A stretch of DNA of 64,000 bases from an uncultured bacterium (lineage in GTDB: Bacteria > Verrucomicrobiota > Kiritimatiellia > RFP12 > CAIWXQ01), in assembly GCA_903916675.1 (NCBI GenBank), contig CAIWXQ010000020.1, positions 1 through 64,000 of the forward strand, given 5' to 3'. Below are positions 1 through 64,000 of the stretch, piece by piece. The position numbers and the translations under genes were made by a program. Every line of letters starts with the position of its first letter. Positions within the stretch are counted from its first letter, which is position 1. The notes below the pieces were generated by a model. It worked only from the letters and a program-made list of their open reading frames with translations. It did not search any database and was not told the origin of the DNA.

Positions 1-2
1 AT

Positions 3-620
<618 letters not shown>

Positions 621-635
621 GGCGGAGCCTGCGTG

Positions 636-687
636 TCCGGACCCGTTTTGTCCGGATCGTACCCGCCAGCCGGCGGTCCACCGCCGG
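636..687. repeat. Two short intergenic hairpins after rpoD
   Basis: Two 7-bp perfect stems lie in tandem: TCCGGAC (636-642) with GTCCGGA (650-656), and CCGGCGG (670-676) with CCGCCGG (681-687). Neither is followed by a U-run, so they are not classical intrinsic terminators; they may stabilise or end the sigma factor mRNA. Confidence 0.4.
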
Positions 688-753
688 TCACCCGATGCGC
701 GCGCCGCCAGCCGCGGCTAACCTGAGACGACAACCATGTAAGGGAGGTATTCC

Positions 754-1167
754 TTGGAAAAGGTGTTGCAAGCAATCACGGAGTTTTTCATCAACAATGA
801 AGGCGCGCGGGCCTGGTCGGCCTTGGCCGGCCTGATCGTCGGTCTGATCTGCGGCCGCTGGCTGCGCTGGCGTCCGCGCCGGCGGGCCGGGTCCGGCGGC
901 GGTGGCGGCGACTGCATCGAGATCTACGTCGGCAACCTGAGCTACGAGATGACCGATACCCAGCTTCGCCGGGAATTCGAACGCTATGGCGCCGTGAAGT
1001 CGGCCCGCGTCATCGAGAACCGGTTTAACCACAAGTCCAAGGGGTTTGGCTTTGTCGAGATGCCGAACCGCCCCGAGGCCGAGGCTGCCATCAAGGGCTT
1101 GCATGACAAGGACCACATGGGCCGCAAGCTGCGCGTCAACGAGGCCAAGAACAAGTCGCGCGAATGA
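754..1167 (+). CDS. RRM-domain RNA-binding protein with N-terminal membrane segment
   Basis: A 137-residue protein with a single RNA recognition motif: RNP2 is IYVGNL near residue 54 and RNP1 is KGFGFVEM near residue 93, the surface that binds single-stranded RNA. Unlike the usual soluble single-RRM bacterial proteins, it begins with about 35 extra residues containing a hydrophobic stretch (AWSALAGLIVGLICGRWL, residues 20-37), followed by an Arg-rich and Gly-rich linker. This suggests membrane tethering with the RRM in the cytoplasm. The start is TTG at 754, supported by an AGGGAGG ribosome-binding site at 741-747. It is followed by a strong terminator, so it forms a short unit of its own. 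Confidence 0.88.
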   Translation: MEKVLQAITEFFINNEGARAWSALAGLIVGLICGRWLRWRPRRRAGSGGGGGDCIEIYVGNLSYEMTDTQLRREFERYGAVKSARVIENRFNHKSKGFGFVEMPNRPEAEAAIKGLHDKDHMGRKLRVNEAKNKSRE

Positions 1168-1193
1168 TTTTGCCGTAAGCAAAAGCATTTCTG

Positions 1194-1227
1194 ACGCCTC
1201 GGTCGTCCGGCCGGGGCGTTTTTCTTT
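1194..1227 (+). terminator. Rho-independent terminator after the RRM gene
   Basis: Stem ACGCCTC (1194-1200) pairs with GGGGCGT (1213-1219), one G-U pair allowed, followed by a T-rich tail to 1227. It separates the RRM gene from polA. Confidence 0.8.
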
Positions 1228-1242
1228 CCCGACGCCGCATTT

Positions 1243-1268
1243 TTCACTGTTCACTGTTCACTGTTCAC
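1243..1268. repeat. Heptamer microrepeat TTCACTG upstream of polA
   Basis: Three exact tandem copies of TTCACTG (1243-1249, 1250-1256, 1257-1263) plus a partial copy TTCAC. The array fills the space immediately before polA, where no Shine-Dalgarno sequence is visible. It belongs to the 7-8 nt microrepeat class seen elsewhere in this window. Confidence 0.85.
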
Positions 1269-1278
1269 GGTTTACTCT
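1250..1278 (+). promoter_or_regulatory. Candidate leaderless promoter of polA
   Basis: TTCACT (1250-1255), a 17-nt spacer, then TACTCT (1273-1278), which ends 6 nt before the polA ATG at 1285. The -35-like hexamer is part of the heptamer repeat. Transcription would start at or next to the start codon. The hexamers are weak matches to consensus. Confidence 0.35.
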
Positions 1279-1284
1279 TTTCTT

Positions 1285-4074
1285 ATGGACAAGCCTGCCC
1301 GTCTTTTTGTGATCGACGTCATGCCGCTGCTCTACCGTGGGCATTTCGTCTTCTTGCGCAACCCGCGCATGACCAGCGCGGGGGTCAACACCTCCGCGCT
1401 GCAGGGGTTTGCCTCGATTCTCTTCTCGATCCTCGACGAGCACGCGCCGTCCCACCTCGTGCTGGCGTTCGACTCCGCCACGCCGACCTTTCGCCACCAG
1501 CGTTATCCCGAATACAAGGCGCAGCGTCAGAAGGCACCCGAGGACATCGTTGCCGCCATCCCCATGGCCATCGAAATGGCCGCCGCGCTGCGCATCCCCG
1601 CTCTGCGCGTGGAAGGCTTCGAAGCCGATGACCTCCTGGGCACGCTCGCGGTCGAGGCCGCGAAGACCGGCCTGACCACCTGCCTTGTGACACCCGACAA
1701 GGATGCCGCCCAGCTTGTCAACGAGACCACCTTCCTGCTCCGCCCCGGCAAGGCTGGCGCGCCGCCGGAATTGCTCGACGCCGAAGGCGTCTGCCGCCTC
1801 TGGGGCGGTCTGCGCTCGCCGCGGCAGATGATCGACCTGCTCGGGCTCGAAGGCGACGCGTCGGACAACATTCCTGGCGTGGCAGGTGTCGGCGAGAAGA
1901 CCGCGCTGGCGCTGCTGCAGCAGTACGGCACGCTCGACGAGATTCTCGCCCATGCCGCCGAGCTCAAGGGAAAGCTGGCCGAGAAGGTTGCCGCTGGCCG
2001 CGCCGACGCACTCCTCAGCCGCGAGCTCGCCACCATTCGCACCGACGTGCCGCTGCCAATCGCGATTGCTGATCTGGCGCGAGCCGAGCCGGACGGTGAT
2101 GCGCTGCGCGCCGTGCTCGCCAAGTACGAACTAGTCCAGCTTGGGCGCAGATTGCTTGGCGAAACCGTCGCTGCCGTCGCGCCCGGCAAAACGTTCCGCA
2201 CGCTGGCCGACACGCCACACACCTACACCTGCGTGCAGACCGAAGGCGAACTGGCTGCGCTGCTGCGCGAGCTGACCATTGCCCCGGAATGGGCTTTTGA
2301 CACCGAGACCACCGGTGTCGAGGCGCGTCAGGCCCGGCTCGTCGGGATGTCGTTCGCCACGGCTCCCGGCCGCGCCTGGTACGTGCCGGTGCCGGCCGAG
2401 GCCGCGGCGCGCGACGCGCTGCTGGCGCGCTTTGCGCCGTTTTTTGCGAGCGCCAAAGCCGGCAAGGTTGCGCACAATCTCAAGTTCGACCTCACCATCC
2501 TGCGCCGCCACGGTCTGCGCCCCCTGCCGCCGGTGCACGACAGCATGCTGGCGCACTATGTCTACGACGCCGCCGAAAGGCATGGCCTCGATCACCTCGC
2601 GCGGTTGTTTTTGGACTACGACAAGATCACCACCGAACAGATAATCGGCGCAAAAGGCGCCGATCAGAAGAACATGGCCGACCTCGCACCCGGACAAATC
2701 TGCGACTACGCCGCCGAGGATGCCGACATCACGCTCCAGCTCTACCGGAAGCTGCAGCCGGAGGTCGTCAGCGGCGGCGGCCAGCGCGCGCTGGAGGAGT
2801 GCGAGGAGCCGCTGGTGGAAGTGCTGGCGGACATGGAAGATGAGGGGGTTCGCATCGATCCCGCCGTGCTGCAGGCATATTCGATCGAACTCGACCGCGA
2901 ACTGCGCGCGCTGGAGGCGCGCATCGGCGAATACGCGAACGTGGCAAGCTCGGCCGCGGCTGCCGCGCCAGCCGGCGAGCTGGCGCTGACGTCCGACACC
3001 AGCCGCACCACGTTCAACCTGGCCTCGCCCAAGCAGATGGGCGAGCTGCTCTTCGACCGGCTCAAGCTCGACCCGGATGCCAGGCGCACCGCCTCGGGAC
3101 AGTATGCCACGGACGAGGAGACCTTGCTGAGACTTGCCGGCCGCCACCCGATCATTGACCTGATCCTCGACCACCGCGCCTGCAGCAAGCTCAAATCGAC
3201 TTACGTAGACAAGCTCCCCGAGTGCATCGACCCTGCTACCGGCCGCGTTCATACCACCTTCAGTCAGGCGCTGACCGAGACCGGGCGGCTGTCGTCGTCC
3301 AACCCCAACCTCCAGAACATCCCGATCCGCACCGAGCGCGGCCGGCCGATCCGCGCCGCATTCGTGGCGCGCGATGCGGACCACATGCTGGTCTCGGCCG
3401 ACTACTCGCAGGTCGAACTGCGCGTGATGGCTGCGCTCAGCAACGACGAGGAAATGCGCGCGGCCTTCGCGCGCGGCGCGGATATTCACACGGAGACCGC
3501 GGTGCGCGTTTATGGCGTACTCCCCGCGCTGGTCACGCCCGAGATGCGCTCGCGCTGCAAGATGGTCAACTTCGGCATCATCTACGGCATCTCCGCCTTC
3601 GGGCTCAGCCAGCGCCTGGGCATCCCGCGCAAGCAGGCGGCAGATTTGATCGACGCCTATTTCACCCAGTATCCCGGCGTGAAGGCGTACATGGAAAAAA
3701 CCATCGCCTTTGCCCGGGAGCACGGCTACGTGCGCACGGCGCTGGGGCGCCGGCGATTCCTGCGCGACATCAACTCGCGCAACGCCACCGCGCGCCAGGC
3801 CGCGGAGCGCAATGCCATCAACACGCCGGTGCAGGGGACGGCCGCGGATTTGATCAAGCTCGCCATGGTGCGCATCCACCACGAACTGCGCGAGCGGAAG
3901 ATGCAGGGCCGCATGGTGCTGCAGGTGCATGATGAACTGCTCTTCGACGTGCCCCGGGCCGAGGAGGCGGTGGTGCGCGAGATCGTCCGGCGCTGCATGG
4001 TCAATGCCATGGATCTCGGCGTGCCGCTGGAGGTGGAGATCGGCAGCGGGCCGGACTGGCTAACGGCGCATTAA
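1285..4074 (+). CDS. polA: DNA polymerase I
   Basis: A full-length 929-residue family A DNA polymerase for Okazaki-fragment maturation and repair synthesis. Three domains are visible: the N-terminal 5'-3' (flap) exonuclease, about residues 1-290; a 3'-5' exonuclease, about 320-500, with its acidic motifs intact (FDTETTG near 338, HNLKFDL, and YAAEDAD); and the polymerase from about 520, with motif A DYSQVELR near 704, motif B KMVNFGIIYG near 758 and motif C QVHDELLFDV near 879. Both nuclease and polymerase activities therefore look functional. No Shine-Dalgarno sequence precedes the ATG; a TANNNT hexamer 6 nt upstream suggests leaderless translation. Confidence 0.98.
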   Translation: MDKPARLFVIDVMPLLYRGHFVFLRNPRMTSAGVNTSALQGFASILFSILDEHAPSHLVLAFDSATPTFRHQRYPEYKAQRQKAPEDIVAAIPMAIEMAAALRIPALRVEGFEADDLLGTLAVEAAKTGLTTCLVTPDKDAAQLVNETTFLLRPGKAGAPPELLDAEGVCRLWGGLRSPRQMIDLLGLEGDASDNIPGVAGVGEKTALALLQQYGTLDEILAHAAELKGKLAEKVAAGRADALLSRELATIRTDVPLPIAIADLARAEPDGDALRAVLAKYELVQLGRRLLGETVAAVAPGKTFRTLADTPHTYTCVQTEGELAALLRELTIAPEWAFDTETTGVEARQARLVGMSFATAPGRAWYVPVPAEAAARDALLARFAPFFASAKAGKVAHNLKFDLTILRRHGLRPLPPVHDSMLAHYVYDAAERHGLDHLARLFLDYDKITTEQIIGAKGADQKNMADLAPGQICDYAAEDADITLQLYRKLQPEVVSGGGQRALEECEEPLVEVLADMEDEGVRIDPAVLQAYSIELDRELRALEARIGEYANVASSAAAAAPAGELALTSDTSRTTFNLASPKQMGELLFDRLKLDPDARRTASGQYATDEETLLRLAGRHPIIDLILDHRACSKLKSTYVDKLPECIDPATGRVHTTFSQALTETGRLSSSNPNLQNIPIRTERGRPIRAAFVARDADHMLVSADYSQVELRVMAALSNDEEMRAAFARGADIHTETAVRVYGVLPALVTPEMRSRCKMVNFGIIYGISAFGLSQRLGIPRKQAADLIDAYFTQYPGVKAYMEKTIAFAREHGYVRTALGRRRFLRDINSRNATARQAAERNAINTPVQGTAADLIKLAMVRIHHELRERKMQGRMVLQVHDELLFDVPRAEEAVVREIVRRCMVNAMDLGVPLEVEIGSGPDWLTAH

Positions 4075-4127
4075 ACGCTTGGTGGCCACAGAGGGCGTAG
4101 AGGAAGATAGAGACCGCAGAGGAAGTA

Positions 4128-4155
4128 TTGGTGTCGGCTGCCGGGTTTTTATAAT
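4128..4155 (+). promoter_or_regulatory. Candidate promoter of the GH172-fucI unit
   Basis: TTGGTG (4128-4133), 16-nt spacer, perfect TATAAT (4150-4155). It lies about 75 nt before the DUF2961 start codon. Confidence 0.5.
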
Positions 4156-4180
4156 CTGGAATCTGCAATCAGGAATCTAA
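4153..4180. repeat. Heptamer microrepeat AATCTGG-type
   Basis: Four consecutive 7-nt units: AATCTGG, AATCTGC, AATCAGG, AATCTAA. The array overlaps the end of the TATAAT box and lies in the leader of the following gene. A related AATCTGG-AATCTTA sequence lies before ribE near 35452. Confidence 0.7.
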
Positions 4181-4229
4181 AACGCGGCCGTCCGGCGGGA
4201 ACGCAGAAAACGGGAAGAGCGGTGTCGCC

Positions 4230-5318
4230 ATGAACTTCAACGGACTGGGGATGCACCTGGGCAACCTTTCGCGGCTATCGCGGGCGCAGACGCGCTCGAT
4301 CAGCGCGGAGAACTTCACGGGCGAGAAGGGGAAGGGCGGCATGGCCACGGAGGGTGTCGGCGGCCAGGCCGCCGTGGACCTGGGGCGCGGGTGGAAAATC
4401 TCGCCTGCGGTGAAGATTCTGGCCGGACAGACCTTCACGCTGGCGGATATCCGCGGGCCGGGCGCAATTCAGCATATCTGGATGACTCCCACCGGTACCT
4501 ACCGCTTCAGCATCCTGCGCATTTACTGGGACGGCGAGGAGACGCCGTCGGTGGAGTGTCCGCTGGGCGATTTCTTTGCCAGCGCTTTCACCAGCTACAA
4601 TGTTTTCGCGCCGATCAGCTCACTGGCGGTGTGCGTCAACCCCGGCAATGCCTTCAACTGCTACTGGGAGATGCCGTTCCGCCGCCAGTGCCGCATCACG
4701 GTGGAAAACATCGGGTTTGAAGATATGGGCATCTACTACCAGGTAGACTACACGCTCACCGAAGTGCCGGAGGATGCCGCGTATTTCCACGCGCAGTTCC
4801 GGCGCACCAATCCACTGCCGTACAAAGCGGTCTACACGATTCTTGATAACGTCAAGGGTTGGGGGCACTACGTCGGTACCTATCTGGCCTGGGGCGTCAA
4901 CAGCAACGGCTGGTGGGGCGAGGGCGAAATCAAGTTCTTTCTCGACGGCGACGGCGAGTTCCCGACCATCTGCGGCACAGGGACCGAGGACTATTTCTGC
5001 GGCTCGTACAACTTCGAGAACAAGGTCACGAAGCAGTACCAGGAGTTCACCACCGCCTACGCGGGGATGCCGCATGTGGTGCGGCCGGACGGGCTCTACA
5101 TCTCGCAGCAGCGATTCAGCCTCTACCGCTGGCACATCATGGACCCCGTACGGTTCGGGAAGGACCTGCGCGTGACCATCCAGGCGCTCGGCTGGCGCGC
5201 CGGCAAGCGCTACCTGCCGCTGCAGGACGACATCGCCTCCGTGGCCTTCTGGTACCAGACCGAGCCGCACGCTAGATTTCCATCCCTGCCGGAACGCGAC
5301 GGGCTGGAGATCAACTGA
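4230..5318 (+). CDS. DUF2961 / glycoside hydrolase family 172 protein
   Basis: A 362-residue DUF2961 protein, the family classified as GH172, whose characterised members act on alpha-D-fructofuranosides and D-arabinofuranosides. The family signature GTGTEDYF (about residue 250) carries a conserved glutamate, and the aromatic WGVNSNGWWGEGEIKFFLDGDGEFPT block just before it is typical. No signal peptide is seen, so it acts in the cytoplasm unless exported by another route. A purine-rich GGAAGAG precedes the ATG. Thirty-six nt downstream is a FucI-family isomerase, and the two probably form an operon: the hydrolase would release the sugar the isomerase uses. The exact substrate is inference. Confidence 0.88.
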   Translation: MNFNGLGMHLGNLSRLSRAQTRSISAENFTGEKGKGGMATEGVGGQAAVDLGRGWKISPAVKILAGQTFTLADIRGPGAIQHIWMTPTGTYRFSILRIYWDGEETPSVECPLGDFFASAFTSYNVFAPISSLAVCVNPGNAFNCYWEMPFRRQCRITVENIGFEDMGIYYQVDYTLTEVPEDAAYFHAQFRRTNPLPYKAVYTILDNVKGWGHYVGTYLAWGVNSNGWWGEGEIKFFLDGDGEFPTICGTGTEDYFCGSYNFENKVTKQYQEFTTAYAGMPHVVRPDGLYISQQRFSLYRWHIMDPVRFGKDLRVTIQALGWRAGKRYLPLQDDIASVAFWYQTEPHARFPSLPERDGLEIN

Positions 5319-5354
5319 TGACGTTCTTTGTGGAATCGGTCATGGGAGGGTGAT

Positions 5355-7175
5355 ATGCCGCTGGATTTCGACGCTCTGGCGCGCACGCCGCGCCGCTTTC
5401 AGAAGCATGAGCGCATCTGGGTGGGGCATGCGCCGACCCTGGCCATTACGCCGGTGGCCGACGGGCGCACCGGCGCCTACGAGGCCAACCAGGCGGCCAC
5501 TTGGCGGCTGGTGGAGCGCGTCCACCGCCTGCTGGCCGATCAGGTCGTGCTGGCGGACGGCTTCCGTCCGCGTATCGTGGTGGCGCCGGAGATTGTCTAC
5601 GGTGCCCGGACCGCAGCTCTGGCCCAGACCCACTATGCCCGCGAAGGGGTGAGTGCCAACATCTGGGTAAGCCGCTCCTGGGCGTACAGCGATGAACTGA
5701 TGGGTGCCTGCATGGGTGTCGGATCCACCGAATGGCAGCAGGCCGCCTACGGCCTGAACCAGACCGACCGCCCCGGCGCGGTTTGGCTCAAGGCGTTTTG
5801 TTCGGCCATGGACGAGAAGATGCGCCCCATCTTCAGCATTTACAACCCCGACCTGGAATCGGAGGATGGCCCGCTGGCGCCGTACGTGGCCACCCGGCTG
5901 GTGCGGTTTGCGCGCGCCGCCTGTGCCGTGGCGGAGATGCGGGGGAAGAACTACCTCGGCATCGGCGGCGTCTCCATGGGGATCATCGGCAGCGATGTGC
6001 GGCGCAACACGCTGCTGCACTACTTCGGCATGGGGGCCGTCTCCGTCGACATGGCGGAGGTGCGCGGCCGTATGGATGAGGGATTCTACGATCGCGCCGA
6101 GGTCGCCCGTGCGTGCGACTGGCTGCGGAAGCACATCCGGCTCGATTTCGGCAAAGGACGACGCCCGCTGCCGCCAGACCGCCTGCTGGAAGAGTGCGTG
6201 AAGATGACTGTGATCGTGCGCGACCTCATGGTGGGGAATCCCGCGCTGGCAGCTCGCGACGTGGAGCGGGCGCAGGGGCACAACGCCATTGCCGCCGGCA
6301 CGCAGGGGCAGCGCGCGTGGACCGACCATTACCCCAATTTCGACCTGGTGGAATCGATGCTCTGCAGCTCGTTCGACTGGAACGGCTGGCGCCCGCCCAT
6401 GGTGGTCGCCACGGAGAACGACTGCAAGAACGCCATCGGGATGCTGGTGGCGCTTCTGCTCACAGGGACACCGCAGCTCTTTGCCGACATCCGCACCAAC
6501 TGGACGCCGGCCAGCGTCCGCCGGGCCACGGGGGTGGATGTGCGGAAGCTCGTCCCCGACGGCTTTATCGACAAGCGCAACTCCGGCGCCGGCGCGCTTG
6601 ATTTCGCGGCTTCGCCCTATGCGGCAGCCGGGGCGCGGCGCAACGCGGACATCCGGGCAGTGTACGAGGCGCTGCGCCACATGCCCGAACAGCAGACGCG
6701 CTTTGTTGCGGCTTGCTGCCGCGGCACCACGTACCGGAGTGCGGTGCTGGAGTATTTCCGCGGGGATGGACTCTCCAGCCAGTTCCACACGCCGGGACTG
6801 CTCCCCATGACCGCCTACCGCTACAACGTTCTCGGCGACGAGGTGACCTGCTCGGTGGTCGAAGGGGTGACCGTGGACCTGCCGGCCAAGGCTGCTCGCT
6901 ATATCACCGAACGGACCGACAAGAGCTGGCCCGAGACGTTCTGGGTGCCACGTGGGATGAGTTCATTTGACTATATGCGCCGCATCGGCCCCAACCACGA
7001 CGCCAACAGCTTCGGCCACATCGGTGCCGACCTGCTCACGTATAACGCCATGCTGCGCATTCCGGTCGACCTGCACAACGTCCCCGCGGAGGAGATCTTC
7101 CGCCCGACGTTGTGGGACCGCGTTGGCGGCGACGACTTCCGCGCCTGCGCAAAGCTCGGGCCAGTGTATGCCTGA
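5355..7175 (+). CDS. L-fucose/D-arabinose isomerase family protein
   Basis: A 606-residue aldose-ketose isomerase of the FucI family; family enzymes convert L-fucose to L-fuculose and also D-arabinose to D-ribulose, using Mn2+. Hallmark blocks match FucI along its length: RPGAVWLKA, YLGIGGVSMGIIGSDV, GHNAIAAGTQGQRAWTD, SSFDWNG, VVATENDCKNAIGML (metal-site glutamate), GHIGADLLTYNAMLRIPV and the final DFRACAKLGPVYA. The start is taken at ATG 5355 because a GGGAGGG site lies at 5344-5350; an upstream in-frame codon at 5328 lacks one. Coupling with GH172 suggests D-arabinose may be the physiological substrate, which is not proven. Confidence 0.9.
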   Translation: MPLDFDALARTPRRFQKHERIWVGHAPTLAITPVADGRTGAYEANQAATWRLVERVHRLLADQVVLADGFRPRIVVAPEIVYGARTAALAQTHYAREGVSANIWVSRSWAYSDELMGACMGVGSTEWQQAAYGLNQTDRPGAVWLKAFCSAMDEKMRPIFSIYNPDLESEDGPLAPYVATRLVRFARAACAVAEMRGKNYLGIGGVSMGIIGSDVRRNTLLHYFGMGAVSVDMAEVRGRMDEGFYDRAEVARACDWLRKHIRLDFGKGRRPLPPDRLLEECVKMTVIVRDLMVGNPALAARDVERAQGHNAIAAGTQGQRAWTDHYPNFDLVESMLCSSFDWNGWRPPMVVATENDCKNAIGMLVALLLTGTPQLFADIRTNWTPASVRRATGVDVRKLVPDGFIDKRNSGAGALDFAASPYAAAGARRNADIRAVYEALRHMPEQQTRFVAACCRGTTYRSAVLEYFRGDGLSSQFHTPGLLPMTAYRYNVLGDEVTCSVVEGVTVDLPAKAARYITERTDKSWPETFWVPRGMSSFDYMRRIGPNHDANSFGHIGADLLTYNAMLRIPVDLHNVPAEEIFRPTLWDRVGGDDFRACAKLGPVYA

Positions 7176-7254
7176 AGGCGGCGCGCGATGCGGATGCGTC
7201 AGCCCGCTGGATACGTGGTGGTTGAGGTTCGTGGCGCTTGACGCCGGAAAGCAA

Positions 7255-8223
7255 TCACCTCTCGAGCAGCGCCCGGATTTGGTCCGCCACGGCGTCGGTG
7301 GCGGCGCGGCCGGCGGCAATGGCCTGGGCGGAGCGGTGGAATTCGAGCGTTTCGATGTCGCCGACCAGCGGCTGGATGAGCAGCGCGGGCGGATGGAGCT
7401 TCAGGCGGCTGCGGGTGATCTGGTTCTCTGCTATGCGCACGGAGCGCGTGAGTACGTCGAAGATCGAGAGTCCCGGCGTCTCGCGGCGGAACCAGCGCTG
7501 CATGGCGTCGGCCATGGCACCCTGCATGCGCGGCGCCGACTGGCCGGCGTGCGCCATGATGGCGTCGACGGCGTCGGCCACAGCGCGGTTGGCGGGCTGT
7601 GCGTCCACGGCGGGCGGCGGTTCCTGGCCGCGGCCAGATTGGAGGTTGACGTCCACGGCGATGACGAGATCCGCGCCTAGAAGTTCGGCCACATCCACGG
7701 GAACCGGGTTGATCATGCCGCCGTCCACGAGGTGGCGTCCGTCGCGCAGGGCGGGAACGAAAATGCCGGGGATGGCAATGCTGGCGCGGATGGCTTCCAC
7801 CACGCCGCCCTGGCGGAGGATCACTGGCTCGCCGGAAAGGAGGTCGGCGGCCACGGTGGCGAAGGGGAGGGGAAGATCCTCGATGCGCGCCACGCCGACG
7901 ATCTCCTGAAGAAACTGCTGGATTCGCTTGCCGGTCAGAAGGCCGGCGCGCGGGAAATTGACTTCGACGAACAGGGCGGCCACACGGCGCCAGTCGAGGC
8001 GATGCGAGAGGTTTTCGAGCACGTCGAGCCGGCCTGCGGCAAACGTGGCACCCATAATCGAACCGATGCTGGTGCCGGCCACGCAGGAGACGGGGACACC
8101 CAGTTCGCTGAGGCGGCGCAGTACGCCCACGTGCGCCCAGCCGCGTGCACCACCGCTGCCCAGGGCCAGGCCGATGCGCGGCAAACGGGCGGTCGGAGAC
8201 GTCTTGCGGCTGGAGGGCGGCAT
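7255..8223 (-). CDS. Patatin-like phospholipase (RssA/NTE family)
   Basis: A cytoplasmic patatin-fold serine hydrolase of about 322 residues, expected to cleave acyl esters of phospholipids. The anion hole GLALGSGGARGWAHVG, nucleophile elbow GTSIG and catalytic Asp motif VDGGMINPVPV are all present, so the Ser-Asp dyad is complete. No signal peptide is visible. The frame extends upstream to 8352, but the first conserved residues come just after the ATG at 8223, and TTGACA-17-CATGAT (8259-8231) ends 7 nt before it, favouring this start as a leaderless message. It converges with the fucI homologue with 79 nt between stops. Confidence 0.87.
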   Translation of the reverse strand: MPPSSRKTSPTARLPRIGLALGSGGARGWAHVGVLRRLSELGVPVSCVAGTSIGSIMGATFAAGRLDVLENLSHRLDWRRVAALFVEVNFPRAGLLTGKRIQQFLQEIVGVARIEDLPLPFATVAADLLSGEPVILRQGGVVEAIRASIAIPGIFVPALRDGRHLVDGGMINPVPVDVAELLGADLVIAVDVNLQSGRGQEPPPAVDAQPANRAVADAVDAIMAHAGQSAPRMQGAMADAMQRWFRRETPGLSIFDVLTRSVRIAENQITRSRLKLHPPALLIQPLVGDIETLEFHRSAQAIAAGRAATDAVADQIRALLER

Positions 8224-8230
8224 GCGCGAG

Positions 8231-8259
8231 ATCATGCAGGGCAAGGCAGGTGTTGTCAA
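8231..8259 (-). promoter_or_regulatory. Promoter of the patatin gene
   Basis: On the minus strand, a perfect TTGACA (8259-8254), a 17-nt spacer and CATGAT (8236-8231), ending 7 nt before the ATG at 8223. The alternative ATG at 8235 would lie inside the -10 box. Confidence 0.5.
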
Positions 8260-8362
8260 TCGGCAGCAAGAACATAGCGAGCATTGATCTGTTGCCGCCT
8301 GCAGGCGCCTTCCGCCACTGCTCCATTCTGCACGCCTCATCCCGTTCCGCATCCGGCGGAGC

Positions 8363-8391
8363 TTGAAGTCAGCGCAACAGGCTGGTAAAGT
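8363..8391 (+). promoter_or_regulatory. Candidate promoter of ppdK
   Basis: TTGAAG (8363-8368), 17-nt spacer, TAAAGT (8386-8391), giving a leader of about 85 nt before the ppdK ATG. Confidence 0.45.
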
Positions 8392-8483
8392 AATTTGGTT
8401 TTTGCGTGTCTCGCCCGGACGGCGGGACGTTAACCCGAGTGCCAGCGCCCTGCATTGTCAGTGGCCGGAATTGGAGAAGCACC

Positions 8484-11300
8484 ATGGCGATGAAGAAAAC
8501 GGTCCGCAAGGTTGCGGTCCGGAAGCCCCTGCCCCGGAAGAGTTCTGCGAAGAAGGCAGCGGTCAAGAAGGTCAACAAGTACGTCTATCCGTTCGGCGGC
8601 GGCAAGGCCCAAGGCAATGCGTCGATGAAGAATCTGCTCGGTGGTAAGGGCGCGAACCTGGCCGAGATGTGTCTGCTCAACATTCCCGTGCCGGCCGGTT
8701 TCACGATCAGCACCGAATGCTGCACGGCGTATTACGAGAACGAATGCAAGCTGCCGGCCGCGCTGACCGACCAGGTGATTGCTGCGCTGCGCAAGACCGA
8801 AGAGATCATGGGCAAGCAGTACGGCAATCCGGCGAACCCGCTGCTCGTCTCCTGCCGGTCCGGCGCGCGCTCTTCCATGCCCGGCATGATGGATACCGTG
8901 TTGAACGTCGGCCTCTGCGCAGCGACCATCCCCGGCATGATCCAGAAGACCGGCAACGCCCGCTTCGTGTGGGATTCCTACCGCCGCCTGATCATGATGT
9001 ACGCCGACGTGGTGATGGAGAAGGCCGAGGGACTGGAACCAGCACAGGGCAAGGGCATCCGCAAGATCATGGATGAGACCCTGGACCAGTTCAAGCATGC
9101 CCGTGGCTGCAAGTCCGACACAGACCTCAAGGCCGATGATTTGAAGCTGCTGGCGGACGAGTTCAAGAAACTGGTCGTCCAGCACCTTGGCAAGGCGTTT
9201 CCTGACGACCCCATGGCCCAGATGTGGGGCGGCATTGCTGCTGTGTTTAAGAGCTGGAACGGCAAGAAGGCCATTTCCTACCGCCGCATCGAGGGAATTC
9301 CGGACGAGTGGGGCACCGCGGTCAACGTGCAGGCGATGGTGTTCGGCAACATGGGCGATTCCTCCGCCACAGGCGTGGCCTTCACCCGTGACCCGGCCAC
9401 CGGCGACAACACCTTCTACGGCGAATGGCTTGTCAACGCGCAGGGCGAGGACGTGGTGGCCGGTATCCGCACCCCGAGCCCGATCAACGACGACACCAAG
9501 AACGAGCAAAACAAGCATCTGCACAGCATGCAGGAGGCGATGCCGGGCACCTATAAGCAGCTCTTCGCCATCCGCAACACGCTCGAGAAGCATTACACGG
9601 ACATGCTGGACATCGAGTTCACGATCGAGGAAGGCAAGCTCTGGATGCTGCAGTGCCGCGTCGGCAAGCGCACCGGCACCGCGGCGCTGAACATGGCCAT
9701 GGACATGCTGGCTGAGCGCCTGATCGACCAGAAGACTGCCGTGATGCGCGTCGAGCCCCAGCAGCTCGACGAACTGCTGCATCCGATCATCGATCCCAGG
9801 GCCGAGAAGGATGCCAAGCCCCTCGTCAAGGGCCTGCCGGCTGGTCCGGGCGCCGCTAGCGGCGTGCTGGTGTTCACCGCCGAGGATGCCGTGGCCTCGC
9901 ACCGCGCCGGCAAGACCTGCATCCTGTTGCGCGAAGAGACCAACCCCGAGGACGTCGAGGGAATGCGCGCGGCCGTCGGTATCCTGACCGCCCGCGGCGG
10001 CATGACCTCCCACGCGGCCCTCGTGGCGCGCGGCTGGGGCAAGTGCTGCATCGTCGGCGCCGGTGGACTGCACGTTGACGCCAAAAGCAAAACGGCCAAG
10101 GTCGCGGGCACAGAGATCGTGCTGAAGGAAGGCGACGTCGTCACGCTCAACGGTTCCCGCGGCCACGTCTACGTGGGTTCTATGCCCATGATCGACGCGA
10201 CCGAGAATCCGCGCTTTCAGAAATTCATGACCATGGCCGACAAGTTTCGCACCATGGGCGTGCGCACCAACGCCGACACGCCGGCGGACGCCCGCGTTGC
10301 CCGCGCCTATGGCGCCGAGGGCATCGGGCTGTTCCGCACGGAGCACATGTTCTACGGCGAGGGGAGCGATCAGCCGCTCTTCCTGCTGCGCAAGATGATC
10401 CTCAGCACCTCGCTGGACGAGCGTCGCAAGGCCCTCGACGAGTTGATCGTCTTCGTCAAGCGCGACATCAAGGCCACCCTGGAAGCCATGGAGGGCCTGC
10501 CGGTCACAGTCCGTCTGCTCGACCCGCCGCTGCACGAATTTGTGCCGCAGGGAGCCGAGAAGCAGGCCGAACTGGCTGCGGCGCTGGGCATCTCCGCCGA
10601 GGACATTAAGAAGCGCGGCGAGGCCTTGCATGAGAACAACCCCATGATGGGGCATCGCGGCGTACGCCTCGGCATCACCTATCCGGAAGTGACCGAGATG
10701 CAGGTGCGCGCGATTTTCGAAGCGGCAGCCGAACTGATCAAGGACGGCAAGAAGTGCCGCCCCGAGATCATGGTCCCCGTGACCTGCGACGTGAACGAAC
10801 TCAAGCACCAGAAGGCTCTCTGCCTGAAGGTGCACGACGAAGTCTGCGCCAAGTACGGCCTGAAGAAGCTCGAGCACCTCTACGGCACGATGATCGAAAT
10901 CCCGCGCGCCTGCCTGTTGGCCGACCGCATGGCGCAGGAGGTTTCGTTCTTCTCGTTCGGCACGAACGACCTCACGCAGATGGGGTTCGGCTTCAGCCGC
11001 GACGACATCGGCGGCTTCCTGCAGGACTACCTGGACAAGAAGATCCTGGCAGCCGATCCGTTTCAGACGATCGACCAGGATGGCGTCGGTCAGCTGATCC
11101 AGATGGCTGTGCAGAAGGGGCGCGCGACGCGGCCCGACCTCAAGGTCGGCATCTGCGGTGAGCAGGGCGGCGACCCGGCGTCGGTGAAGTTCTGCTTCAA
11201 GAGCGGCCTCTCCTACGTCTCGTGCAGCCCGTACCGCGTGCCGATCGCGCGGCTGTCTGCGGCGCAGGCGGCGCTGGCGGCAGAGAAGGGCAAGAAGTAA
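8484..11300 (+). CDS. ppdK: Pyruvate, phosphate dikinase
   Basis: A 938-residue PPDK interconverting pyruvate + ATP + Pi with PEP + AMP + PPi. The ATP-grasp N-terminal half begins near FGGGKAQG; the swivelling phosphohistidine domain carries GGMTSHAALVARGWG with the catalytic His near residue 510; the PEP/pyruvate TIM barrel ends with GICGEQGGDP around residue 890. The start is ATG 8484 with GGAG at 8473-8476. The first 35 residues are an unusual Lys/Arg/Ala-rich extension absent from typical PPDKs. A strong terminator follows. With the PPi-dependent PFK at 36.2 kb it indicates PPi-linked glycolysis or gluconeogenesis. Confidence 0.98.
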   Translation: MAMKKTVRKVAVRKPLPRKSSAKKAAVKKVNKYVYPFGGGKAQGNASMKNLLGGKGANLAEMCLLNIPVPAGFTISTECCTAYYENECKLPAALTDQVIAALRKTEEIMGKQYGNPANPLLVSCRSGARSSMPGMMDTVLNVGLCAATIPGMIQKTGNARFVWDSYRRLIMMYADVVMEKAEGLEPAQGKGIRKIMDETLDQFKHARGCKSDTDLKADDLKLLADEFKKLVVQHLGKAFPDDPMAQMWGGIAAVFKSWNGKKAISYRRIEGIPDEWGTAVNVQAMVFGNMGDSSATGVAFTRDPATGDNTFYGEWLVNAQGEDVVAGIRTPSPINDDTKNEQNKHLHSMQEAMPGTYKQLFAIRNTLEKHYTDMLDIEFTIEEGKLWMLQCRVGKRTGTAALNMAMDMLAERLIDQKTAVMRVEPQQLDELLHPIIDPRAEKDAKPLVKGLPAGPGAASGVLVFTAEDAVASHRAGKTCILLREETNPEDVEGMRAAVGILTARGGMTSHAALVARGWGKCCIVGAGGLHVDAKSKTAKVAGTEIVLKEGDVVTLNGSRGHVYVGSMPMIDATENPRFQKFMTMADKFRTMGVRTNADTPADARVARAYGAEGIGLFRTEHMFYGEGSDQPLFLLRKMILSTSLDERRKALDELIVFVKRDIKATLEAMEGLPVTVRLLDPPLHEFVPQGAEKQAELAAALGISAEDIKKRGEALHENNPMMGHRGVRLGITYPEVTEMQVRAIFEAAAELIKDGKKCRPEIMVPVTCDVNELKHQKALCLKVHDEVCAKYGLKKLEHLYGTMIEIPRACLLADRMAQEVSFFSFGTNDLTQMGFGFSRDDIGGFLQDYLDKKILAADPFQTIDQDGVGQLIQMAVQKGRATRPDLKVGICGEQGGDPASVKFCFKSGLSYVSCSPYRVPIARLSAAQAALAAEKGKK

Positions 11301-11325
11301 GCCGCGCCTGCCGGACGGTGTGCCC

Positions 11326-11359
11326 AACGGCGGTCCGGGAAACCGGGCCGCCGTTTTTT
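11326..11359 (+). terminator. Rho-independent terminator after ppdK
   Basis: A 13-bp stem (11326-11338 with 11343-11355, one T-G pair) closed by a GAAA tetraloop, with a T6 run at 11354-11359. One of the clearest terminators in the window. Confidence 0.93.
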
Positions 11360-11382
11360 GTTGGGCGAAGGGTGTGGGCCGC

Positions 11383-11411
11383 TTGCAACCTGGCGTGTTC
11401 TTTGCCATTAT
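11383..11411 (+). promoter_or_regulatory. Candidate promoter of the DUF3392 gene
   Basis: TTGCAA (11383-11388), 17-nt spacer, CATTAT (11406-11411), directly after the ppdK terminator and 29 nt before the next ATG. Confidence 0.45.
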
Positions 11412-11440
11412 GACCGGGGACGCGTGTCGGAGGAAGCGTT

Positions 11441-11773
11441 ATGGAGCTGATCTACCATTCGATCCTGACCCTGTCCGGCTATCTGCGACCCCATCTGGAC
11501 AAGGTGGCCATTTCCCTGGCGGCCACGGTCCTGTTCCTGTACGGCGAGCAGATTCACAGCGTTGTCAAGGGGTTGATCAAGGACCTGCCGTTCCTGCTCC
11601 GGCTCCTGTTCTTGGTGCTGGTCTGCGCCTTCGGCTACGGTACGCTGGTATACGCCTTTACGCGGTTGTGCGAAGCCGGGCTGAAATTGCTGGATAATTC
11701 CACCCTTTCGATCGTGGTGATCGGGGTGTTTCTGCTCATTGGCCTTCTGGCAGAGCGCAAGAAGGCGATCTAG
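11441..11773 (+). CDS. DUF3392-family inner membrane protein
   Basis: A 110-residue membrane protein with three hydrophobic helices (about residues 22-35, 50-72 and 89-104). It resembles DUF3392: the pattern YLRPHLDKVAISLAATVLFLYG, then a basic loop, then CAFGYGTLVY is characteristic. The function of that family is unknown. A GGAGGA site at 11429-11434 fixes the start. It sits alone between the ppdK terminator and the exopolysaccharide cluster. Confidence 0.8.
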   Translation: MELIYHSILTLSGYLRPHLDKVAISLAATVLFLYGEQIHSVVKGLIKDLPFLLRLLFLVLVCAFGYGTLVYAFTRLCEAGLKLLDNSTLSIVVIGVFLLIGLLAERKKAI

Positions 11774-11848
11774 CCGGACATAGACTTCTAACGCCCCGAA
11801 AACAGCGCGAACACACTTGTTTTCATCTATTTACGTCGGCATTTGCGC

Positions 11849-11878
11849 TTGTGCCGGCAAAGCCATAAATGTTATTGT
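11849..11878 (+). promoter_or_regulatory. Candidate promoter of the exopolysaccharide cluster
   Basis: TTGTGC (11849-11854), 18-nt spacer, TATTGT (11873-11878), in the AT-richer space before the Wza-like gene. An overlapping alternative is TTGCGC-17-TAAATG. Confidence 0.35.
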
Positions 11879-11928
11879 TCAAATGGCTCGGAGAGTGTGT
11901 CCTTTTTTTGTCTCGGGAGTTGATCAAC

Positions 11929-12585
11929 ATGCGTTTTTTGGGCTGTGCTCGGCGCGGATGGGGCAAGATTCTGGCGGTTGCAGCGCTGCTCCTCCTCTCG
12001 GCGGGATGTTCGTGGACAATCCGGCAGTTTATGGGCGCGCCGGCGCCTTTTCCGGCTCCTGTGGTGGAGGAACCCAAGATTCGGCCGGGGATATCCCTGA
12101 AAATCACCGTGATGTCAGCCGGGAGGGCAGAGGACCAGGCGGTCACGGTCTCGCAAGCCGGCACGGTGACATTGCCGTTGATCAATGCCGTGAAGTGCGA
12201 CGGGTTGACGCTGCAGGAGTGCCAGGAGAAGCTGAAGTCGGTCTACGCAGAGTTCATGCAGAATCCGCAGATTACGGTGCAGCTCCTGTACGGCGGCGCG
12301 GACATGCTTTCGCCGTGGGGGACGGTGCTGGTGATGGGGAAAATCGGGCGCGAAGGGCCGATCAATATCCCGCCGACGTGCGACCTGACCATCACGCGCG
12401 CGCTGCAACTGGCCGGCGGCATCGCGGCGTTCGGAGACCAGACGCGGGTGAAGATCACTCGGCAGATGAAGGACGGTTCCAAGCGGGAGATCGAGGTGGA
12501 CGTGGCGGAGATCGGCGAGAAGGGGAAGCGGGAGAACGATTACGTCCTGCAGGCGGGCGATGTTCTCTGGGTGCCTGAGATGTAG
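11929..12585 (+). CDS. Polysaccharide export lipoprotein (Wza/GumB-like)
   Basis: A 218-residue outer-membrane auxiliary protein that would form the exit channel for an exopolysaccharide. The start at ATG 11929 is chosen because GGGAG (11915-11919) precedes it and it yields a lipoprotein signal ending in LLLLSAGC, with the Cys as lipidation site. The Poly_export domain follows (ISLKITVMSAGR to PQITVQLL), then one SLBB-like segment (VLVMGKIGREGPINIPPTCDL) and a C-terminal YVLQAGDVLWVPEM. It is shorter than E. coli Wza (about 380 residues), with a single SLBB repeat. First gene of the 11.9-19.2 kb cluster. Confidence 0.9.
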   Translation: MRFLGCARRGWGKILAVAALLLLSAGCSWTIRQFMGAPAPFPAPVVEEPKIRPGISLKITVMSAGRAEDQAVTVSQAGTVTLPLINAVKCDGLTLQECQEKLKSVYAEFMQNPQITVQLLYGGADMLSPWGTVLVMGKIGREGPINIPPTCDLTITRALQLAGGIAAFGDQTRVKITRQMKDGSKREIEVDVAEIGEKGKRENDYVLQAGDVLWVPEM

Positions 12586-12617
12586 CAAGTGCGGCGATGG
12601 AAGCAGGGAGGTTCTAC

Positions 12618-13706
12618 ATGAACAACCGTTGGATTCTGGCAATGCTGGCGACAGGTGGTCTGTTGTGCGTGGCGCACGCGCAAAATGCGGGGGCGCCTGC
12701 GACACAAGGGCGGCCGGGCGACTGGAGCAGGAACGTCGGACTGGCCGTGAACGACGAAACCAAGGTTGTCGGGCTGATGCAGGGGTTGCCCGAGGCTGAT
12801 CGCGCCGCCTTTGCAGCCAACGTGCTGAGCGTGCTGGCGTCCAAACGGCAGGTGATGGCCGACAAGGCTGCCTGGGAAAAGAATTTTGGCGCAGAGGCGG
12901 GTGCGCTGGTTGCGGGCGCCGGCGGGGCGAAGACGGCGGTTCTGGGAGCCATTGCCAATGCGATCATCGCCGACTGCGCTTCTTCCGAGGCGCATGAACT
13001 GGGCAAAGGGGATCTGTTGGCGCTGGGCGCGATGGCCAAGATTGTGATGCAGCAGCTGACGGGCGACGATCGCGTGGCGTTCGCCAGGATCCTCCTACAG
13101 GCGGTGGACAAGCAGAAGGCCGTGGATGCGGGCGTGCACAAACTGGCCTGCAGCGTGACGGCGCTGGCGCTGTTTGCTGGCGCGGGCGATGCCCGGAAGG
13201 CCGTACTTTCCGAGGCGTTCGCCGTGCTGGGTATGGACGACTTGGGCGCGCTGGCTCGCTCCTTTGCCGATGCATTTGAGCAGGCGAAGAACCGGATGAG
13301 CAACGCCGATTACCTGCTGGCAGCGCAGCAGATCCTGCAGGCGGTGGCAACGCGGGTTGCGGGTGGGCCGGATGCGGCGACGCGGTTTGCCTATGCCGAA
13401 TCCATGTTCGTGGGCGGAGCCGCAAATCCGGAGCAGTTCGAGTCGATCCTGGGCGCGAAGCTGGGTGACCTGTTGACGAAGATCGGGACGACAACGGGCC
13501 AATATGCGTCCCTGCTGGCAACAGCCAAAGCGGATTTGGCGGCGCAGGGCGCACTGGTGCGCGGCATGGGTGCAATGCTCGCGCAGTCAATCTGGGGTGT
13601 AGTCATCCTTCCGCCGGGAACCATGATGGCCGGCGAGGAAGGCCCTGCCTTCGTGCACGAGAACCGGCCGCCGATGGGGTATCAGGACCAGCCGCTTTTT
13701 TTCTAA
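12618..13706 (+). CDS. Secreted Ala-rich protein of unknown function in the EPS cluster
   Basis: A 362-residue protein not recognised as any family. It starts at ATG 12618 after a GGGAGG site (12606-12611) and has a signal peptide with a likely cleavage after AHA (MNNRWILAMLATGGLLCVAHA). The mature part is Ala-rich and predicted largely helical (repeated stretches such as AAFAANVLSVLASK and AEAGALVAGAGGAKTAVLGAI), ending in a Pro-rich tail GYQDQPLFF. It sits 33 nt after the export lipoprotein and 51 nt before the beta-barrel gene, so a periplasmic or surface role in polysaccharide assembly or export is plausible but only from context. Confidence 0.78.
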   Translation: MNNRWILAMLATGGLLCVAHAQNAGAPATQGRPGDWSRNVGLAVNDETKVVGLMQGLPEADRAAFAANVLSVLASKRQVMADKAAWEKNFGAEAGALVAGAGGAKTAVLGAIANAIIADCASSEAHELGKGDLLALGAMAKIVMQQLTGDDRVAFARILLQAVDKQKAVDAGVHKLACSVTALALFAGAGDARKAVLSEAFAVLGMDDLGALARSFADAFEQAKNRMSNADYLLAAQQILQAVATRVAGGPDAATRFAYAESMFVGGAANPEQFESILGAKLGDLLTKIGTTTGQYASLLATAKADLAAQGALVRGMGAMLAQSIWGVVILPPGTMMAGEEGPAFVHENRPPMGYQDQPLFF

Positions 13707-13757
13707 TGTGTTGCGTGTTTTGACGGGACTGCTGACGACGAGATAGCTGGGGGTGTT

Positions 13758-15062
13758 ATGAAGAGAAAAACGATGACGATCATCTTGGCCCTGTGTGGGC
13801 TGGTGGTTGCGACGGGATTTGCGCAGGTGCCGACGACCGCGACCGATACGCCGGATACGCCCCTGCCGCCGCCGGTTACGACGGCTTCGGGCGCGGATGC
13901 GCGCACCGGGTTTCATTACGGGGCGCTCACCATCACTCCCGAGTTGGACCTTAGTGTTTTCTACGACTCGAATCCGACCTACACGGGCGGATCGACAGGA
14001 TCCAACCGGTCGTCGCGCTCCGTAATCGGATTCAAGATGCAGCCGATGCTGGATTTTGTGCTGAACGGCGGCAGTTGGATCGCCAATGCGCGTGCTTGGA
14101 TGACCCACGACTACTATCCCGGCAACATCGACCCGACCTATAGGGATACCATCGAGAAGAATCACTACGGTGAAAGCATCGGCGTCAACTGGACCACGCC
14201 GCATGATACGCATTATTCGCTGACGGAGTTCTTCGAGTATCAGCAGCGTAACGATCCGGTCTGGGCCCCGAGCAGCGGCGGGACGGGAGGCGGCCCCGGC
14301 GGCACTGTCAACAACTCTTGGGGCGACCGGTATTCCTTTGCCGTGGGGTCCGCGATGGATACGCGCCTGAGCGAAAAGAGCAGCATGAATCTGGGTGTAA
14401 GCTTCTCCGACGTCTGGTACTCCAATCCAGCCCTGTATGGCTGGCAGGACCTTGGCGGCACGCTGGGCTTCCGCCGGCAGTTGACCGCCCGGACCGATTT
14501 GCTTCTGGATTTTGGCACCGATGCGCAATGGAGCGACGGGTCTGCCGGCAGGTCGCAGAGCTATCGTGCGCTGGTCGGCCTTGGGACACAGCCGGATGCG
14601 ATATCCACTTACCGCATCTCGGCCGGTTTCATGGGGTATGACTTCAACAATGGATCCAACACGGCATATGCAATGACCTACAGCGTGTCCGGAAACTGGC
14701 GCCTGTCGCAGCGGTTGTCGGCCACGCTCAATGGCTCGGCTAACTTCCAGCCCTCGGAGACGAGCCAGAACAGTTACACCATAGTGGATACGCTTGCGGG
14801 CGGATTGAACTATCTGGTCTCATCCCGACTGACCACTTCGGCAGGCGTCGTTCTGCGCCATGAGGCCTGGGCCAATCGCGATCCGCTCTACGCTCAGCAG
14901 CGGCGTGACAACGAACTCGACATCTACACCCGCGCCAACTACCAGTTCCACCGGTACGCGAGTGTCTTCGTGGGCGCCGATATCAGCGGGGACGCTTCGA
15001 CGCTGAGTCCGGCCACTTACAATCGCCTGTTTCTGGAAGCTGGCGTGAAGTTGCGGTTCTAA
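13758..15062 (+). CDS. Outer-membrane beta-barrel protein of the EPS cluster
   Basis: A 434-residue protein with an N-terminal signal peptide (cleavage near GFAQ), a Pro/Thr-rich linker, then alternating amphipathic strands rich in Tyr, Trp, Ser and Asn, finishing with LEAGVKLRF; a C-terminal Phe is the usual barrel-assembly signal. It resembles the beta-barrel-porin-2 class common in Verrucomicrobia-type genomes and the barrels found in exosortase-type EPS loci. It may be the outer-membrane partner of the Wza-like lipoprotein. The substrate cannot be deduced. Confidence 0.78.
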   Translation: MKRKTMTIILALCGLVVATGFAQVPTTATDTPDTPLPPPVTTASGADARTGFHYGALTITPELDLSVFYDSNPTYTGGSTGSNRSSRSVIGFKMQPMLDFVLNGGSWIANARAWMTHDYYPGNIDPTYRDTIEKNHYGESIGVNWTTPHDTHYSLTEFFEYQQRNDPVWAPSSGGTGGGPGGTVNNSWGDRYSFAVGSAMDTRLSEKSSMNLGVSFSDVWYSNPALYGWQDLGGTLGFRRQLTARTDLLLDFGTDAQWSDGSAGRSQSYRALVGLGTQPDAISTYRISAGFMGYDFNNGSNTAYAMTYSVSGNWRLSQRLSATLNGSANFQPSETSQNSYTIVDTLAGGLNYLVSSRLTTSAGVVLRHEAWANRDPLYAQQRRDNELDIYTRANYQFHRYASVFVGADISGDASTLSPATYNRLFLEAGVKLRF

Positions 15063-15177
15063 TCTGTGGCGTGGCGCCAGCTGGGATGCGTCCGGGAGGA
15101 CAGGCGCGCCCGGGCGAAAGTCGTTGCCTCCTCGCTTGTTTGCCCGGGCGGATCGTGGTAGGCAGGAATCCGTGACG

Positions 15178-16668
15178 ATGCGGGATGTGTTGGCAAAATA
15201 CTGGGTAATCGTGCATGTCGCGCTGCTGGCCGGATTTCTTGCCTGGGTGCATGGCGGGACGCGCGTGGACCACTTGGGGGCGGTCCCATGGTTGAGTTTG
15301 GCCGTTCTGGAGATGACGCTGTTGCTGCCTGCCGTGCGGAGGGATGAACCGCTGGATCTGGCGCGGCGGCGGGTCTGGCGCGCGATGCTGCGTGATCCGC
15401 TGCTGTATCTGGGAATTGCGTTGAACGGCTATCTGCTGTTCCAGTTCCTGAATGGCGGACAGAAGCTGATGTTCGATGCGTCTGGCAACACATGGTCCTT
15501 TGCTCCAGCGCCGATAGGCTGGGGACCCTGCTGCATCGATCCAGCCGAAGCGCGACAGATGCTGTACTGGTTTCTGCCAGCCTTTGCTGCGGTGCTGGGC
15601 ATCCGCCACGGGACCAATCGGCGCGGCAAACTGTATCTCTTGCGGGCACTGGTCGCCAATGGCGCGTTACTCAGCCTGTTCGGTGTACTGCAGTACGCTT
15701 CCGGGACAACCAATCTGTTCGGGCTGACGCCTATGACGGAACGTTTTTTTGCGTCGTTCGGCTACGCCAATCACGCGGGCTCGTTCTTCACGCTGCTGTT
15801 TGCCGTTTCCATCGGCCTGTTGGCGCAGGCGCTGCTCGTGCCGGCCGAACGGAGGCACGCGATCTGGCTTGGCCCGGCGCTGGTGCTGAACCTCGCCGGG
15901 GCGCTGCTCTCCCTGTCGCGGCTCGCCATTCTGCTCTCCCTGGCGCTGTTCCTGCTGGGAGGGCTGTATGTCATCCGGCATGCCTGGAAGCAGATCAGCA
16001 ACAGCCTGCGGTTCCAGGTGCTGGTGGCCTTCCTGTTGGCCGCGGCTTTCGGCGCCGCCTTCCTGTTTTTCGCCGCGCCGAACAATCCCGTCCGGCAGGA
16101 GATCCGGGGCGAGGCGTTGGGCAAGTTTGTCGAGGAGGTGTCCGGCGTGCGATGGCAGCAGACCATGGCCGCGTGCAATATCTGGCGCGATCACCCATGG
16201 TTCGGTGTCGGCGGCTGGGGGTTCCGCCACTACGTCTGCCTGGACCTCGACGAGTCCCGGCGCGCGCTGTTGCAGTCTGGCGGCGCCAATGTGCACAATG
16301 ACGCTGCGCAGTTTTTAGCAGAGCATGGGTTGATCGGCTTCGGTCTGATTCTGGGTGCGGTGGGGGCCTTGATGGTTCCGCTCTTCCGGCGTCTCCGGCA
16401 GACGCATATGTCGCACGCCGACGGCTGGACCGGTGAACGCTGGCTGTTGTTCCGTATTTCGCCGATCACCGTCCTGATTCTGGCCGGAACAACCTTTACC
16501 TGCCTGGAAAGCTTTGTCGACCTTCCTTTTCGATCGCCCGCCATTCTGGTGACCTGGAGCGTGGCCTTGGCTTGCGCGTCGGCGTTTCTGCCGGCTGCGA
16601 TGCCGGCTGCGTTTTCCTGGATGCCGGGATCGTCTCCGAAACCAGCCCCCGAGTCATCCAATCCCTAG
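15178..16668 (+). CDS. O-antigen ligase / Wzy-like polymerase family membrane protein
   Basis: A roughly 496-residue polytopic membrane protein with about 10-12 hydrophobic helices and a large periplasmic loop (about residues 290-400). That loop contains WRDHPWFGVGGWGFRHY and NVHNDAAQFLAEHGLIG, the Wzy_C pattern of O-antigen ligases and polymerases (arginine and histidine in the loop). It would polymerise or ligate undecaprenyl-linked sugar repeats on the periplasmic face. ATG 15178 is preferred because AGGAA lies at 15164-15168; GTG at 15172 is too close to it. Cluster position before the Wzz/kinase gene supports the role. Confidence 0.87.
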   Translation: MRDVLAKYWVIVHVALLAGFLAWVHGGTRVDHLGAVPWLSLAVLEMTLLLPAVRRDEPLDLARRRVWRAMLRDPLLYLGIALNGYLLFQFLNGGQKLMFDASGNTWSFAPAPIGWGPCCIDPAEARQMLYWFLPAFAAVLGIRHGTNRRGKLYLLRALVANGALLSLFGVLQYASGTTNLFGLTPMTERFFASFGYANHAGSFFTLLFAVSIGLLAQALLVPAERRHAIWLGPALVLNLAGALLSLSRLAILLSLALFLLGGLYVIRHAWKQISNSLRFQVLVAFLLAAAFGAAFLFFAAPNNPVRQEIRGEALGKFVEEVSGVRWQQTMAACNIWRDHPWFGVGGWGFRHYVCLDLDESRRALLQSGGANVHNDAAQFLAEHGLIGFGLILGAVGALMVPLFRRLRQTHMSHADGWTGERWLLFRISPITVLILAGTTFTCLESFVDLPFRSPAILVTWSVALACASAFLPAAMPAAFSWMPGSSPKPAPESSNP

Positions 16669-16696
16669 CAGTCATCCCGAAACGCGAGCAATTGTC

Positions 16697-19180
16697 ATGA
16701 GCGAGAACACGCCGCCCCCGCTGCCTGTAGAGGCTTCCACCACGCCTTCCCCTCGGCGGCACGCCGCCTATTATGGACCGGCGCCCTATCAGGGCGTCCC
16801 GCGCTATTCCGGCGCGCCGGGGTATGGGTACGGGTATGGCGCGCCGGCCGCCATGGCGCCGTATGGCGGCGGCTATGGTGGTGCCTATGGACCTGGGTAT
16901 GGCGCGGGGTATGGCGCGGGCGCCGAGGAGAGCGATTCGCTGTTGGGTGCGGTCACAATTACGCGCATGCTGCGGGTCTGCGCGCAACGCTGGATGACCA
17001 TTTCGGTCGTGGCCGTGCTGGGCGGTGTGGGCGCCTTTGCCGTGTATCGCGCCATGCCGTCCATTTATCAGGGGTCAGCGCTGTTCGAAATGAGCCTGCG
17101 CCCCAAGAAAATCATCGCCACGCGCGATTTTATCGCCGACGAACCGGGAGGTCAGAGCGAAGAAGTCTTCAACACCCGCATCTACAAGTTGCGCGGCCGC
17201 GACGTGATGATGGCAGTCATTCAGCGGTACCGCAGCGAGAATCCCAGCTCTCTGGTAACCGACGAGAAGCTGATCGAAACGCTCTCGTCCGGCACGGACA
17301 TGTCGCTGCAGAAGCGCACGCGTCTGATCCGGGTCACGGTCCGCTCTACCAGTCCGGAGCTGTCGGCGGCGCTGGCGAATGCCTATGTGATGGCCATCGA
17401 CAGCTACACGCAGGACCAGAATCGCGAGCAGGCGGAAAAGGCCAAGGACTTCCTCAAGAGCATTGCCGAATCCCTGAAGCGCGACCTGGCCCGCCGGGAC
17501 CAGGAGATCTACGACTTCCGCAGCGCGAACCAGATCGATACGCAGGAGGGCGAGCGCAAGAAGGTGGAGGCGGCGCAGCTCACGCTGAATGCGGAGTGCG
17601 TGTCGCTGGAGACGCAGATTAGCCGGGCGGCGGAGGTGATGAAGGCGCTCGACGCCATGCAGAACGACGCCGACAAGTTCGGCGCGCTGCCCGAATCTGC
17701 TCCGCAGGTGAGTGGGGTGTTTGCCGCCCACCAGAAACTGCAGGAGGCCGTCAGTGACCGCAACATTCTCCTCACCCGCTTTACGGCGAACCACCCGGAG
17801 GTGGCCGCCAAGGAAAAGCAGGTGCAGCAGCTGCGCCAGCAGTTTGCCGACGAAGTGGCGCGGATACGCGACACGTCCAAAGCCAACCGCGAACTGCTGC
17901 TGGGGCAGATGATAAACACCCGCCGGCGTTGCGAGGAGATGGATAAGCGCGCCTCTGAACTGGAACAGAAGGTCGTGAGGGCCCGGATGAGCCTGGAGAC
18001 GCTCCTGCGCGAGCGGGACGTCGCGAACACCAGGTATTTTGACACCTTGGCCCGTGAACGGGATGCGGTCGTCGCGTACGACGACAACGCCGCCACCGTC
18101 ACGATCGTCGAGAAAGCGCCCATTCCGCAGCAGGACGAACGCTCGCGGCCGCGTCCGGTCAGCCCGAACCCCTTCTTCATCCTGCCTGCCGGCCCCGCCA
18201 TCGGAATCCTGCTGGGTATTCTGTTCGTGCTCCTGCTGGATCATCTGGAGGACAAGATCACCGGCATCTCCGACATCGAGAGCCGCATCCGCCTGAAGGT
18301 GCTCGCCGTCCTGCCGCACATCCGCCGCGCCAAGCGCGAACAAATCGCCTTGCTGGCAACGGAAGACCGATTCTCTCACTTTGCCGAGGCTTTTTCGGGT
18401 GTTCGCAACCTGCTCGATTCGCCCCGGTATGCAGGCGTTTCCAAGGTGTTGCTGGTCGTCAGTACGCAGCCGGGCGAAGGCAAGACCATCACCTCGTCGA
18501 ACTTTGCGCTTTCCTGCGCGCTCGCCGGGCAGCGGACGCTGCTGGTCGACCTCGACTTGCGCCGTCCGCGCCTGGCGCGCATCTACAGCAAGAACCGCAA
18601 GGATTTCGAGAGCTTGATGCACATGCTCTCCGCCAATGACCCGGCCTCCTACAGCCGCATCCCGACCCCGTCCGGATACGCCAACCTCGACGTGGCATGC
18701 ACCCGCCCCTCATCGGAGTTGAGCCCCTCGAACCTGCTAGGCTCAGGCGCGGTCGCCAGCTTTATCGACTGGGCGCGGCAGAACTATGACCGCATCATCA
18801 TTGACTCGCCGCCATTCGGTCTGGTAAGCGACGCCGTGGTGCTGGGCATGCTGGCCGACGGCGTGCTGGTCATGTGCTGTCCCGACCGTACGCGCTTCCA
18901 GCCGCTCAAGCATGCGGTGCGCCACCTCTCCGAAGCAGGCGCCCACATTATCGGCGTGCTGGTGAATGACGTGGATTTCGGCCGCGCCGGCGTCTTTGGC
19001 CGCTACGACTACAACTATCACTATGCCTACCGGTACAAGTACGGCAGCAAGTATGGTTACGGCGCGCGTCCTGCCAAGAGCACGGCGTCCGCAACCACGA
19101 CCGAAGAAGAGGACACGCTCCCTGCCGCGAAGACCGACGCCGCGCCAGCCTCTACGCACGCGGAAGACGACGACGAATAA
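16697..19180 (+). CDS. Polysaccharide co-polymerase fused to BY-type tyrosine kinase (Wzc-like)
   Basis: An 827-residue Wzc/ExoP-like protein. After a Gly/Tyr/Pro-rich N-terminal tail (residues about 22-75), a first membrane helix starts near 97, a long coiled periplasmic Wzz domain runs to about 490, and a second helix with a PNPFF-type motif precedes the cytoplasmic kinase. Kinase motifs are Walker A STQPGEGKT (about 588), Walker A' LLVDLDLRRPR (about 615) and Walker B IIIDSPP (about 700). The tail holds nine tyrosines in about 23 residues (767-790), the autophosphorylation cluster that tunes polymer length and export. The tyrosine-rich N-terminal tail is an extra, unusual feature. Confidence 0.93.
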   Translation: MSENTPPPLPVEASTTPSPRRHAAYYGPAPYQGVPRYSGAPGYGYGYGAPAAMAPYGGGYGGAYGPGYGAGYGAGAEESDSLLGAVTITRMLRVCAQRWMTISVVAVLGGVGAFAVYRAMPSIYQGSALFEMSLRPKKIIATRDFIADEPGGQSEEVFNTRIYKLRGRDVMMAVIQRYRSENPSSLVTDEKLIETLSSGTDMSLQKRTRLIRVTVRSTSPELSAALANAYVMAIDSYTQDQNREQAEKAKDFLKSIAESLKRDLARRDQEIYDFRSANQIDTQEGERKKVEAAQLTLNAECVSLETQISRAAEVMKALDAMQNDADKFGALPESAPQVSGVFAAHQKLQEAVSDRNILLTRFTANHPEVAAKEKQVQQLRQQFADEVARIRDTSKANRELLLGQMINTRRRCEEMDKRASELEQKVVRARMSLETLLRERDVANTRYFDTLARERDAVVAYDDNAATVTIVEKAPIPQQDERSRPRPVSPNPFFILPAGPAIGILLGILFVLLLDHLEDKITGISDIESRIRLKVLAVLPHIRRAKREQIALLATEDRFSHFAEAFSGVRNLLDSPRYAGVSKVLLVVSTQPGEGKTITSSNFALSCALAGQRTLLVDLDLRRPRLARIYSKNRKDFESLMHMLSANDPASYSRIPTPSGYANLDVACTRPSSELSPSNLLGSGAVASFIDWARQNYDRIIIDSPPFGLVSDAVVLGMLADGVLVMCCPDRTRFQPLKHAVRHLSEAGAHIIGVLVNDVDFGRAGVFGRYDYNYHYAYRYKYGSKYGYGARPAKSTASATTTEEEDTLPAAKTDAAPASTHAEDDDE

Positions 19181-19196
19181 TCGTCGGCGCGCAAGT

Positions 19197-19222
19197 CCCT
19201 CCGGCAAAGGATTGCCGGAGGG
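19197..19222 (+). terminator. Hairpin after the EPS cluster
   Basis: A perfect 11-bp stem (19197-19207 with 19212-19222) with an AGGA loop, 16 nt after the BY-kinase stop. There is no U-run, so it may act as an mRNA 3' stabiliser or Rho-assisted terminator. Confidence 0.55.
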
Positions 19223-19239
19223 CGAGGGGCGTGAACGGT

Positions 19240-19298
19240 CGCTCCAGTCGGCACGCGACGCACGTTTTTCCGCCGCAGAGCCGGGCTTGATTACTTCC
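19240..19298. repeat. Direct repeat copy A (59 nt)
   Basis: Aligns without gaps at roughly 80 percent to copy B at 20314-20372 (shared blocks CGCTCC, GGCACGC, TTCCGCC, CAGAG, TTGATT, CTTCC). The pair brackets the lower-GC orphan gene at 19480-19986. Confidence 0.6.
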
Positions 19299-19436
19299 AC
19301 GCGCGGGCGGTCACACGACGCCCAAGGTGATCAGGTGAGCGCAGCCTGCGGAGTGGTCCCGAGCGGCTTTGTGCAAGGTTGCCGCGACGTGGGGCACCGT
19401 GGTCAGCAGAAGGGCGAGTGTGGGACGACCTCTCTT

Positions 19437-19471
19437 ATGGTTTTTGAACCCGCAGGGTTCAAAAATACCAT
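19437..19471. terminator. Bidirectional stem-loop between convergent genes
   Basis: ATGGTTTTTGAACCC (19437-19451) pairs with GGGTTCAAAAATACCAT (19455-19471) with a 2-nt bulge and a GCA loop. It lies 9 nt from the stop of the minus-strand gene and downstream of the EPS cluster. The A/T-rich outer arms give U-rich 3' ends in both directions. Confidence 0.6.
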
Positions 19472-19479
19472 GCAGAGAT

Positions 19480-19986
19480 TTATTCGGCATCATTCTTCAT
19501 GATTACCTGATGGTTTTGAAAACCTTTCGCGAGAGCGCCCTGTAGCCTGATAGCTTCGCTTCTGCTCACAACGGAAGATTGCATCGTGACTCCTATAACT
19601 GGATCTCCCGAGCATCTAACGAGGCAATATATCCTCGCCCCATCGTTGTGAGTCGCCACTTTATACTTGGTCGCACGATCCTCGATACGCATGGCCAATC
19701 CGAGGGATGCTGCTATTTGCTTAGCGAAATGCTTTAACGCCGCCTTCTTTGTTAATGTGACGTTTTCTGGGGGAGTTGACTCGGACTTAACGATGTGGAA
19801 CCCACAGTTTGTTGTTGCCGAAATAACGGCATCGTCAACTTCTTTGCCAACGATACCGTGTCCCTCGGGCCCCATGGAGAACAAGAGGATGGCACAAAGG
19901 AGAACACCGACCGCCGTAATGGCGGTGAGCAACACTCGTAAGATGCGCAACGCGTCAGGGACAATTCTCTGATTGTGTGTTCTCAT
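19480..19986 (-). CDS. Hypothetical membrane-anchored protein, lower GC
   Basis: A protein of about 168 residues not assigned to a family. From ATG 19986 it has a short basic N-terminus, a hydrophobic helix (ILRVLLTAITAVGVLLCAILLFSM, about residues 13-36) and a soluble domain of about 130 residues with two cysteines (YCLVRCSGDP). The gene is visibly richer in A+T than its neighbours, stands alone between hairpins and is bracketed by imperfect direct repeats, consistent with acquisition by transfer. No clear ribosome-binding site is seen; a longer start at 20100 is possible but adds low-quality sequence. Confidence 0.55.
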   Translation of the reverse strand: MRTHNQRIVPDALRILRVLLTAITAVGVLLCAILLFSMGPEGHGIVGKEVDDAVISATTNCGFHIVKSESTPPENVTLTKKAALKHFAKQIAASLGLAMRIEDRATKYKVATHNDGARIYCLVRCSGDPVIGVTMQSSVVSRSEAIRLQGALAKGFQNHQVIMKNDAE

Positions 19987-20110
19987 TTTCTTATGCCGAA
20001 CGTAATGTCGCTCGCCAATCGCACTTTCAGGGTTTCTGTTCGCAGATATGGGCGATGTAGGTTCATGAGGACGGTACGCTCCGGTCGTGGCGGGTGTCAA
20101 GGTTGTGTGA

Positions 20111-20214
20111 GGGCGGGACGCCCGCGCTCCCAGGTGGGATTACCACGGAGAGGCGTGGCACGTGCGAGAGCGCGAGCCGTGCCACGCCCGACACGGCCCC
20201 CGAGCGCGGGGGCC
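20111..20214. repeat. Cluster of GC-rich palindromes in a 516-nt gene-free stretch
   Basis: The space 19987-20501 contains no convincing gene. It holds three hairpins in tandem: GGGCG/CGCCC at about 20111-20123; GCGTGGCACG (20153-20162) with CGTGCCACGC (20178-20187); and GGCCCCCG (20195-20202) with CGGGGGCC (20207-20214). Direct repeat B follows at 20314-20372. They resemble REP-type intergenic elements. Confidence 0.65.
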
Positions 20215-20313
20215 ATCGGGGGGGAGTGGTTAAGTGGCGCTGTGTTAGCCGGCAACCCGAAGGGCGGCGGGCAATGACGTGAAAGCCGCCGGACTGGTGC
20301 CCCCCAAGAATCG

Positions 20314-20372
20314 CGCTCCGGTTGGCACGCCGCGCGCGCTATTCCGCCACAGAGGCGGGTTTGATTTCTTCC
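20314..20372. repeat. Direct repeat copy B (59 nt)
   Basis: Partner of copy A at 19240-19298, same orientation, roughly 80 percent identical by eye. It lies between the palindrome cluster and the end of the RND gene. Confidence 0.6.
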
Positions 20373-20501
20373 CCGTACGCCGGTAATGGCCGGCCAGATG
20401 CGGGAATCGGCGCGTGAACTCGCCGGCTGTTCGGTTTCGACGGCGCCCTGCCGGGGCGCGGCAATCCGCACGACCGGCGGTCGCTGCGCCGGCCGCGAGG
20501 A

Positions 20502-23500
20502 TTATTCCAGATCCGTGCGTGCGCGGAAGAACCGGTTCTGGATTTGCTCCATGTAGAGGTATATCCCCGGGGTGACAAAGAGCGTCACGACCTGCGCGAA
20601 GATCATGCCGCCGACGACCACCAGACCGAGCGGAATGCGGCTGGCGGCGTCCGCGCCGTACCCCAGTGCGATCGGCAGGGCGCCGAGGATCGCGCAGAGG
20701 CCGGTCATCAGGATCGGCCGGAATCGCACCACGCAGGCGTCGTGAATGGCATCGTAGCTGTTCTTCCCCTCGCGCTTGCGCTGCAGGGCGAAGTCCACCA
20801 TCAGGATGCCGTTCTTGGTGATCAGCCCAATCAGCACGAAGATGCCGATAAAGCCGTAAAGCGTGAGCACGCCGGCGCCGGAAAGTGGGAACAATCGGTT
20901 CGCCGCAAAGAGCGTCAGCAATCCGCCGAAGCAGGCCACCGGCAGCGTAGTCAGAATGGTGATCGGGTGGATGTAGCTCTCGTAAAGCACGCCCAAAATG
21001 ATGTACTTGAGAAAAATAGCGACCAGTAGCATCACGACCAGGCTGCTGATGGAGCGCTGGAATTCGAGCGCGTCGCCGACAAACTTGCCGGAAACGCCGG
21101 CTGGTAGGACCGTCGCCATCCGGGCGTCGATGGCCTTGGTGACGTACCCGAGCGGCACGCCGGGGAAAAGACTGAAGGAGATCGTGGCGGACTCGAGCTG
21201 CTGGTAGTGGGGGATGTTCTGCGGGCTGGCCTCTTCCTGCTGCGACACGAGCGAGTGCAGCGGCACGAGCTGGCCGGTGCTGGCAGACCGCAGGTAAAGC
21301 AGGCTGAGGTCGCCTGGGATACGCTGGCGGGACTTTTCGACCTCCGGGATCACCTGATACTGGTCCTGGTCGGTGGTGAACTGTGTGGCATACCCGCCGG
21401 CGTAAGCCGCGGCGAGCGACATCTCGATAGTGGCGGCGCTGATGCCGAGCGACGAGGCGCGCTCGCGGTCGATCTCCATCTTGATGCGCGGCAGGTTGAG
21501 CTTGACGCTGTTCTGCACGGCGAACGGCACGACGCCGCCCACGCTGCGGATCTCGCGCTCGACCAGCGCGGCGGTCTCGTACACGGTGTTGCGGTCGAGG
21601 CCAGAGAGGGTGTAGCCGAATTTGCTGCCCGCCGCTGTGGGGTCGCCACCGGCGCTGATGCGCAATAGCGGCACCGGCATGAGGAAGCAGGCGCCGTCGG
21701 GCAGCGAGGAGAGCTGCCCCATGAACTGTTGCGCGAGCTGGTCGATGGGCGCGCGCTGGGTTGGCGGCTTCAGGCGGATGAAGATGAAGGACATGCTCTG
21801 GTCCGGACCGGTGGCGATGCCGGAGGCGCTGCCGATCTGGGTGACGGCCGGGTCTTGGCGCACGATGGCGATCGCCTGGGACTGGTACGCGCGCATTTGC
21901 TCCGTGGAGGCGCCCTGCGGCATGATCAGTGCACCGCGGATAAAACTGCTGTCGCCGGGCGGCAGAAAGTCGAACGGCAGGAGCAGGAAGAGTCCGACCG
22001 CGCCGACGGCGCAGAAGATCAGTGTGGCCAGCGAGATCCACTTGTGGCGCAGCTGCCAGTGAAGGGCTTGGCTATAGGTGCGGATCATGCCGCCGATGAA
22101 GCCGGTGATGCCGCGTTGGACCGCATTGGGCGCCTGATGGCTCTTGATGATCTGCGCGCACATCATGGGGGAGAGCGTGAGCGCCAGCACGGTGGAGATG
22201 ACGATGGCGTAGATCACAGTGAGCGCGCACTCGCTCAGATTGCGCCCCACGGCGCCGCTCATGAAGGCCAGTGGCGTGAAGACGATGATCAACGCCACGC
22301 TGGTGGAGATCAGCGTGAAGGTGATCTCCTGCATGCTCCGGACGGCGGCCGGGATTGGCTTCATCCCCTCGTCCAGGTGGCGCACGGTGTTCTCCAGCAC
22401 CACGATGGCGTCGTCCACCAGGAAGGTCACGGCCAGCACGATCCCCATGAGCGAGAGGTTGTCGATGCTGAACTTGTGGATCAGCATGGCGAGCAGCGTG
22501 CCGAGGATGGAGACGGGTAGCACGATGCTGGGGATGATTGTCTCGCGCACGCGGCCGAGGAAAAGAAAGATCACGAGCACCACCAGCGCCAGGGCGATCA
22601 GCACGGTCTCCTGCACGTCTTGCAGCGAGGCGCGAATGGGTTCGGCGCCGTTGTACATCTTCTCGATCGTGATGTCGGCCGGCAGGTCGCGATTCACTTC
22701 GGCCAGCGTCTGGGTGATGCGGTCCGAGACCGCTACGGAGTTGGCGCCGCTCATGCGCGAGATGGGCATGACCACGCACTGGTTGTGCTCCGGTTTTCCG
22801 GCGCGCTGGTAGCGGATGTCCACCAGGTCGTTGGCCAGGCTGTCGACGCACGTGGCGACGTCCCGCATGCGTATGGGCGCGCCGTTGCGATGGGCGATGA
22901 TCAGCTCGCCGTAGTCCTTGGCGTGCTGCAGCTGCCCCTGCGGCTCAATGCTGAAGGTGTGCATGGCGCCGTTCAGGCTGCCGCCGGGGATGTTGACTGT
23001 GCCGTTCTGCAGCGCCAGCGCCAGCTCGTCCACCCCGATCTGGTAGGCGGCCAGCTTCTCGGGGCTGAACTGGATGCGCACGGCGCGCTTGGATCCGAAG
23101 ACCTGCACTTGGGAGACGCCCTCGATCATGCTCAGCTTGCGCGCCACGATGTGGCTGGCGTAGTCGTACAGATCGCCCTGCGTGAGCAGGTCGGAGTACA
23201 TCACCACGAAGTAAATCGGGAAATCGGATGGATTGAACTTCTGATACGTCGGCGGGCTGGGGAGGTCGTTGGGCAGGTTGCGCTGTGCACGGGTGATGGC
23301 GGCCTGCACGTCGGGCGCGACCAGGTCCACGCTGCGCTCCAGGCTGAAGGTCATGGTGATGGCGGAGGACCCGGATTTGTTGTCCGAAATCATGGTTTGC
23401 AGTCCGGGGATCTGGGTGAATTCGTTTTCGAGCGGCGTTGTCACGGCCGAGGCCATGGTGGCCGGGCTGGCGCCGGGGTAGTAGGTGTTCACCACGATCA

Positions 23501-23630
23501 CCGGGTAGTCCACCGTCGGCAGGCTGTTGGTCGGCAGGAGGAAGTAGGCCACGACGCCGAAGACTACGAGCACGAAAGTCAGCAGCGTGGTGGTGACGGG
23601 ACGTCGGATGAAAAGTTCGGAAAACGTCAT
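20502..23630 (-). CDS. RND efflux transporter, inner-membrane permease (HAE1/AcrB-like)
   Basis: A full-length 1042-residue proton-driven multidrug pump. It opens with the typical FSELFIRRPVTTTLL first helix, has two large periplasmic loops (about 40-330 and 560-860), and helix 4 carries the proton-relay pair in VDDAIVVLEN. The second half repeats the fold, ending near YLYMEQIQNRFFRARTDLE. It would assemble with the adaptor and TolC-type proteins encoded just upstream in one operon (35-nt gap to the adaptor). Substrates cannot be read from the sequence. Confidence 0.96.
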   Translation of the reverse strand: MTFSELFIRRPVTTTLLTFVLVVFGVVAYFLLPTNSLPTVDYPVIVVNTYYPGASPATMASAVTTPLENEFTQIPGLQTMISDNKSGSSAITMTFSLERSVDLVAPDVQAAITRAQRNLPNDLPSPPTYQKFNPSDFPIYFVVMYSDLLTQGDLYDYASHIVARKLSMIEGVSQVQVFGSKRAVRIQFSPEKLAAYQIGVDELALALQNGTVNIPGGSLNGAMHTFSIEPQGQLQHAKDYGELIIAHRNGAPIRMRDVATCVDSLANDLVDIRYQRAGKPEHNQCVVMPISRMSGANSVAVSDRITQTLAEVNRDLPADITIEKMYNGAEPIRASLQDVQETVLIALALVVLVIFLFLGRVRETIIPSIVLPVSILGTLLAMLIHKFSIDNLSLMGIVLAVTFLVDDAIVVLENTVRHLDEGMKPIPAAVRSMQEITFTLISTSVALIIVFTPLAFMSGAVGRNLSECALTVIYAIVISTVLALTLSPMMCAQIIKSHQAPNAVQRGITGFIGGMIRTYSQALHWQLRHKWISLATLIFCAVGAVGLFLLLPFDFLPPGDSSFIRGALIMPQGASTEQMRAYQSQAIAIVRQDPAVTQIGSASGIATGPDQSMSFIFIRLKPPTQRAPIDQLAQQFMGQLSSLPDGACFLMPVPLLRISAGGDPTAAGSKFGYTLSGLDRNTVYETAALVEREIRSVGGVVPFAVQNSVKLNLPRIKMEIDRERASSLGISAATIEMSLAAAYAGGYATQFTTDQDQYQVIPEVEKSRQRIPGDLSLLYLRSASTGQLVPLHSLVSQQEEASPQNIPHYQQLESATISFSLFPGVPLGYVTKAIDARMATVLPAGVSGKFVGDALEFQRSISSLVVMLLVAIFLKYIILGVLYESYIHPITILTTLPVACFGGLLTLFAANRLFPLSGAGVLTLYGFIGIFVLIGLITKNGILMVDFALQRKREGKNSYDAIHDACVVRFRPILMTGLCAILGALPIALGYGADAASRIPLGLVVVGGMIFAQVVTLFVTPGIYLYMEQIQNRFFRARTDLE

Positions 23631-23665
23631 GGGTGGACTTTCGGTTCGGGCCTTGTTTCGAACGG

Positions 23666-24907
23666 CTATTTCGACTGCGCGTCATCGGCCTTCTTCTGCT
23701 GCGACAGGTCCGTCACGGAAGCGCCGGGATAAATGCGCAGCTGGCCGAGCACGACGACGCGCTCGCCGGCCGCTACCCCGCTGCGGATCTGGATGCGATC
23801 CTCGTATCGCAGGCCGGTCTGGACGGGGCGCAGGCTGACAACATCCGACAAAAGGCTCGTGGCGGTCGTCGTAGGCTTGGCCCCGAGGAGTTTCCGCCAC
23901 CACGACGGCGTGTTGGTGGAGGTTTGCGTCTGGCCGACGGCCTGCACGGTGTAGAGGTAGGAGCCCATCTTTCCGAACTGTACGGCGCCCTCGGGGACCA
24001 TGATGGCGTTTGAATCCATGCTGGCAAACAGGCGCACTTCGACAAACTGGCTGGCCCAGAGCTTCAGGTCGGGATTGGGTACGATGCCGCGCAGCGCGAT
24101 GGTGCCGGTCTGAGAAGAGACGGCGTTATCCATGAAGACGAGCGTGCCTGCGTAGCGGTTGGTGTCGCCGCGCGGCACAACCTCGATGCGCACGGGCGGT
24201 GTTTGCAGGGCGTGGCGGATGGCCGCGAGGTACTGCTCGGAGAGGGAGAAGTCCACGTTGATGGGATCGTAGCTGCGGATGTTCGTCAGACGGCTCATGC
24301 CGGCCGCGGCCAGATTGCCCTCGTCCACGAGGTGCTTGGAGCAGATGCCGTCCATCGGCGCGCAAATGGTGCAGCGCGCCAGGTTCAGCCGCGTCTGGGC
24401 GAGGGCCGCCTCATCGTTCCTGACCTGCGCCAGGGTGGCATCCAGGCGTGCCTGCAGCGTGTCGAAGTCCTCCGGCGAGATCAGTCTCTTTGCGAGCAAC
24501 GACCGGTTGCGTTCGACGGTTAGGCGTGTCAGTTCGCAATTGGCACGGTCGGCCGCCAGCAGGCTTTCCGCCTGTTGCACGCGCAGCGCGTAGTCGGCGG
24601 GGTCGATCAGGAAGAGTGGCTGGCCGTTGGTGACGATGGCTCCGTCCGCGAAGTAGCGCTTGAGGAGGGTGCCGGAGACCTGCGGCACAATGTCCACGCC
24701 GGCTCGCTCCGACGTGGTCCCGAAGCCGGTCAGGACCAGCGGGGTGTTCATGCGGATGGCTGGGGCCGTCTGCACGGGGGCGGGCGGGCGCGGCGGCGGG
24801 CCGCCGGCCGTGCGCGCGCAGGCAGCGCCGCCGAGGGCGACGGCCAGCAGCAACGTATACGCGGGGGTGCTGCGGGAGAGGCGGAATAGGGAGGGGACGG
24901 GACTCAT
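23666..24907 (-). CDS. RND periplasmic adaptor (membrane fusion) lipoprotein
   Basis: A 413-residue HlyD/AcrA-type adaptor joining the RND pump to the outer-membrane channel. The signal ends in LGGAAC, a lipobox, so it is probably anchored by lipid. Barrel-sandwich and hairpin segments are visible (SGTLLKRYFADGAIVTNGQPLFLIDPADY, then helical LLAADRANCELTRLTVERNRSLL and APMDGICSKHLVDEGNLA). Its ATG overlaps the upstream TolC-family gene's stop as ATGA (24904-24907), indicating translational coupling. Confidence 0.94.
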   Translation of the reverse strand: MSPVPSLFRLSRSTPAYTLLLAVALGGAACARTAGGPPPRPPAPVQTAPAIRMNTPLVLTGFGTTSERAGVDIVPQVSGTLLKRYFADGAIVTNGQPLFLIDPADYALRVQQAESLLAADRANCELTRLTVERNRSLLAKRLISPEDFDTLQARLDATLAQVRNDEAALAQTRLNLARCTICAPMDGICSKHLVDEGNLAAAGMSRLTNIRSYDPINVDFSLSEQYLAAIRHALQTPPVRIEVVPRGDTNRYAGTLVFMDNAVSSQTGTIALRGIVPNPDLKLWASQFVEVRLFASMDSNAIMVPEGAVQFGKMGSYLYTVQAVGQTQTSTNTPSWWRKLLGAKPTTTATSLLSDVVSLRPVQTGLRYEDRIQIRSGVAAGERVVVLGQLRIYPGASVTDLSQQKKADDAQSK

Positions 24908-33627: not shown

Positions 33628-33715
33628 TCATTGGTCAGTAGTCATCAGCCATTGGCGGCCACCAGACAACCACTGGCTCGGCGCCCCCAATGACCAATGA
33701 CCAATGACCAATGAC
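33628..33715. repeat. Heptamer inverted repeat between ribH and nusB
   Basis: Four exact tandem CCAATGA units (33687-33714) are preceded, 30-60 nt upstream, by their complement in GTCATTGGTCAGTAGTCATC and CCATTGG (33628-33656). The two halves can fold into a long stem. The same heptamer forms the variable arm of the FMN riboswitch. Confidence 0.85.
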
Positions 33716-33739
33716 TTTTCACGCGAAGCGAGAAAAGTC

Positions 33740-34237
33740 ATGGCCACACGCAGACAGGCCCGTGAATGGGCACTCCAGATGCTGTTCCAGTTCGACCACA
33801 ATCCGGGCAAGGATCTGGACGCGGCCTTTGTTGCGTTCTGGAATCAACAGGCCACGGCGCACGACGAGGAGAACGAGGGGCGCGCCAATCGTCCGGCCGC
33901 GCTCTCTGGTGCCGCGCCAGTGCCGCCCAAGATCCGGGAGTTTGCGGAGCGTCTCGTGCGCGGCGTCGCGCAGAACCGCGAGGCGATCGACCAGCGCCTG
34001 ACCACCTACGTGCAGAACTGGCCCCTGCACCGCATGGGCGGCATTGAGCGCAACGTCATGCGCTTGGCCTTCTACGAGCTGTTCTTCGAGGAGGAGACGC
34101 CGCCAGTGGTCTGCATCAACGAGGCCGTGGACCTCGCCAAGTTCTTCAGTAATGCCGAGGCCGGTCGCTTCGTGAACGGCATTCTCGATCGCGCCGCCAA
34201 GGAGGCCAAGCGGCCAGCGCGCCGGCAGGAGAAGTGA
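33740..34237 (+). CDS. nusB: Transcription antitermination factor NusB
   Basis: A 165-residue NusB, RNA-binding partner of NusE in rRNA antitermination. Start ATG 33740 gives MATRRQAREWALQMLFQFD, the standard opening; IREFAERLVRGV, RMGGIERNVMRLAFYEL, and PPVVCINEAVDLAKFFSN are family blocks. An acidic insertion of about 25 residues (AHDEENEGRANRPAALSG) lengthens it compared with typical 140-residue forms. nusB among rib genes is a common bacterial arrangement. Confidence 0.94.
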   Translation: MATRRQAREWALQMLFQFDHNPGKDLDAAFVAFWNQQATAHDEENEGRANRPAALSGAAPVPPKIREFAERLVRGVAQNREAIDQRLTTYVQNWPLHRMGGIERNVMRLAFYELFFEEETPPVVCINEAVDLAKFFSNAEAGRFVNGILDRAAKEAKRPARRQEK

Positions 34238-34298
34238 ACAGTAGGCAGTGACCCGTGAACTGCAACACGGCTCGCGGTTACCTGCTCACAGGCCCAAC

Positions 34299-35453
34299 AT
34301 GGCAACCCACCGACCAACCGACGACACCCGCTGGATGAAGCGCGCGCTGGTTTTGGCGCGGCGCGGCGAGGGGAGCACGCGCCCGAACCCCCCCGTGGGC
34401 GCGGTGGTGGTGCGTAATAACCGGCTGCTGGGCGAGGGGTGGCACCGGCAGGCGGGCTTGCCGCATGCGGAAGTCGAGGCGCTGCGTGCCTGCTGCGGGT
34501 CGCCGCAAGGCGCGACGCTCTATGTCACGCTCGAGCCCTGCTGTACGCACGGCCGTACGCCGCCCTGTACCGACCTGCTGAGCCGCAGCGGCATCGCGCG
34601 GGTTGTAGTCGGCTGCGTTGACCCCAATCCGCAACATGCCAGCCGTGGCTTCCGCATCTTGAAGAACGCGGGGATCGACGCGACAATCGGCGTGTGCGGC
34701 GAGGAGTGTGGCCGCCTGATCGAGCCGTTTGCCATGCGCATGCGCAACAAGCGTCCATTTGTGACGCTCAAGCTGGCAATGACGCTCGACGGCCGCATTG
34801 CGGACCGTACGGGCGCCTCGAAATGGATCACCGGGTCAGCCGCGCGCGCGGCCGTGCAGGCGCTGCGGCGGCGCGTGGATGCGGTGCTGGTCGGCTCCGG
34901 CACCGTGATGGCCGATGACCCCTCTCTGCGGTGTCGCCTGCGCGGCGCGCATGACGTGTGGCGCGTGGTGGTGGACGGCGCCGGCCGCACACCTGCCACG
35001 GCGCAGGTGCTGACAGACCGTTGGGCCGACACGACTATCATGGCGACCTCCCTGCACACGCCGGCGCAGCAGCGCACGGCCTGGGAGCGCAACGGCAGCC
35101 GCGTCTGGACCTTTCCTGCCAATACCGCCGGGCGGATTTCTCTCTTGCGCGTGCTGCGGCAACTGGCCGGCGAGGGGATCCTGCATGTCCTGTGCGAGGG
35201 GGGCAGCCATCTGGCGGGTGCGCTGGTCAAAGCTGGGTTAGTGGACGAGTTTCTCTTCTTTTATGCTCCAGCCATAATAGGCGACATCCGGGCCGTGAGC
35301 GCCATGGCCGGCGCTGATTTTCGCCTGCCACGCCTGCCGCGGCTGCGGATTGAGGAAGTGGCGCACATTGGCTGCGATCTGCTGGTGCGCGCGCGTCCGG
35401 AGGATTCCAGAGTTCTGATTTCAAAATCCAGATCGAAAAATGGGAACCGATAA
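34299..35453 (+). CDS. ribD: Diaminohydroxyphosphoribosylamino-pyrimidine deaminase / reductase
   Basis: A 384-residue bifunctional RibD performing the second and third steps after GTP cyclohydrolase II. The deaminase half has the zinc site HAEVEAL with LEPCCTHGRTPPCTD; the reductase half starts at KRPFVTLKLAMTLDGRIADRTGASKWITG and includes LCEGGSHLAGALVKAGLVDEF. The start is taken at ATG 34299; the ribosome-binding site is weak (ACAGG), and the frame extends to 34248. Confidence 0.95.
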   Translation: MATHRPTDDTRWMKRALVLARRGEGSTRPNPPVGAVVVRNNRLLGEGWHRQAGLPHAEVEALRACCGSPQGATLYVTLEPCCTHGRTPPCTDLLSRSGIARVVVGCVDPNPQHASRGFRILKNAGIDATIGVCGEECGRLIEPFAMRMRNKRPFVTLKLAMTLDGRIADRTGASKWITGSAARAAVQALRRRVDAVLVGSGTVMADDPSLRCRLRGAHDVWRVVVDGAGRTPATAQVLTDRWADTTIMATSLHTPAQQRTAWERNGSRVWTFPANTAGRISLLRVLRQLAGEGILHVLCEGGSHLAGALVKAGLVDEFLFFYAPAIIGDIRAVSAMAGADFRLPRLPRLRIEEVAHIGCDLLVRARPEDSRVLISKSRSKNGNR

Positions 35454-35484
35454 TCTGGAATCTTAAATCATCCTAGGAAAACAC

Positions 35485-36129
35485 ATGTTTACCGGTTTGA
35501 TCCAACAGGTTGGAAAACTCAAAACCGTCGCTCGCAGCGCCGGCGGCTGGGCACTGACCATCGCGTATGCGCCATGGCCGGAGGGACCGCTGGTTCTCGG
35601 CGAAAGCGTCGCGGTGCAAGGGGCCTGCCTGACCGTGGTGCGGCTGGTGGAAGAGGCTTTCGGCGCAGACCTGCTCGACGAGACACTGGCGCGCACCGCG
35701 CTGGGTTCGCTGGCAGCGGGTGCAGCGGTGAATCTCGAACGTGCCGTTCGCCCCACAGACCGCCTGGGCGGACACATCGTCTCTGGGCATGTGGATGAAA
35801 CTGGGCGGATCGAGGTCATCGAACCCCGCGGTCGCGACTGGCGCGTGCGGGTGCGCATTTCAGCCACGGCGGCGCGGCAGACCGTGCAAAAGGGGTCCAT
35901 CGCGCTCGACGGTATCAGCCTGACCGTGGCGGAACTCGGGGATGACTGGTTCGAGGTTCACATCATCCCGCACACCTGGCAGGCGACCTCGCTGCCGGAG
36001 CGCAAGGTCAACGATCGCGTCAATATCGAGACCGACATTCTTGGCAAGTATGTCGCGCGCCTGCTGGGCCTGGCAACGCCGTCGGGTGGGCTGACGCTGG
36101 AGAAACTGTCTCAAGCCGGATTTGCGTAA
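35485..36129 (+). CDS. ribE: Riboflavin synthase, alpha subunit
   Basis: A 214-residue riboflavin synthase that dismutates two lumazines to riboflavin. It begins MFTGLIQQVGKL and shows the two internally repeated lumazine-binding domains (VQGACLTVV with GHIVSGHVDETG in the first; ALDGISLTVAEL with FEVHIIPHTWQ in the second). AGGA precedes the ATG by 8 nt. A microrepeat (AATCTGG-AATCTTA) precedes it. It closes the rib cluster; its end overlaps the unused upstream part of the PFK frame. Confidence 0.96.
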   Translation: MFTGLIQQVGKLKTVARSAGGWALTIAYAPWPEGPLVLGESVAVQGACLTVVRLVEEAFGADLLDETLARTALGSLAAGAAVNLERAVRPTDRLGGHIVSGHVDETGRIEVIEPRGRDWRVRVRISATAARQTVQKGSIALDGISLTVAELGDDWFEVHIIPHTWQATSLPERKVNDRVNIETDILGKYVARLLGLATPSGGLTLEKLSQAGFA

Positions 36130-36208
36130 GCCGGTGGAGAAACCGTATATTCTCCCGCATTGCGACGCAAGGGCGTCCGCGTGCGGGCGCTCAGGGAGTT
36201 TGACACAC

Positions 36209-37492
36209 ATGACAAAGAATGTTCTGGTTGCCCAGTCCGGCGGTCCGTCGGCAGTGATCAACAACTCGATTCGCGGCGTGATCGACGCCTGCCGCGACCA
36301 TCCGTCCGTCTTCGGGCGCATCTACGGTGCGTGGCATGGCATCGAGGGCGTGCTGACCGAGGAGTTGCTCGACATCTCCGCGCAGGATGCGCGCGAAATC
36401 CGTCTGCTGGAGCACACGCCTGCCGCAGGCGCGATCGGCACCTGCCGCTACAAGCTCAAGGAGAAGCAGACCGAGGACTTCCAGCGCGTGGTGGACGTTC
36501 TCAAGGCGCACGACATCGGCTACTTCTTCTACGCTGGCGGCAACGACTCCATGGACACCGCCAACAAGATCGCCAAGATTGCGGCCAGGCAGGGGCTGGA
36601 CCTCGTGGCCACGGGAGTGCCCAAGACGATCGACAATGACGTGGGCGACTCGGAATTCAAGCTGGTGGATCACACGCCGGGCTATGGCTCGACCGCGCGC
36701 TACTGGGCCTGCAACCTTCTCAGCGCCAACGAGGAGAATGCTGGATCGTGCCCGGCCGACCCCGCGCTGGTGCTGCAGGCCATGGGACGCAAGATCGGCT
36801 TTATTCCCGCGGCTGCGCGCCTGGCCGATCCGCAGCGCAAGCTGCCGATTCAGATCTACCTGACCGAATCCGGGGTGACGCTGGAGCAGATCGCCGAGAA
36901 CGTCAACGCCGAGCTCAAGCGCAGCAAGCGCTGCATCGTGGTGGTCAGCGAAGGGTTCGACGTGGGCGACATTGGCGCACAGAGGGATTCCTTTGGCCAC
37001 ACGAGCTTCGGCGCCAGCGAGCGCACCGCGCAGTCAATGATCGTCTCGTACCTGAACAAGGTTGGCTTGAAGGCCACGGGCAAAGCCCGCGGCCAGTCTC
37101 CGGGCACGGACCAGCGTCATTCCAGCGTGCTGGCATCCACGGTGGACCTGCGCGAGGCCTACGAATCCGGCCGCTACGCTGCCGAGATCGCCCGCACGGC
37201 AGGCAACGGCTACATGGCTACGATCCTGCGCGCGCCGGGTGCGGTCTACCAGTCCGTGTACGACAAGGTGCCGCTGGATGTGGTTGCCAACAGCGAGCGG
37301 TTCTTTCCGCAGCAGTGGATTGCGGCGAACCGGTACGACGTGACCGATGAATTTGTGCGGTACGCCCTGCCGCTGATCGGCACAGAAATGGCGCCAGTGC
37401 CGCTGGAGAACGGCCTGCCGCGCTACACGCGCTTCCAGCCGGTCTTCGCGTCACAGAAGTGCGCTCGGTATGTGCCGCAGGCATGCCGGTAA
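36209..37492 (+). CDS. Diphosphate-dependent 6-phosphofructokinase
   Basis: A 427-residue PFK using PPi instead of ATP, reversible and cytoplasmic. At the phosphoryl-donor site it reads GGNDS, i.e. Asp where ATP-PFKs have Gly104, and PKTIDND, i.e. Lys where they have Gly124; both mark PPi use. The start ATG 36209 follows AGGGAG (36191-36196). The third residue of GGNDS is Asn rather than the common Asp, as in several bacterial PPi-PFK clades. Together with ppdK it supports a PPi economy in glycolysis. Confidence 0.93.
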   Translation: MTKNVLVAQSGGPSAVINNSIRGVIDACRDHPSVFGRIYGAWHGIEGVLTEELLDISAQDAREIRLLEHTPAAGAIGTCRYKLKEKQTEDFQRVVDVLKAHDIGYFFYAGGNDSMDTANKIAKIAARQGLDLVATGVPKTIDNDVGDSEFKLVDHTPGYGSTARYWACNLLSANEENAGSCPADPALVLQAMGRKIGFIPAAARLADPQRKLPIQIYLTESGVTLEQIAENVNAELKRSKRCIVVVSEGFDVGDIGAQRDSFGHTSFGASERTAQSMIVSYLNKVGLKATGKARGQSPGTDQRHSSVLASTVDLREAYESGRYAAEIARTAGNGYMATILRAPGAVYQSVYDKVPLDVVANSERFFPQQWIAANRYDVTDEFVRYALPLIGTEMAPVPLENGLPRYTRFQPVFASQKCARYVPQACR

Positions 37493-37517
37493 GCTCACGG
37501 AGTCGTAATTTATCCAG

Positions 37518-37547
37518 TTGCGCTGCACGGCGGGAAATTGCTATTGT
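37518..37547 (+). promoter_or_regulatory. Candidate promoter of the tRNA pair
   Basis: TTGCGC (37518-37523), 18-nt spacer, TATTGT (37542-37547); start expected about 9 nt before tRNA-Gly. Confidence 0.5.
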
Positions 37548-37562
37548 TTGCCCCTGTTTCAT

Positions 37563-37638
37563 GCGGGTGTAACTCAGTTGGTAGAGTGCCACCTTGCCAA
37601 GGTGGTTGTCGAGGGTTCGAGTCCCTTCGCCCGCTCCA
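37563..37638 (+). tRNA. tRNA-Gly (GCC)
   Basis: Acceptor GCGGGTG/CGCCCGC, anticodon stem CCACC/GGTGG around TTGCCAA (anticodon GCC), T arm GAGGGTTCGAGTCCCTT. CCA is encoded at 37636-37638. Confidence 0.97.
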
Positions 37639-37652
37639 TTTTTCCGGACCCT

Positions 37653-37728
37653 GGGGGTGTAGCTCAGTTGGTAGAGCAACTGACTCTTAATCAGTGGGTC
37701 CAGGGTTCGAATCCCTGCACCCCTACCA
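37653..37728 (+). tRNA. tRNA-Lys (CTT)
   Basis: Acceptor GGGGGTG/CACCCCT, anticodon stem ACTGA/TCAGT around CTCTTAA (anticodon CTT), T arm CAGGGTTCGAATCCCTG. CCA is encoded at 37726-37728. It follows tRNA-Gly by 14 nt and is probably cotranscribed. Confidence 0.97.
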
Positions 37729-37811
37729 GTCCGGACGAAGTCGGTTCTCCACCGCTCCTGCGCGATGTTGTTCGCTGGTTCGCTCGGCTTCGGCCGTGAG
37801 AGATCCATCCC

Positions 37812-38348
37812 ATGCCCCCCACCGTCCTGCTCCATGTCTGCTGCGGACCGTGCGCCAGCCATGCGGTCGAGGAACTGCAACGCTTGGGGTACGCGGTGAC
37901 GCTCTGCTTCTCGAACGCCAATCTGTCGCCGGCGGATGAATACGAGCGCCGTCTGGAAGCCGCGCGACAGCTTGCGGCGCACACGCAGGCGTCCTTGATT
38001 GTGGACCCGCCGGACCACGGCGCTTGGCTGGCTGCCGTGCGGGGCCTGGAGGACGAACCCGAGGGCGGCGCGCGCTGCAGCCGCTGCTTCCGTTACTCCC
38101 TGGTCCGCGTGCAGGCGCTGGCGGCAGAGCAGGGATTCGATAAGTTCGCCACCAGTCTTACGATCAGCCCGCACAAGCGCTCGGAAACCATCTTCGCCGT
38201 TGGCCGTGAACTCGACCCCGCGCGGTTCCTGGCCGTAGACTTCAAGAAGCGCGACGGGTTCCGGCGCAGCACGCAGCTCGCGAAGGAGTGCGGCCTCTAC
38301 CGGCAGGATTACTGCGGCTGCGAGTTCAGCCGAAAAAAATTAAGCTGA
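37812..38348 (+). CDS. queH: Epoxyqueuosine reductase QueH
   Basis: A 178-residue DUF208 protein, the non-homologous replacement for QueG that reduces epoxyqueuosine to queuosine in tRNA. The iron-sulfur/redox cysteines are all present: HVCCGPCASH at the N-terminus, GARCSRCF in the middle and YCGCEFS at the C-terminus. It directly follows the tRNA pair with no terminator in between. queC at 40.2 kb supplies an earlier step of the same pathway. Confidence 0.93.
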   Translation: MPPTVLLHVCCGPCASHAVEELQRLGYAVTLCFSNANLSPADEYERRLEAARQLAAHTQASLIVDPPDHGAWLAAVRGLEDEPEGGARCSRCFRYSLVRVQALAAEQGFDKFATSLTISPHKRSETIFAVGRELDPARFLAVDFKKRDGFRRSTQLAKECGLYRQDYCGCEFSRKKLS

Positions 38349-38384
38349 CGGCGGTTCTTCGAATCGGGGATGAATGCAGGCGGC

Positions 38385-38491
38385 GTGAACCGCAAAACCG
38401 AATATCAGTAGAGTGTCGATTGTTGAAGTCTAACTCCTTTGGTTTTCCTTCAAAACTCTGCGGTTGGGCGTTCGGCGCTTTGCGGTTCGTG
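38385..38491. repeat. Palindromic dispersed element, copy 1
   Basis: Terminal inverted repeats GAACCGCAAA (38387-38396) and TTTGCGGTTC (38479-38488) enclose a core with GAGTGTCGATTGTTGAAGTC (38411-38430). The core matches, at 19 of 20 positions and in inverted orientation, the element at 61962-62053. The gene-free space 38349-38579 contains nothing else recognisable. Confidence 0.75.
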
Positions 38492-38579
38492 TGGAATAGG
38501 CGAGCACTCCCGGCAAAACAAAAACCGCAGCAACGCGCGATTGGCGATTACTGCGGTTTCAGTCTGGCAACCCGGCTCG

Positions 38580-38783
38580 CTACTTCTTCAGGGAGGCCAC
38601 GACCTTGGCCGGGCGCTTCAGTAGGTTGCGCACCACGAGCGGCTGCATCTTGGCCACGACCGCGGCGGACATCCCCAGCTTGACTAGGCGAGCCTTCTGC
38701 ACCTTCTGCCGGCGACGACGCTCGCCCTCGCTCTTCTTCGGACGGGTGATCGGCTTCTTGTTGAGTGTCCTGCCTGTGCCCAT
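38580..38783 (-). CDS. Small basic conserved-looking protein
   Basis: A 67-residue, strongly basic protein (about one third Lys/Arg) of unknown function, read from ATG 38783 with a GGGAGG site 5 nt upstream. The N-terminal half (LNKKPITRPKKSEGERRRRQ) looks nucleic-acid binding or ribosome associated; the C-terminal half forms a short amphipathic helix ending KRPAKVVASLKK. It is in the ruvB direction, 142 nt downstream of nothing obvious. The good ribosome-binding site and ordered composition support a real gene. Confidence 0.68.
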   Translation of the reverse strand: MGTGRTLNKKPITRPKKSEGERRRRQKVQKARLVKLGMSAAVVAKMQPLVVRNLLKRPAKVVASLKK

Positions 38784-38925
38784 GGAATCCTCCCTCGCTC
38801 AAACGTGTGCTGAAAAGCGCGCTTACTATGTCCGATTCCCGCCGCGCATGCAAGTCTTCGTATGTGGGAAGATTTGCGTTAGGCGCAGACCGGCCATGTT
38901 GGGATACAGCGAACGCAGGGTCTGT

Positions 38926-39957
38926 TCACGGCATCGGCAGCGCGCGCGGGCGACCGGCGGACTTTGGGCGTGGCTGGAGGTGGAAGCGCTCGCAGGCCAG
39001 CGGTGTGGCCACGCGCCCCTTGGGCGTGCGTTCCAGGTACCCTTCCTGAATCAGGTAGGGCTCGCTGACCTCCTCGAGCGTGTCGGCTTCCTCGCCCACG
39101 GCCACGGCGAGGTTGTTCAGGCCGACCGGGCCGCCGCCGAACTTCACGACAATGGTCTCGAGGATGCGCTTGTCCATCTCGTCGAGTCCGAAGGGGTCGA
39201 TCTCGAGCAGCGCGAGCGCCTCGTCCGCCACGGTGCGCGTGATGCGGTTGCCGGCGCGGACCTGGGCGTAGTCGCGCACGCGGCGCAGCAGGTGGTTGGC
39301 GATGCGCGGGGTGCCGCGGCTGCGGCAGGCGATTTCGCGGCTGCCGGCGGCGTCGATCGTGACCTCGAGCCGGGAGGCAGAGCGCTCGACGATGGTCTGG
39401 AGGTCCTCGTGTCCGTAGTAGTCGAGGCGGTTGGCGAGGCCGAAGCGTGAGCGCAGCGGCGCGGAGATCAGGCCGCTGCGCGTGGTGGCGCCCACAAGCG
39501 TGAAGCGCGGGAGTTCCAGGCGTACCGAGCGGGCGTTCGGCCCCTGGTCGATCATGATGTCGATGACGAAATCTTCCATGGCCGAGTAAAGGTACTCCTC
39601 AACCGTGCGCTGGACGCGGTGGATTTCGTCGATAAAGAGGATGTCGCCGGGCTCGAGCGAGGTGAGCAGGCCGGCGAGGTCGCCGGGCTTGTCGATCACC
39701 GGTCCGGAAGTGGCCTTGACATGTACGCCCATGGCTTCGCCGAGGAGGTAGGCCAGGGTAGTCTTGCCGAGGCCGGGCGGACCGGAGAGCAGGACGTGGT
39801 CGAGCGATTCCTTGCGACCGCGCGCCGCCTCGACCGCCAGCAGGAGGCGGTCGCGCACTTTCTGCTGCCCGACGAACTCCTCGAACCGCGCCGGGCGTAA
39901 CCGGTTGTCGAACGCGGCATTGCGCTGGTTCAGCGTTTCGGTCGGACGCGGTTGCAT
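38926..39957 (-). CDS. ruvB: Holliday junction branch migration ATPase RuvB
   Basis: A 343-residue AAA+ motor that drives branch migration with RuvA. Start ATG 39957 gives the usual [11 protein letters not shown] opening. Walker [10 protein letters not shown], Walker [10 protein letters not shown], sensor GATTRSG and the arginine-finger region PLRSRFG are intact, followed by the winged-helix C-domain (FLERTPKGR-type, here [12 protein letters not shown]). ruvA and ruvC are not in the window. There is no Shine-Dalgarno; a candidate promoter ends 6 nt before the ATG. Confidence 0.97.
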
Positions 39958-39963
39958 AGAGAA

Positions 39964-39992
39964 TGTGTAGCAGAACAAGGGGCGAGGGGCAA
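39964..39992 (-). promoter_or_regulatory. Candidate leaderless promoter of ruvB
   Basis: On the minus strand TTGCCC (39992-39987), 17-nt spacer, TACACA (39969-39964), 6 nt, then ATG. Confidence 0.35.
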
Positions 39993-40060
39993 GCGGACAC
40001 GAAACAGACACGCGAGTGCGGACACGAAGAACGGAAGTGGGGCGAAGAACACGAAGGCGG

Positions 40061-40190
40061 GGCAAGGACACAGAGGACTCAGAGGAAGACAGAGCACGCC
40101 GAGGAACTGTAGCTCACGGCCGGCTTCCCCACCGTAGCAAGAGCTACCTCTGTGGTCTCTTTCCGCCTCTGTGCCCTCTGTGTCCGGAAC
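40061..40190. repeat. CACAGAGG-type microrepeats in inverted orientation
   Basis: GGACACAGAGGACTCAGAGG (40066-40085) and, about 65 nt on, the complementary series CCTCTGTGG, CCTCTGTG, CCCTCTGTGTCC (40147-40185). The halves can pair. They fill the space between divergent ruvB and queC; similar sequence lies at 4086-4122. Confidence 0.65.
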
Positions 40191-40201
40191 CGTGTACTGT
40201 C

Positions 40202-40230
40202 TTCCCCAAGCGCGCCGAGTGCGCTAACCT
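40202..40230 (+). promoter_or_regulatory. Candidate leaderless promoter of queC
   Basis: TTCCCC (40202-40207), 17-nt spacer, TAACCT (40225-40230), 6 nt, then ATG 40237. Both hexamers are weak; the spacing is what makes it notable. Confidence 0.3.
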
Positions 40231-40236
40231 GTGGCC

Positions 40237-40893
40237 ATGAAGACCGTGGTGCTGATCAGCGGCGGGATGGATTCGACCGTGGCGCTGCACGACGCCGCCG
40301 CACGCGGTGAGGTTATGCTCGGGTTGAGCTTCGACTACGGCTCCAAGCACAACGCCTGCGAACTCCCCTGCGCAGCCTGGCAGTGTCAGCAGTTGGGCAT
40401 TCCGCACCGGATCGTGCGGCTCGACTTCTTCAACGAACTCTTCCGCTCGGACCTGCTGCAGAGCGGCGGCGCGATCCCCGACGGCCACTATGAGGACGTC
40501 AGCATGCGCCGGACCGTGGTGCCGTTCCGCAACGGGATCCTGCTGGCTATCGCCGCCGGCGTGGCCGAGAGCCAGGGCGCGCAGGCGCTGACCATTGCCG
40601 CGCACGGCGGCGACCATGCCATCTACCCCGACTGCCGCGAGGATTTTCTCAGCCCCATGGCTGCCGCGATCCGCGCCGGCACCTATGCGGGTATTGAGGT
40701 GTTGCGGCCGTTTGTGGGTTGGAAGAAGAAGGACCTTGCCCACCGCGGTACAGAGCTGGGCGTGGATTTCCACCACACCTGGTCTTGTTACAAGGGCGGT
40801 GCGCGCCACTGCGGCACCTGTGGCACGTGCGTGGAACGACGCGAGGCGTTCCAACTGGCGGGCGTAAAGGATCCGACGGCATACGAGCGGTAG
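40237..40893 (+). CDS. queC: 7-cyano-7-deazaguanine synthase
   Basis: A 218-residue QueC converting 7-carboxy-7-deazaguanine to preQ0 with ATP and ammonia. The PP-loop SGGMDSTVAL is at the N-terminus and the zinc site lies in CYKGGARHCGTCGTC near the C-terminus. The start is ATG 40237 (a GTG lies 6 nt before it); no Shine-Dalgarno is visible. It is an early step of the queuosine pathway that queH completes. Confidence 0.95.
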   Translation: MKTVVLISGGMDSTVALHDAAARGEVMLGLSFDYGSKHNACELPCAAWQCQQLGIPHRIVRLDFFNELFRSDLLQSGGAIPDGHYEDVSMRRTVVPFRNGILLAIAAGVAESQGAQALTIAAHGGDHAIYPDCREDFLSPMAAAIRAGTYAGIEVLRPFVGWKKKDLAHRGTELGVDFHHTWSCYKGGARHCGTCGTCVERREAFQLAGVKDPTAYER

Positions 40894-40919
40894 GGGCAGG
40901 TGGGGTTGGAAAACGGCAG

Positions 40920-40965
40920 AATATCGAAGGGGAACTTCACGATTCGGCGTTCCTGGTTCGATATT
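40920..40965. terminator. Hairpin between convergent queC and purB
   Basis: AATATCGAA (40920-40928) pairs with TTCGATATT (40957-40965), and inner GGAAC (40931-40935) with GTTCC (40949-40953). It is placed to serve both converging genes. Confidence 0.5.
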
Positions 40966-40997
40966 CGATATTGCGCCAGTGGTTGCAGGCACCTCTG

Positions 40998-41026
40998 ACA
41001 GCCGTCAGTCTAAACCGCTAACAACC

Positions 41027-41028
<2 letters not shown>
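40998..41028. repeat. 31-nt repeat at the purB stop codon
   Basis: Identical at 28 of 31 positions to 42535-42565. Both copies lie exactly at the 3' end of a minus-strand gene and consist of CTGTTAG/GGTTTAG-like heptamers. Confidence 0.7.
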
Positions 41029-42554
<1,526 letters not shown>

Positions 42555-42565
<11 letters not shown>

Positions 42566-43457
42566 TTCGCAACGCATTCACGGCCTGGCGGATGGCGGCG
42601 ATGTGGGCGGGCGTGGTGCCGCAGCAGCCGCCAATGATGTTGGCGCCGGCTGCGACGAGCGCGGGAACCAGACGGGCCATGTCGGCAGGCGTGTCGGGGA
42701 AGGTGTCCGCGCCGTTGACGTTCTTTGGCAGGCCGGCGTTGGCGTGCACGAGGATGGGCGCCTGCGGTGCGGCGGCGCGCATTTCGCGCACGATCTCGAC
42801 CATGCGCTCCATGCCGTTGCCGCAGTTGGTGCCGATGATCTGCGCGCCGGCCTCGAGGCAGGCGCGTGCGGCATCAGTCGGCGAGACGCCCATCATGGTG
42901 CGGTAGTCGCCCCGGACGGTCTGTTCGAAGGTGAAGGTGCAGATCACCTCGCACGTTGTGTGCTGGCGTGCGGCCCGGGTGGCGAGAACGGCCTCGTCGA
43001 CGGCGCTCATGGTCTCGATGCAGAGCGCGTCCGCGCCGCCTTTGGCCAGCGCGACCGCCTGTTCCGTAAAAGAGTCGGAAAGCTGCTCCTCCGTGACGTC
43101 GCCCATGGCGAGCAATTCGCCCGTGGGCCCTACGGAGGCGATAACCCACTTGTCCGGTCCGGCCGCCCTGCGGGAGATGCGCGCGGCAGCCTCGTTGATC
43201 TCTGCAACGCGGCGGTCGAGGCCGAAATGCTTCAGCTTGAAGGAGGTGCCGCCGAAGCTATCAGACTCGATCATGTCCGCGCCGGCCTCGATATAGCTGC
43301 GGCCGATGGCCTCGACGTCCGCGGCGTGCTCGAGATTCCAGAGCTCGGGGCATTCGCCGGGCTTCATCCCCTTCTTCTGCAGAAAGGTGCCCCAGGCGCC
43401 GTCGGACACCAGGATGCGTCCGGTTTGGAGTGTGGCAACAATTGTCTGTTTTGCCAT
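42555..43457 (-). CDS. Homocysteine S-methyltransferase-family protein
   Basis: A 300-residue TIM-barrel methyltransferase resembling the N-terminal module of MetH and betaine-homocysteine methyltransferases. Zinc-binding cysteines are present in IIGTNCGNG and IIGGCCGTTP. The N-terminus ILVSDGAWGTFLQKKG and ESDSFGGTSFKL also fit. A strong AAGGAG precedes the ATG. It may be a stand-alone homocysteine methyltransferase or the zinc subunit of a corrinoid methyltransferase system; no corrinoid partner is adjacent. Confidence 0.88.
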
Positions 43458-43529
43458 GGTTTTGCTCCTTATTCCCGGCTGCTCGCCGCTTGCCGGCAGA
43501 AAGGTTGCCGAAGGGCTCTCCCAACTACA

Positions 43530-44066
43530 TCACCAGTCCTTGATCGCGTCCAGATTGAAGGACTTCACGATTGCGTCCAATTTGGCATCTGATTCCAGCG
43601 ACGTGTCGCTCAATCCAAACCGGATTTCGGTGCGGCCGACCAGAACCCAGACCCATTTGTCAGGGAAACGCTTGGCAGGAAATCCCTGGCAGGTCTTGGT
43701 GAAGGATCCGAGTTCTTGTGGGGTCATGTTGGCATAGTAGTGCACTTGTGCCCAGATATGCTGTTTCTTCTCTGCGTCGTAGGCGGCAATGTTGATGTAC
43801 ACGCCGGAAACGGTGCTGTCCGGAGTGCAATTCCAGGTAAAATCGCCATAGGATTGTTTATCGGTGGGAAGCACATCCCGGATCCGTTTCTCCATCAGCG
43901 ATTGAAGCGCTTTCTGGCGTTCCGACAGTCCAGCCATCTGCTGCATGAGGGCGGCAAACGTTTCGCCGGCGTTTACCTCTGCGGTTTTGGCCTGCGGTTT
44001 GGTGTCCTCGCCGTAGGCCATGCAGCTTGCGCAGATCAGCACGGAAATGAATGCAACCAGTCTCAT
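43530..44066 (-). CDS. Hypothetical periplasmic protein
   Basis: A 178-residue protein of no recognised family. ATG 44066, with GGAAGGG upstream, gives a signal peptide MRLVAFISVLICASCMAYG. The mature domain is mixed alpha/beta with Trp-rich strands (HIWAQVHYYANMTPQELG, KWVWVLVGRTEIRFGLSD). The frame extends to 44474, but that part overlaps the lyase gene on the other strand and looks non-coding. It is divergent from the lyase. Confidence 0.68.
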   Translation of the reverse strand: MRLVAFISVLICASCMAYGEDTKPQAKTAEVNAGETFAALMQQMAGLSERQKALQSLMEKRIRDVLPTDKQSYGDFTWNCTPDSTVSGVYINIAAYDAEKKQHIWAQVHYYANMTPQELGSFTKTCQGFPAKRFPDKWVWVLVGRTEIRFGLSDTSLESDAKLDAIVKSFNLDAIKDW

Positions 44067-44193
44067 GATGCCAACCCTTCCAGTTTGTCGGGACGCAACA
44101 GTGGGTGCATCATAACAAGATGGATCAGGGCAATGCCACGGATTTTCCCAACCGCCATTTGCCGTGTTTCCGCCTTTGCCGGGATTCGCGAAA

Positions 44194-44223
44194 TTGACGA
44201 ACGGAAGCGGTAAACGATACAGT
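44194..44223 (+). promoter_or_regulatory. Promoter of the beta-eliminating lyase gene
   Basis: TTGACG (44194-44199), 18-nt spacer, TACAGT (44218-44223); leader of about 80 nt. Confidence 0.55.
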
Positions 44224-44310
44224 ACGGGTGCATTCGTTGACTTTGTCAGGCGCAGGGTGGGTTCCCGGCGCGGGCCTAGGAAAGAAACACCACAATTGGA
44301 GCGAGGACAC

Positions 44311-45768
44311 ATGGAACAATCCCCCGTGATTAAGTTTTTTCGTGGCGAGCAGATTCCGCTCGAACTGCACAAGGTCCGCGTGGTGCAGAAGCTGAATCTG
44401 GTGCCGATCGAAGAGCGCCTGAAGGCCATCCAGGATGGCGGGTATAACACCTTCTTGCTCTCCACGCGCCACATCTATTTGGACATGCTCACGGACAGCG
44501 GCACGAACGCCATGAGCGACCGCCAGGTGGCCTCCATGCTCGTGGCCGACGACGCATATGCCGGCTCGCAGAGCTTCGACCGCATGCGCGATGCCGTGGA
44601 GCAGGTCTTTGGTACGAAATTTACAGCCCCGGTCCATCAGGGGCGCGCGGCCGAGCACATCATCTTCCAGGCCTTTGTTAAGGCGGGCGACGTGGTGCCG
44701 ATGAACTACCACTTCACCACCACCAAGGCTCATATTGAGCTGCCCGGTGGCACGATTGAGGAGATCTTCACGGACGAGGCGCTCAAGATCAGGAGTTCCT
44801 TCCCCTTCAAGGGGAATATCGACATCGCCAAGCTGCGCGGGTTGATAAAAAAGCACGGCGCGGCGAAGATCCCCTTCGTACGGATGGAGGCCTCCACCAA
44901 CTTGATCGGCGGGCAGCCGTTCTCCATGGCCAACCTGCGCGAGGTGCGCAAGGTCTGCGACGAACACAAGCTCATTCTGCTGCTCGACGCCAGCCTGATC
45001 GGCGAGAACGCCTACTTCATCAAGCAGCGCGAACCGGAGTTTCGCACGACGTCGATTAAGGACATCCTGCGCGGCATGTGCGACCTCTGCGATCTGATCT
45101 ACTTCTCGAGCCGCAAGGTCAGCTCCACGCGCGGCGGTGCCATCACCACCAATCGTCAGGACCTCTTCGACAAGGTGCGCGATCTGGTGATCCTGTTCGA
45201 GGGCTTCCTGACCTACGGCGGCATGTCTGTGCGCGAGATCGAGGCCATGGCCGTTGGCCTGATCGAGACGCAGGACGAAACCGTCATCAGCCAGTCGCCT
45301 TCGTTCATCAAGTATCTGGTCGAGAAACTCGACGCCCGCGGGATTCCGGTTATCCTGCCCGGCGGCGCGCTCGGCTGCCACGTGGACGCGCGAGGCTTCC
45401 TGCCGCACGTGCCGCAGGCCGAATATCCAGCCGGCGCGCTGGCCGCGGCCTTCTTCTTGGCCTCGGGCGTGCGCGGCATGGAGCGCGGCACCGTCTCGAG
45501 TGTGCGCGATGCCAACGGCAATGACGTCCTGGCGGACCTCGAGTTGCTGCGCTTGGCCGTGCCGCGCCGCGTCTTCACGCTCTCGCAGATCGAATATGTG
45601 GCCGACCGCATGACGTGGCTGTACGAGAACCGTAGCCTGATCGGTGGCCTCAAGTTTGCGCAGGAGCCCAAGGTGCTGCGGTTCTTCCTCGGCAAGCTCG
45701 TGCCGACTTCGCCCTGGCCGGAGAAGCTGCTTGCAAAGTTCCGCAAGGACTTCGGCGACAGCCTGTGA
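44311..45768 (+). CDS. Tyrosine phenol-lyase / tryptophanase family PLP enzyme
   Basis: A 485-residue PLP-dependent beta-eliminating lyase. PLP lysine is in SSRKVSSTRGG (about K269); HQGRAAEH, DDAYAGS (catalytic Tyr), NYHFTTT and RLAVPRRVFT are conserved. SGVRGMERG keeps the Met/Arg pair (M379/R381 of Citrobacter tyrosine phenol-lyase) that tryptophanases replace with Val/Ile, favouring tyrosine as substrate. However, the Arg of the lyase DATRC motif (R217) is Leu here (DASLIGENAYF), and the PLP loop is diverged, so the substrate is uncertain. GCGAGGA precedes ATG 44311. Confidence 0.85.
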   Translation: MEQSPVIKFFRGEQIPLELHKVRVVQKLNLVPIEERLKAIQDGGYNTFLLSTRHIYLDMLTDSGTNAMSDRQVASMLVADDAYAGSQSFDRMRDAVEQVFGTKFTAPVHQGRAAEHIIFQAFVKAGDVVPMNYHFTTTKAHIELPGGTIEEIFTDEALKIRSSFPFKGNIDIAKLRGLIKKHGAAKIPFVRMEASTNLIGGQPFSMANLREVRKVCDEHKLILLLDASLIGENAYFIKQREPEFRTTSIKDILRGMCDLCDLIYFSSRKVSSTRGGAITTNRQDLFDKVRDLVILFEGFLTYGGMSVREIEAMAVGLIETQDETVISQSPSFIKYLVEKLDARGIPVILPGGALGCHVDARGFLPHVPQAEYPAGALAAAFFLASGVRGMERGTVSSVRDANGNDVLADLELLRLAVPRRVFTLSQIEYVADRMTWLYENRSLIGGLKFAQEPKVLRFFLGKLVPTSPWPEKLLAKFRKDFGDSL

Positions 45769-45940
45769 GTTTGTGCCGCCGGGACGGTGTGTGGCTCCTG
45801 CGGAGCCCCGTTTCCGCTTGCACGCGGGGCGGGGGCGGAGAAACTGTTGACACGCGGGGCGTGAGTCACGACACTATATGCCCTGTCGCGCCGCAGGAGC
45901 GCGGTGGGTCCGCGCCTGCGGCGGCCTAGGAGATTTTCTT

Positions 45941-46567
45941 ATGAAACGCATGCTTGCTGTGTCACTGTTCTGTGTCAACTTGGCTGCCGCCCAGACGCAA
46001 CCCGTCGTCGCGGCCGCCCAACCGGCGGCGCCCGCCGCCAAGGAGACCCACGTGATCGTCGTCATCGAAACCAGTCTGGGAACCATCACGGCCGAACTCG
46101 ATCTGGCCAAAGCGCCGGTTACGGTCAGCAACTTCCTTGCCTATGTGGATGACAAGTTCTACGACGGCACGATCTTCCACCGCGTCATCAAGGGATTCAT
46201 GGTCCAGGGCGGTGGCTTCACCGCCGGTATGAAACAGAAGCCCACCAAGGCGCCGATCAAGAACGAGGCGGACAACGGGCTCACGAACGACCGTGGCACG
46301 CTGGCCATGGCCCGCACCATGGTGGTCGATAGCGCCACCAGCCAGTTTTTCATCAACCACGGCGAGCGCAACGGATTTCTGAACCACCGTGACAAGACCA
46401 CGCAGGGGTACGGCTACACCGTGTTCGGCAAGGTGACCTCCGGCATGGACGTGGTGGATAAGATCGCCGCTGTGGAGACCGGGCAGGCCGGGCCGTTCGG
46501 CGACGTGCCGCAGACGCCGGTAGAGATCAAGTCCATCCGGCGCCAGACTGCCACGCCATCGAAATAA
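45941..46567 (+). CDS. Periplasmic cyclophilin-type peptidyl-prolyl isomerase
   Basis: A 208-residue exported PPIase. ATG 45941 follows TAGGAGA (45927-45933) and opens a signal peptide ending near LAAAQ. After an Ala/Pro linker, the cyclophilin domain shows [19 protein letters not shown] (catalytic Arg), [17 protein letters not shown] and [18 protein letters not shown], all typical. It would assist folding of exported proteins, such as the outer-membrane barrels in this window. Confidence 0.95.
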
Positions 46568-46607
46568 CCCCTTTCGGCTTACTGTCACACCGTCGGACGT
46601 CCCAATG

Positions 46608-46639
46608 GTCCGACCGTCTCACTGTCCGACTGCCTGACT
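46608..46639. repeat. Octamer microrepeat upstream of parE
   Basis: Four 8-nt units: GTCCGACC, GTCTCACT, GTCCGACT, GCCTGACT, ending 9 nt before the parE ATG, which lacks a Shine-Dalgarno sequence. Confidence 0.65.
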
Positions 46640-46648
46640 GATCACCCC

Positions 46649-48484
46649 ATGCCCACCCCCGCCCAGCACCAGTACGACGAAAGCAAGATCAAGACGCTCT
46701 CCTCGGTGGAGCACATCCGCCAGCGCACCGGCATGTACATTGGCCGGAAGGGCGACGGCGGCCAGTACGAGGACGGCATTTACATCCTGCTGAAGGAAGT
46801 CATCGACAATGCCGTGGACGAGTTCATCATGGGCCACGGCAAGAAGGTGGACATCGCAGTTGACTACGCCTCCGGCGAGGCTTCCGTCCGTGACTACGGC
46901 CGCGGCATCCCGCTGGGAAAGATCGTGGAGTGCGTCTCGCAGATCAACACCGGCGCCAAGTACAACGACGAGGTTTTCCAGTTCAGCGTTGGCCTGAACG
47001 GCGTGGGTACCAAGGCGGTCAACGCCCTTTCGGCCCGCTTCCTGGTGCGCGCCATCCGCGACGGTGAGTTTGCCGAGGCGCTCTTTGAGAGCGGCAAGCT
47101 CAAGAAGGAGAAGCGCGGCAAGGCGCCGGACGAACGCGACGGCACGCTGGTGCAGTTCACGCCCGACCCGGCCATCTTTCTCAAGTACCGTTTCCAGGAA
47201 GAGCATGTCCAGCGCCGGCTGCGCATGTACGCCTACCTGAACGCCGGGCTGACGCTGAACTGCAACGGCACGCCGATCGTCTCCGAGAACGGCCTGCTCG
47301 ACCTGATCCATGACGAGGCCCAGTTCGAGAAGCTCTACCAGCCGTTCCACTGCCGTTCCAAGACCCTTGAGCTAGCCTTTACCCACACCAACCGCTTCAG
47401 CGAGGACTACTATTCGTTCGTCAACGGCCAGTTCACCAACGACGGCGGTACGCACCTGAGCGCCTTCAAGGAGGGGCTGGTCAAGGCGGTCAACGAGTTC
47501 GCGAAGAACAAGAAGTTCGAGGGCGACGACATTCGCGAGGGGCTGATCGGCGCCGTGGCGATCCGCCTGAAGGACCCGGTCTTCGAGTCGCAGACCAAGA
47601 ACAAGCTCGGCAACCAGGAGATCCGCTCCGACCTGGTGGCGGAGATCAAGCGCGTGGTGGAGGAGATGCTCCACCGCGAGCCGCAGGAAGCCGCCAAGCT
47701 TCTGACCAAGATAGAGGAGACCAGCACGCTGCGCGCCGAGCTTAACTCGGTCAAAAAGCTGGCCCGTGAGCGCTCCAAGGCCGTCAGCGTGCGCGTGCCG
47801 CAGCTCAAGGACTGCAAGCGCCACCTGAACAAGCTGCGTGGCGTCGGGCTCGACTCCATGATCTTTATTGTCGAGGGACAGTCCGCCGCCGGCTCGCTGG
47901 TGAGCTGCCGCGACGTGGCCACGCAGGCCATCTTCACGCTCAAGGGGAAGCCGCTCAACGTCTGCGATTGCAGGCGCGACCAGCTCTACAAGAACGTTGA
48001 GATCTACAACCTGATGTGCAGCCTCGACATCGAGCAGAACGTGGACAACCTCCGCTATCAGAAGGTGATCCTGGCGACCGACGCCGATGTGGACGGCCTG
48101 CACATCCGCAACCTGATGATCACCCTCTTCGTGCGCTATTTCGACCGCGTCGTGAAGGAGGGGCACCTCTACATCCTCGAGACGCCGCTTTTCCGCGTGC
48201 GCACCAAGAAGGAGACGATTTACTGCTACAGCGAGGCGGAGCGCACCGCCGCCGTCGGCCGCCTCGGTGCTGCCAACGAGATCACGCGCTTCAAGGGGCT
48301 GGGCGAGATATCGCCCAAAGAGTTCGAGGACTTTATCGGCGCAAACATACGCCTGACCCCCGTGGACATGGCGCAGGACTACGGCGTGCCGGAGACGATC
48401 GAGTTCTACATGGGCCGCAACACCCCGGAGCGGCGGCAGTACATCATGGACAATCTGGTCATCAGCGAGGACGTGCTGGCGTGA
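46649..48484 (+). CDS. parE: Type IIA topoisomerase ATPase subunit (ParE/GyrB-like)
   Basis: A 611-residue GHKL-ATPase subunit. EVIDNAVDEF and the GLNGVGTKAVNAL loop form the ATP site; the transducer and TOPRIM domains follow, with FIVEGQSAAGS and DADVDGLHIRNLMITLF (metal-binding acidic residues). The length and the missing insertion favour topoisomerase IV ParE over GyrB. Its stop overlaps the next gene as GTGA, so both subunits are coupled. It would decatenate chromosomes with ParC. Confidence 0.95.
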   Translation: MPTPAQHQYDESKIKTLSSVEHIRQRTGMYIGRKGDGGQYEDGIYILLKEVIDNAVDEFIMGHGKKVDIAVDYASGEASVRDYGRGIPLGKIVECVSQINTGAKYNDEVFQFSVGLNGVGTKAVNALSARFLVRAIRDGEFAEALFESGKLKKEKRGKAPDERDGTLVQFTPDPAIFLKYRFQEEHVQRRLRMYAYLNAGLTLNCNGTPIVSENGLLDLIHDEAQFEKLYQPFHCRSKTLELAFTHTNRFSEDYYSFVNGQFTNDGGTHLSAFKEGLVKAVNEFAKNKKFEGDDIREGLIGAVAIRLKDPVFESQTKNKLGNQEIRSDLVAEIKRVVEEMLHREPQEAAKLLTKIEETSTLRAELNSVKKLARERSKAVSVRVPQLKDCKRHLNKLRGVGLDSMIFIVEGQSAAGSLVSCRDVATQAIFTLKGKPLNVCDCRRDQLYKNVEIYNLMCSLDIEQNVDNLRYQKVILATDADVDGLHIRNLMITLFVRYFDRVVKEGHLYILETPLFRVRTKKETIYCYSEAERTAAVGRLGAANEITRFKGLGEISPKEFEDFIGANIRLTPVDMAQDYGVPETIEFYMGRNTPERRQYIMDNLVISEDVLA

Positions 48485-50760
48485 GCAAGCCGAACAGGAA
48501 AGCCGCCCCGAAATCCGATCTCTCCCTTCCGCCCGTGCAGGTGACGCAGGAGATGCTTTTCGATCTGCCGGCAGATGCGGCCAAAGGCGGCGCGCGGGGC
48601 GCGGGGAAACGGAGCGCGGAGCGCGGAGCGCGGAGCGTGGAATCCGCAACGGCGAAGCCCGCCGCGGTGCCGCCGAAGCCTCTTCCGCCTCATGCTTCTC
48701 CGCCCCCCGAGACACCTGCCAGGCGTCCGAAGGCCACTCCGGCAACGCCGACAATTGCTCTGCCCGTGGTCGCGGACGAGGCGCCGCCGTCAGGGCACTA
48801 CGTGAACCCCAGCGCGCGCGGCCCGCTCAGCCGGCTGATGGACGGCAACTTTCTGCAGTTTGCATCCTACACCATCTGCCATCGCGCCATCCCTACGGTC
48901 GAGGATGGCCTCAAGCCCGTGCAGCGCCGCATCCTGCACTCGCTCTACGAAAAGGACGACGGCCGTTTCATCAAGGTCGCCAGCGTGGTCGGGCACGCCA
49001 TGCAGTACCACCCGCACGGCGACGCCTCCATCGCCGACGCGCTCGTCAACCTCACCAACAAGCGCTACCTGATCGAGGGGCAGGGGAACTTCGGCAACAT
49101 CTACACCGGCGACCCAGCCGCAGCTTCGCGCTACATCGAGTGCCGCCTGACGAAGCTGGCGCGTCAGGAGATTTTCAACCCCAAGACCACGCGCTTCATC
49201 AAGAGCTACGACGGCCGCAATGACGAACCCCTGCTCCTCCCGTGCAAGCTGCCGCTGCTGCTGATGCTCGGTGCGGACGGCATCGCCGTGGGGCTCTCCA
49301 CCGCGTTGCTGCCGCACAACTTCATCGAGCTGCTCGAGGCGCAGGTCGCCATCATCCGCAAGGAAGCATTCAAGGTGCTGCCGGACTTCCTGACCGGCGG
49401 TCAGATGGATGTGAGCGAATACGACGACGGCACCGGCCGCATCAAGGTGCGCGCCCGCCTCGTGCCGCGCCAGAACAACCGCTTGGCAATCACTGAGCTG
49501 CCGTTCGGTCAGACGACCGAGTCGCTGGTGGAATCCATCGAGGAGGCCATCCGCAAGAAGAAGGTGCCGGTCCGGCAGATCAACGACTTTACCGCCGAGA
49601 AGGTCGAGATCGAACTGGTGCTCACCCCCGGCGCATCGCAGGAGGCGGCCACCAGGGCGCTCTTTGCGTTCACCAACTGCGAGATGGCGATCAGCAGCCG
49701 GCCGGTAGTGCTGTTCGAGAACCGGCCGCGTGAGATGGCGATTTCCGAGATCCTGAAGCGCAACACCGACCAACTCCTTCAACTCCTGAAGCAGGAACTG
49801 GAGATCCGGCAGGGCGAACTGCAGGAGGAGATGCACCACAAGACGCTCGAGCAGATTTTTGTCGAGGAGCGCATCTACAAGCGCATCGAGGAGTGCCGGA
49901 CGCACGAGCTGGTCCAGCAGGCCGTGCAGGACGGGTTCAAGCCGTTCCGCCGGCGCCTGGAGCGCGACGTGACGGGCGACGACATCGAGCGCCTCCTCAG
50001 GATCCCGATCCGCCGCATCTCGCTTTACGACATCAACAAGAACCGCGAGGAGATCGGCAACATCAAGGCCGAACTCCTGCAGATCGCCGAGAACCTCAAG
50101 GGGCTGCGCGGCTACGCCGTCAAGTATCTGAAGCGCCTGATCAAGGAATACCAGGACCTCTTTCCGCGCCGCACCACGCGCGCCACCTTCGGCGAGATCG
50201 AGATCCGCAGCCTTACGGCCACGGAGCTCACCATCAAAATCGACCGCGAAGGCGGTTATATCGGCCACGACATCCGCGGCGGGGAAACGCTCTTCCAGTG
50301 CTCTTCGCTCGACAAGATCATAGTCTGCTGGGAGGACGGCCGCTACAAGATGCTGCCGCCGCCGGATAAGTTCTTCGTTGATCAGAACCACATCTACATC
50401 GCGCGCTTCGACCGCGACCGGCAGATGACCTGCGTCTACACGCAGAAGGACCACGGCTTCACCTATCTCAAGCGCTTCACGTTCGGCGGCGCCATCCAGA
50501 ACAAGGAGTACCGCTTGGCGCCGGATAACAGCGAGGTGCGGCTGTTGGTCGAGGGGACGCCCGAGACGCTCTACGTCAGGTACCGGCCGGCCAAGAGCCA
50601 GCGCATCCACCACCAGCTCTTTACGCCGTCCGAAGCGATCGTCAAGGGGGTTGCCGCGCGCGGCATCCAGATGACATCCAAGGGGATATCCCGCCTCGAC
50701 ACCCAGAAGCCGAAAGGGTGGGAAGACGATGCAGAGAGCCCCCGGGGCGTGCTGCTGTAG
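48481..50760 (+). CDS. parC: Type IIA topoisomerase DNA-cleaving subunit (ParC/GyrA-like)
   Basis: A 759-residue subunit starting at GTG 48481 within the parE stop. The first 100 residues are a low-complexity Ala/Pro/Arg/Lys extension, partly encoded by a 7-nt tandem repeat. The winged-helix domain begins at PLSRLMDGNFLQFASYTI; the catalytic Tyr is in AAASRYIECRL (about 218), preceded by YHPHGDASI. A long coiled coil (KQELEIRQGELQEEMHHK) and a short C-terminal domain follow. The C-terminal DNA-wrapping domain is reduced, as in ParC. Confidence 0.95.
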   Translation: MSKPNRKAAPKSDLSLPPVQVTQEMLFDLPADAAKGGARGAGKRSAERGARSVESATAKPAAVPPKPLPPHASPPPETPARRPKATPATPTIALPVVADEAPPSGHYVNPSARGPLSRLMDGNFLQFASYTICHRAIPTVEDGLKPVQRRILHSLYEKDDGRFIKVASVVGHAMQYHPHGDASIADALVNLTNKRYLIEGQGNFGNIYTGDPAAASRYIECRLTKLARQEIFNPKTTRFIKSYDGRNDEPLLLPCKLPLLLMLGADGIAVGLSTALLPHNFIELLEAQVAIIRKEAFKVLPDFLTGGQMDVSEYDDGTGRIKVRARLVPRQNNRLAITELPFGQTTESLVESIEEAIRKKKVPVRQINDFTAEKVEIELVLTPGASQEAATRALFAFTNCEMAISSRPVVLFENRPREMAISEILKRNTDQLLQLLKQELEIRQGELQEEMHHKTLEQIFVEERIYKRIEECRTHELVQQAVQDGFKPFRRRLERDVTGDDIERLLRIPIRRISLYDINKNREEIGNIKAELLQIAENLKGLRGYAVKYLKRLIKEYQDLFPRRTTRATFGEIEIRSLTATELTIKIDREGGYIGHDIRGGETLFQCSSLDKIIVCWEDGRYKMLPPPDKFFVDQNHIYIARFDRDRQMTCVYTQKDHGFTYLKRFTFGGAIQNKEYRLAPDNSEVRLLVEGTPETLYVRYRPAKSQRIHHQLFTPSEAIVKGVAARGIQMTSKGISRLDTQKPKGWEDDAESPRGVLL
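48611..48638. repeat. Heptamer repeat inside parC coding sequence
   Basis: Four tandem GGAGCGC units (the last GGAGCGT) encode part of the Arg/Ala/Glu-rich N-terminal extension. Seven nt is not a multiple of three, so gain or loss of one unit would shift the frame. Confidence 0.85.
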
Positions 50761-50781
50761 CGACCGTCGGCGGTCATCCCG

Positions 50782-51684
50782 ATGACGAGTGCACAACTAC
50801 AGGGAATCGGCTTCGGGTTGGGGACGGCAGTCTGCCAGTCCGTGTACTACCTGTTCACGCGGCGATTTGTGCTTTGTTCCGGCCAGACGCCGCTGCAGTT
50901 GTTGGTGGTCTCGCACGTGCTCATGGGTTTGTTTTCCGCAGTACTGCTGCTGGTGCTGCGCCCGCTGTGGCTGCCGTCGTGGGGCGACGTTGCCCTGATT
51001 CTGGCGGGCTCCATCAGCTATCTGGCGGGTCAGCTTGCGCTGGCCCGGGTGCTGCGGGACGAGTCGTCATCCCGCATTACGCCGCTGCTGGGATCCAAAA
51101 TCATCGTGCTGGCCCTTTTGAGCGCCCTCTGCCTGCAGCAGCACCTCCTTCCTGCGCAATGGCTGGCGGTCCTGCTCAGCGCCGGCGCGGCCTGGCTGTT
51201 GAACGAAAGTGGCGGGCGCATGCCGGCGACCCTGCTGGTGCTGGTGTCGGCTGCGGTTCTCGGCTACTGCCTGTCGGACCTGTCCGTCGGGGTAATCCTG
51301 CAACAACTGCCGGCGGACGGGCCTCCGCGGGGGTTGCTGGTTGCGGCAATGTTCTATCTGATGAGCGGTATTGTCGTGCTGCCGTTTGTGTTCCGGCGCG
51401 AGGCACACGTGGGCCGGATCTGGGCGCTGGCCTTGCCGTGTGCCCTGACGTGGTTCGCCGCCATGTGCCTGCTCTGCGCCTGCTTTGCGTGCATCGGCGT
51501 GGTGTTCGGCAACATCGTGCAGGCCACACGCGGCTTGATCGCCGTTGTTCTTGGTTGGGCTGTTGCCCGCATCGGGTTTACCCATCTCGAGGTGCATGTT
51601 TCGCGCCGTGTCTTCTGGCGACGCATCGCGGGTGCCGTGCTGATGCTGCTGGCTGTCGCGCTCTACCTCTGCGCGCGGGCTTGA
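50782..51684 (+). CDS. EamA-type (DMT superfamily) transporter
   Basis: A 300-residue membrane protein with ten predicted helices arranged as two EamA-like halves (first about 10-140, second about 150-295), typical for drug/metabolite exporters. The first half holds SISYLAGQLALARVL and SRITPLLGSKIIVLALLSAL; the second ends in RRVFWRRIAGAVLMLLAVALYL. It starts 21 nt after parC. The substrate is unknown. Confidence 0.82.
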   Translation: MTSAQLQGIGFGLGTAVCQSVYYLFTRRFVLCSGQTPLQLLVVSHVLMGLFSAVLLLVLRPLWLPSWGDVALILAGSISYLAGQLALARVLRDESSSRITPLLGSKIIVLALLSALCLQQHLLPAQWLAVLLSAGAAWLLNESGGRMPATLLVLVSAAVLGYCLSDLSVGVILQQLPADGPPRGLLVAAMFYLMSGIVVLPFVFRREAHVGRIWALALPCALTWFAAMCLLCACFACIGVVFGNIVQATRGLIAVVLGWAVARIGFTHLEVHVSRRVFWRRIAGAVLMLLAVALYLCARA

Positions 51685-51709
51685 GCGCCGCGCGCGGGAT
51701 GGTTATAGT
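51681..51709 (+). promoter_or_regulatory. Leaderless promoter of the DUF493 gene
   Basis: TTGAGC (51681-51686), 17-nt spacer, TATAGT (51704-51709), then only 6 nt to ATG 51716. Expected start of transcription falls on the start codon. Confidence 0.6.
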
Positions 51710-51715
51710 GGCTCC

Positions 51716-52018
51716 ATGCAGCCGCATGCCAGCAATCCCGGGAGCCACGCAGACGGCTGGGGCACGCACGATCCGGCTGCCATCTACCCGGCGGAGTGCC
51801 ATTTTCGCGTGATCGTGGCAGGGGACTTTGCCGCCGAGGCGGAGTTGCGGCAGGCGCTGGCCGCGAGCGAGGTCACATCGCCGCTGGCGTCCGCACGCCA
51901 TTCGGCGGGCGGCAGATTCCATTCACTGCAGGTGACGGTGCGCGTGAAGGATCGCGCGGAACTGGTGCGGCTCGACCGCGACCTGCGCGCCGTGGCCGGT
52001 GTGCGGATGGTGTTGTAG
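51716..52018 (+). CDS. DUF493 (YbeD-like) family protein
   Basis: A 100-residue cytoplasmic protein. After a variable N-terminus, YPAECHFRVIVAGD, SARHSAGGRFHSLQVTVRVKDRAELVRLDRDLRAVAGVRMVL matches the ACT-like fold of the DUF493/YbeD family, small proteins of unknown (possibly regulatory) role. No ribosome-binding site is present; the promoter overlaps the start as described above. Confidence 0.82.
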   Translation: MQPHASNPGSHADGWGTHDPAAIYPAECHFRVIVAGDFAAEAELRQALAASEVTSPLASARHSAGGRFHSLQVTVRVKDRAELVRLDRDLRAVAGVRMVL

Positions 52019-52107
52019 GGGGAAATTCAGGAGTTCAGGAATCCAGAATGGGAGATGCCGGGTACGGCGGTCGATGATTCTGAATTTCTGTGCCCCACGT
52101 TTTTAGC

Positions 52108-52761
52108 ATGCAACCCGAAAACAATAACCTGCGTAGAATCGGCATCCTTGGCGGCACCTTCAACCCGGTTCATATCGGGCACCTGCTGATTGCGCAGACG
52201 GTGCGCGAGGTGTGCGGTCTAGAGCGGGTGCTGCTGATGCCCTGCCATACGCAGCCGCACAAGGTGTGCGAGTCGCTGGCGTCGGCGGCGGACCGCCTGG
52301 AGATGGTGCGTCTAGCCATCGCGGGCGACCCGGGGTTGGATGCCTGTGCACTGGAGATCGAGCGAGGTGGCGTATCCTACGCCGTGGAGACGATGGCGGC
52401 GTTCCGTGAGCAGCGCCCGGACTGCGAGCCGCACTTCATCATCGGCATGGATTCTCTGCGCGAGCTGCACCTCTGGCGTCGCGCGGAGGAGTTGCTGCGG
52501 CTCTGTGCGTTCATTACGGTGGAGCGCCCCGGCGTGGATTGCCCCATCTCGCCAGACGGATTGCGGCTGCCGGCCCCATGGGCGCAGCGGCTGCTGGACG
52601 GCGTCATCCGCGGGCGGCTGTGCGACGTCTCGTCACGCGAAATCCGCCGCCGGGTTGCCGAAAACCTGCCGATCCGATATCTTGTGCCATCCGCGGTGGA
52701 GCAATACATTCTCCGCCGGGGGTTGTATGCTGGCCCTGCCGCGCAAGGAGAACGCTATTAA
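52108..52761 (+). CDS. nadD: Nicotinate-nucleotide adenylyltransferase
   Basis: A 217-residue NadD that adenylates nicotinate mononucleotide on the way to NAD. The nucleotidyltransferase motif GILGGTFNPVHIGHL opens the protein, MPCHTQPHK and IGMDSL follow, and SSREIRRRV (ISSTxIR-like) lies near the C-terminus, ending PSAVEQYILRRGLY. ATG 52108 is preferred over GTG 52090; neither has a clear Shine-Dalgarno. It overlaps rsfS, a common pairing. Confidence 0.95.
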   Translation: MQPENNNLRRIGILGGTFNPVHIGHLLIAQTVREVCGLERVLLMPCHTQPHKVCESLASAADRLEMVRLAIAGDPGLDACALEIERGGVSYAVETMAAFREQRPDCEPHFIIGMDSLRELHLWRRAEELLRLCAFITVERPGVDCPISPDGLRLPAPWAQRLLDGVIRGRLCDVSSREIRRRVAENLPIRYLVPSAVEQYILRRGLYAGPAAQGERY

Positions 52762-53137
52762 CTCACTGGAACTCGCGATCGAGGCCGCCCGGGCGCTGGA
52801 CGAACGGCTGGGCAAGGATATCCGCGTGCTGGACATGCGCGGAGTCTCCGGTCTGACCGACTACTGCGTGATTGCCTCGGGCACGTCGGCACCGCATCTC
52901 AAGGCGTTGACGAACGAGGTGCAGCACAACATGAAGCAGCGCGGGGTGATGGCGCGGCGCTCCGGGCTGCCCGAGAGCGGCTGGGTTGTGGTGGACTGCC
53001 TCGACGCGGTCATCCACATCTTTGCGCCTGAAGCTCGCGCGTATTATGCGATTGAGAGTCTGTGGAAGGGAGCTCTTCTGATTCCGCTGACACCTTCGTC
53101 GCCGGGGCAGCCGCTTCGCCCAGCCCTTGCAGATTGA
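52727..53137 (+). CDS. rsfS: Ribosomal silencing factor RsfS
   Basis: An up to 136-residue RsfS/Iojap protein that binds uL14 and blocks subunit joining. LELAIEAARALDERLG, DIRVLDMRGVSGLTDYCVIASGTS, SGWVVVDCLDAVIHIFAPEARAYYAIESLW are the family core. Two starts are possible: ATG 52727 inside nadD, or an ATT at 52757 overlapping the nadD stop (ATTAA) with an ideal AAGGAG at 52745-52750. The 3' end overlaps the convergent minus-strand gene by 128 nt; the conserved domain ends about 70 nt before the stop. Confidence 0.9.
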   Translation: MLALPRKENAINSLELAIEAARALDERLGKDIRVLDMRGVSGLTDYCVIASGTSAPHLKALTNEVQHNMKQRGVMARRSGLPESGWVVVDCLDAVIHIFAPEARAYYAIESLWKGALLIPLTPSSPGQPLRPALAD

Positions 53138-53528
53138 GCAGGCGGCGGGCGCGTTCCTCCCGCTGTGCCCCCGGCGCAATCGTTTCCGGCACGACGGATG
53201 CTTCCGCGCAGAGGAACAGCATGTCGTCCATCAGCGTCGCCTGGCGGGCGACCTCTGTGGCTTGGCGCACGCGGAACAGGGTCCAGCCGGACAGCAGGAC
53301 TAGCAGCGTGGCTGCCGCGGCGATCGCCCACGGTACGAACGGCAGGATGCGCGGCGCACCGGCTTGGCGCGTGGCCGCAGTGCGGATGGCGGCCAGAACG
53401 TCGGGCGAGGGGACGCTGTCGCACCCCCGGCGCACGTGCGGCGTCAGGCGGGCGCTTGTCGCTTCCAGCTCGCGAAGAGGATCGGTGTCGTGGTTCATGG
53501 TGCGATCCGTGCTCCCGTAGTACTTCAT
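53010..53528 (-). CDS. Putative membrane-anchored anti-sigma partner
   Basis: A 172-residue protein with a cytoplasmic N-terminus, one membrane helix (FVPWAIAAAATLLVLLSGWTLF, about 64-85) and a periplasmic C-terminal region. Its ATG overlaps the ECF sigma gene stop as ATGA (53525-53528), the usual arrangement of sigma and anti-sigma genes. No HxxxCxxC zinc anti-sigma motif is visible, so the role rests on context and topology. The 3' end is antisense to rsfS. Confidence 0.72.
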   Translation of the reverse strand: MKYYGSTDRTMNHDTDPLRELEATSARLTPHVRRGCDSVPSPDVLAAIRTAATRQAGAPRILPFVPWAIAAAATLLVLLSGWTLFRVRQATEVARQATLMDDMLFLCAEASVVPETIAPGAQREERARRLLNLQGLGEAAAPATKVSAESEELPSTDSQSHNTRELQAQRCG

Positions 53529-54115
53529 CTTCCGCGTAGTATCGTGTACATCCCGCCCAGTTCCTGCCGCAGTCGCAGGACCGCATAGTGCATGCGCCCC
53601 AGCGCCGTGTTCAGTGGTACGTGGCGCAGCCGGGCGATCTCGGCAAAGGTCAGCCCCGCTTGGGTCCGCAGCAGGAAGACGTCCCGCTGATCGGGCGGCA
53701 GGCGCGTCACGGCTGCAGCGATTACCCGGCCGATCTCCGCGCCGGCAACCTCGTCTCCGGGGTCCGGTTCGGTCCCCGGGGTCAGTTCCCTGTAGGCGGT
53801 CCCCTCTGCGGTCATGTCGTCGAGGCTGATGGCCGGTTTGCGGCGGCGCAGGCGGTCAATCAGCAGGTTCCGGGCAATGCGCCACAGCCAGGCATTGAAT
53901 GCCCCGCCCCGAAAGCTACCCGGATTGCGGATCACGCGCATCCACGTCTCCTGAAACAGGTCGTCGGCGTCCGCTGCGCTGCCGCTCATGGCCCGCAGGT
54001 AGCCGTGCAACGGTCCTTGGTACCGGCCCACCAGAGCGTTCAATGCCATTGCGTCCCCGTTGCGGAACGCGAACAACAAATCGGCATCGGAACGGGTGTC
54101 TTCGCCAATACCCAT
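53525..54115 (-). CDS. ECF-type RNA polymerase sigma factor
   Basis: A 196-residue sigma factor of the extracytoplasmic-function class. Region 2 is DADDLFQETWMRVIRNP with AFNAWLWRIARNLLIDRLRRRK; region 4 is LPPDQRDVFLLRTQAGLTFAEIARLRHVPLNTALGRMH. Regions 1 and 3 are absent, as expected. GGAGAGA precedes the ATG. Coupled to the membrane protein downstream, it probably responds to an envelope signal. It is divergent from the rrf2-prx operon. Confidence 0.94.
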   Translation of the reverse strand: MGIGEDTRSDADLLFAFRNGDAMALNALVGRYQGPLHGYLRAMSGSAADADDLFQETWMRVIRNPGSFRGGAFNAWLWRIARNLLIDRLRRRKPAISLDDMTAEGTAYRELTPGTEPDPGDEVAGAEIGRVIAAAVTRLPPDQRDVFLLRTQAGLTFAEIARLRHVPLNTALGRMHYAVLRLRQELGGMYTILRGR

Positions 54116-54270
54116 GATCTCTCCGCAGAGAACGCACAGCCCGGGTATTTATTGTGTGCGGTTTGCGGACGGAAGTAAAGGCGTGGCGTTTTGTCTCTCC
54201 GGCGGGTTGCCGGATGCCAAACATAACCGGTTGCGTCGGACAGACGGCTTCTGGTGTGCGATTTATACGG

Positions 54271-54299
54271 TTGCACGCCACAGGTTAATATGATATAAA
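54271..54299 (+). promoter_or_regulatory. Promoter of the rrf2-peroxiredoxin operon
   Basis: TTGCAC (54271-54276), 17-nt spacer, TATAAA (54294-54299). It sits in a locally AT-rich stretch about 30 nt before the TTG start, where Rrf2 could bind and autoregulate. Confidence 0.65.
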
Positions 54300-54330
54300 A
54301 AGGATGTCATTTGATGAGGAGGGGGAGACC

Positions 54331-54762
54331 TTGATCACGCGCGAGGCTGATTATGCGATCCGGGCTCTGCTCGTGCTGGCTACTGCCCCCGGCGGGATGC
54401 ACACGGCGGAGATGGCGCGTCTGACACAGGCGCCATACCCGTTCCTTCGGCGCGTGTTGCAGCGGCTCGTGGCGGCAGAACTGGTGGCCAGCCGGCGCGG
54501 GCGCGGCGGGGGGCTGCGCTTGGGGCGTCCGTCCCGGCAGATCTCTCTGCTCGATGTCGCCTGCGCGATTGACCCTGACGCCGTTATCCTCAACGCGTGC
54601 CTGCGGCGCAACGGCGCCTGTTCCCGTCAGCGGCGCTGCCCGGCGCACGCACCTCTGGGGCGCGCCCAGCGGACGCTCTGGCAGGCGCTCGGCGCCGTTA
54701 CGTTTGACCAGCTGGTTTCTTCCCACGCCCACAAACCCTGCAACAAAAGGAATCGACCATGA
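54331..54762 (+). CDS. Rrf2-family transcriptional regulator
   Basis: A 143-residue Rrf2/IscR-type regulator. TTG 54331 is preferred because GAGGAGGGGGAG lies just upstream and gives the standard ITREADYAIRALLVLA opening; ATG 54304 would add nine unusual residues. The winged helix includes PFLRRVLQRLVAAELVASRRGRGGGLRLGR. Three cysteines in NACLRRNGACSRQRRC are spaced like an iron-sulfur site, so it may sense redox state. It overlaps the peroxiredoxin gene by ATGA and probably controls it. Confidence 0.92.
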   Translation: MITREADYAIRALLVLATAPGGMHTAEMARLTQAPYPFLRRVLQRLVAAELVASRRGRGGGLRLGRPSRQISLLDVACAIDPDAVILNACLRRNGACSRQRRCPAHAPLGRAQRTLWQALGAVTFDQLVSSHAHKPCNKRNRP

Positions 54763-55352
54763 GTACGCTGGTTACCCGCGAAGCGCCGGACTTCACTGCC
54801 AAAGCCGTGCTGCCGGACAACACGATCGCCGACCTGACCCTTTCCTCCCTTCGGGGCAGGTACGTGGTTTTGTTCTTCTATCCGCTGGACTTTACGTTCG
54901 TATGTCCGTCGGAGATCCTTGCGTTCGACCGCAAGATCAAGGAGTTTAAGGCGCGCAACACAGCGGTGGTCGGGATCTCCGTGGACTCAGAATTCACCCA
55001 CTTTGCCTGGCGCCAGACTCCGGTGGAAAAGGGCGGCATCGGTGCGATCGGCTATCCGCTGGTTGCGGACCTGAACAAGAACATCGCGCGCGCCTATGGC
55101 GTGCTGCTGAACGACGCCGTGGCGTTGCGCGGACTGTTCCTGATCGACACGCACGGCGTGGTGCGGCACGCGCTGGTCAACGACCTCCCGCTGGGCCGGA
55201 GCGTGGACGAGGCGTTGCGGATGGTGGATGCGCTGCAGTTCCACGAGGAGCATGGCGAGGTCTGCCCCGCGAACTGGAAAACGGGCGAGAAGGGGATGAA
55301 GCCCACCGCCGACGGCGTGGCCGACTACCTTTCCAAGAAATACGCCAAGTAA
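54759..55352 (+). CDS. 2-Cys peroxiredoxin (AhpC/Prx1 class)
   Basis: A 197-residue thiol peroxidase. The peroxidatic Cys lies in FFYPLDFTFVCPSEILAF and the resolving Cys in HGEVCPANWKTGEKGMKP, making it a typical 2-Cys enzyme. It reduces H2O2, alkyl hydroperoxides and possibly peroxynitrite in the cytoplasm. AAAGGA precedes the ATG. It is translationally coupled to the Rrf2 regulator, so redox-dependent control is likely. Confidence 0.96.
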   Translation: MSTLVTREAPDFTAKAVLPDNTIADLTLSSLRGRYVVLFFYPLDFTFVCPSEILAFDRKIKEFKARNTAVVGISVDSEFTHFAWRQTPVEKGGIGAIGYPLVADLNKNIARAYGVLLNDAVALRGLFLIDTHGVVRHALVNDLPLGRSVDEALRMVDALQFHEEHGEVCPANWKTGEKGMKPTADGVADYLSKKYAK

Positions 55353-55370
55353 TGGCGAGACGAGGGCGTT

Positions 55371-55589
55371 ATGACTATTCGCGTTGAAGTCTGTTCCGAA
55401 ACCGGCGTCTGCTCCCTGATCCGGCTGGACAACACCAAGACGGACCTCCTGCCGGGCGAGGTGGCCGCGATCGCCGCGTTCGCGGAGCAGCCGGAGGCTG
55501 TCCGAGCCGTGATCGGCGCCGCAGATGACGCCTTTGCGGCAAGGTTGACGACAACGGAACTGGAGCAGATCGCCCGGGAACTGCGGTAG
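55371..55589 (+). CDS. Small hypothetical protein of the peroxiredoxin operon
   Basis: A 72-residue protein of no recognised family, 18 nt after the peroxiredoxin, with GAGGG before the ATG. The N-terminus VEVCSETGVCSLIRLD carries a C-x5-C pair; the rest is a short helical bundle (LPGEVAAIAAFAEQPEAVRAVIGAADDAF). The position and the cysteine pair suggest a redox or metal-related helper of the operon, which is inference. Confidence 0.72.
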   Translation: MTIRVEVCSETGVCSLIRLDNTKTDLLPGEVAAIAAFAEQPEAVRAVIGAADDAFAARLTTTELEQIARELR

Positions 55590-55601
55590 TCCGGCTCGCT
55601 C

Positions 55602-56453
55602 CTACGACAGGAGCTTCTCGAGGCGCGGCGTGACGTCCAGCAGCGATGTCGCGCCGCGCCGCATGCTGTCCGCCTCTGGACCGATGGCGATTAGCGGCAC
55701 CGGGTTGGTTGTGTGGCTGTGCAGGTCCATCCGCTCGATGTTGCCGTGGTCGCTGGTCAGGACCAGGAGAATCTCCTGCTCTGCGGCCATGGCGCGTACG
55801 GGCCCCAGAAAGGCGTCGAGCAGCGCGAGGGTCTTGACGGCCTCCGCGAAGTCGCGCGAGTGCCCCGCTAGATCGGTCAGAAAGAACTCGAACAGCGTGA
55901 AGTCGTGGGCCAGCGTTATCTGGACCAGATGCTCGGCCGCCTCCTGCGGCAGGACGAGCGGTCCGGTGTAGCCGCGGGTGCGCAGCGAGGCGCGCGTGAT
56001 GTCGTGGGACACCGCCTGATTGGCGAGCAGGTGCTCGCGCAGGCAGAAGGACTCCGGGCAGGTCAGCGCCGCGGTGGTGGTGACGGAATTGAAGCGGCGG
56101 GCGCGGAGCTCCTCGACGCTGTCGGTGAAGTAGCCGTTGGCGAACCGGACGCGCCGTTCCGCCTGGTGTAGATCGAGGAGCAGGTTGCGTTGCGCGATCA
56201 GCGCACGCAGCGTCGGGCCGGGGAACCCCTCCACGTGGCGCCCCATGTAGTGCGGCGCGTTGATGCCGGTGAAGAGTGTAGCCTGACCGGTCGCGCTCTG
56301 CGGGAGGCCCGGCACGCCCAGGCAGGCGTCGATCGGCGTGGCGTGCGCGGCGAGCAGGTCGCAGAGCGTCGGGCAGACGGCTGGTGTAACCGGGTTGTCC
56401 GCAGCCGGTTCGGCCATACCCAGGCCGTCTACGAATATGAGCAGCGCACGCAC
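55602..56453 (-). CDS. Metalloenzyme of the alkaline phosphatase superfamily (iPGM-like)
   Basis: A 283-residue protein with the metal and nucleophile motifs of the phosphoglycerate mutase/phosphopentomutase branch: FVDGLGM at the start, GLPQSATGQATLF (Ser nucleophile), FFLTDLAGHS, and LTSDHGNIE near the end. It is much shorter than true iPGM (about 510), lacking the transferase insert, so it is probably a phosphatase or phosphomutase-like enzyme of unknown substrate. The start is GTG 56453. It converges with the small redox gene. Confidence 0.84.
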   Translation of the reverse strand: MRALLIFVDGLGMAEPAADNPVTPAVCPTLCDLLAAHATPIDACLGVPGLPQSATGQATLFTGINAPHYMGRHVEGFPGPTLRALIAQRNLLLDLHQAERRVRFANGYFTDSVEELRARRFNSVTTTAALTCPESFCLREHLLANQAVSHDITRASLRTRGYTGPLVLPQEAAEHLVQITLAHDFTLFEFFLTDLAGHSRDFAEAVKTLALLDAFLGPVRAMAAEQEILLVLTSDHGNIERMDLHSHTTNPVPLIAIGPEADSMRRGATSLLDVTPRLEKLLS

Positions 56454-56564
56454 AACCTGTTTTTAACGCATTGATCCGGGTGGCTCAAGCGGATTAGAGT
56501 AAGAAAGCAGTTACGACAAGGTGCACGGCGATTGCCGCGCGGACCGGACAGGTGGCAACACGGC

Positions 56565-57926
56565 ATGGCAAACAGCGTTCTGGATCGTCTGTACGCGCGG
56601 CGGCGCTTCGGCATGCGGCCGGGGCTGGCGAGCATGCGCGCACTCCTGGCGCGACTGGACAACCCGGAGGCCGGTCTGGCGGCCGTGCATGTGGCAGGGA
56701 CGAATGGCAAGGGGTCGGTGACAGCCCTGATGACGGAGGTTCTGTCTGCCGCCGGATTGCGTACGGGGCGCTACACCTCACCGCACCTGCTCCAGTTCTG
56801 CGAACGATTCTGGCTCGATGATCGGCCGGCGGACGAAGCCGCACTGGACGCGGCCACGGGCGAGGTCGAGACCGCGGCGCTGGCCGTGGAGCGCGAGAGC
56901 GGCGAGGCGCCGACTTTCTTCGAGTGCGCTACGGCCATCGCGTTCCTGCTTTTTCGGCGTGCCGGAATCCGGCTGGCGGTGGTCGAAACCGGCCTGGGTG
57001 GCCGGCTCGACGCCACTAACGTGCTGACACCGCTGGTTTCCGTGATCACGCGTATCGGGCTCGACCACTGTGAGCAGCTCGGCAACACCCTCGCGGCGAT
57101 CGCGGCGGAGAAGGCTGGTATCCTCAAGCCGGGGCGGCCGGTGGTCTGCGGCGCCATGCCGGACGAGGCGCGGGGCGTGGTCCGCCGTATGGCGCAGGAT
57201 CTGGGGTGCCGGTGGATCGATGCAGCCGAGGAGGTGAACGTCGCTTCCGTGAGTGTGTCGCTGGACGGTCTGACGGCGCGCGTGTCAACCTCGTCGCGCG
57301 ACCTGGGCAAGGTGCGGTTGCCTCTGGCGGGCGTCTACCAGGCCGAGAACCTGGCCACGGCCGTGGCTGCGCTCGAGGCCACGGCCGAGGAGCTGCACAT
57401 TTCATTGCCGGACGAAGCCTTCCGTGCCGGATTGGCGCGCGTCTGCTGGCCGGCGCGCTTTCAGCTTGCGGTGCGCGAGCCGCCGGTGATCGTGGATGGT
57501 GCGCACAACCCTGACGGCGCCGCGGCGCTACGCGAGGCGCTGCGAAGGCTGAAGGTTCACGGTCCCATGGCACTGGTGGCGGGATTCTGCGACGACAAGG
57601 ACACCACGGGGTTTCTCCGCGTGCTGGCGTCCGGCATGAGGCGCGCCTGGGCGGTGCCGGTGCCATCGCCGCGCTCGCTGCCGGCGGCTGCCACGGCTGA
57701 GCGGATGCGAGCCGCCGGCATTGCGTCTGTCGAGGCCGCCGAAGTCCCAGCCGCGCTGGCAGCCGCGCAGGCGTGGGCGCGGGCGGAAGGCGGGCTAGTG
57801 GTAGTTTGTGGCTCGCTTTTCCTGGCTGGCGAGGCGCTGCAGCAGCTGCAGGCCTACCCTTGGTCGCTGGCCGCGGCCGGCCGCGCGCCGGATCCGAACG
57901 AGCAGTTGCAGCCAACAAAGGCATGA
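56565..57926 (+). CDS. folC: Folylpolyglutamate / dihydrofolate synthase
   Basis: A 453-residue Mur-ligase-fold enzyme adding glutamates to folates (and glutamate to dihydropteroate). It shows the P-loop HVAGTNGKGSV, TSPHLLQFCERF, ETGLGGRLDATN, SVITRIGLDHCEQLG and the C-domain VIVDGAHNPDGA. ATG 56565 is preceded by AGGTGG; an upstream TTG at 56532 is less likely. It complements folD in folate metabolism. Confidence 0.95.
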   Translation: MANSVLDRLYARRRFGMRPGLASMRALLARLDNPEAGLAAVHVAGTNGKGSVTALMTEVLSAAGLRTGRYTSPHLLQFCERFWLDDRPADEAALDAATGEVETAALAVERESGEAPTFFECATAIAFLLFRRAGIRLAVVETGLGGRLDATNVLTPLVSVITRIGLDHCEQLGNTLAAIAAEKAGILKPGRPVVCGAMPDEARGVVRRMAQDLGCRWIDAAEEVNVASVSVSLDGLTARVSTSSRDLGKVRLPLAGVYQAENLATAVAALEATAEELHISLPDEAFRAGLARVCWPARFQLAVREPPVIVDGAHNPDGAAALREALRRLKVHGPMALVAGFCDDKDTTGFLRVLASGMRRAWAVPVPSPRSLPAAATAERMRAAGIASVEAAEVPAALAAAQAWARAEGGLVVVCGSLFLAGEALQQLQAYPWSLAAAGRAPDPNEQLQPTKA

Positions 57927-57952
57927 CTGGGCAGAGTGATCTGCGCTAGAGT
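57923..57952 (+). promoter_or_regulatory. Candidate leaderless promoter of the TSUP gene
   Basis: ATGACT (57923-57928), 18-nt spacer, TAGAGT (57947-57952), 6 nt, then ATG 57959. Confidence 0.4.
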
Positions 57953-57958
57953 AGTCGC

Positions 57959-58405
57959 ATGTCGTTGGACCTTGCCAGTTCCTGGTGGTTGCTGGCGCTG
58001 CTCGGCGTGGCAGCCGGCGCGTTGAGCGGCAGTCTGGGCATCGGCAGCGGGATCATCGTGGTGCCGGCGCTGGTGCTGCTGCTGGGGTGCCCGCAAAAGT
58101 CCGCCCAGGGTATGGCGCTGGCGTTGATGGTCCCCATGGCGGCACTGGGCGTGTGGCAGTACCTCCGCACGCCGGGCGTGCAGATGAATTGGGGGGCTGT
58201 GGCGCTGCTGACACTGGGCGCTGCGGTGGGCGTGATGGCCGGCACGCGGCTGATGGCGCGCGTGCCGAACCTCTGGTTGCAGCGGGCCTTTGCAGTGTTT
58301 TTGCTGATTGTGGCCGCGCGCATGCTCTTGAGCGACGGCGCACGGCGCGCCGCGCCGGGCGCTTCGTCGGCGGCAGCGGAAAAGCAAACGGACAGGAGCA
58401 AATGA
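57959..58405 (+). CDS. Half-size TauE/SafE (TSUP) family permease
   Basis: A 148-residue membrane protein corresponding to one of the two repeats of the usual 250-residue TauE/SafE exporters: LLALLGVAAGALSGSLGIGSGIIVVPALVLLLG is the family motif with its Gly-rich reentrant loop, then three more helices. It may act as a homodimer. TSUP proteins move sulfite, sulfonates or organic anions. Its stop overlaps the next gene's ATG (ATGA, 58402-58405), so it is coupled to a binding protein. Confidence 0.82.
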   Translation: MSLDLASSWWLLALLGVAAGALSGSLGIGSGIIVVPALVLLLGCPQKSAQGMALALMVPMAALGVWQYLRTPGVQMNWGAVALLTLGAAVGVMAGTRLMARVPNLWLQRAFAVFLLIVAARMLLSDGARRAAPGASSAAAEKQTDRSK

Positions 58406-59157
58406 ACGTGAGTGGACCGCAGTCGATCAAAATTTTCAGTGCCCGGGCGTGTGCGGCGCCTCTGGAGGAGGCCGCGCGCCTGTTTCAGCAGGCGACGGGA
58501 ACCCCGGTGGAGATCTCCGTGTGCAACCGGCACTGCGCTGCGCCGGTGGCCGAGGAGGCGGCTGCGCAGCAGGGCAACCACGATTTTCTCGTCGAGATTG
58601 CGGAGGATGGCATTTATGACCTGGCGATCAGCGGCGCCGAGTATTTGCTGGACGACGGCGAGGTGCGCGGCATCGTCTGTCGCGGCGAGCGGCGGCTGAT
58701 CGCCTACCGGCATTCTGCGATCGCAGTGCCGGCCGGCAATCCGAGCCAGATCAAGGGATATGCAGACCTGGCGCGGCTTGGTGTGCGCGTGGCGATCTCG
58801 GTGCTCGACTGCCTGAAGGGGCAGTGGGAAGACGTGGCTGGCCGCCTGGGGCTCTGTGAGGCGATCCGCCCGAACATCACATTCAAGGCCAACGGCTGCG
58901 TGGCGATCGTCGAAGCCGTGGCGCAGGGGAAGGTGGACGCAGCCTTCGGCTGGAGCGCCTTTGCGCACCTGGCGCCGGGCCGCCTGGAGATCGTCGATCC
59001 GCCGGTTGAGCATCGCGTGCTGCGCGGCACCGGCGTAGCGCTGCTCTCGACCTCCAAGAATCCGGAACTGGCCCGGAAGCTGATGGACTTCCTGGTGACG
59101 CCCGGAGCGCGTGCTTGCTATGCGAAATACGGATGGGATCTGCCGCGGACGCGGTGA
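58402..59157 (+). CDS. Solute-binding-protein-fold protein without signal peptide
   Basis: A 251-residue type 2 periplasmic-binding-protein fold related to the molybdate/sulfate group: IKIFSARACAAPLEEAARLFQQATGTPVEIS, LIAYRHSAIAVPAGNP, ALLSTSKNPELARKLMDFLVTPGARACYAKYGW. AGGAG precedes the ATG. Unusually, no signal peptide or lipobox is seen, and it contains eight cysteines. It is paralogous to the next gene. It may be a cytoplasmic oxyanion or metal sensor, or be exported by another route. Confidence 0.8.
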   Translation: MNVSGPQSIKIFSARACAAPLEEAARLFQQATGTPVEISVCNRHCAAPVAEEAAAQQGNHDFLVEIAEDGIYDLAISGAEYLLDDGEVRGIVCRGERRLIAYRHSAIAVPAGNPSQIKGYADLARLGVRVAISVLDCLKGQWEDVAGRLGLCEAIRPNITFKANGCVAIVEAVAQGKVDAAFGWSAFAHLAPGRLEIVDPPVEHRVLRGTGVALLSTSKNPELARKLMDFLVTPGARACYAKYGWDLPRTR

Positions 59158-59164
59158 GAGCGGC

Positions 59165-59950
59165 ATGAAGCGGACAACTTTTCTGGTTATTTTGGCGGCT
59201 GTATGGGGCGTGGCACGACCGGCGGGTGCGGGCGATGCGCCGGGCACGCTGCGGCTGTACGCCGGCGGCGGGTTGCGGCCGGCGGTTGAAAAGCTGGTGT
59301 CCGCCTTTGCCGGGCAGACCGGGATTTGCGTGGAGCCGGACTACGGCGGCAGCGCGCTGATCCTGGCGCGGGCCCGCGAGGACCAGCAGGCAGATCTCTT
59401 TCTGCCCGGCGACGCCTGGTACGTGGACCGCCTGCAGTCTCTCGCCAGCAACGTGGCGCAGCGGGCGCGGATTGCCACCTTCCGGCCGGTGATCGTGGTG
59501 CCGCGCGGCAATCCCAAGGGTGTGCACGGGCTGGCCGACCTGGCGCGGGGCGACCTGCGCGTGGGGCTCGGCAATGCGGACGCCTGCCAGGTCGGCCGCG
59601 TGTCGAAGCAGATTCTGGAACAGGCCAGGATCGCGATTCCGAAGGAGAAGGTGCAGGAGTCGCTGACCGTGAACGAACTGGGGGTGTGGGTCAAGATGAA
59701 GGCCGTGGACGCGGCCATCGTCTGGGACGCCATTGCCACCAACATCGCCGCCGACGTGCAGGCGATCGACCTGTTGCCGGAGCAGCGCATCGTCTCGGAC
59801 GTTGTGCTCGCGCGCCTGAAGACTTCGCCCCATCCCGAAGCGGCGCAGTGCTTTCTCGACTTTGCCCAAAGCTCCGCGGGCCGGCAGGTCCTCGCGCGGG
59901 AAGGCTATTGTCTGCCTGAATTATCTCGCCTCCTGCCGAGCCAGCCCTGA
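59165..59950 (+). CDS. Extracellular solute-binding protein (ModA-like)
   Basis: A 261-residue periplasmic binding protein with a clear signal peptide (MKRTTFLVILAAVWGVARPAGA). GTLRLYAGGGLRPAVEKLVSAFAGQTG, ADLFLPGDAWYVDRL, VIVVPRGNPKGVHGLADL and AAIVWDAIATN resemble molybdate/tungstate binders. No ABC permease or ATPase gene is nearby; the neighbours are the TSUP half-permease, a paralogue without a signal, and an outer-membrane barrel. The ligand is unknown, probably an oxyanion. Confidence 0.86.
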   Translation: MKRTTFLVILAAVWGVARPAGAGDAPGTLRLYAGGGLRPAVEKLVSAFAGQTGICVEPDYGGSALILARAREDQQADLFLPGDAWYVDRLQSLASNVAQRARIATFRPVIVVPRGNPKGVHGLADLARGDLRVGLGNADACQVGRVSKQILEQARIAIPKEKVQESLTVNELGVWVKMKAVDAAIVWDAIATNIAADVQAIDLLPEQRIVSDVVLARLKTSPHPEAAQCFLDFAQSSAGRQVLAREGYCLPELSRLLPSQP

Positions 59951-59977
59951 TCGGGTAGACAGCAGAACAAAGGCATC

Positions 59978-61399
59978 ATGACGGCATTGCTGGTTTATTT
60001 TTCCTCGGGGTTCAGGCGCAGGGTTCTCCCGATTTCCGTGCTGGCGCTGACAACGCTGCCGATCATTGCTGCGGAAACAAACGCGCCGGGCTTGTTGCCG
60101 CTGATGCCGAAGTGGGTGACAGAGGCTTCGCTGACCGTACGCGAGAGCTACGACAACAACGTCTTTCTCGCAGGTGCATCCGGAAGATATCTGCCGCTGG
60201 TGTACACGATCCCCGCCAATGGCGTGGCAGCTCTCAAGAATCAGTATTCCTGGATCACGATCGTTTCGCCCAAGATCGGGCTTGAGCTTGCGCCGCTGAT
60301 GGGGAACAACGGCGTGCTGCAGGCGCTGACGCTGGGGTATGCGGCAGACTTCGTCACCTTTCACGACGCCCCATCGGAGAACTACGACGTGCACCGGCTG
60401 GCAACGGGCGTCCGGCTGGCGAGCGATGACCTGACGTGCAAGGCGGACAATCTGTTCACCTGCGTGGACGGTGGCAGGACTGCGGCGAGCTATCCTGGCG
60501 TGGGGCTGTACAGTGCGTTCGTCAGCGATCAGGCGACGCGTGACCGCCGCGCGCAAGCGCTGGATCGGGCGAGCGCCTCGCTGCAGTACGATCAACCGGC
60601 GTGGTTCGTCCGCAGTGTGGGCGCGCTGGTGAACTGCAACTTCCTGACGCGCCAGTATTCCTCGACGAACTATTCAGGGTACATGAACTACGTGGATCGC
60701 TACGACGTCAACGTCGGCGGCGACTTCGGCTACAAGCTCGCCACGAACTTGGCAATCACCGCAGGCTATCGCATCGGCCGCCAGCACCAGGACAAGCTGC
60801 CCGTGGGCATTGATCCGTACCAGCAGTCCTCCTCCTGCGAATACCAGCGTTTCCTGCTGGGAGTCGAGGGGTTGCCGTGCGACTGGCTCACGGTGCGAGT
60901 GCAGGCCGGCCCGGATTTTCGCGACTACGCCGCCAGCGCGCCGGTGCGCCACGATTCGTCGGTGACATTCTACGAGGAGAGTTCGCTGGAGGCGCGCGTG
61001 ACACCGGACGACATCCTGGCCTTCACTTCCAGGCAATGCCGCTGGGTGTCGAGTTCCGGCAAGATCCCCTACGACGGCAGTTCGTTCGTTCTGAACTACC
61101 TGCGTAAGGTGACGGATGCGCTGTCGCTGAATGTCGGCTTTCGCGCGGTGCGGTTCGACTACCATTGCGCGTTGAGCTACTCTGCGGGCCTGTCGACACC
61201 TGCCACGGCGCCGGTTGTTGGGCGCGACGACTGGGACTACATCGGTTCCATCGGCGCAGCATATGCCTTCACCCCCTACTTTGGCATGGACCTGAACTAC
61301 TCAGCCTCCTTCGGGCGCAACGCCGACGGCACGGTTCTGGCCGACACGCGCAATTTCAACGACCAGATCGTGTCGCTCGGGGCGACGATCAGGTTTTGA
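59978..61399 (+). CDS. Outer-membrane beta-barrel protein
   Basis: A 473-residue exported barrel: N-terminal signal (hydrophobic PISVLALTTLPIIAA), then alternating aromatic strands such as WITIVSPKIGLELAPL and LAITAGYRIGRQ, closing with IVSLGATIRF (C-terminal Phe). It resembles the EPS-cluster barrel at 13.8 kb in length class and style, especially the opening SLTVRESYDNNVFLA. It starts 28 nt after the ModA-like gene and may be its outer-membrane partner. Confidence 0.78.
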   Translation: MTALLVYFSSGFRRRVLPISVLALTTLPIIAAETNAPGLLPLMPKWVTEASLTVRESYDNNVFLAGASGRYLPLVYTIPANGVAALKNQYSWITIVSPKIGLELAPLMGNNGVLQALTLGYAADFVTFHDAPSENYDVHRLATGVRLASDDLTCKADNLFTCVDGGRTAASYPGVGLYSAFVSDQATRDRRAQALDRASASLQYDQPAWFVRSVGALVNCNFLTRQYSSTNYSGYMNYVDRYDVNVGGDFGYKLATNLAITAGYRIGRQHQDKLPVGIDPYQQSSSCEYQRFLLGVEGLPCDWLTVRVQAGPDFRDYAASAPVRHDSSVTFYEESSLEARVTPDDILAFTSRQCRWVSSSGKIPYDGSSFVLNYLRKVTDALSLNVGFRAVRFDYHCALSYSAGLSTPATAPVVGRDDWDYIGSIGAAYAFTPYFGMDLNYSASFGRNADGTVLADTRNFNDQIVSLGATIRF

Positions 61400-61528
61400 T
61401 GGAACACCCGGCTGGACGCGGGAGAAGCTGGCGCACGCGTTCGGCCGCGAGGTCTGGTGCCTGTTCAAGACGTACGCCTTGCGCTATCGTGACGATTGCT
61501 GTGATGTGCTGTGAAAGGACGTTTTACG

Positions 61529-61930
61529 ATGCGACTCTTCGAACACGAGATCCAGATTCGGGTACGATACGTCGAGACCGACCAGATGGGCGTGGTCTGG
61601 CACGGAAACTACCTGCAATATTTTGAATGCGGCCGGACCGAGGCGTTGCGCGCCTGCGGCTGGTCGTACCGCGAGCTGGAAGAGGCGGGGATCATGCTGC
61701 CGCTGGTGGAGGCGCACCTGGAATATCTGCGTCCGGCGAAATACGACGACCTGCTGACGATCCGGACAACGGTGCGTGGGCCGGTCTCCGCGCGGATCCG
61801 CTTCGAGTACGAAGTGCGTAACGAGGCGGGCGAGACGCTGACCACCGGATACACGGTGCATGGATTCGTGGATGCCAAAACGCGCCGTCCCTGCCGCCCG
61901 CCGGCGAAGCTCAAGGCGCTGTTCGGGTGA
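61529..61930 (+). CDS. Acyl-CoA thioesterase, YbgC/4-HBT family
   Basis: A 133-residue hot-dog-fold thioesterase. The catalytic motif VRYVETDQMGVVWHGNYLQYFE (Asp in TDQMG) is at the N-terminus, and TTGYTVHGFVDAKTRRPCRPP closes it. AAGGA (61515-61519) favours ATG 61529 over GTG 61511. YbgC-type enzymes act on short-chain acyl-CoAs and are linked to the Tol-Pal envelope system, whose genes are not visible here. Confidence 0.93.
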   Translation: MRLFEHEIQIRVRYVETDQMGVVWHGNYLQYFECGRTEALRACGWSYRELEEAGIMLPLVEAHLEYLRPAKYDDLLTIRTTVRGPVSARIRFEYEVRNEAGETLTTGYTVHGFVDAKTRRPCRPPAKLKALFG

Positions 61931-61961
61931 GATCCCGGGTTGCGCCGCGATGGTCGTCAAT

Positions 61962-62053
61962 GCGAACCGCAGAGTGACGAATATCCAACCGCAGAGTGTT
62001 GAAGTGAGACTTCAAAAATCGACACTCTGCTGTTCTGCGGTTTTGCGGTTCGC
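61962..62053. repeat. Palindromic dispersed element, copy 2
   Basis: Perfect 10-nt terminal inverted repeats GCGAACCGCA (61962-61971) and TGCGGTTCGC (62044-62053), an inner hairpin TTGAAGTGAGACTTCAA, and a core GACTTCAAAAATCGACACTC (62008-62027) that is the inverted, 19/20 match of the element at 38385-38491. The gene-free space 61931-62155 holds little else. Confidence 0.8.
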
Positions 62054-62155
62054 GCGCGGCACGTGTCGGCCGGTGTTTGGGTGAGACGATGCTGGCCCGT
62101 GTGCGGGATCGCACGGGCAAGCCAACTCCCGAGCGTCAGGTGAATCGCATGTAAA

Positions 62156-62680
62156 TTAACGGCAGCCGTTGGCCATGCCGAAACAGGCGCCCAGTGCGAG
62201 CAACGGGATCGCCAGCAAGATGCCGAGCAGGGTCAAGATACCGAAGCCGATGTGGCGTTGGCCGACGAAAAACGCACTCGCCATGGCCACAAACAAAAAA
62301 ATGAACGCGCCGACAACCGGCTCAATTTTATTAGAACCGGAAAAGAGGGGCAAAACCACACACAACATGACCAGGGCAGAACCGAAAAAGCCGATCGAAA
62401 ATTTGATGCCGCGATGTGGCGAAGAAGGGTGTTCGGTTCCGGAGGCGCTTGCGATGCGGTCGTCCGGGGGCGGTGTGGTCGCTTTCGGCGGAGTACGTTC
62501 GTGGTCCTCCGCGGATAAGTTTTTTGCCGGCGTGGCGTCTGCATCCGCAAGTGCGGTGACCAGCCGGTTGCCGGTCTGTTGATCGGTGCCGCATGTGATA
62601 CAGATCACGTCGTTTGCGCCAATCGTGTTTCCACAACTGAAGCAGACGCGGGCTTTTGGCGTTGCAGGTGCCAACCTCAT
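62156..62680 (-). CDS. Zinc-ribbon membrane protein of unknown function
   Basis: A 174-residue protein. From ATG 62680 it begins with a zinc ribbon (VCFSCGNTIGANDVICITCG, two CxxC knuckles), then a polar linker of about 65 residues, then three hydrophobic helices (IGFFGSALVMLCVVLPLF; VVGAFIFLFVAMASAFFV; IGFGILTLLGILLAIPLLALGA). Zinc-ribbon plus membrane-helix proteins are common but rarely characterised. No Shine-Dalgarno; TTGTTC-17-TACACT (62718-62690) lies 9 nt before the ATG. The frame extends to 62938 without support. Confidence 0.72.
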   Translation of the reverse strand: MRLAPATPKARVCFSCGNTIGANDVICITCGTDQQTGNRLVTALADADATPAKNLSAEDHERTPPKATTPPPDDRIASASGTEHPSSPHRGIKFSIGFFGSALVMLCVVLPLFSGSNKIEPVVGAFIFLFVAMASAFFVGQRHIGFGILTLLGILLAIPLLALGACFGMANGCR

Positions 62681-62783
62681 ACCATTTGCAGTGTAGCGGC
62701 GCCATGGGCGCGGAACAAGCCCGGAGATCGAGATAGAATTTTTCGGATTGTGCCGAGATTGCGGCAGAAGCGGATGCGCTGAT

Positions 62784-63554
62784 TTATGCACATGCCGCGC
62801 GTTTTGCCGTACGCCGGGACCACAAGTATTCTTTGATTTCCAGCGTTGCCAAGCCGGCAAGACAAATCCATTGAAACTCGGATAATCCGGCCATGCGGGG
62901 GGTTGGGCGAATGAACTCCTCGATAAATCGCAGCGCAAAATAGGTTGCGCAGAATCCGCTCAGGAGTTGTCCGGGTGCCGCGCGCGGGAGCTGCCGTTGC
63001 AGTACGAAAACCGCCGGCAACAGGAAGAGGACTTCGTAGAACTGCGTGGGGTGGCGTGGCACACCGTCGCCGAAGTTAACACCCCACGGCAGAGTGGTTG
63101 GTGTGCCGTGACAGCATCCGGTCAGCAGGCAGCCCATACGGCCGATGGCCATACCGAGCGCGATCGATGGTGCCAGCAGGTTGCCATAACGCGTGCGGAT
63201 GCCCAGGCAACGTTTAACAAGCCACACGGCAAGGACGCCGCCGAGCAATCCGCCGACAATCGTCCGCCCGGCGAAAAACGTGTCCCAACGGAAAAGGCCT
63301 TGCCGCCACGCGGGAATCTGCATCAGCCAGACCGGGACTTTGGCGCCGATAATTCCGCCGATAAGGGCGGCCAGCAGCACCGGCAACGGCTGGTTTGGCG
63401 CGACGCCGGCGCGGCGTGCGTTCCTGCGGAAGAGCAAGTATGCGGCGGCCAATGCCAGCCCCATGGCCAAGGCGTAGGTTGTCACCTGCGCCGGCCCGAA
63501 GTGCAACACAGGGCATATCCCCCAGTTTGCGGGCAGGGTGTTTTGAGCGGGCAT
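62784..63554 (-). CDS. Prolipoprotein diacylglyceryl transferase-like protein
   Basis: A 256-residue polytopic membrane protein of the Lgt family, which transfers diacylglycerol from phosphatidylglycerol to lipobox cysteines. GRTIVGGLLGGVLAVWL, IGRMGCLLTGCCHGTPT and RHPTQFYEVLFL are recognisable. The central signature differs from classical Lgt (GRxGNFxNxE): here it is GRMGCLLTGCC, a variant seen in Lgt-like paralogues. It may be the cell's Lgt or a paralogue; several lipoprotein genes in this window need such an enzyme. TAAAGT lies 8 nt before the ATG. Confidence 0.8.
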   Translation of the reverse strand: MPAQNTLPANWGICPVLHFGPAQVTTYALAMGLALAAAYLLFRRNARRAGVAPNQPLPVLLAALIGGIIGAKVPVWLMQIPAWRQGLFRWDTFFAGRTIVGGLLGGVLAVWLVKRCLGIRTRYGNLLAPSIALGMAIGRMGCLLTGCCHGTPTTLPWGVNFGDGVPRHPTQFYEVLFLLPAVFVLQRQLPRAAPGQLLSGFCATYFALRFIEEFIRPTPRMAGLSEFQWICLAGLATLEIKEYLWSRRTAKRAACA

Positions 63555-63639
63555 GCGGGTCTACTTTAGTTGCGTCCGAGAGGCACGGACCGCGACCAGC
63601 GGCCGCGGCTACAGTTCATGTGTGCGTCATGGGATGGAC

Positions 63640-64000
63640 TCATTGCACACTCGTGCCACGTACATCCGCCAGCCGCGGCAGGAATCGGCCGGTCTTCTGG
63701 CGGTAGTTCTCGTACGTTGCACCAAACTTATCCACCAGAGCGGATTCCTCCAGTTGTGCCCGGTAGATCATCATGGGGTAGAAGATCAGTGCGCCCTCCA
63801 GGGCGGCCAATGGGCTCAGGTAGGCGATGGCGGCGCCATAGATCATCCAAAGCAGCGAGGCATAGAGCGGGTGGCGCACGAAGCGGTAGGGGCCATCGGT
63901 GACCAGCGATTGATCGTCGTAGATGCGGACCTGATCAGCCCAGTTTCCCTTCAGGTGGAGGCGTCCCCAGATGTTAAAAGCCGTGCCTAGAATCAGCACC
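63640..64000 (-). CDS. Isoprenylcysteine carboxyl methyltransferase-family protein, partial
   Basis: The C-terminal 119 or so residues of an ICMT/PEMT-type membrane methyltransferase; the 5' end lies beyond the right edge. Family marks are LVTDGPYRFVRHPLYASLLW (S-adenosylmethionine site), and EESALVDKFGATYENYRQKTGRFLP near the C-terminus, with two hydrophobic helices between. Bacterial members methylate varied substrates, so no function can be given. Confidence 0.87.
   Translation of the reverse strand, partial: VLILGTAFNIWGRLHLKGNWADQVRIYDDQSLVTDGPYRFVRHPLYASLLWMIYGAAIAYLSPLAALEGALIFYPMMIYRAQLEESALVDKFGATYENYRQKTGRFLPRLADVRGTSVQ

Follow-up and report, generated by a model that had tools for sequence, protein, structure and literature searches.

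The window analysed here is a stretch of 64,000 nucleotides in contig C20 of a Kiritimatiellae MAG (64% GC; assembly of 2.48 Mb, 87% complete); the nearest relatives of its polA gene are found in Kiritimatiellae and other Verrucomicrobiota MAGs. It contains a DUF493 gene (PF04359), predicted to be leaderless, whose ATG follows a -10-like box at a distance of 6 nt. Five other genes of the window are arranged similarly. The features are as follows.

1250..1255, +, -35-like TTCACT of polA, 17-nt spacer, within a heptamer repeat
1273..1278, +, -10 box TACTCT of polA (ATG 1285), downstream of the (TTCACTG)n repeat
28378..28383, -, -10-like TATGAT of the transglutaminase gene (ATG 28371), with a weak -35 and an uncertain start codon
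39964..39969, -, -10-like TACACA of ruvB (ATG 39957), which is TANNNA and not TANNNT
39987..39992, -, -35-like TTGCCC of ruvB, 17-nt spacer
40202..40207, +, -35-like TTCCCC of queC, 17-nt spacer
40225..40230, +, -10 box TAACCT of queC (ATG 40237)
51681..51686, +, -35-like TTGAGC of the DUF493 gene, 17-nt spacer
51704..51709, +, -10 box TATAGT of the DUF493 gene, 6 nt before ATG 51716, mixture-model posterior 1.00
51716..52018, +, DUF493 gene
57924..57929, +, weak -35-like TGACTG of the TSUP gene, 17-nt spacer
57947..57952, +, -10 box TAGAGT of the half-length TauE/TSUP gene (ATG 57959)

A preliminary description of the window had named these six boxes, and all of them were read at the coordinates it gave, 6 nt before the ATG. 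Five have the form TANNNT that it had assigned to the set; the ruvB box departs from this form in its last letter, with TTGCCC exactly 17 nt upstream. Two of the start codons have competitors: the start of the transglutaminase gene chosen by the signal-free caller (see below) is 28188 rather than 28371, and queC has an alternative in-frame GTG at 40231, against which stands the box before the homologous ATG of its same-genus orthologue (see below). At the DUF493 gene, the -35 element overlaps, at 51681-51684, with the stop codon of the upstream EamA-family gene. The product of the TSUP gene (57959-58405) covers just the C-terminal half of the TauE profile (positions 129-237), and the gene is followed by a solute-binding protein gene with an overlap of 4 nt.

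The window also contains intergenic tandem repeats of period 7 (1243-1276, 4153-4178 and 33687-33715). Similar repeats lie in two other loci (L091:5022-5142 and L161:1-73), and the repeat units (TTCACTG, CCAATGA, AATCTGG and CCCGCAT) are unrelated to each other. Such repeats were not found in the samples of E. coli and of G062, a relative in the same phylum.

Genome sample and gene calling

The genome-wide tests used a sample of 1.04 Mb, or 42% of the incomplete MAG, and the final figures exclude five sampled loci that consist wholly of N. Genes were called with a home-made caller based on a 3-periodic Markov model, in which starts are picked on coding potential only; the choice of starts is therefore blind to the box. 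For G022, a relative with 70% GC, genes were called with a codon-position criterion.

In addition to counting exact matches to TANNNT, we used two further procedures. The first is a two-box (-35 and -10) mixture model, which was run on 746 genes with a posterior cut-off of > 0.9 and compared with 14 decoy offsets. The second makes no use of the gene caller, and counts TTG-17/18-TANNNT before any ATG that begins an open frame of 80 codons or more.

Position of the box relative to the start codon

Among the 611 ATG starts of the sample, TANNNT begins at -12 in 17 cases and at -13 in 12 cases, that is, in 29 cases against 10 expected, the mean at other offsets being 5.0 (joint p 7.6e-7). The genome-wide enrichment that the preliminary description had proposed as a check is present, and mostly at starts without a Shine-Dalgarno (SD) sequence. 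Before the 139 GTG and TTG starts of the same sample, no TANNNT was found at -12 or -13. When all in-frame ATGs near starts were scanned, the motif occurred 22 times at -12 and 19 times at -13, against 8.5; before out-of-frame ATGs it occurred 6 and 9 times, and the peak was absent. The box is therefore tied to the in-frame ATG.

The spacing had been described as constantly 6 nt, which is too narrow: the box precedes the ATG by 6 or 7 nt, and the gap of 7 is nearly as common as that of 6. In contrast, the gap-8 and gap-9 boxes that had been counted as close variants are not enriched here (3 and 6 matches, respectively, against 5 expected), although such gaps are present in relatives.

The excess of exact motifs corresponds to about 3% of the genes of the sample, and the mixture model puts the surplus at about 38 genes (about 5%). 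Thus, a promoter appears to be placed for starting the mRNA on the first letter of the start codon in some 3-5% of genes, roughly one in twenty. This is well below the Deinococcus control (see below), and the word "frequent" in the preliminary description was too strong. Since the excess of exact motifs is small, about a third of the individual boxes at -12 and -13 may be chance matches. Our confidence is high for the class of box genes and moderate for any one of them. In this respect the window is typical of the genome, containing 6 of the 59 genes selected by the mixture model.

Promoter features of the box genes

The -35-like element that had been noted 17-18 nt upstream of several boxes is a property of the class. 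All 17 ATG genes with a box at -12 have T at -35, and TTG lies 16-18 nt upstream of 15 of the 29 boxes at -12 or -13, against 53 of 230 TANNNT matches elsewhere (p 0.003). In the caller-free count, TTG-N20/21-TANNNT-N6/7-ATG occurs 22 times (10 with gap 6 and 12 with gap 7) against 4.7 expected, the background being 2.37 per gap (p 7e-9). The mixture model learned a -35 element of T76 T79 G73 - C65 and a -10 element of TA...T, and assigned a posterior above 0.9 to 59 of the 746 genes, compared with 21.4 at the decoy offsets (sd 7.2, maximum 34). The box thus appears to be part of a sigma-70-type promoter, with TTG at 17-18 nt and, in G022, a TG extension.

The SD core AGGAG is found at 43% of ATG starts in this genome, compared with 12% of internal ATGs; at the former figure, classification as an SD-poor genome of the Bacteroidota type was rejected. 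The box genes largely avoid the SD core, which occurs in only 1 of 28 of them; in terms of the sample, it accompanies 3% of box genes and 45% of other genes, in agreement with the earlier proposal that two initiation modes coexist. Furthermore, 26 of 28 box genes are heads of transcription units, against 187 of 283 SD genes (p 0.002), and 27 of 28 have a pyrimidine at -1.

Orthologues and related genomes

The arrangement is shared by the orthologues of ruvB, polA, queC and the DUF493 gene in many, but not all, relatives. TANNNT begins between -15 and -11 in 11 of 27 order-level ruvB orthologues (control windows 0.8, maximum 4), and in 10 of these 27 orthologues the near-consensus, TATAAT-type form TATA[ACG]T was found (control 0). 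For polA, the box is present in 20 of 76 orthologues (control 3.8, maximum 9) and TATA[ACG]T in 14 of 76 (control 0.8). A box and an SD sequence occur together in 1 of the 76 polA orthologues and in none of the 27 ruvB orthologues. The queC gene of a genome of the same genus has CTTG...TATGAT at -13 of the homologous ATG, and a TANNNT box is retained at -13 or -14 by the DUF493 orthologues of three genomes (G001, G007 and G029). On the other hand, the polA orthologue of the same genus has an SD site in place of the box, so genes switch between the modes. The transglutaminase orthologues gave no usable alignment of starts, although one of them (L289) has TATAAT at -12. In three class-level ruvB orthologues (L223, L226 and L228), CTTG...TANNNT stands at a distance of 9 nt from the ATG, corresponding to a predicted leader of 2-3 nt.

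At the genome level, G022 (family f3 of the same order) has 17 of 251 starts with the box against 3.3, in the form TG-N-TANNNT. No significant TANNNT peak was found in G007 (family f2), and the trait is therefore not uniform within the order. In the phylum relative G062, the same test gave 13 of 210 where 4.5 were expected, and the peak was broader.

Comparison with known systems

Leaderless genes preceded by TANNNT near -12 are a long-known type (PMC3160421; PMC12340547), and GeneMarkS-2 predicts leaderless genes in 21.6% of bacterial species (PMC9581028). With the pipeline used here, plasmid MP1 of D. radiodurans gave 10 of 75 ATG genes with the box at -12 or -13, against 0.8 expected, and 100 kb of E. 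coli K-12 gave no peak.

The "TA-led" genes of Actinobacteria and Deinococcus-Thermus (Zheng et al. 2011, PMC3160421) resemble the present class in lacking an SD sequence and in carrying TANNNT some 12 bp ahead of the start, in a high-GC genome in which SD genes coexist; however, they make up about 20% and 40% of genes in those groups, compared with about 3-5% here. PVC groups do not appear among those that the authors list as having leaderless genes. The "-10-motif" genes of D. radiodurans share TANNNT and its position, and the same peak was obtained here from MP1. In D. radiodurans the motif has been shown experimentally to drive transcription (PMC12340547); the class described here differs in its clear TTG -35 element and its lower abundance. 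Akkermansia muciniphila belongs to the same phylum, Verrucomicrobiota, although to a different class, and about 10% of its transcription starts are leaderless, lying on the start codon, by Cappable-seq (PMC4782308); these starts were measured, whereas ours are predicted. The excess in G062 is comparable to that of A. muciniphila but broader. In the literature as far as it was accessible, we found no transcription-start data for Kiritimatiellae and no report that treats promoters and start sites of transcription in this class; the supplements of the wide surveys may already list a Kiritimatiella genome. Because TANNNT leaderless genes have long been described, Akkermansia is known to have leaderless starts and no report on Kiritimatiellae was found, the present result is an extension of a known mode to another lineage, Kiritimatiellae.

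Functions of the box genes

Box genes with Pfam matches include polA, ruvB, a Y-family polymerase gene, a LexA-like gene, AlkD, tRNA nucleotidyltransferase, a GluQ-like synthetase, a MiaB-like enzyme and queC, where the finer product names are a reading of the Pfam matches. When we sorted the matches ourselves, DNA repair or tRNA modification accounted for 11 of 31 leaderless genes and about 4 of 28 SD genes, the latter coming from 30 randomly chosen SD transcription-unit heads; the difference is not significant. Repair and tRNA-modification genes may be over-represented among the leaderless genes. Zheng et al. (PMC3160421) reported that leaderless sets lean toward information-processing genes.

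The LexA-like gene and the Y-family (dinB-like) polymerase gene, both predicted to be leaderless, diverge from each other with 59 nt between their starts (L174:1874-1932). The palindrome AGAGTAAAAACTCT between them is a candidate LexA operator that overlaps both promoters. This LexA-type palindrome occurs once in the sample, and for that reason no regulon was built.

Interpretation

We consider it very probable that the box genes are transcribed from sigma-70-type promoters that give leaderless mRNAs, the placement of the boxes being computed, and the transcription start and the translation from a 5' AUG being inferred from it. The promoter would be of the housekeeping type, with a consensus of about CTTGNC-N17/18-TANNNT and with its -10 box 6 or 7 nt before the in-frame ATG. 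Because of this distance, RNA polymerase would start on the A of the ATG or within a base or so of it, and the ribosome would load the leaderless mRNA via the 5'-terminal AUG and the initiator tRNA. The genes led by an AGGAG core would use the other initiation mode of the same genome. A start on the A itself had been proposed before, and the fixed offset, the -35 element, the exclusion of SD sequences, the unit-head position, the in-frame specificity and the orthologues all favour it, with a precision of about a base for the predicted start.

That the set arose by chance, having been picked by hand among the many starts of one window, is hardly conceivable. It is true that the starts were chosen by eye, that ruvB does not fit TANNNT and that the gap-8 and gap-9 variants lack genome-wide support; however, the peak on independent, signal-free starts has a p below 1e-6, and both the caller-free count (p 7e-9) and the conservation in orthologues point the same way. 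Chance is refuted for the class, while individual sites can be chance matches. It is also very improbable that TANNNT is an AT-rich translation element, such as a site for ribosomal protein S1, rather than a promoter. For other groups, a bias toward A and T around -10 to -20 has been interpreted in this way (PMC5397173), but such an element leaves unexplained the TTG 17-18 nt upstream, the TG-extended -10 box of family f3 and the position at unit heads.

A somewhat better case, although still an unlikely one, can be made for ordinary promoters that are not strictly leaderless, either because the leader is very short (1-5 nt) or because the true start codon lies further downstream. Start calls are imprecise, which leaves room for the latter; the near-equal use of gaps 6 and 7, and the gaps of 8-9 nt in orthologues, which would leave a leader of 1-3 nt, fit the former. 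This reading, however, does not agree well with a peak that is locked to the in-frame ATG and missing at out-of-frame ATGs and at GTG/TTG, nor with the almost invariable pyrimidine just before the A. Moreover, leaders of a few nucleotides are usually classed with leaderless mRNAs anyway.

We propose, tentatively and with rather less than even confidence, that the predicted leaderless initiation has long served the whole class Kiritimatiellae as a second mode, which some lineages have retained across families at genes such as ruvB and polA, and others have replaced by SD sites. A search of the MAG for the 16S rRNA gene, which would carry the anti-SD sequence, did not find it. In practical terms, leaderless starts are misplaced by gene finders built around SD sites alone. 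The orthologue set of ruvB, polA and the DUF493 gene is ready for following switches between leaderless and SD initiation, and if the mode is indeed old and class-wide, the phylum would record how genes move between the two modes.
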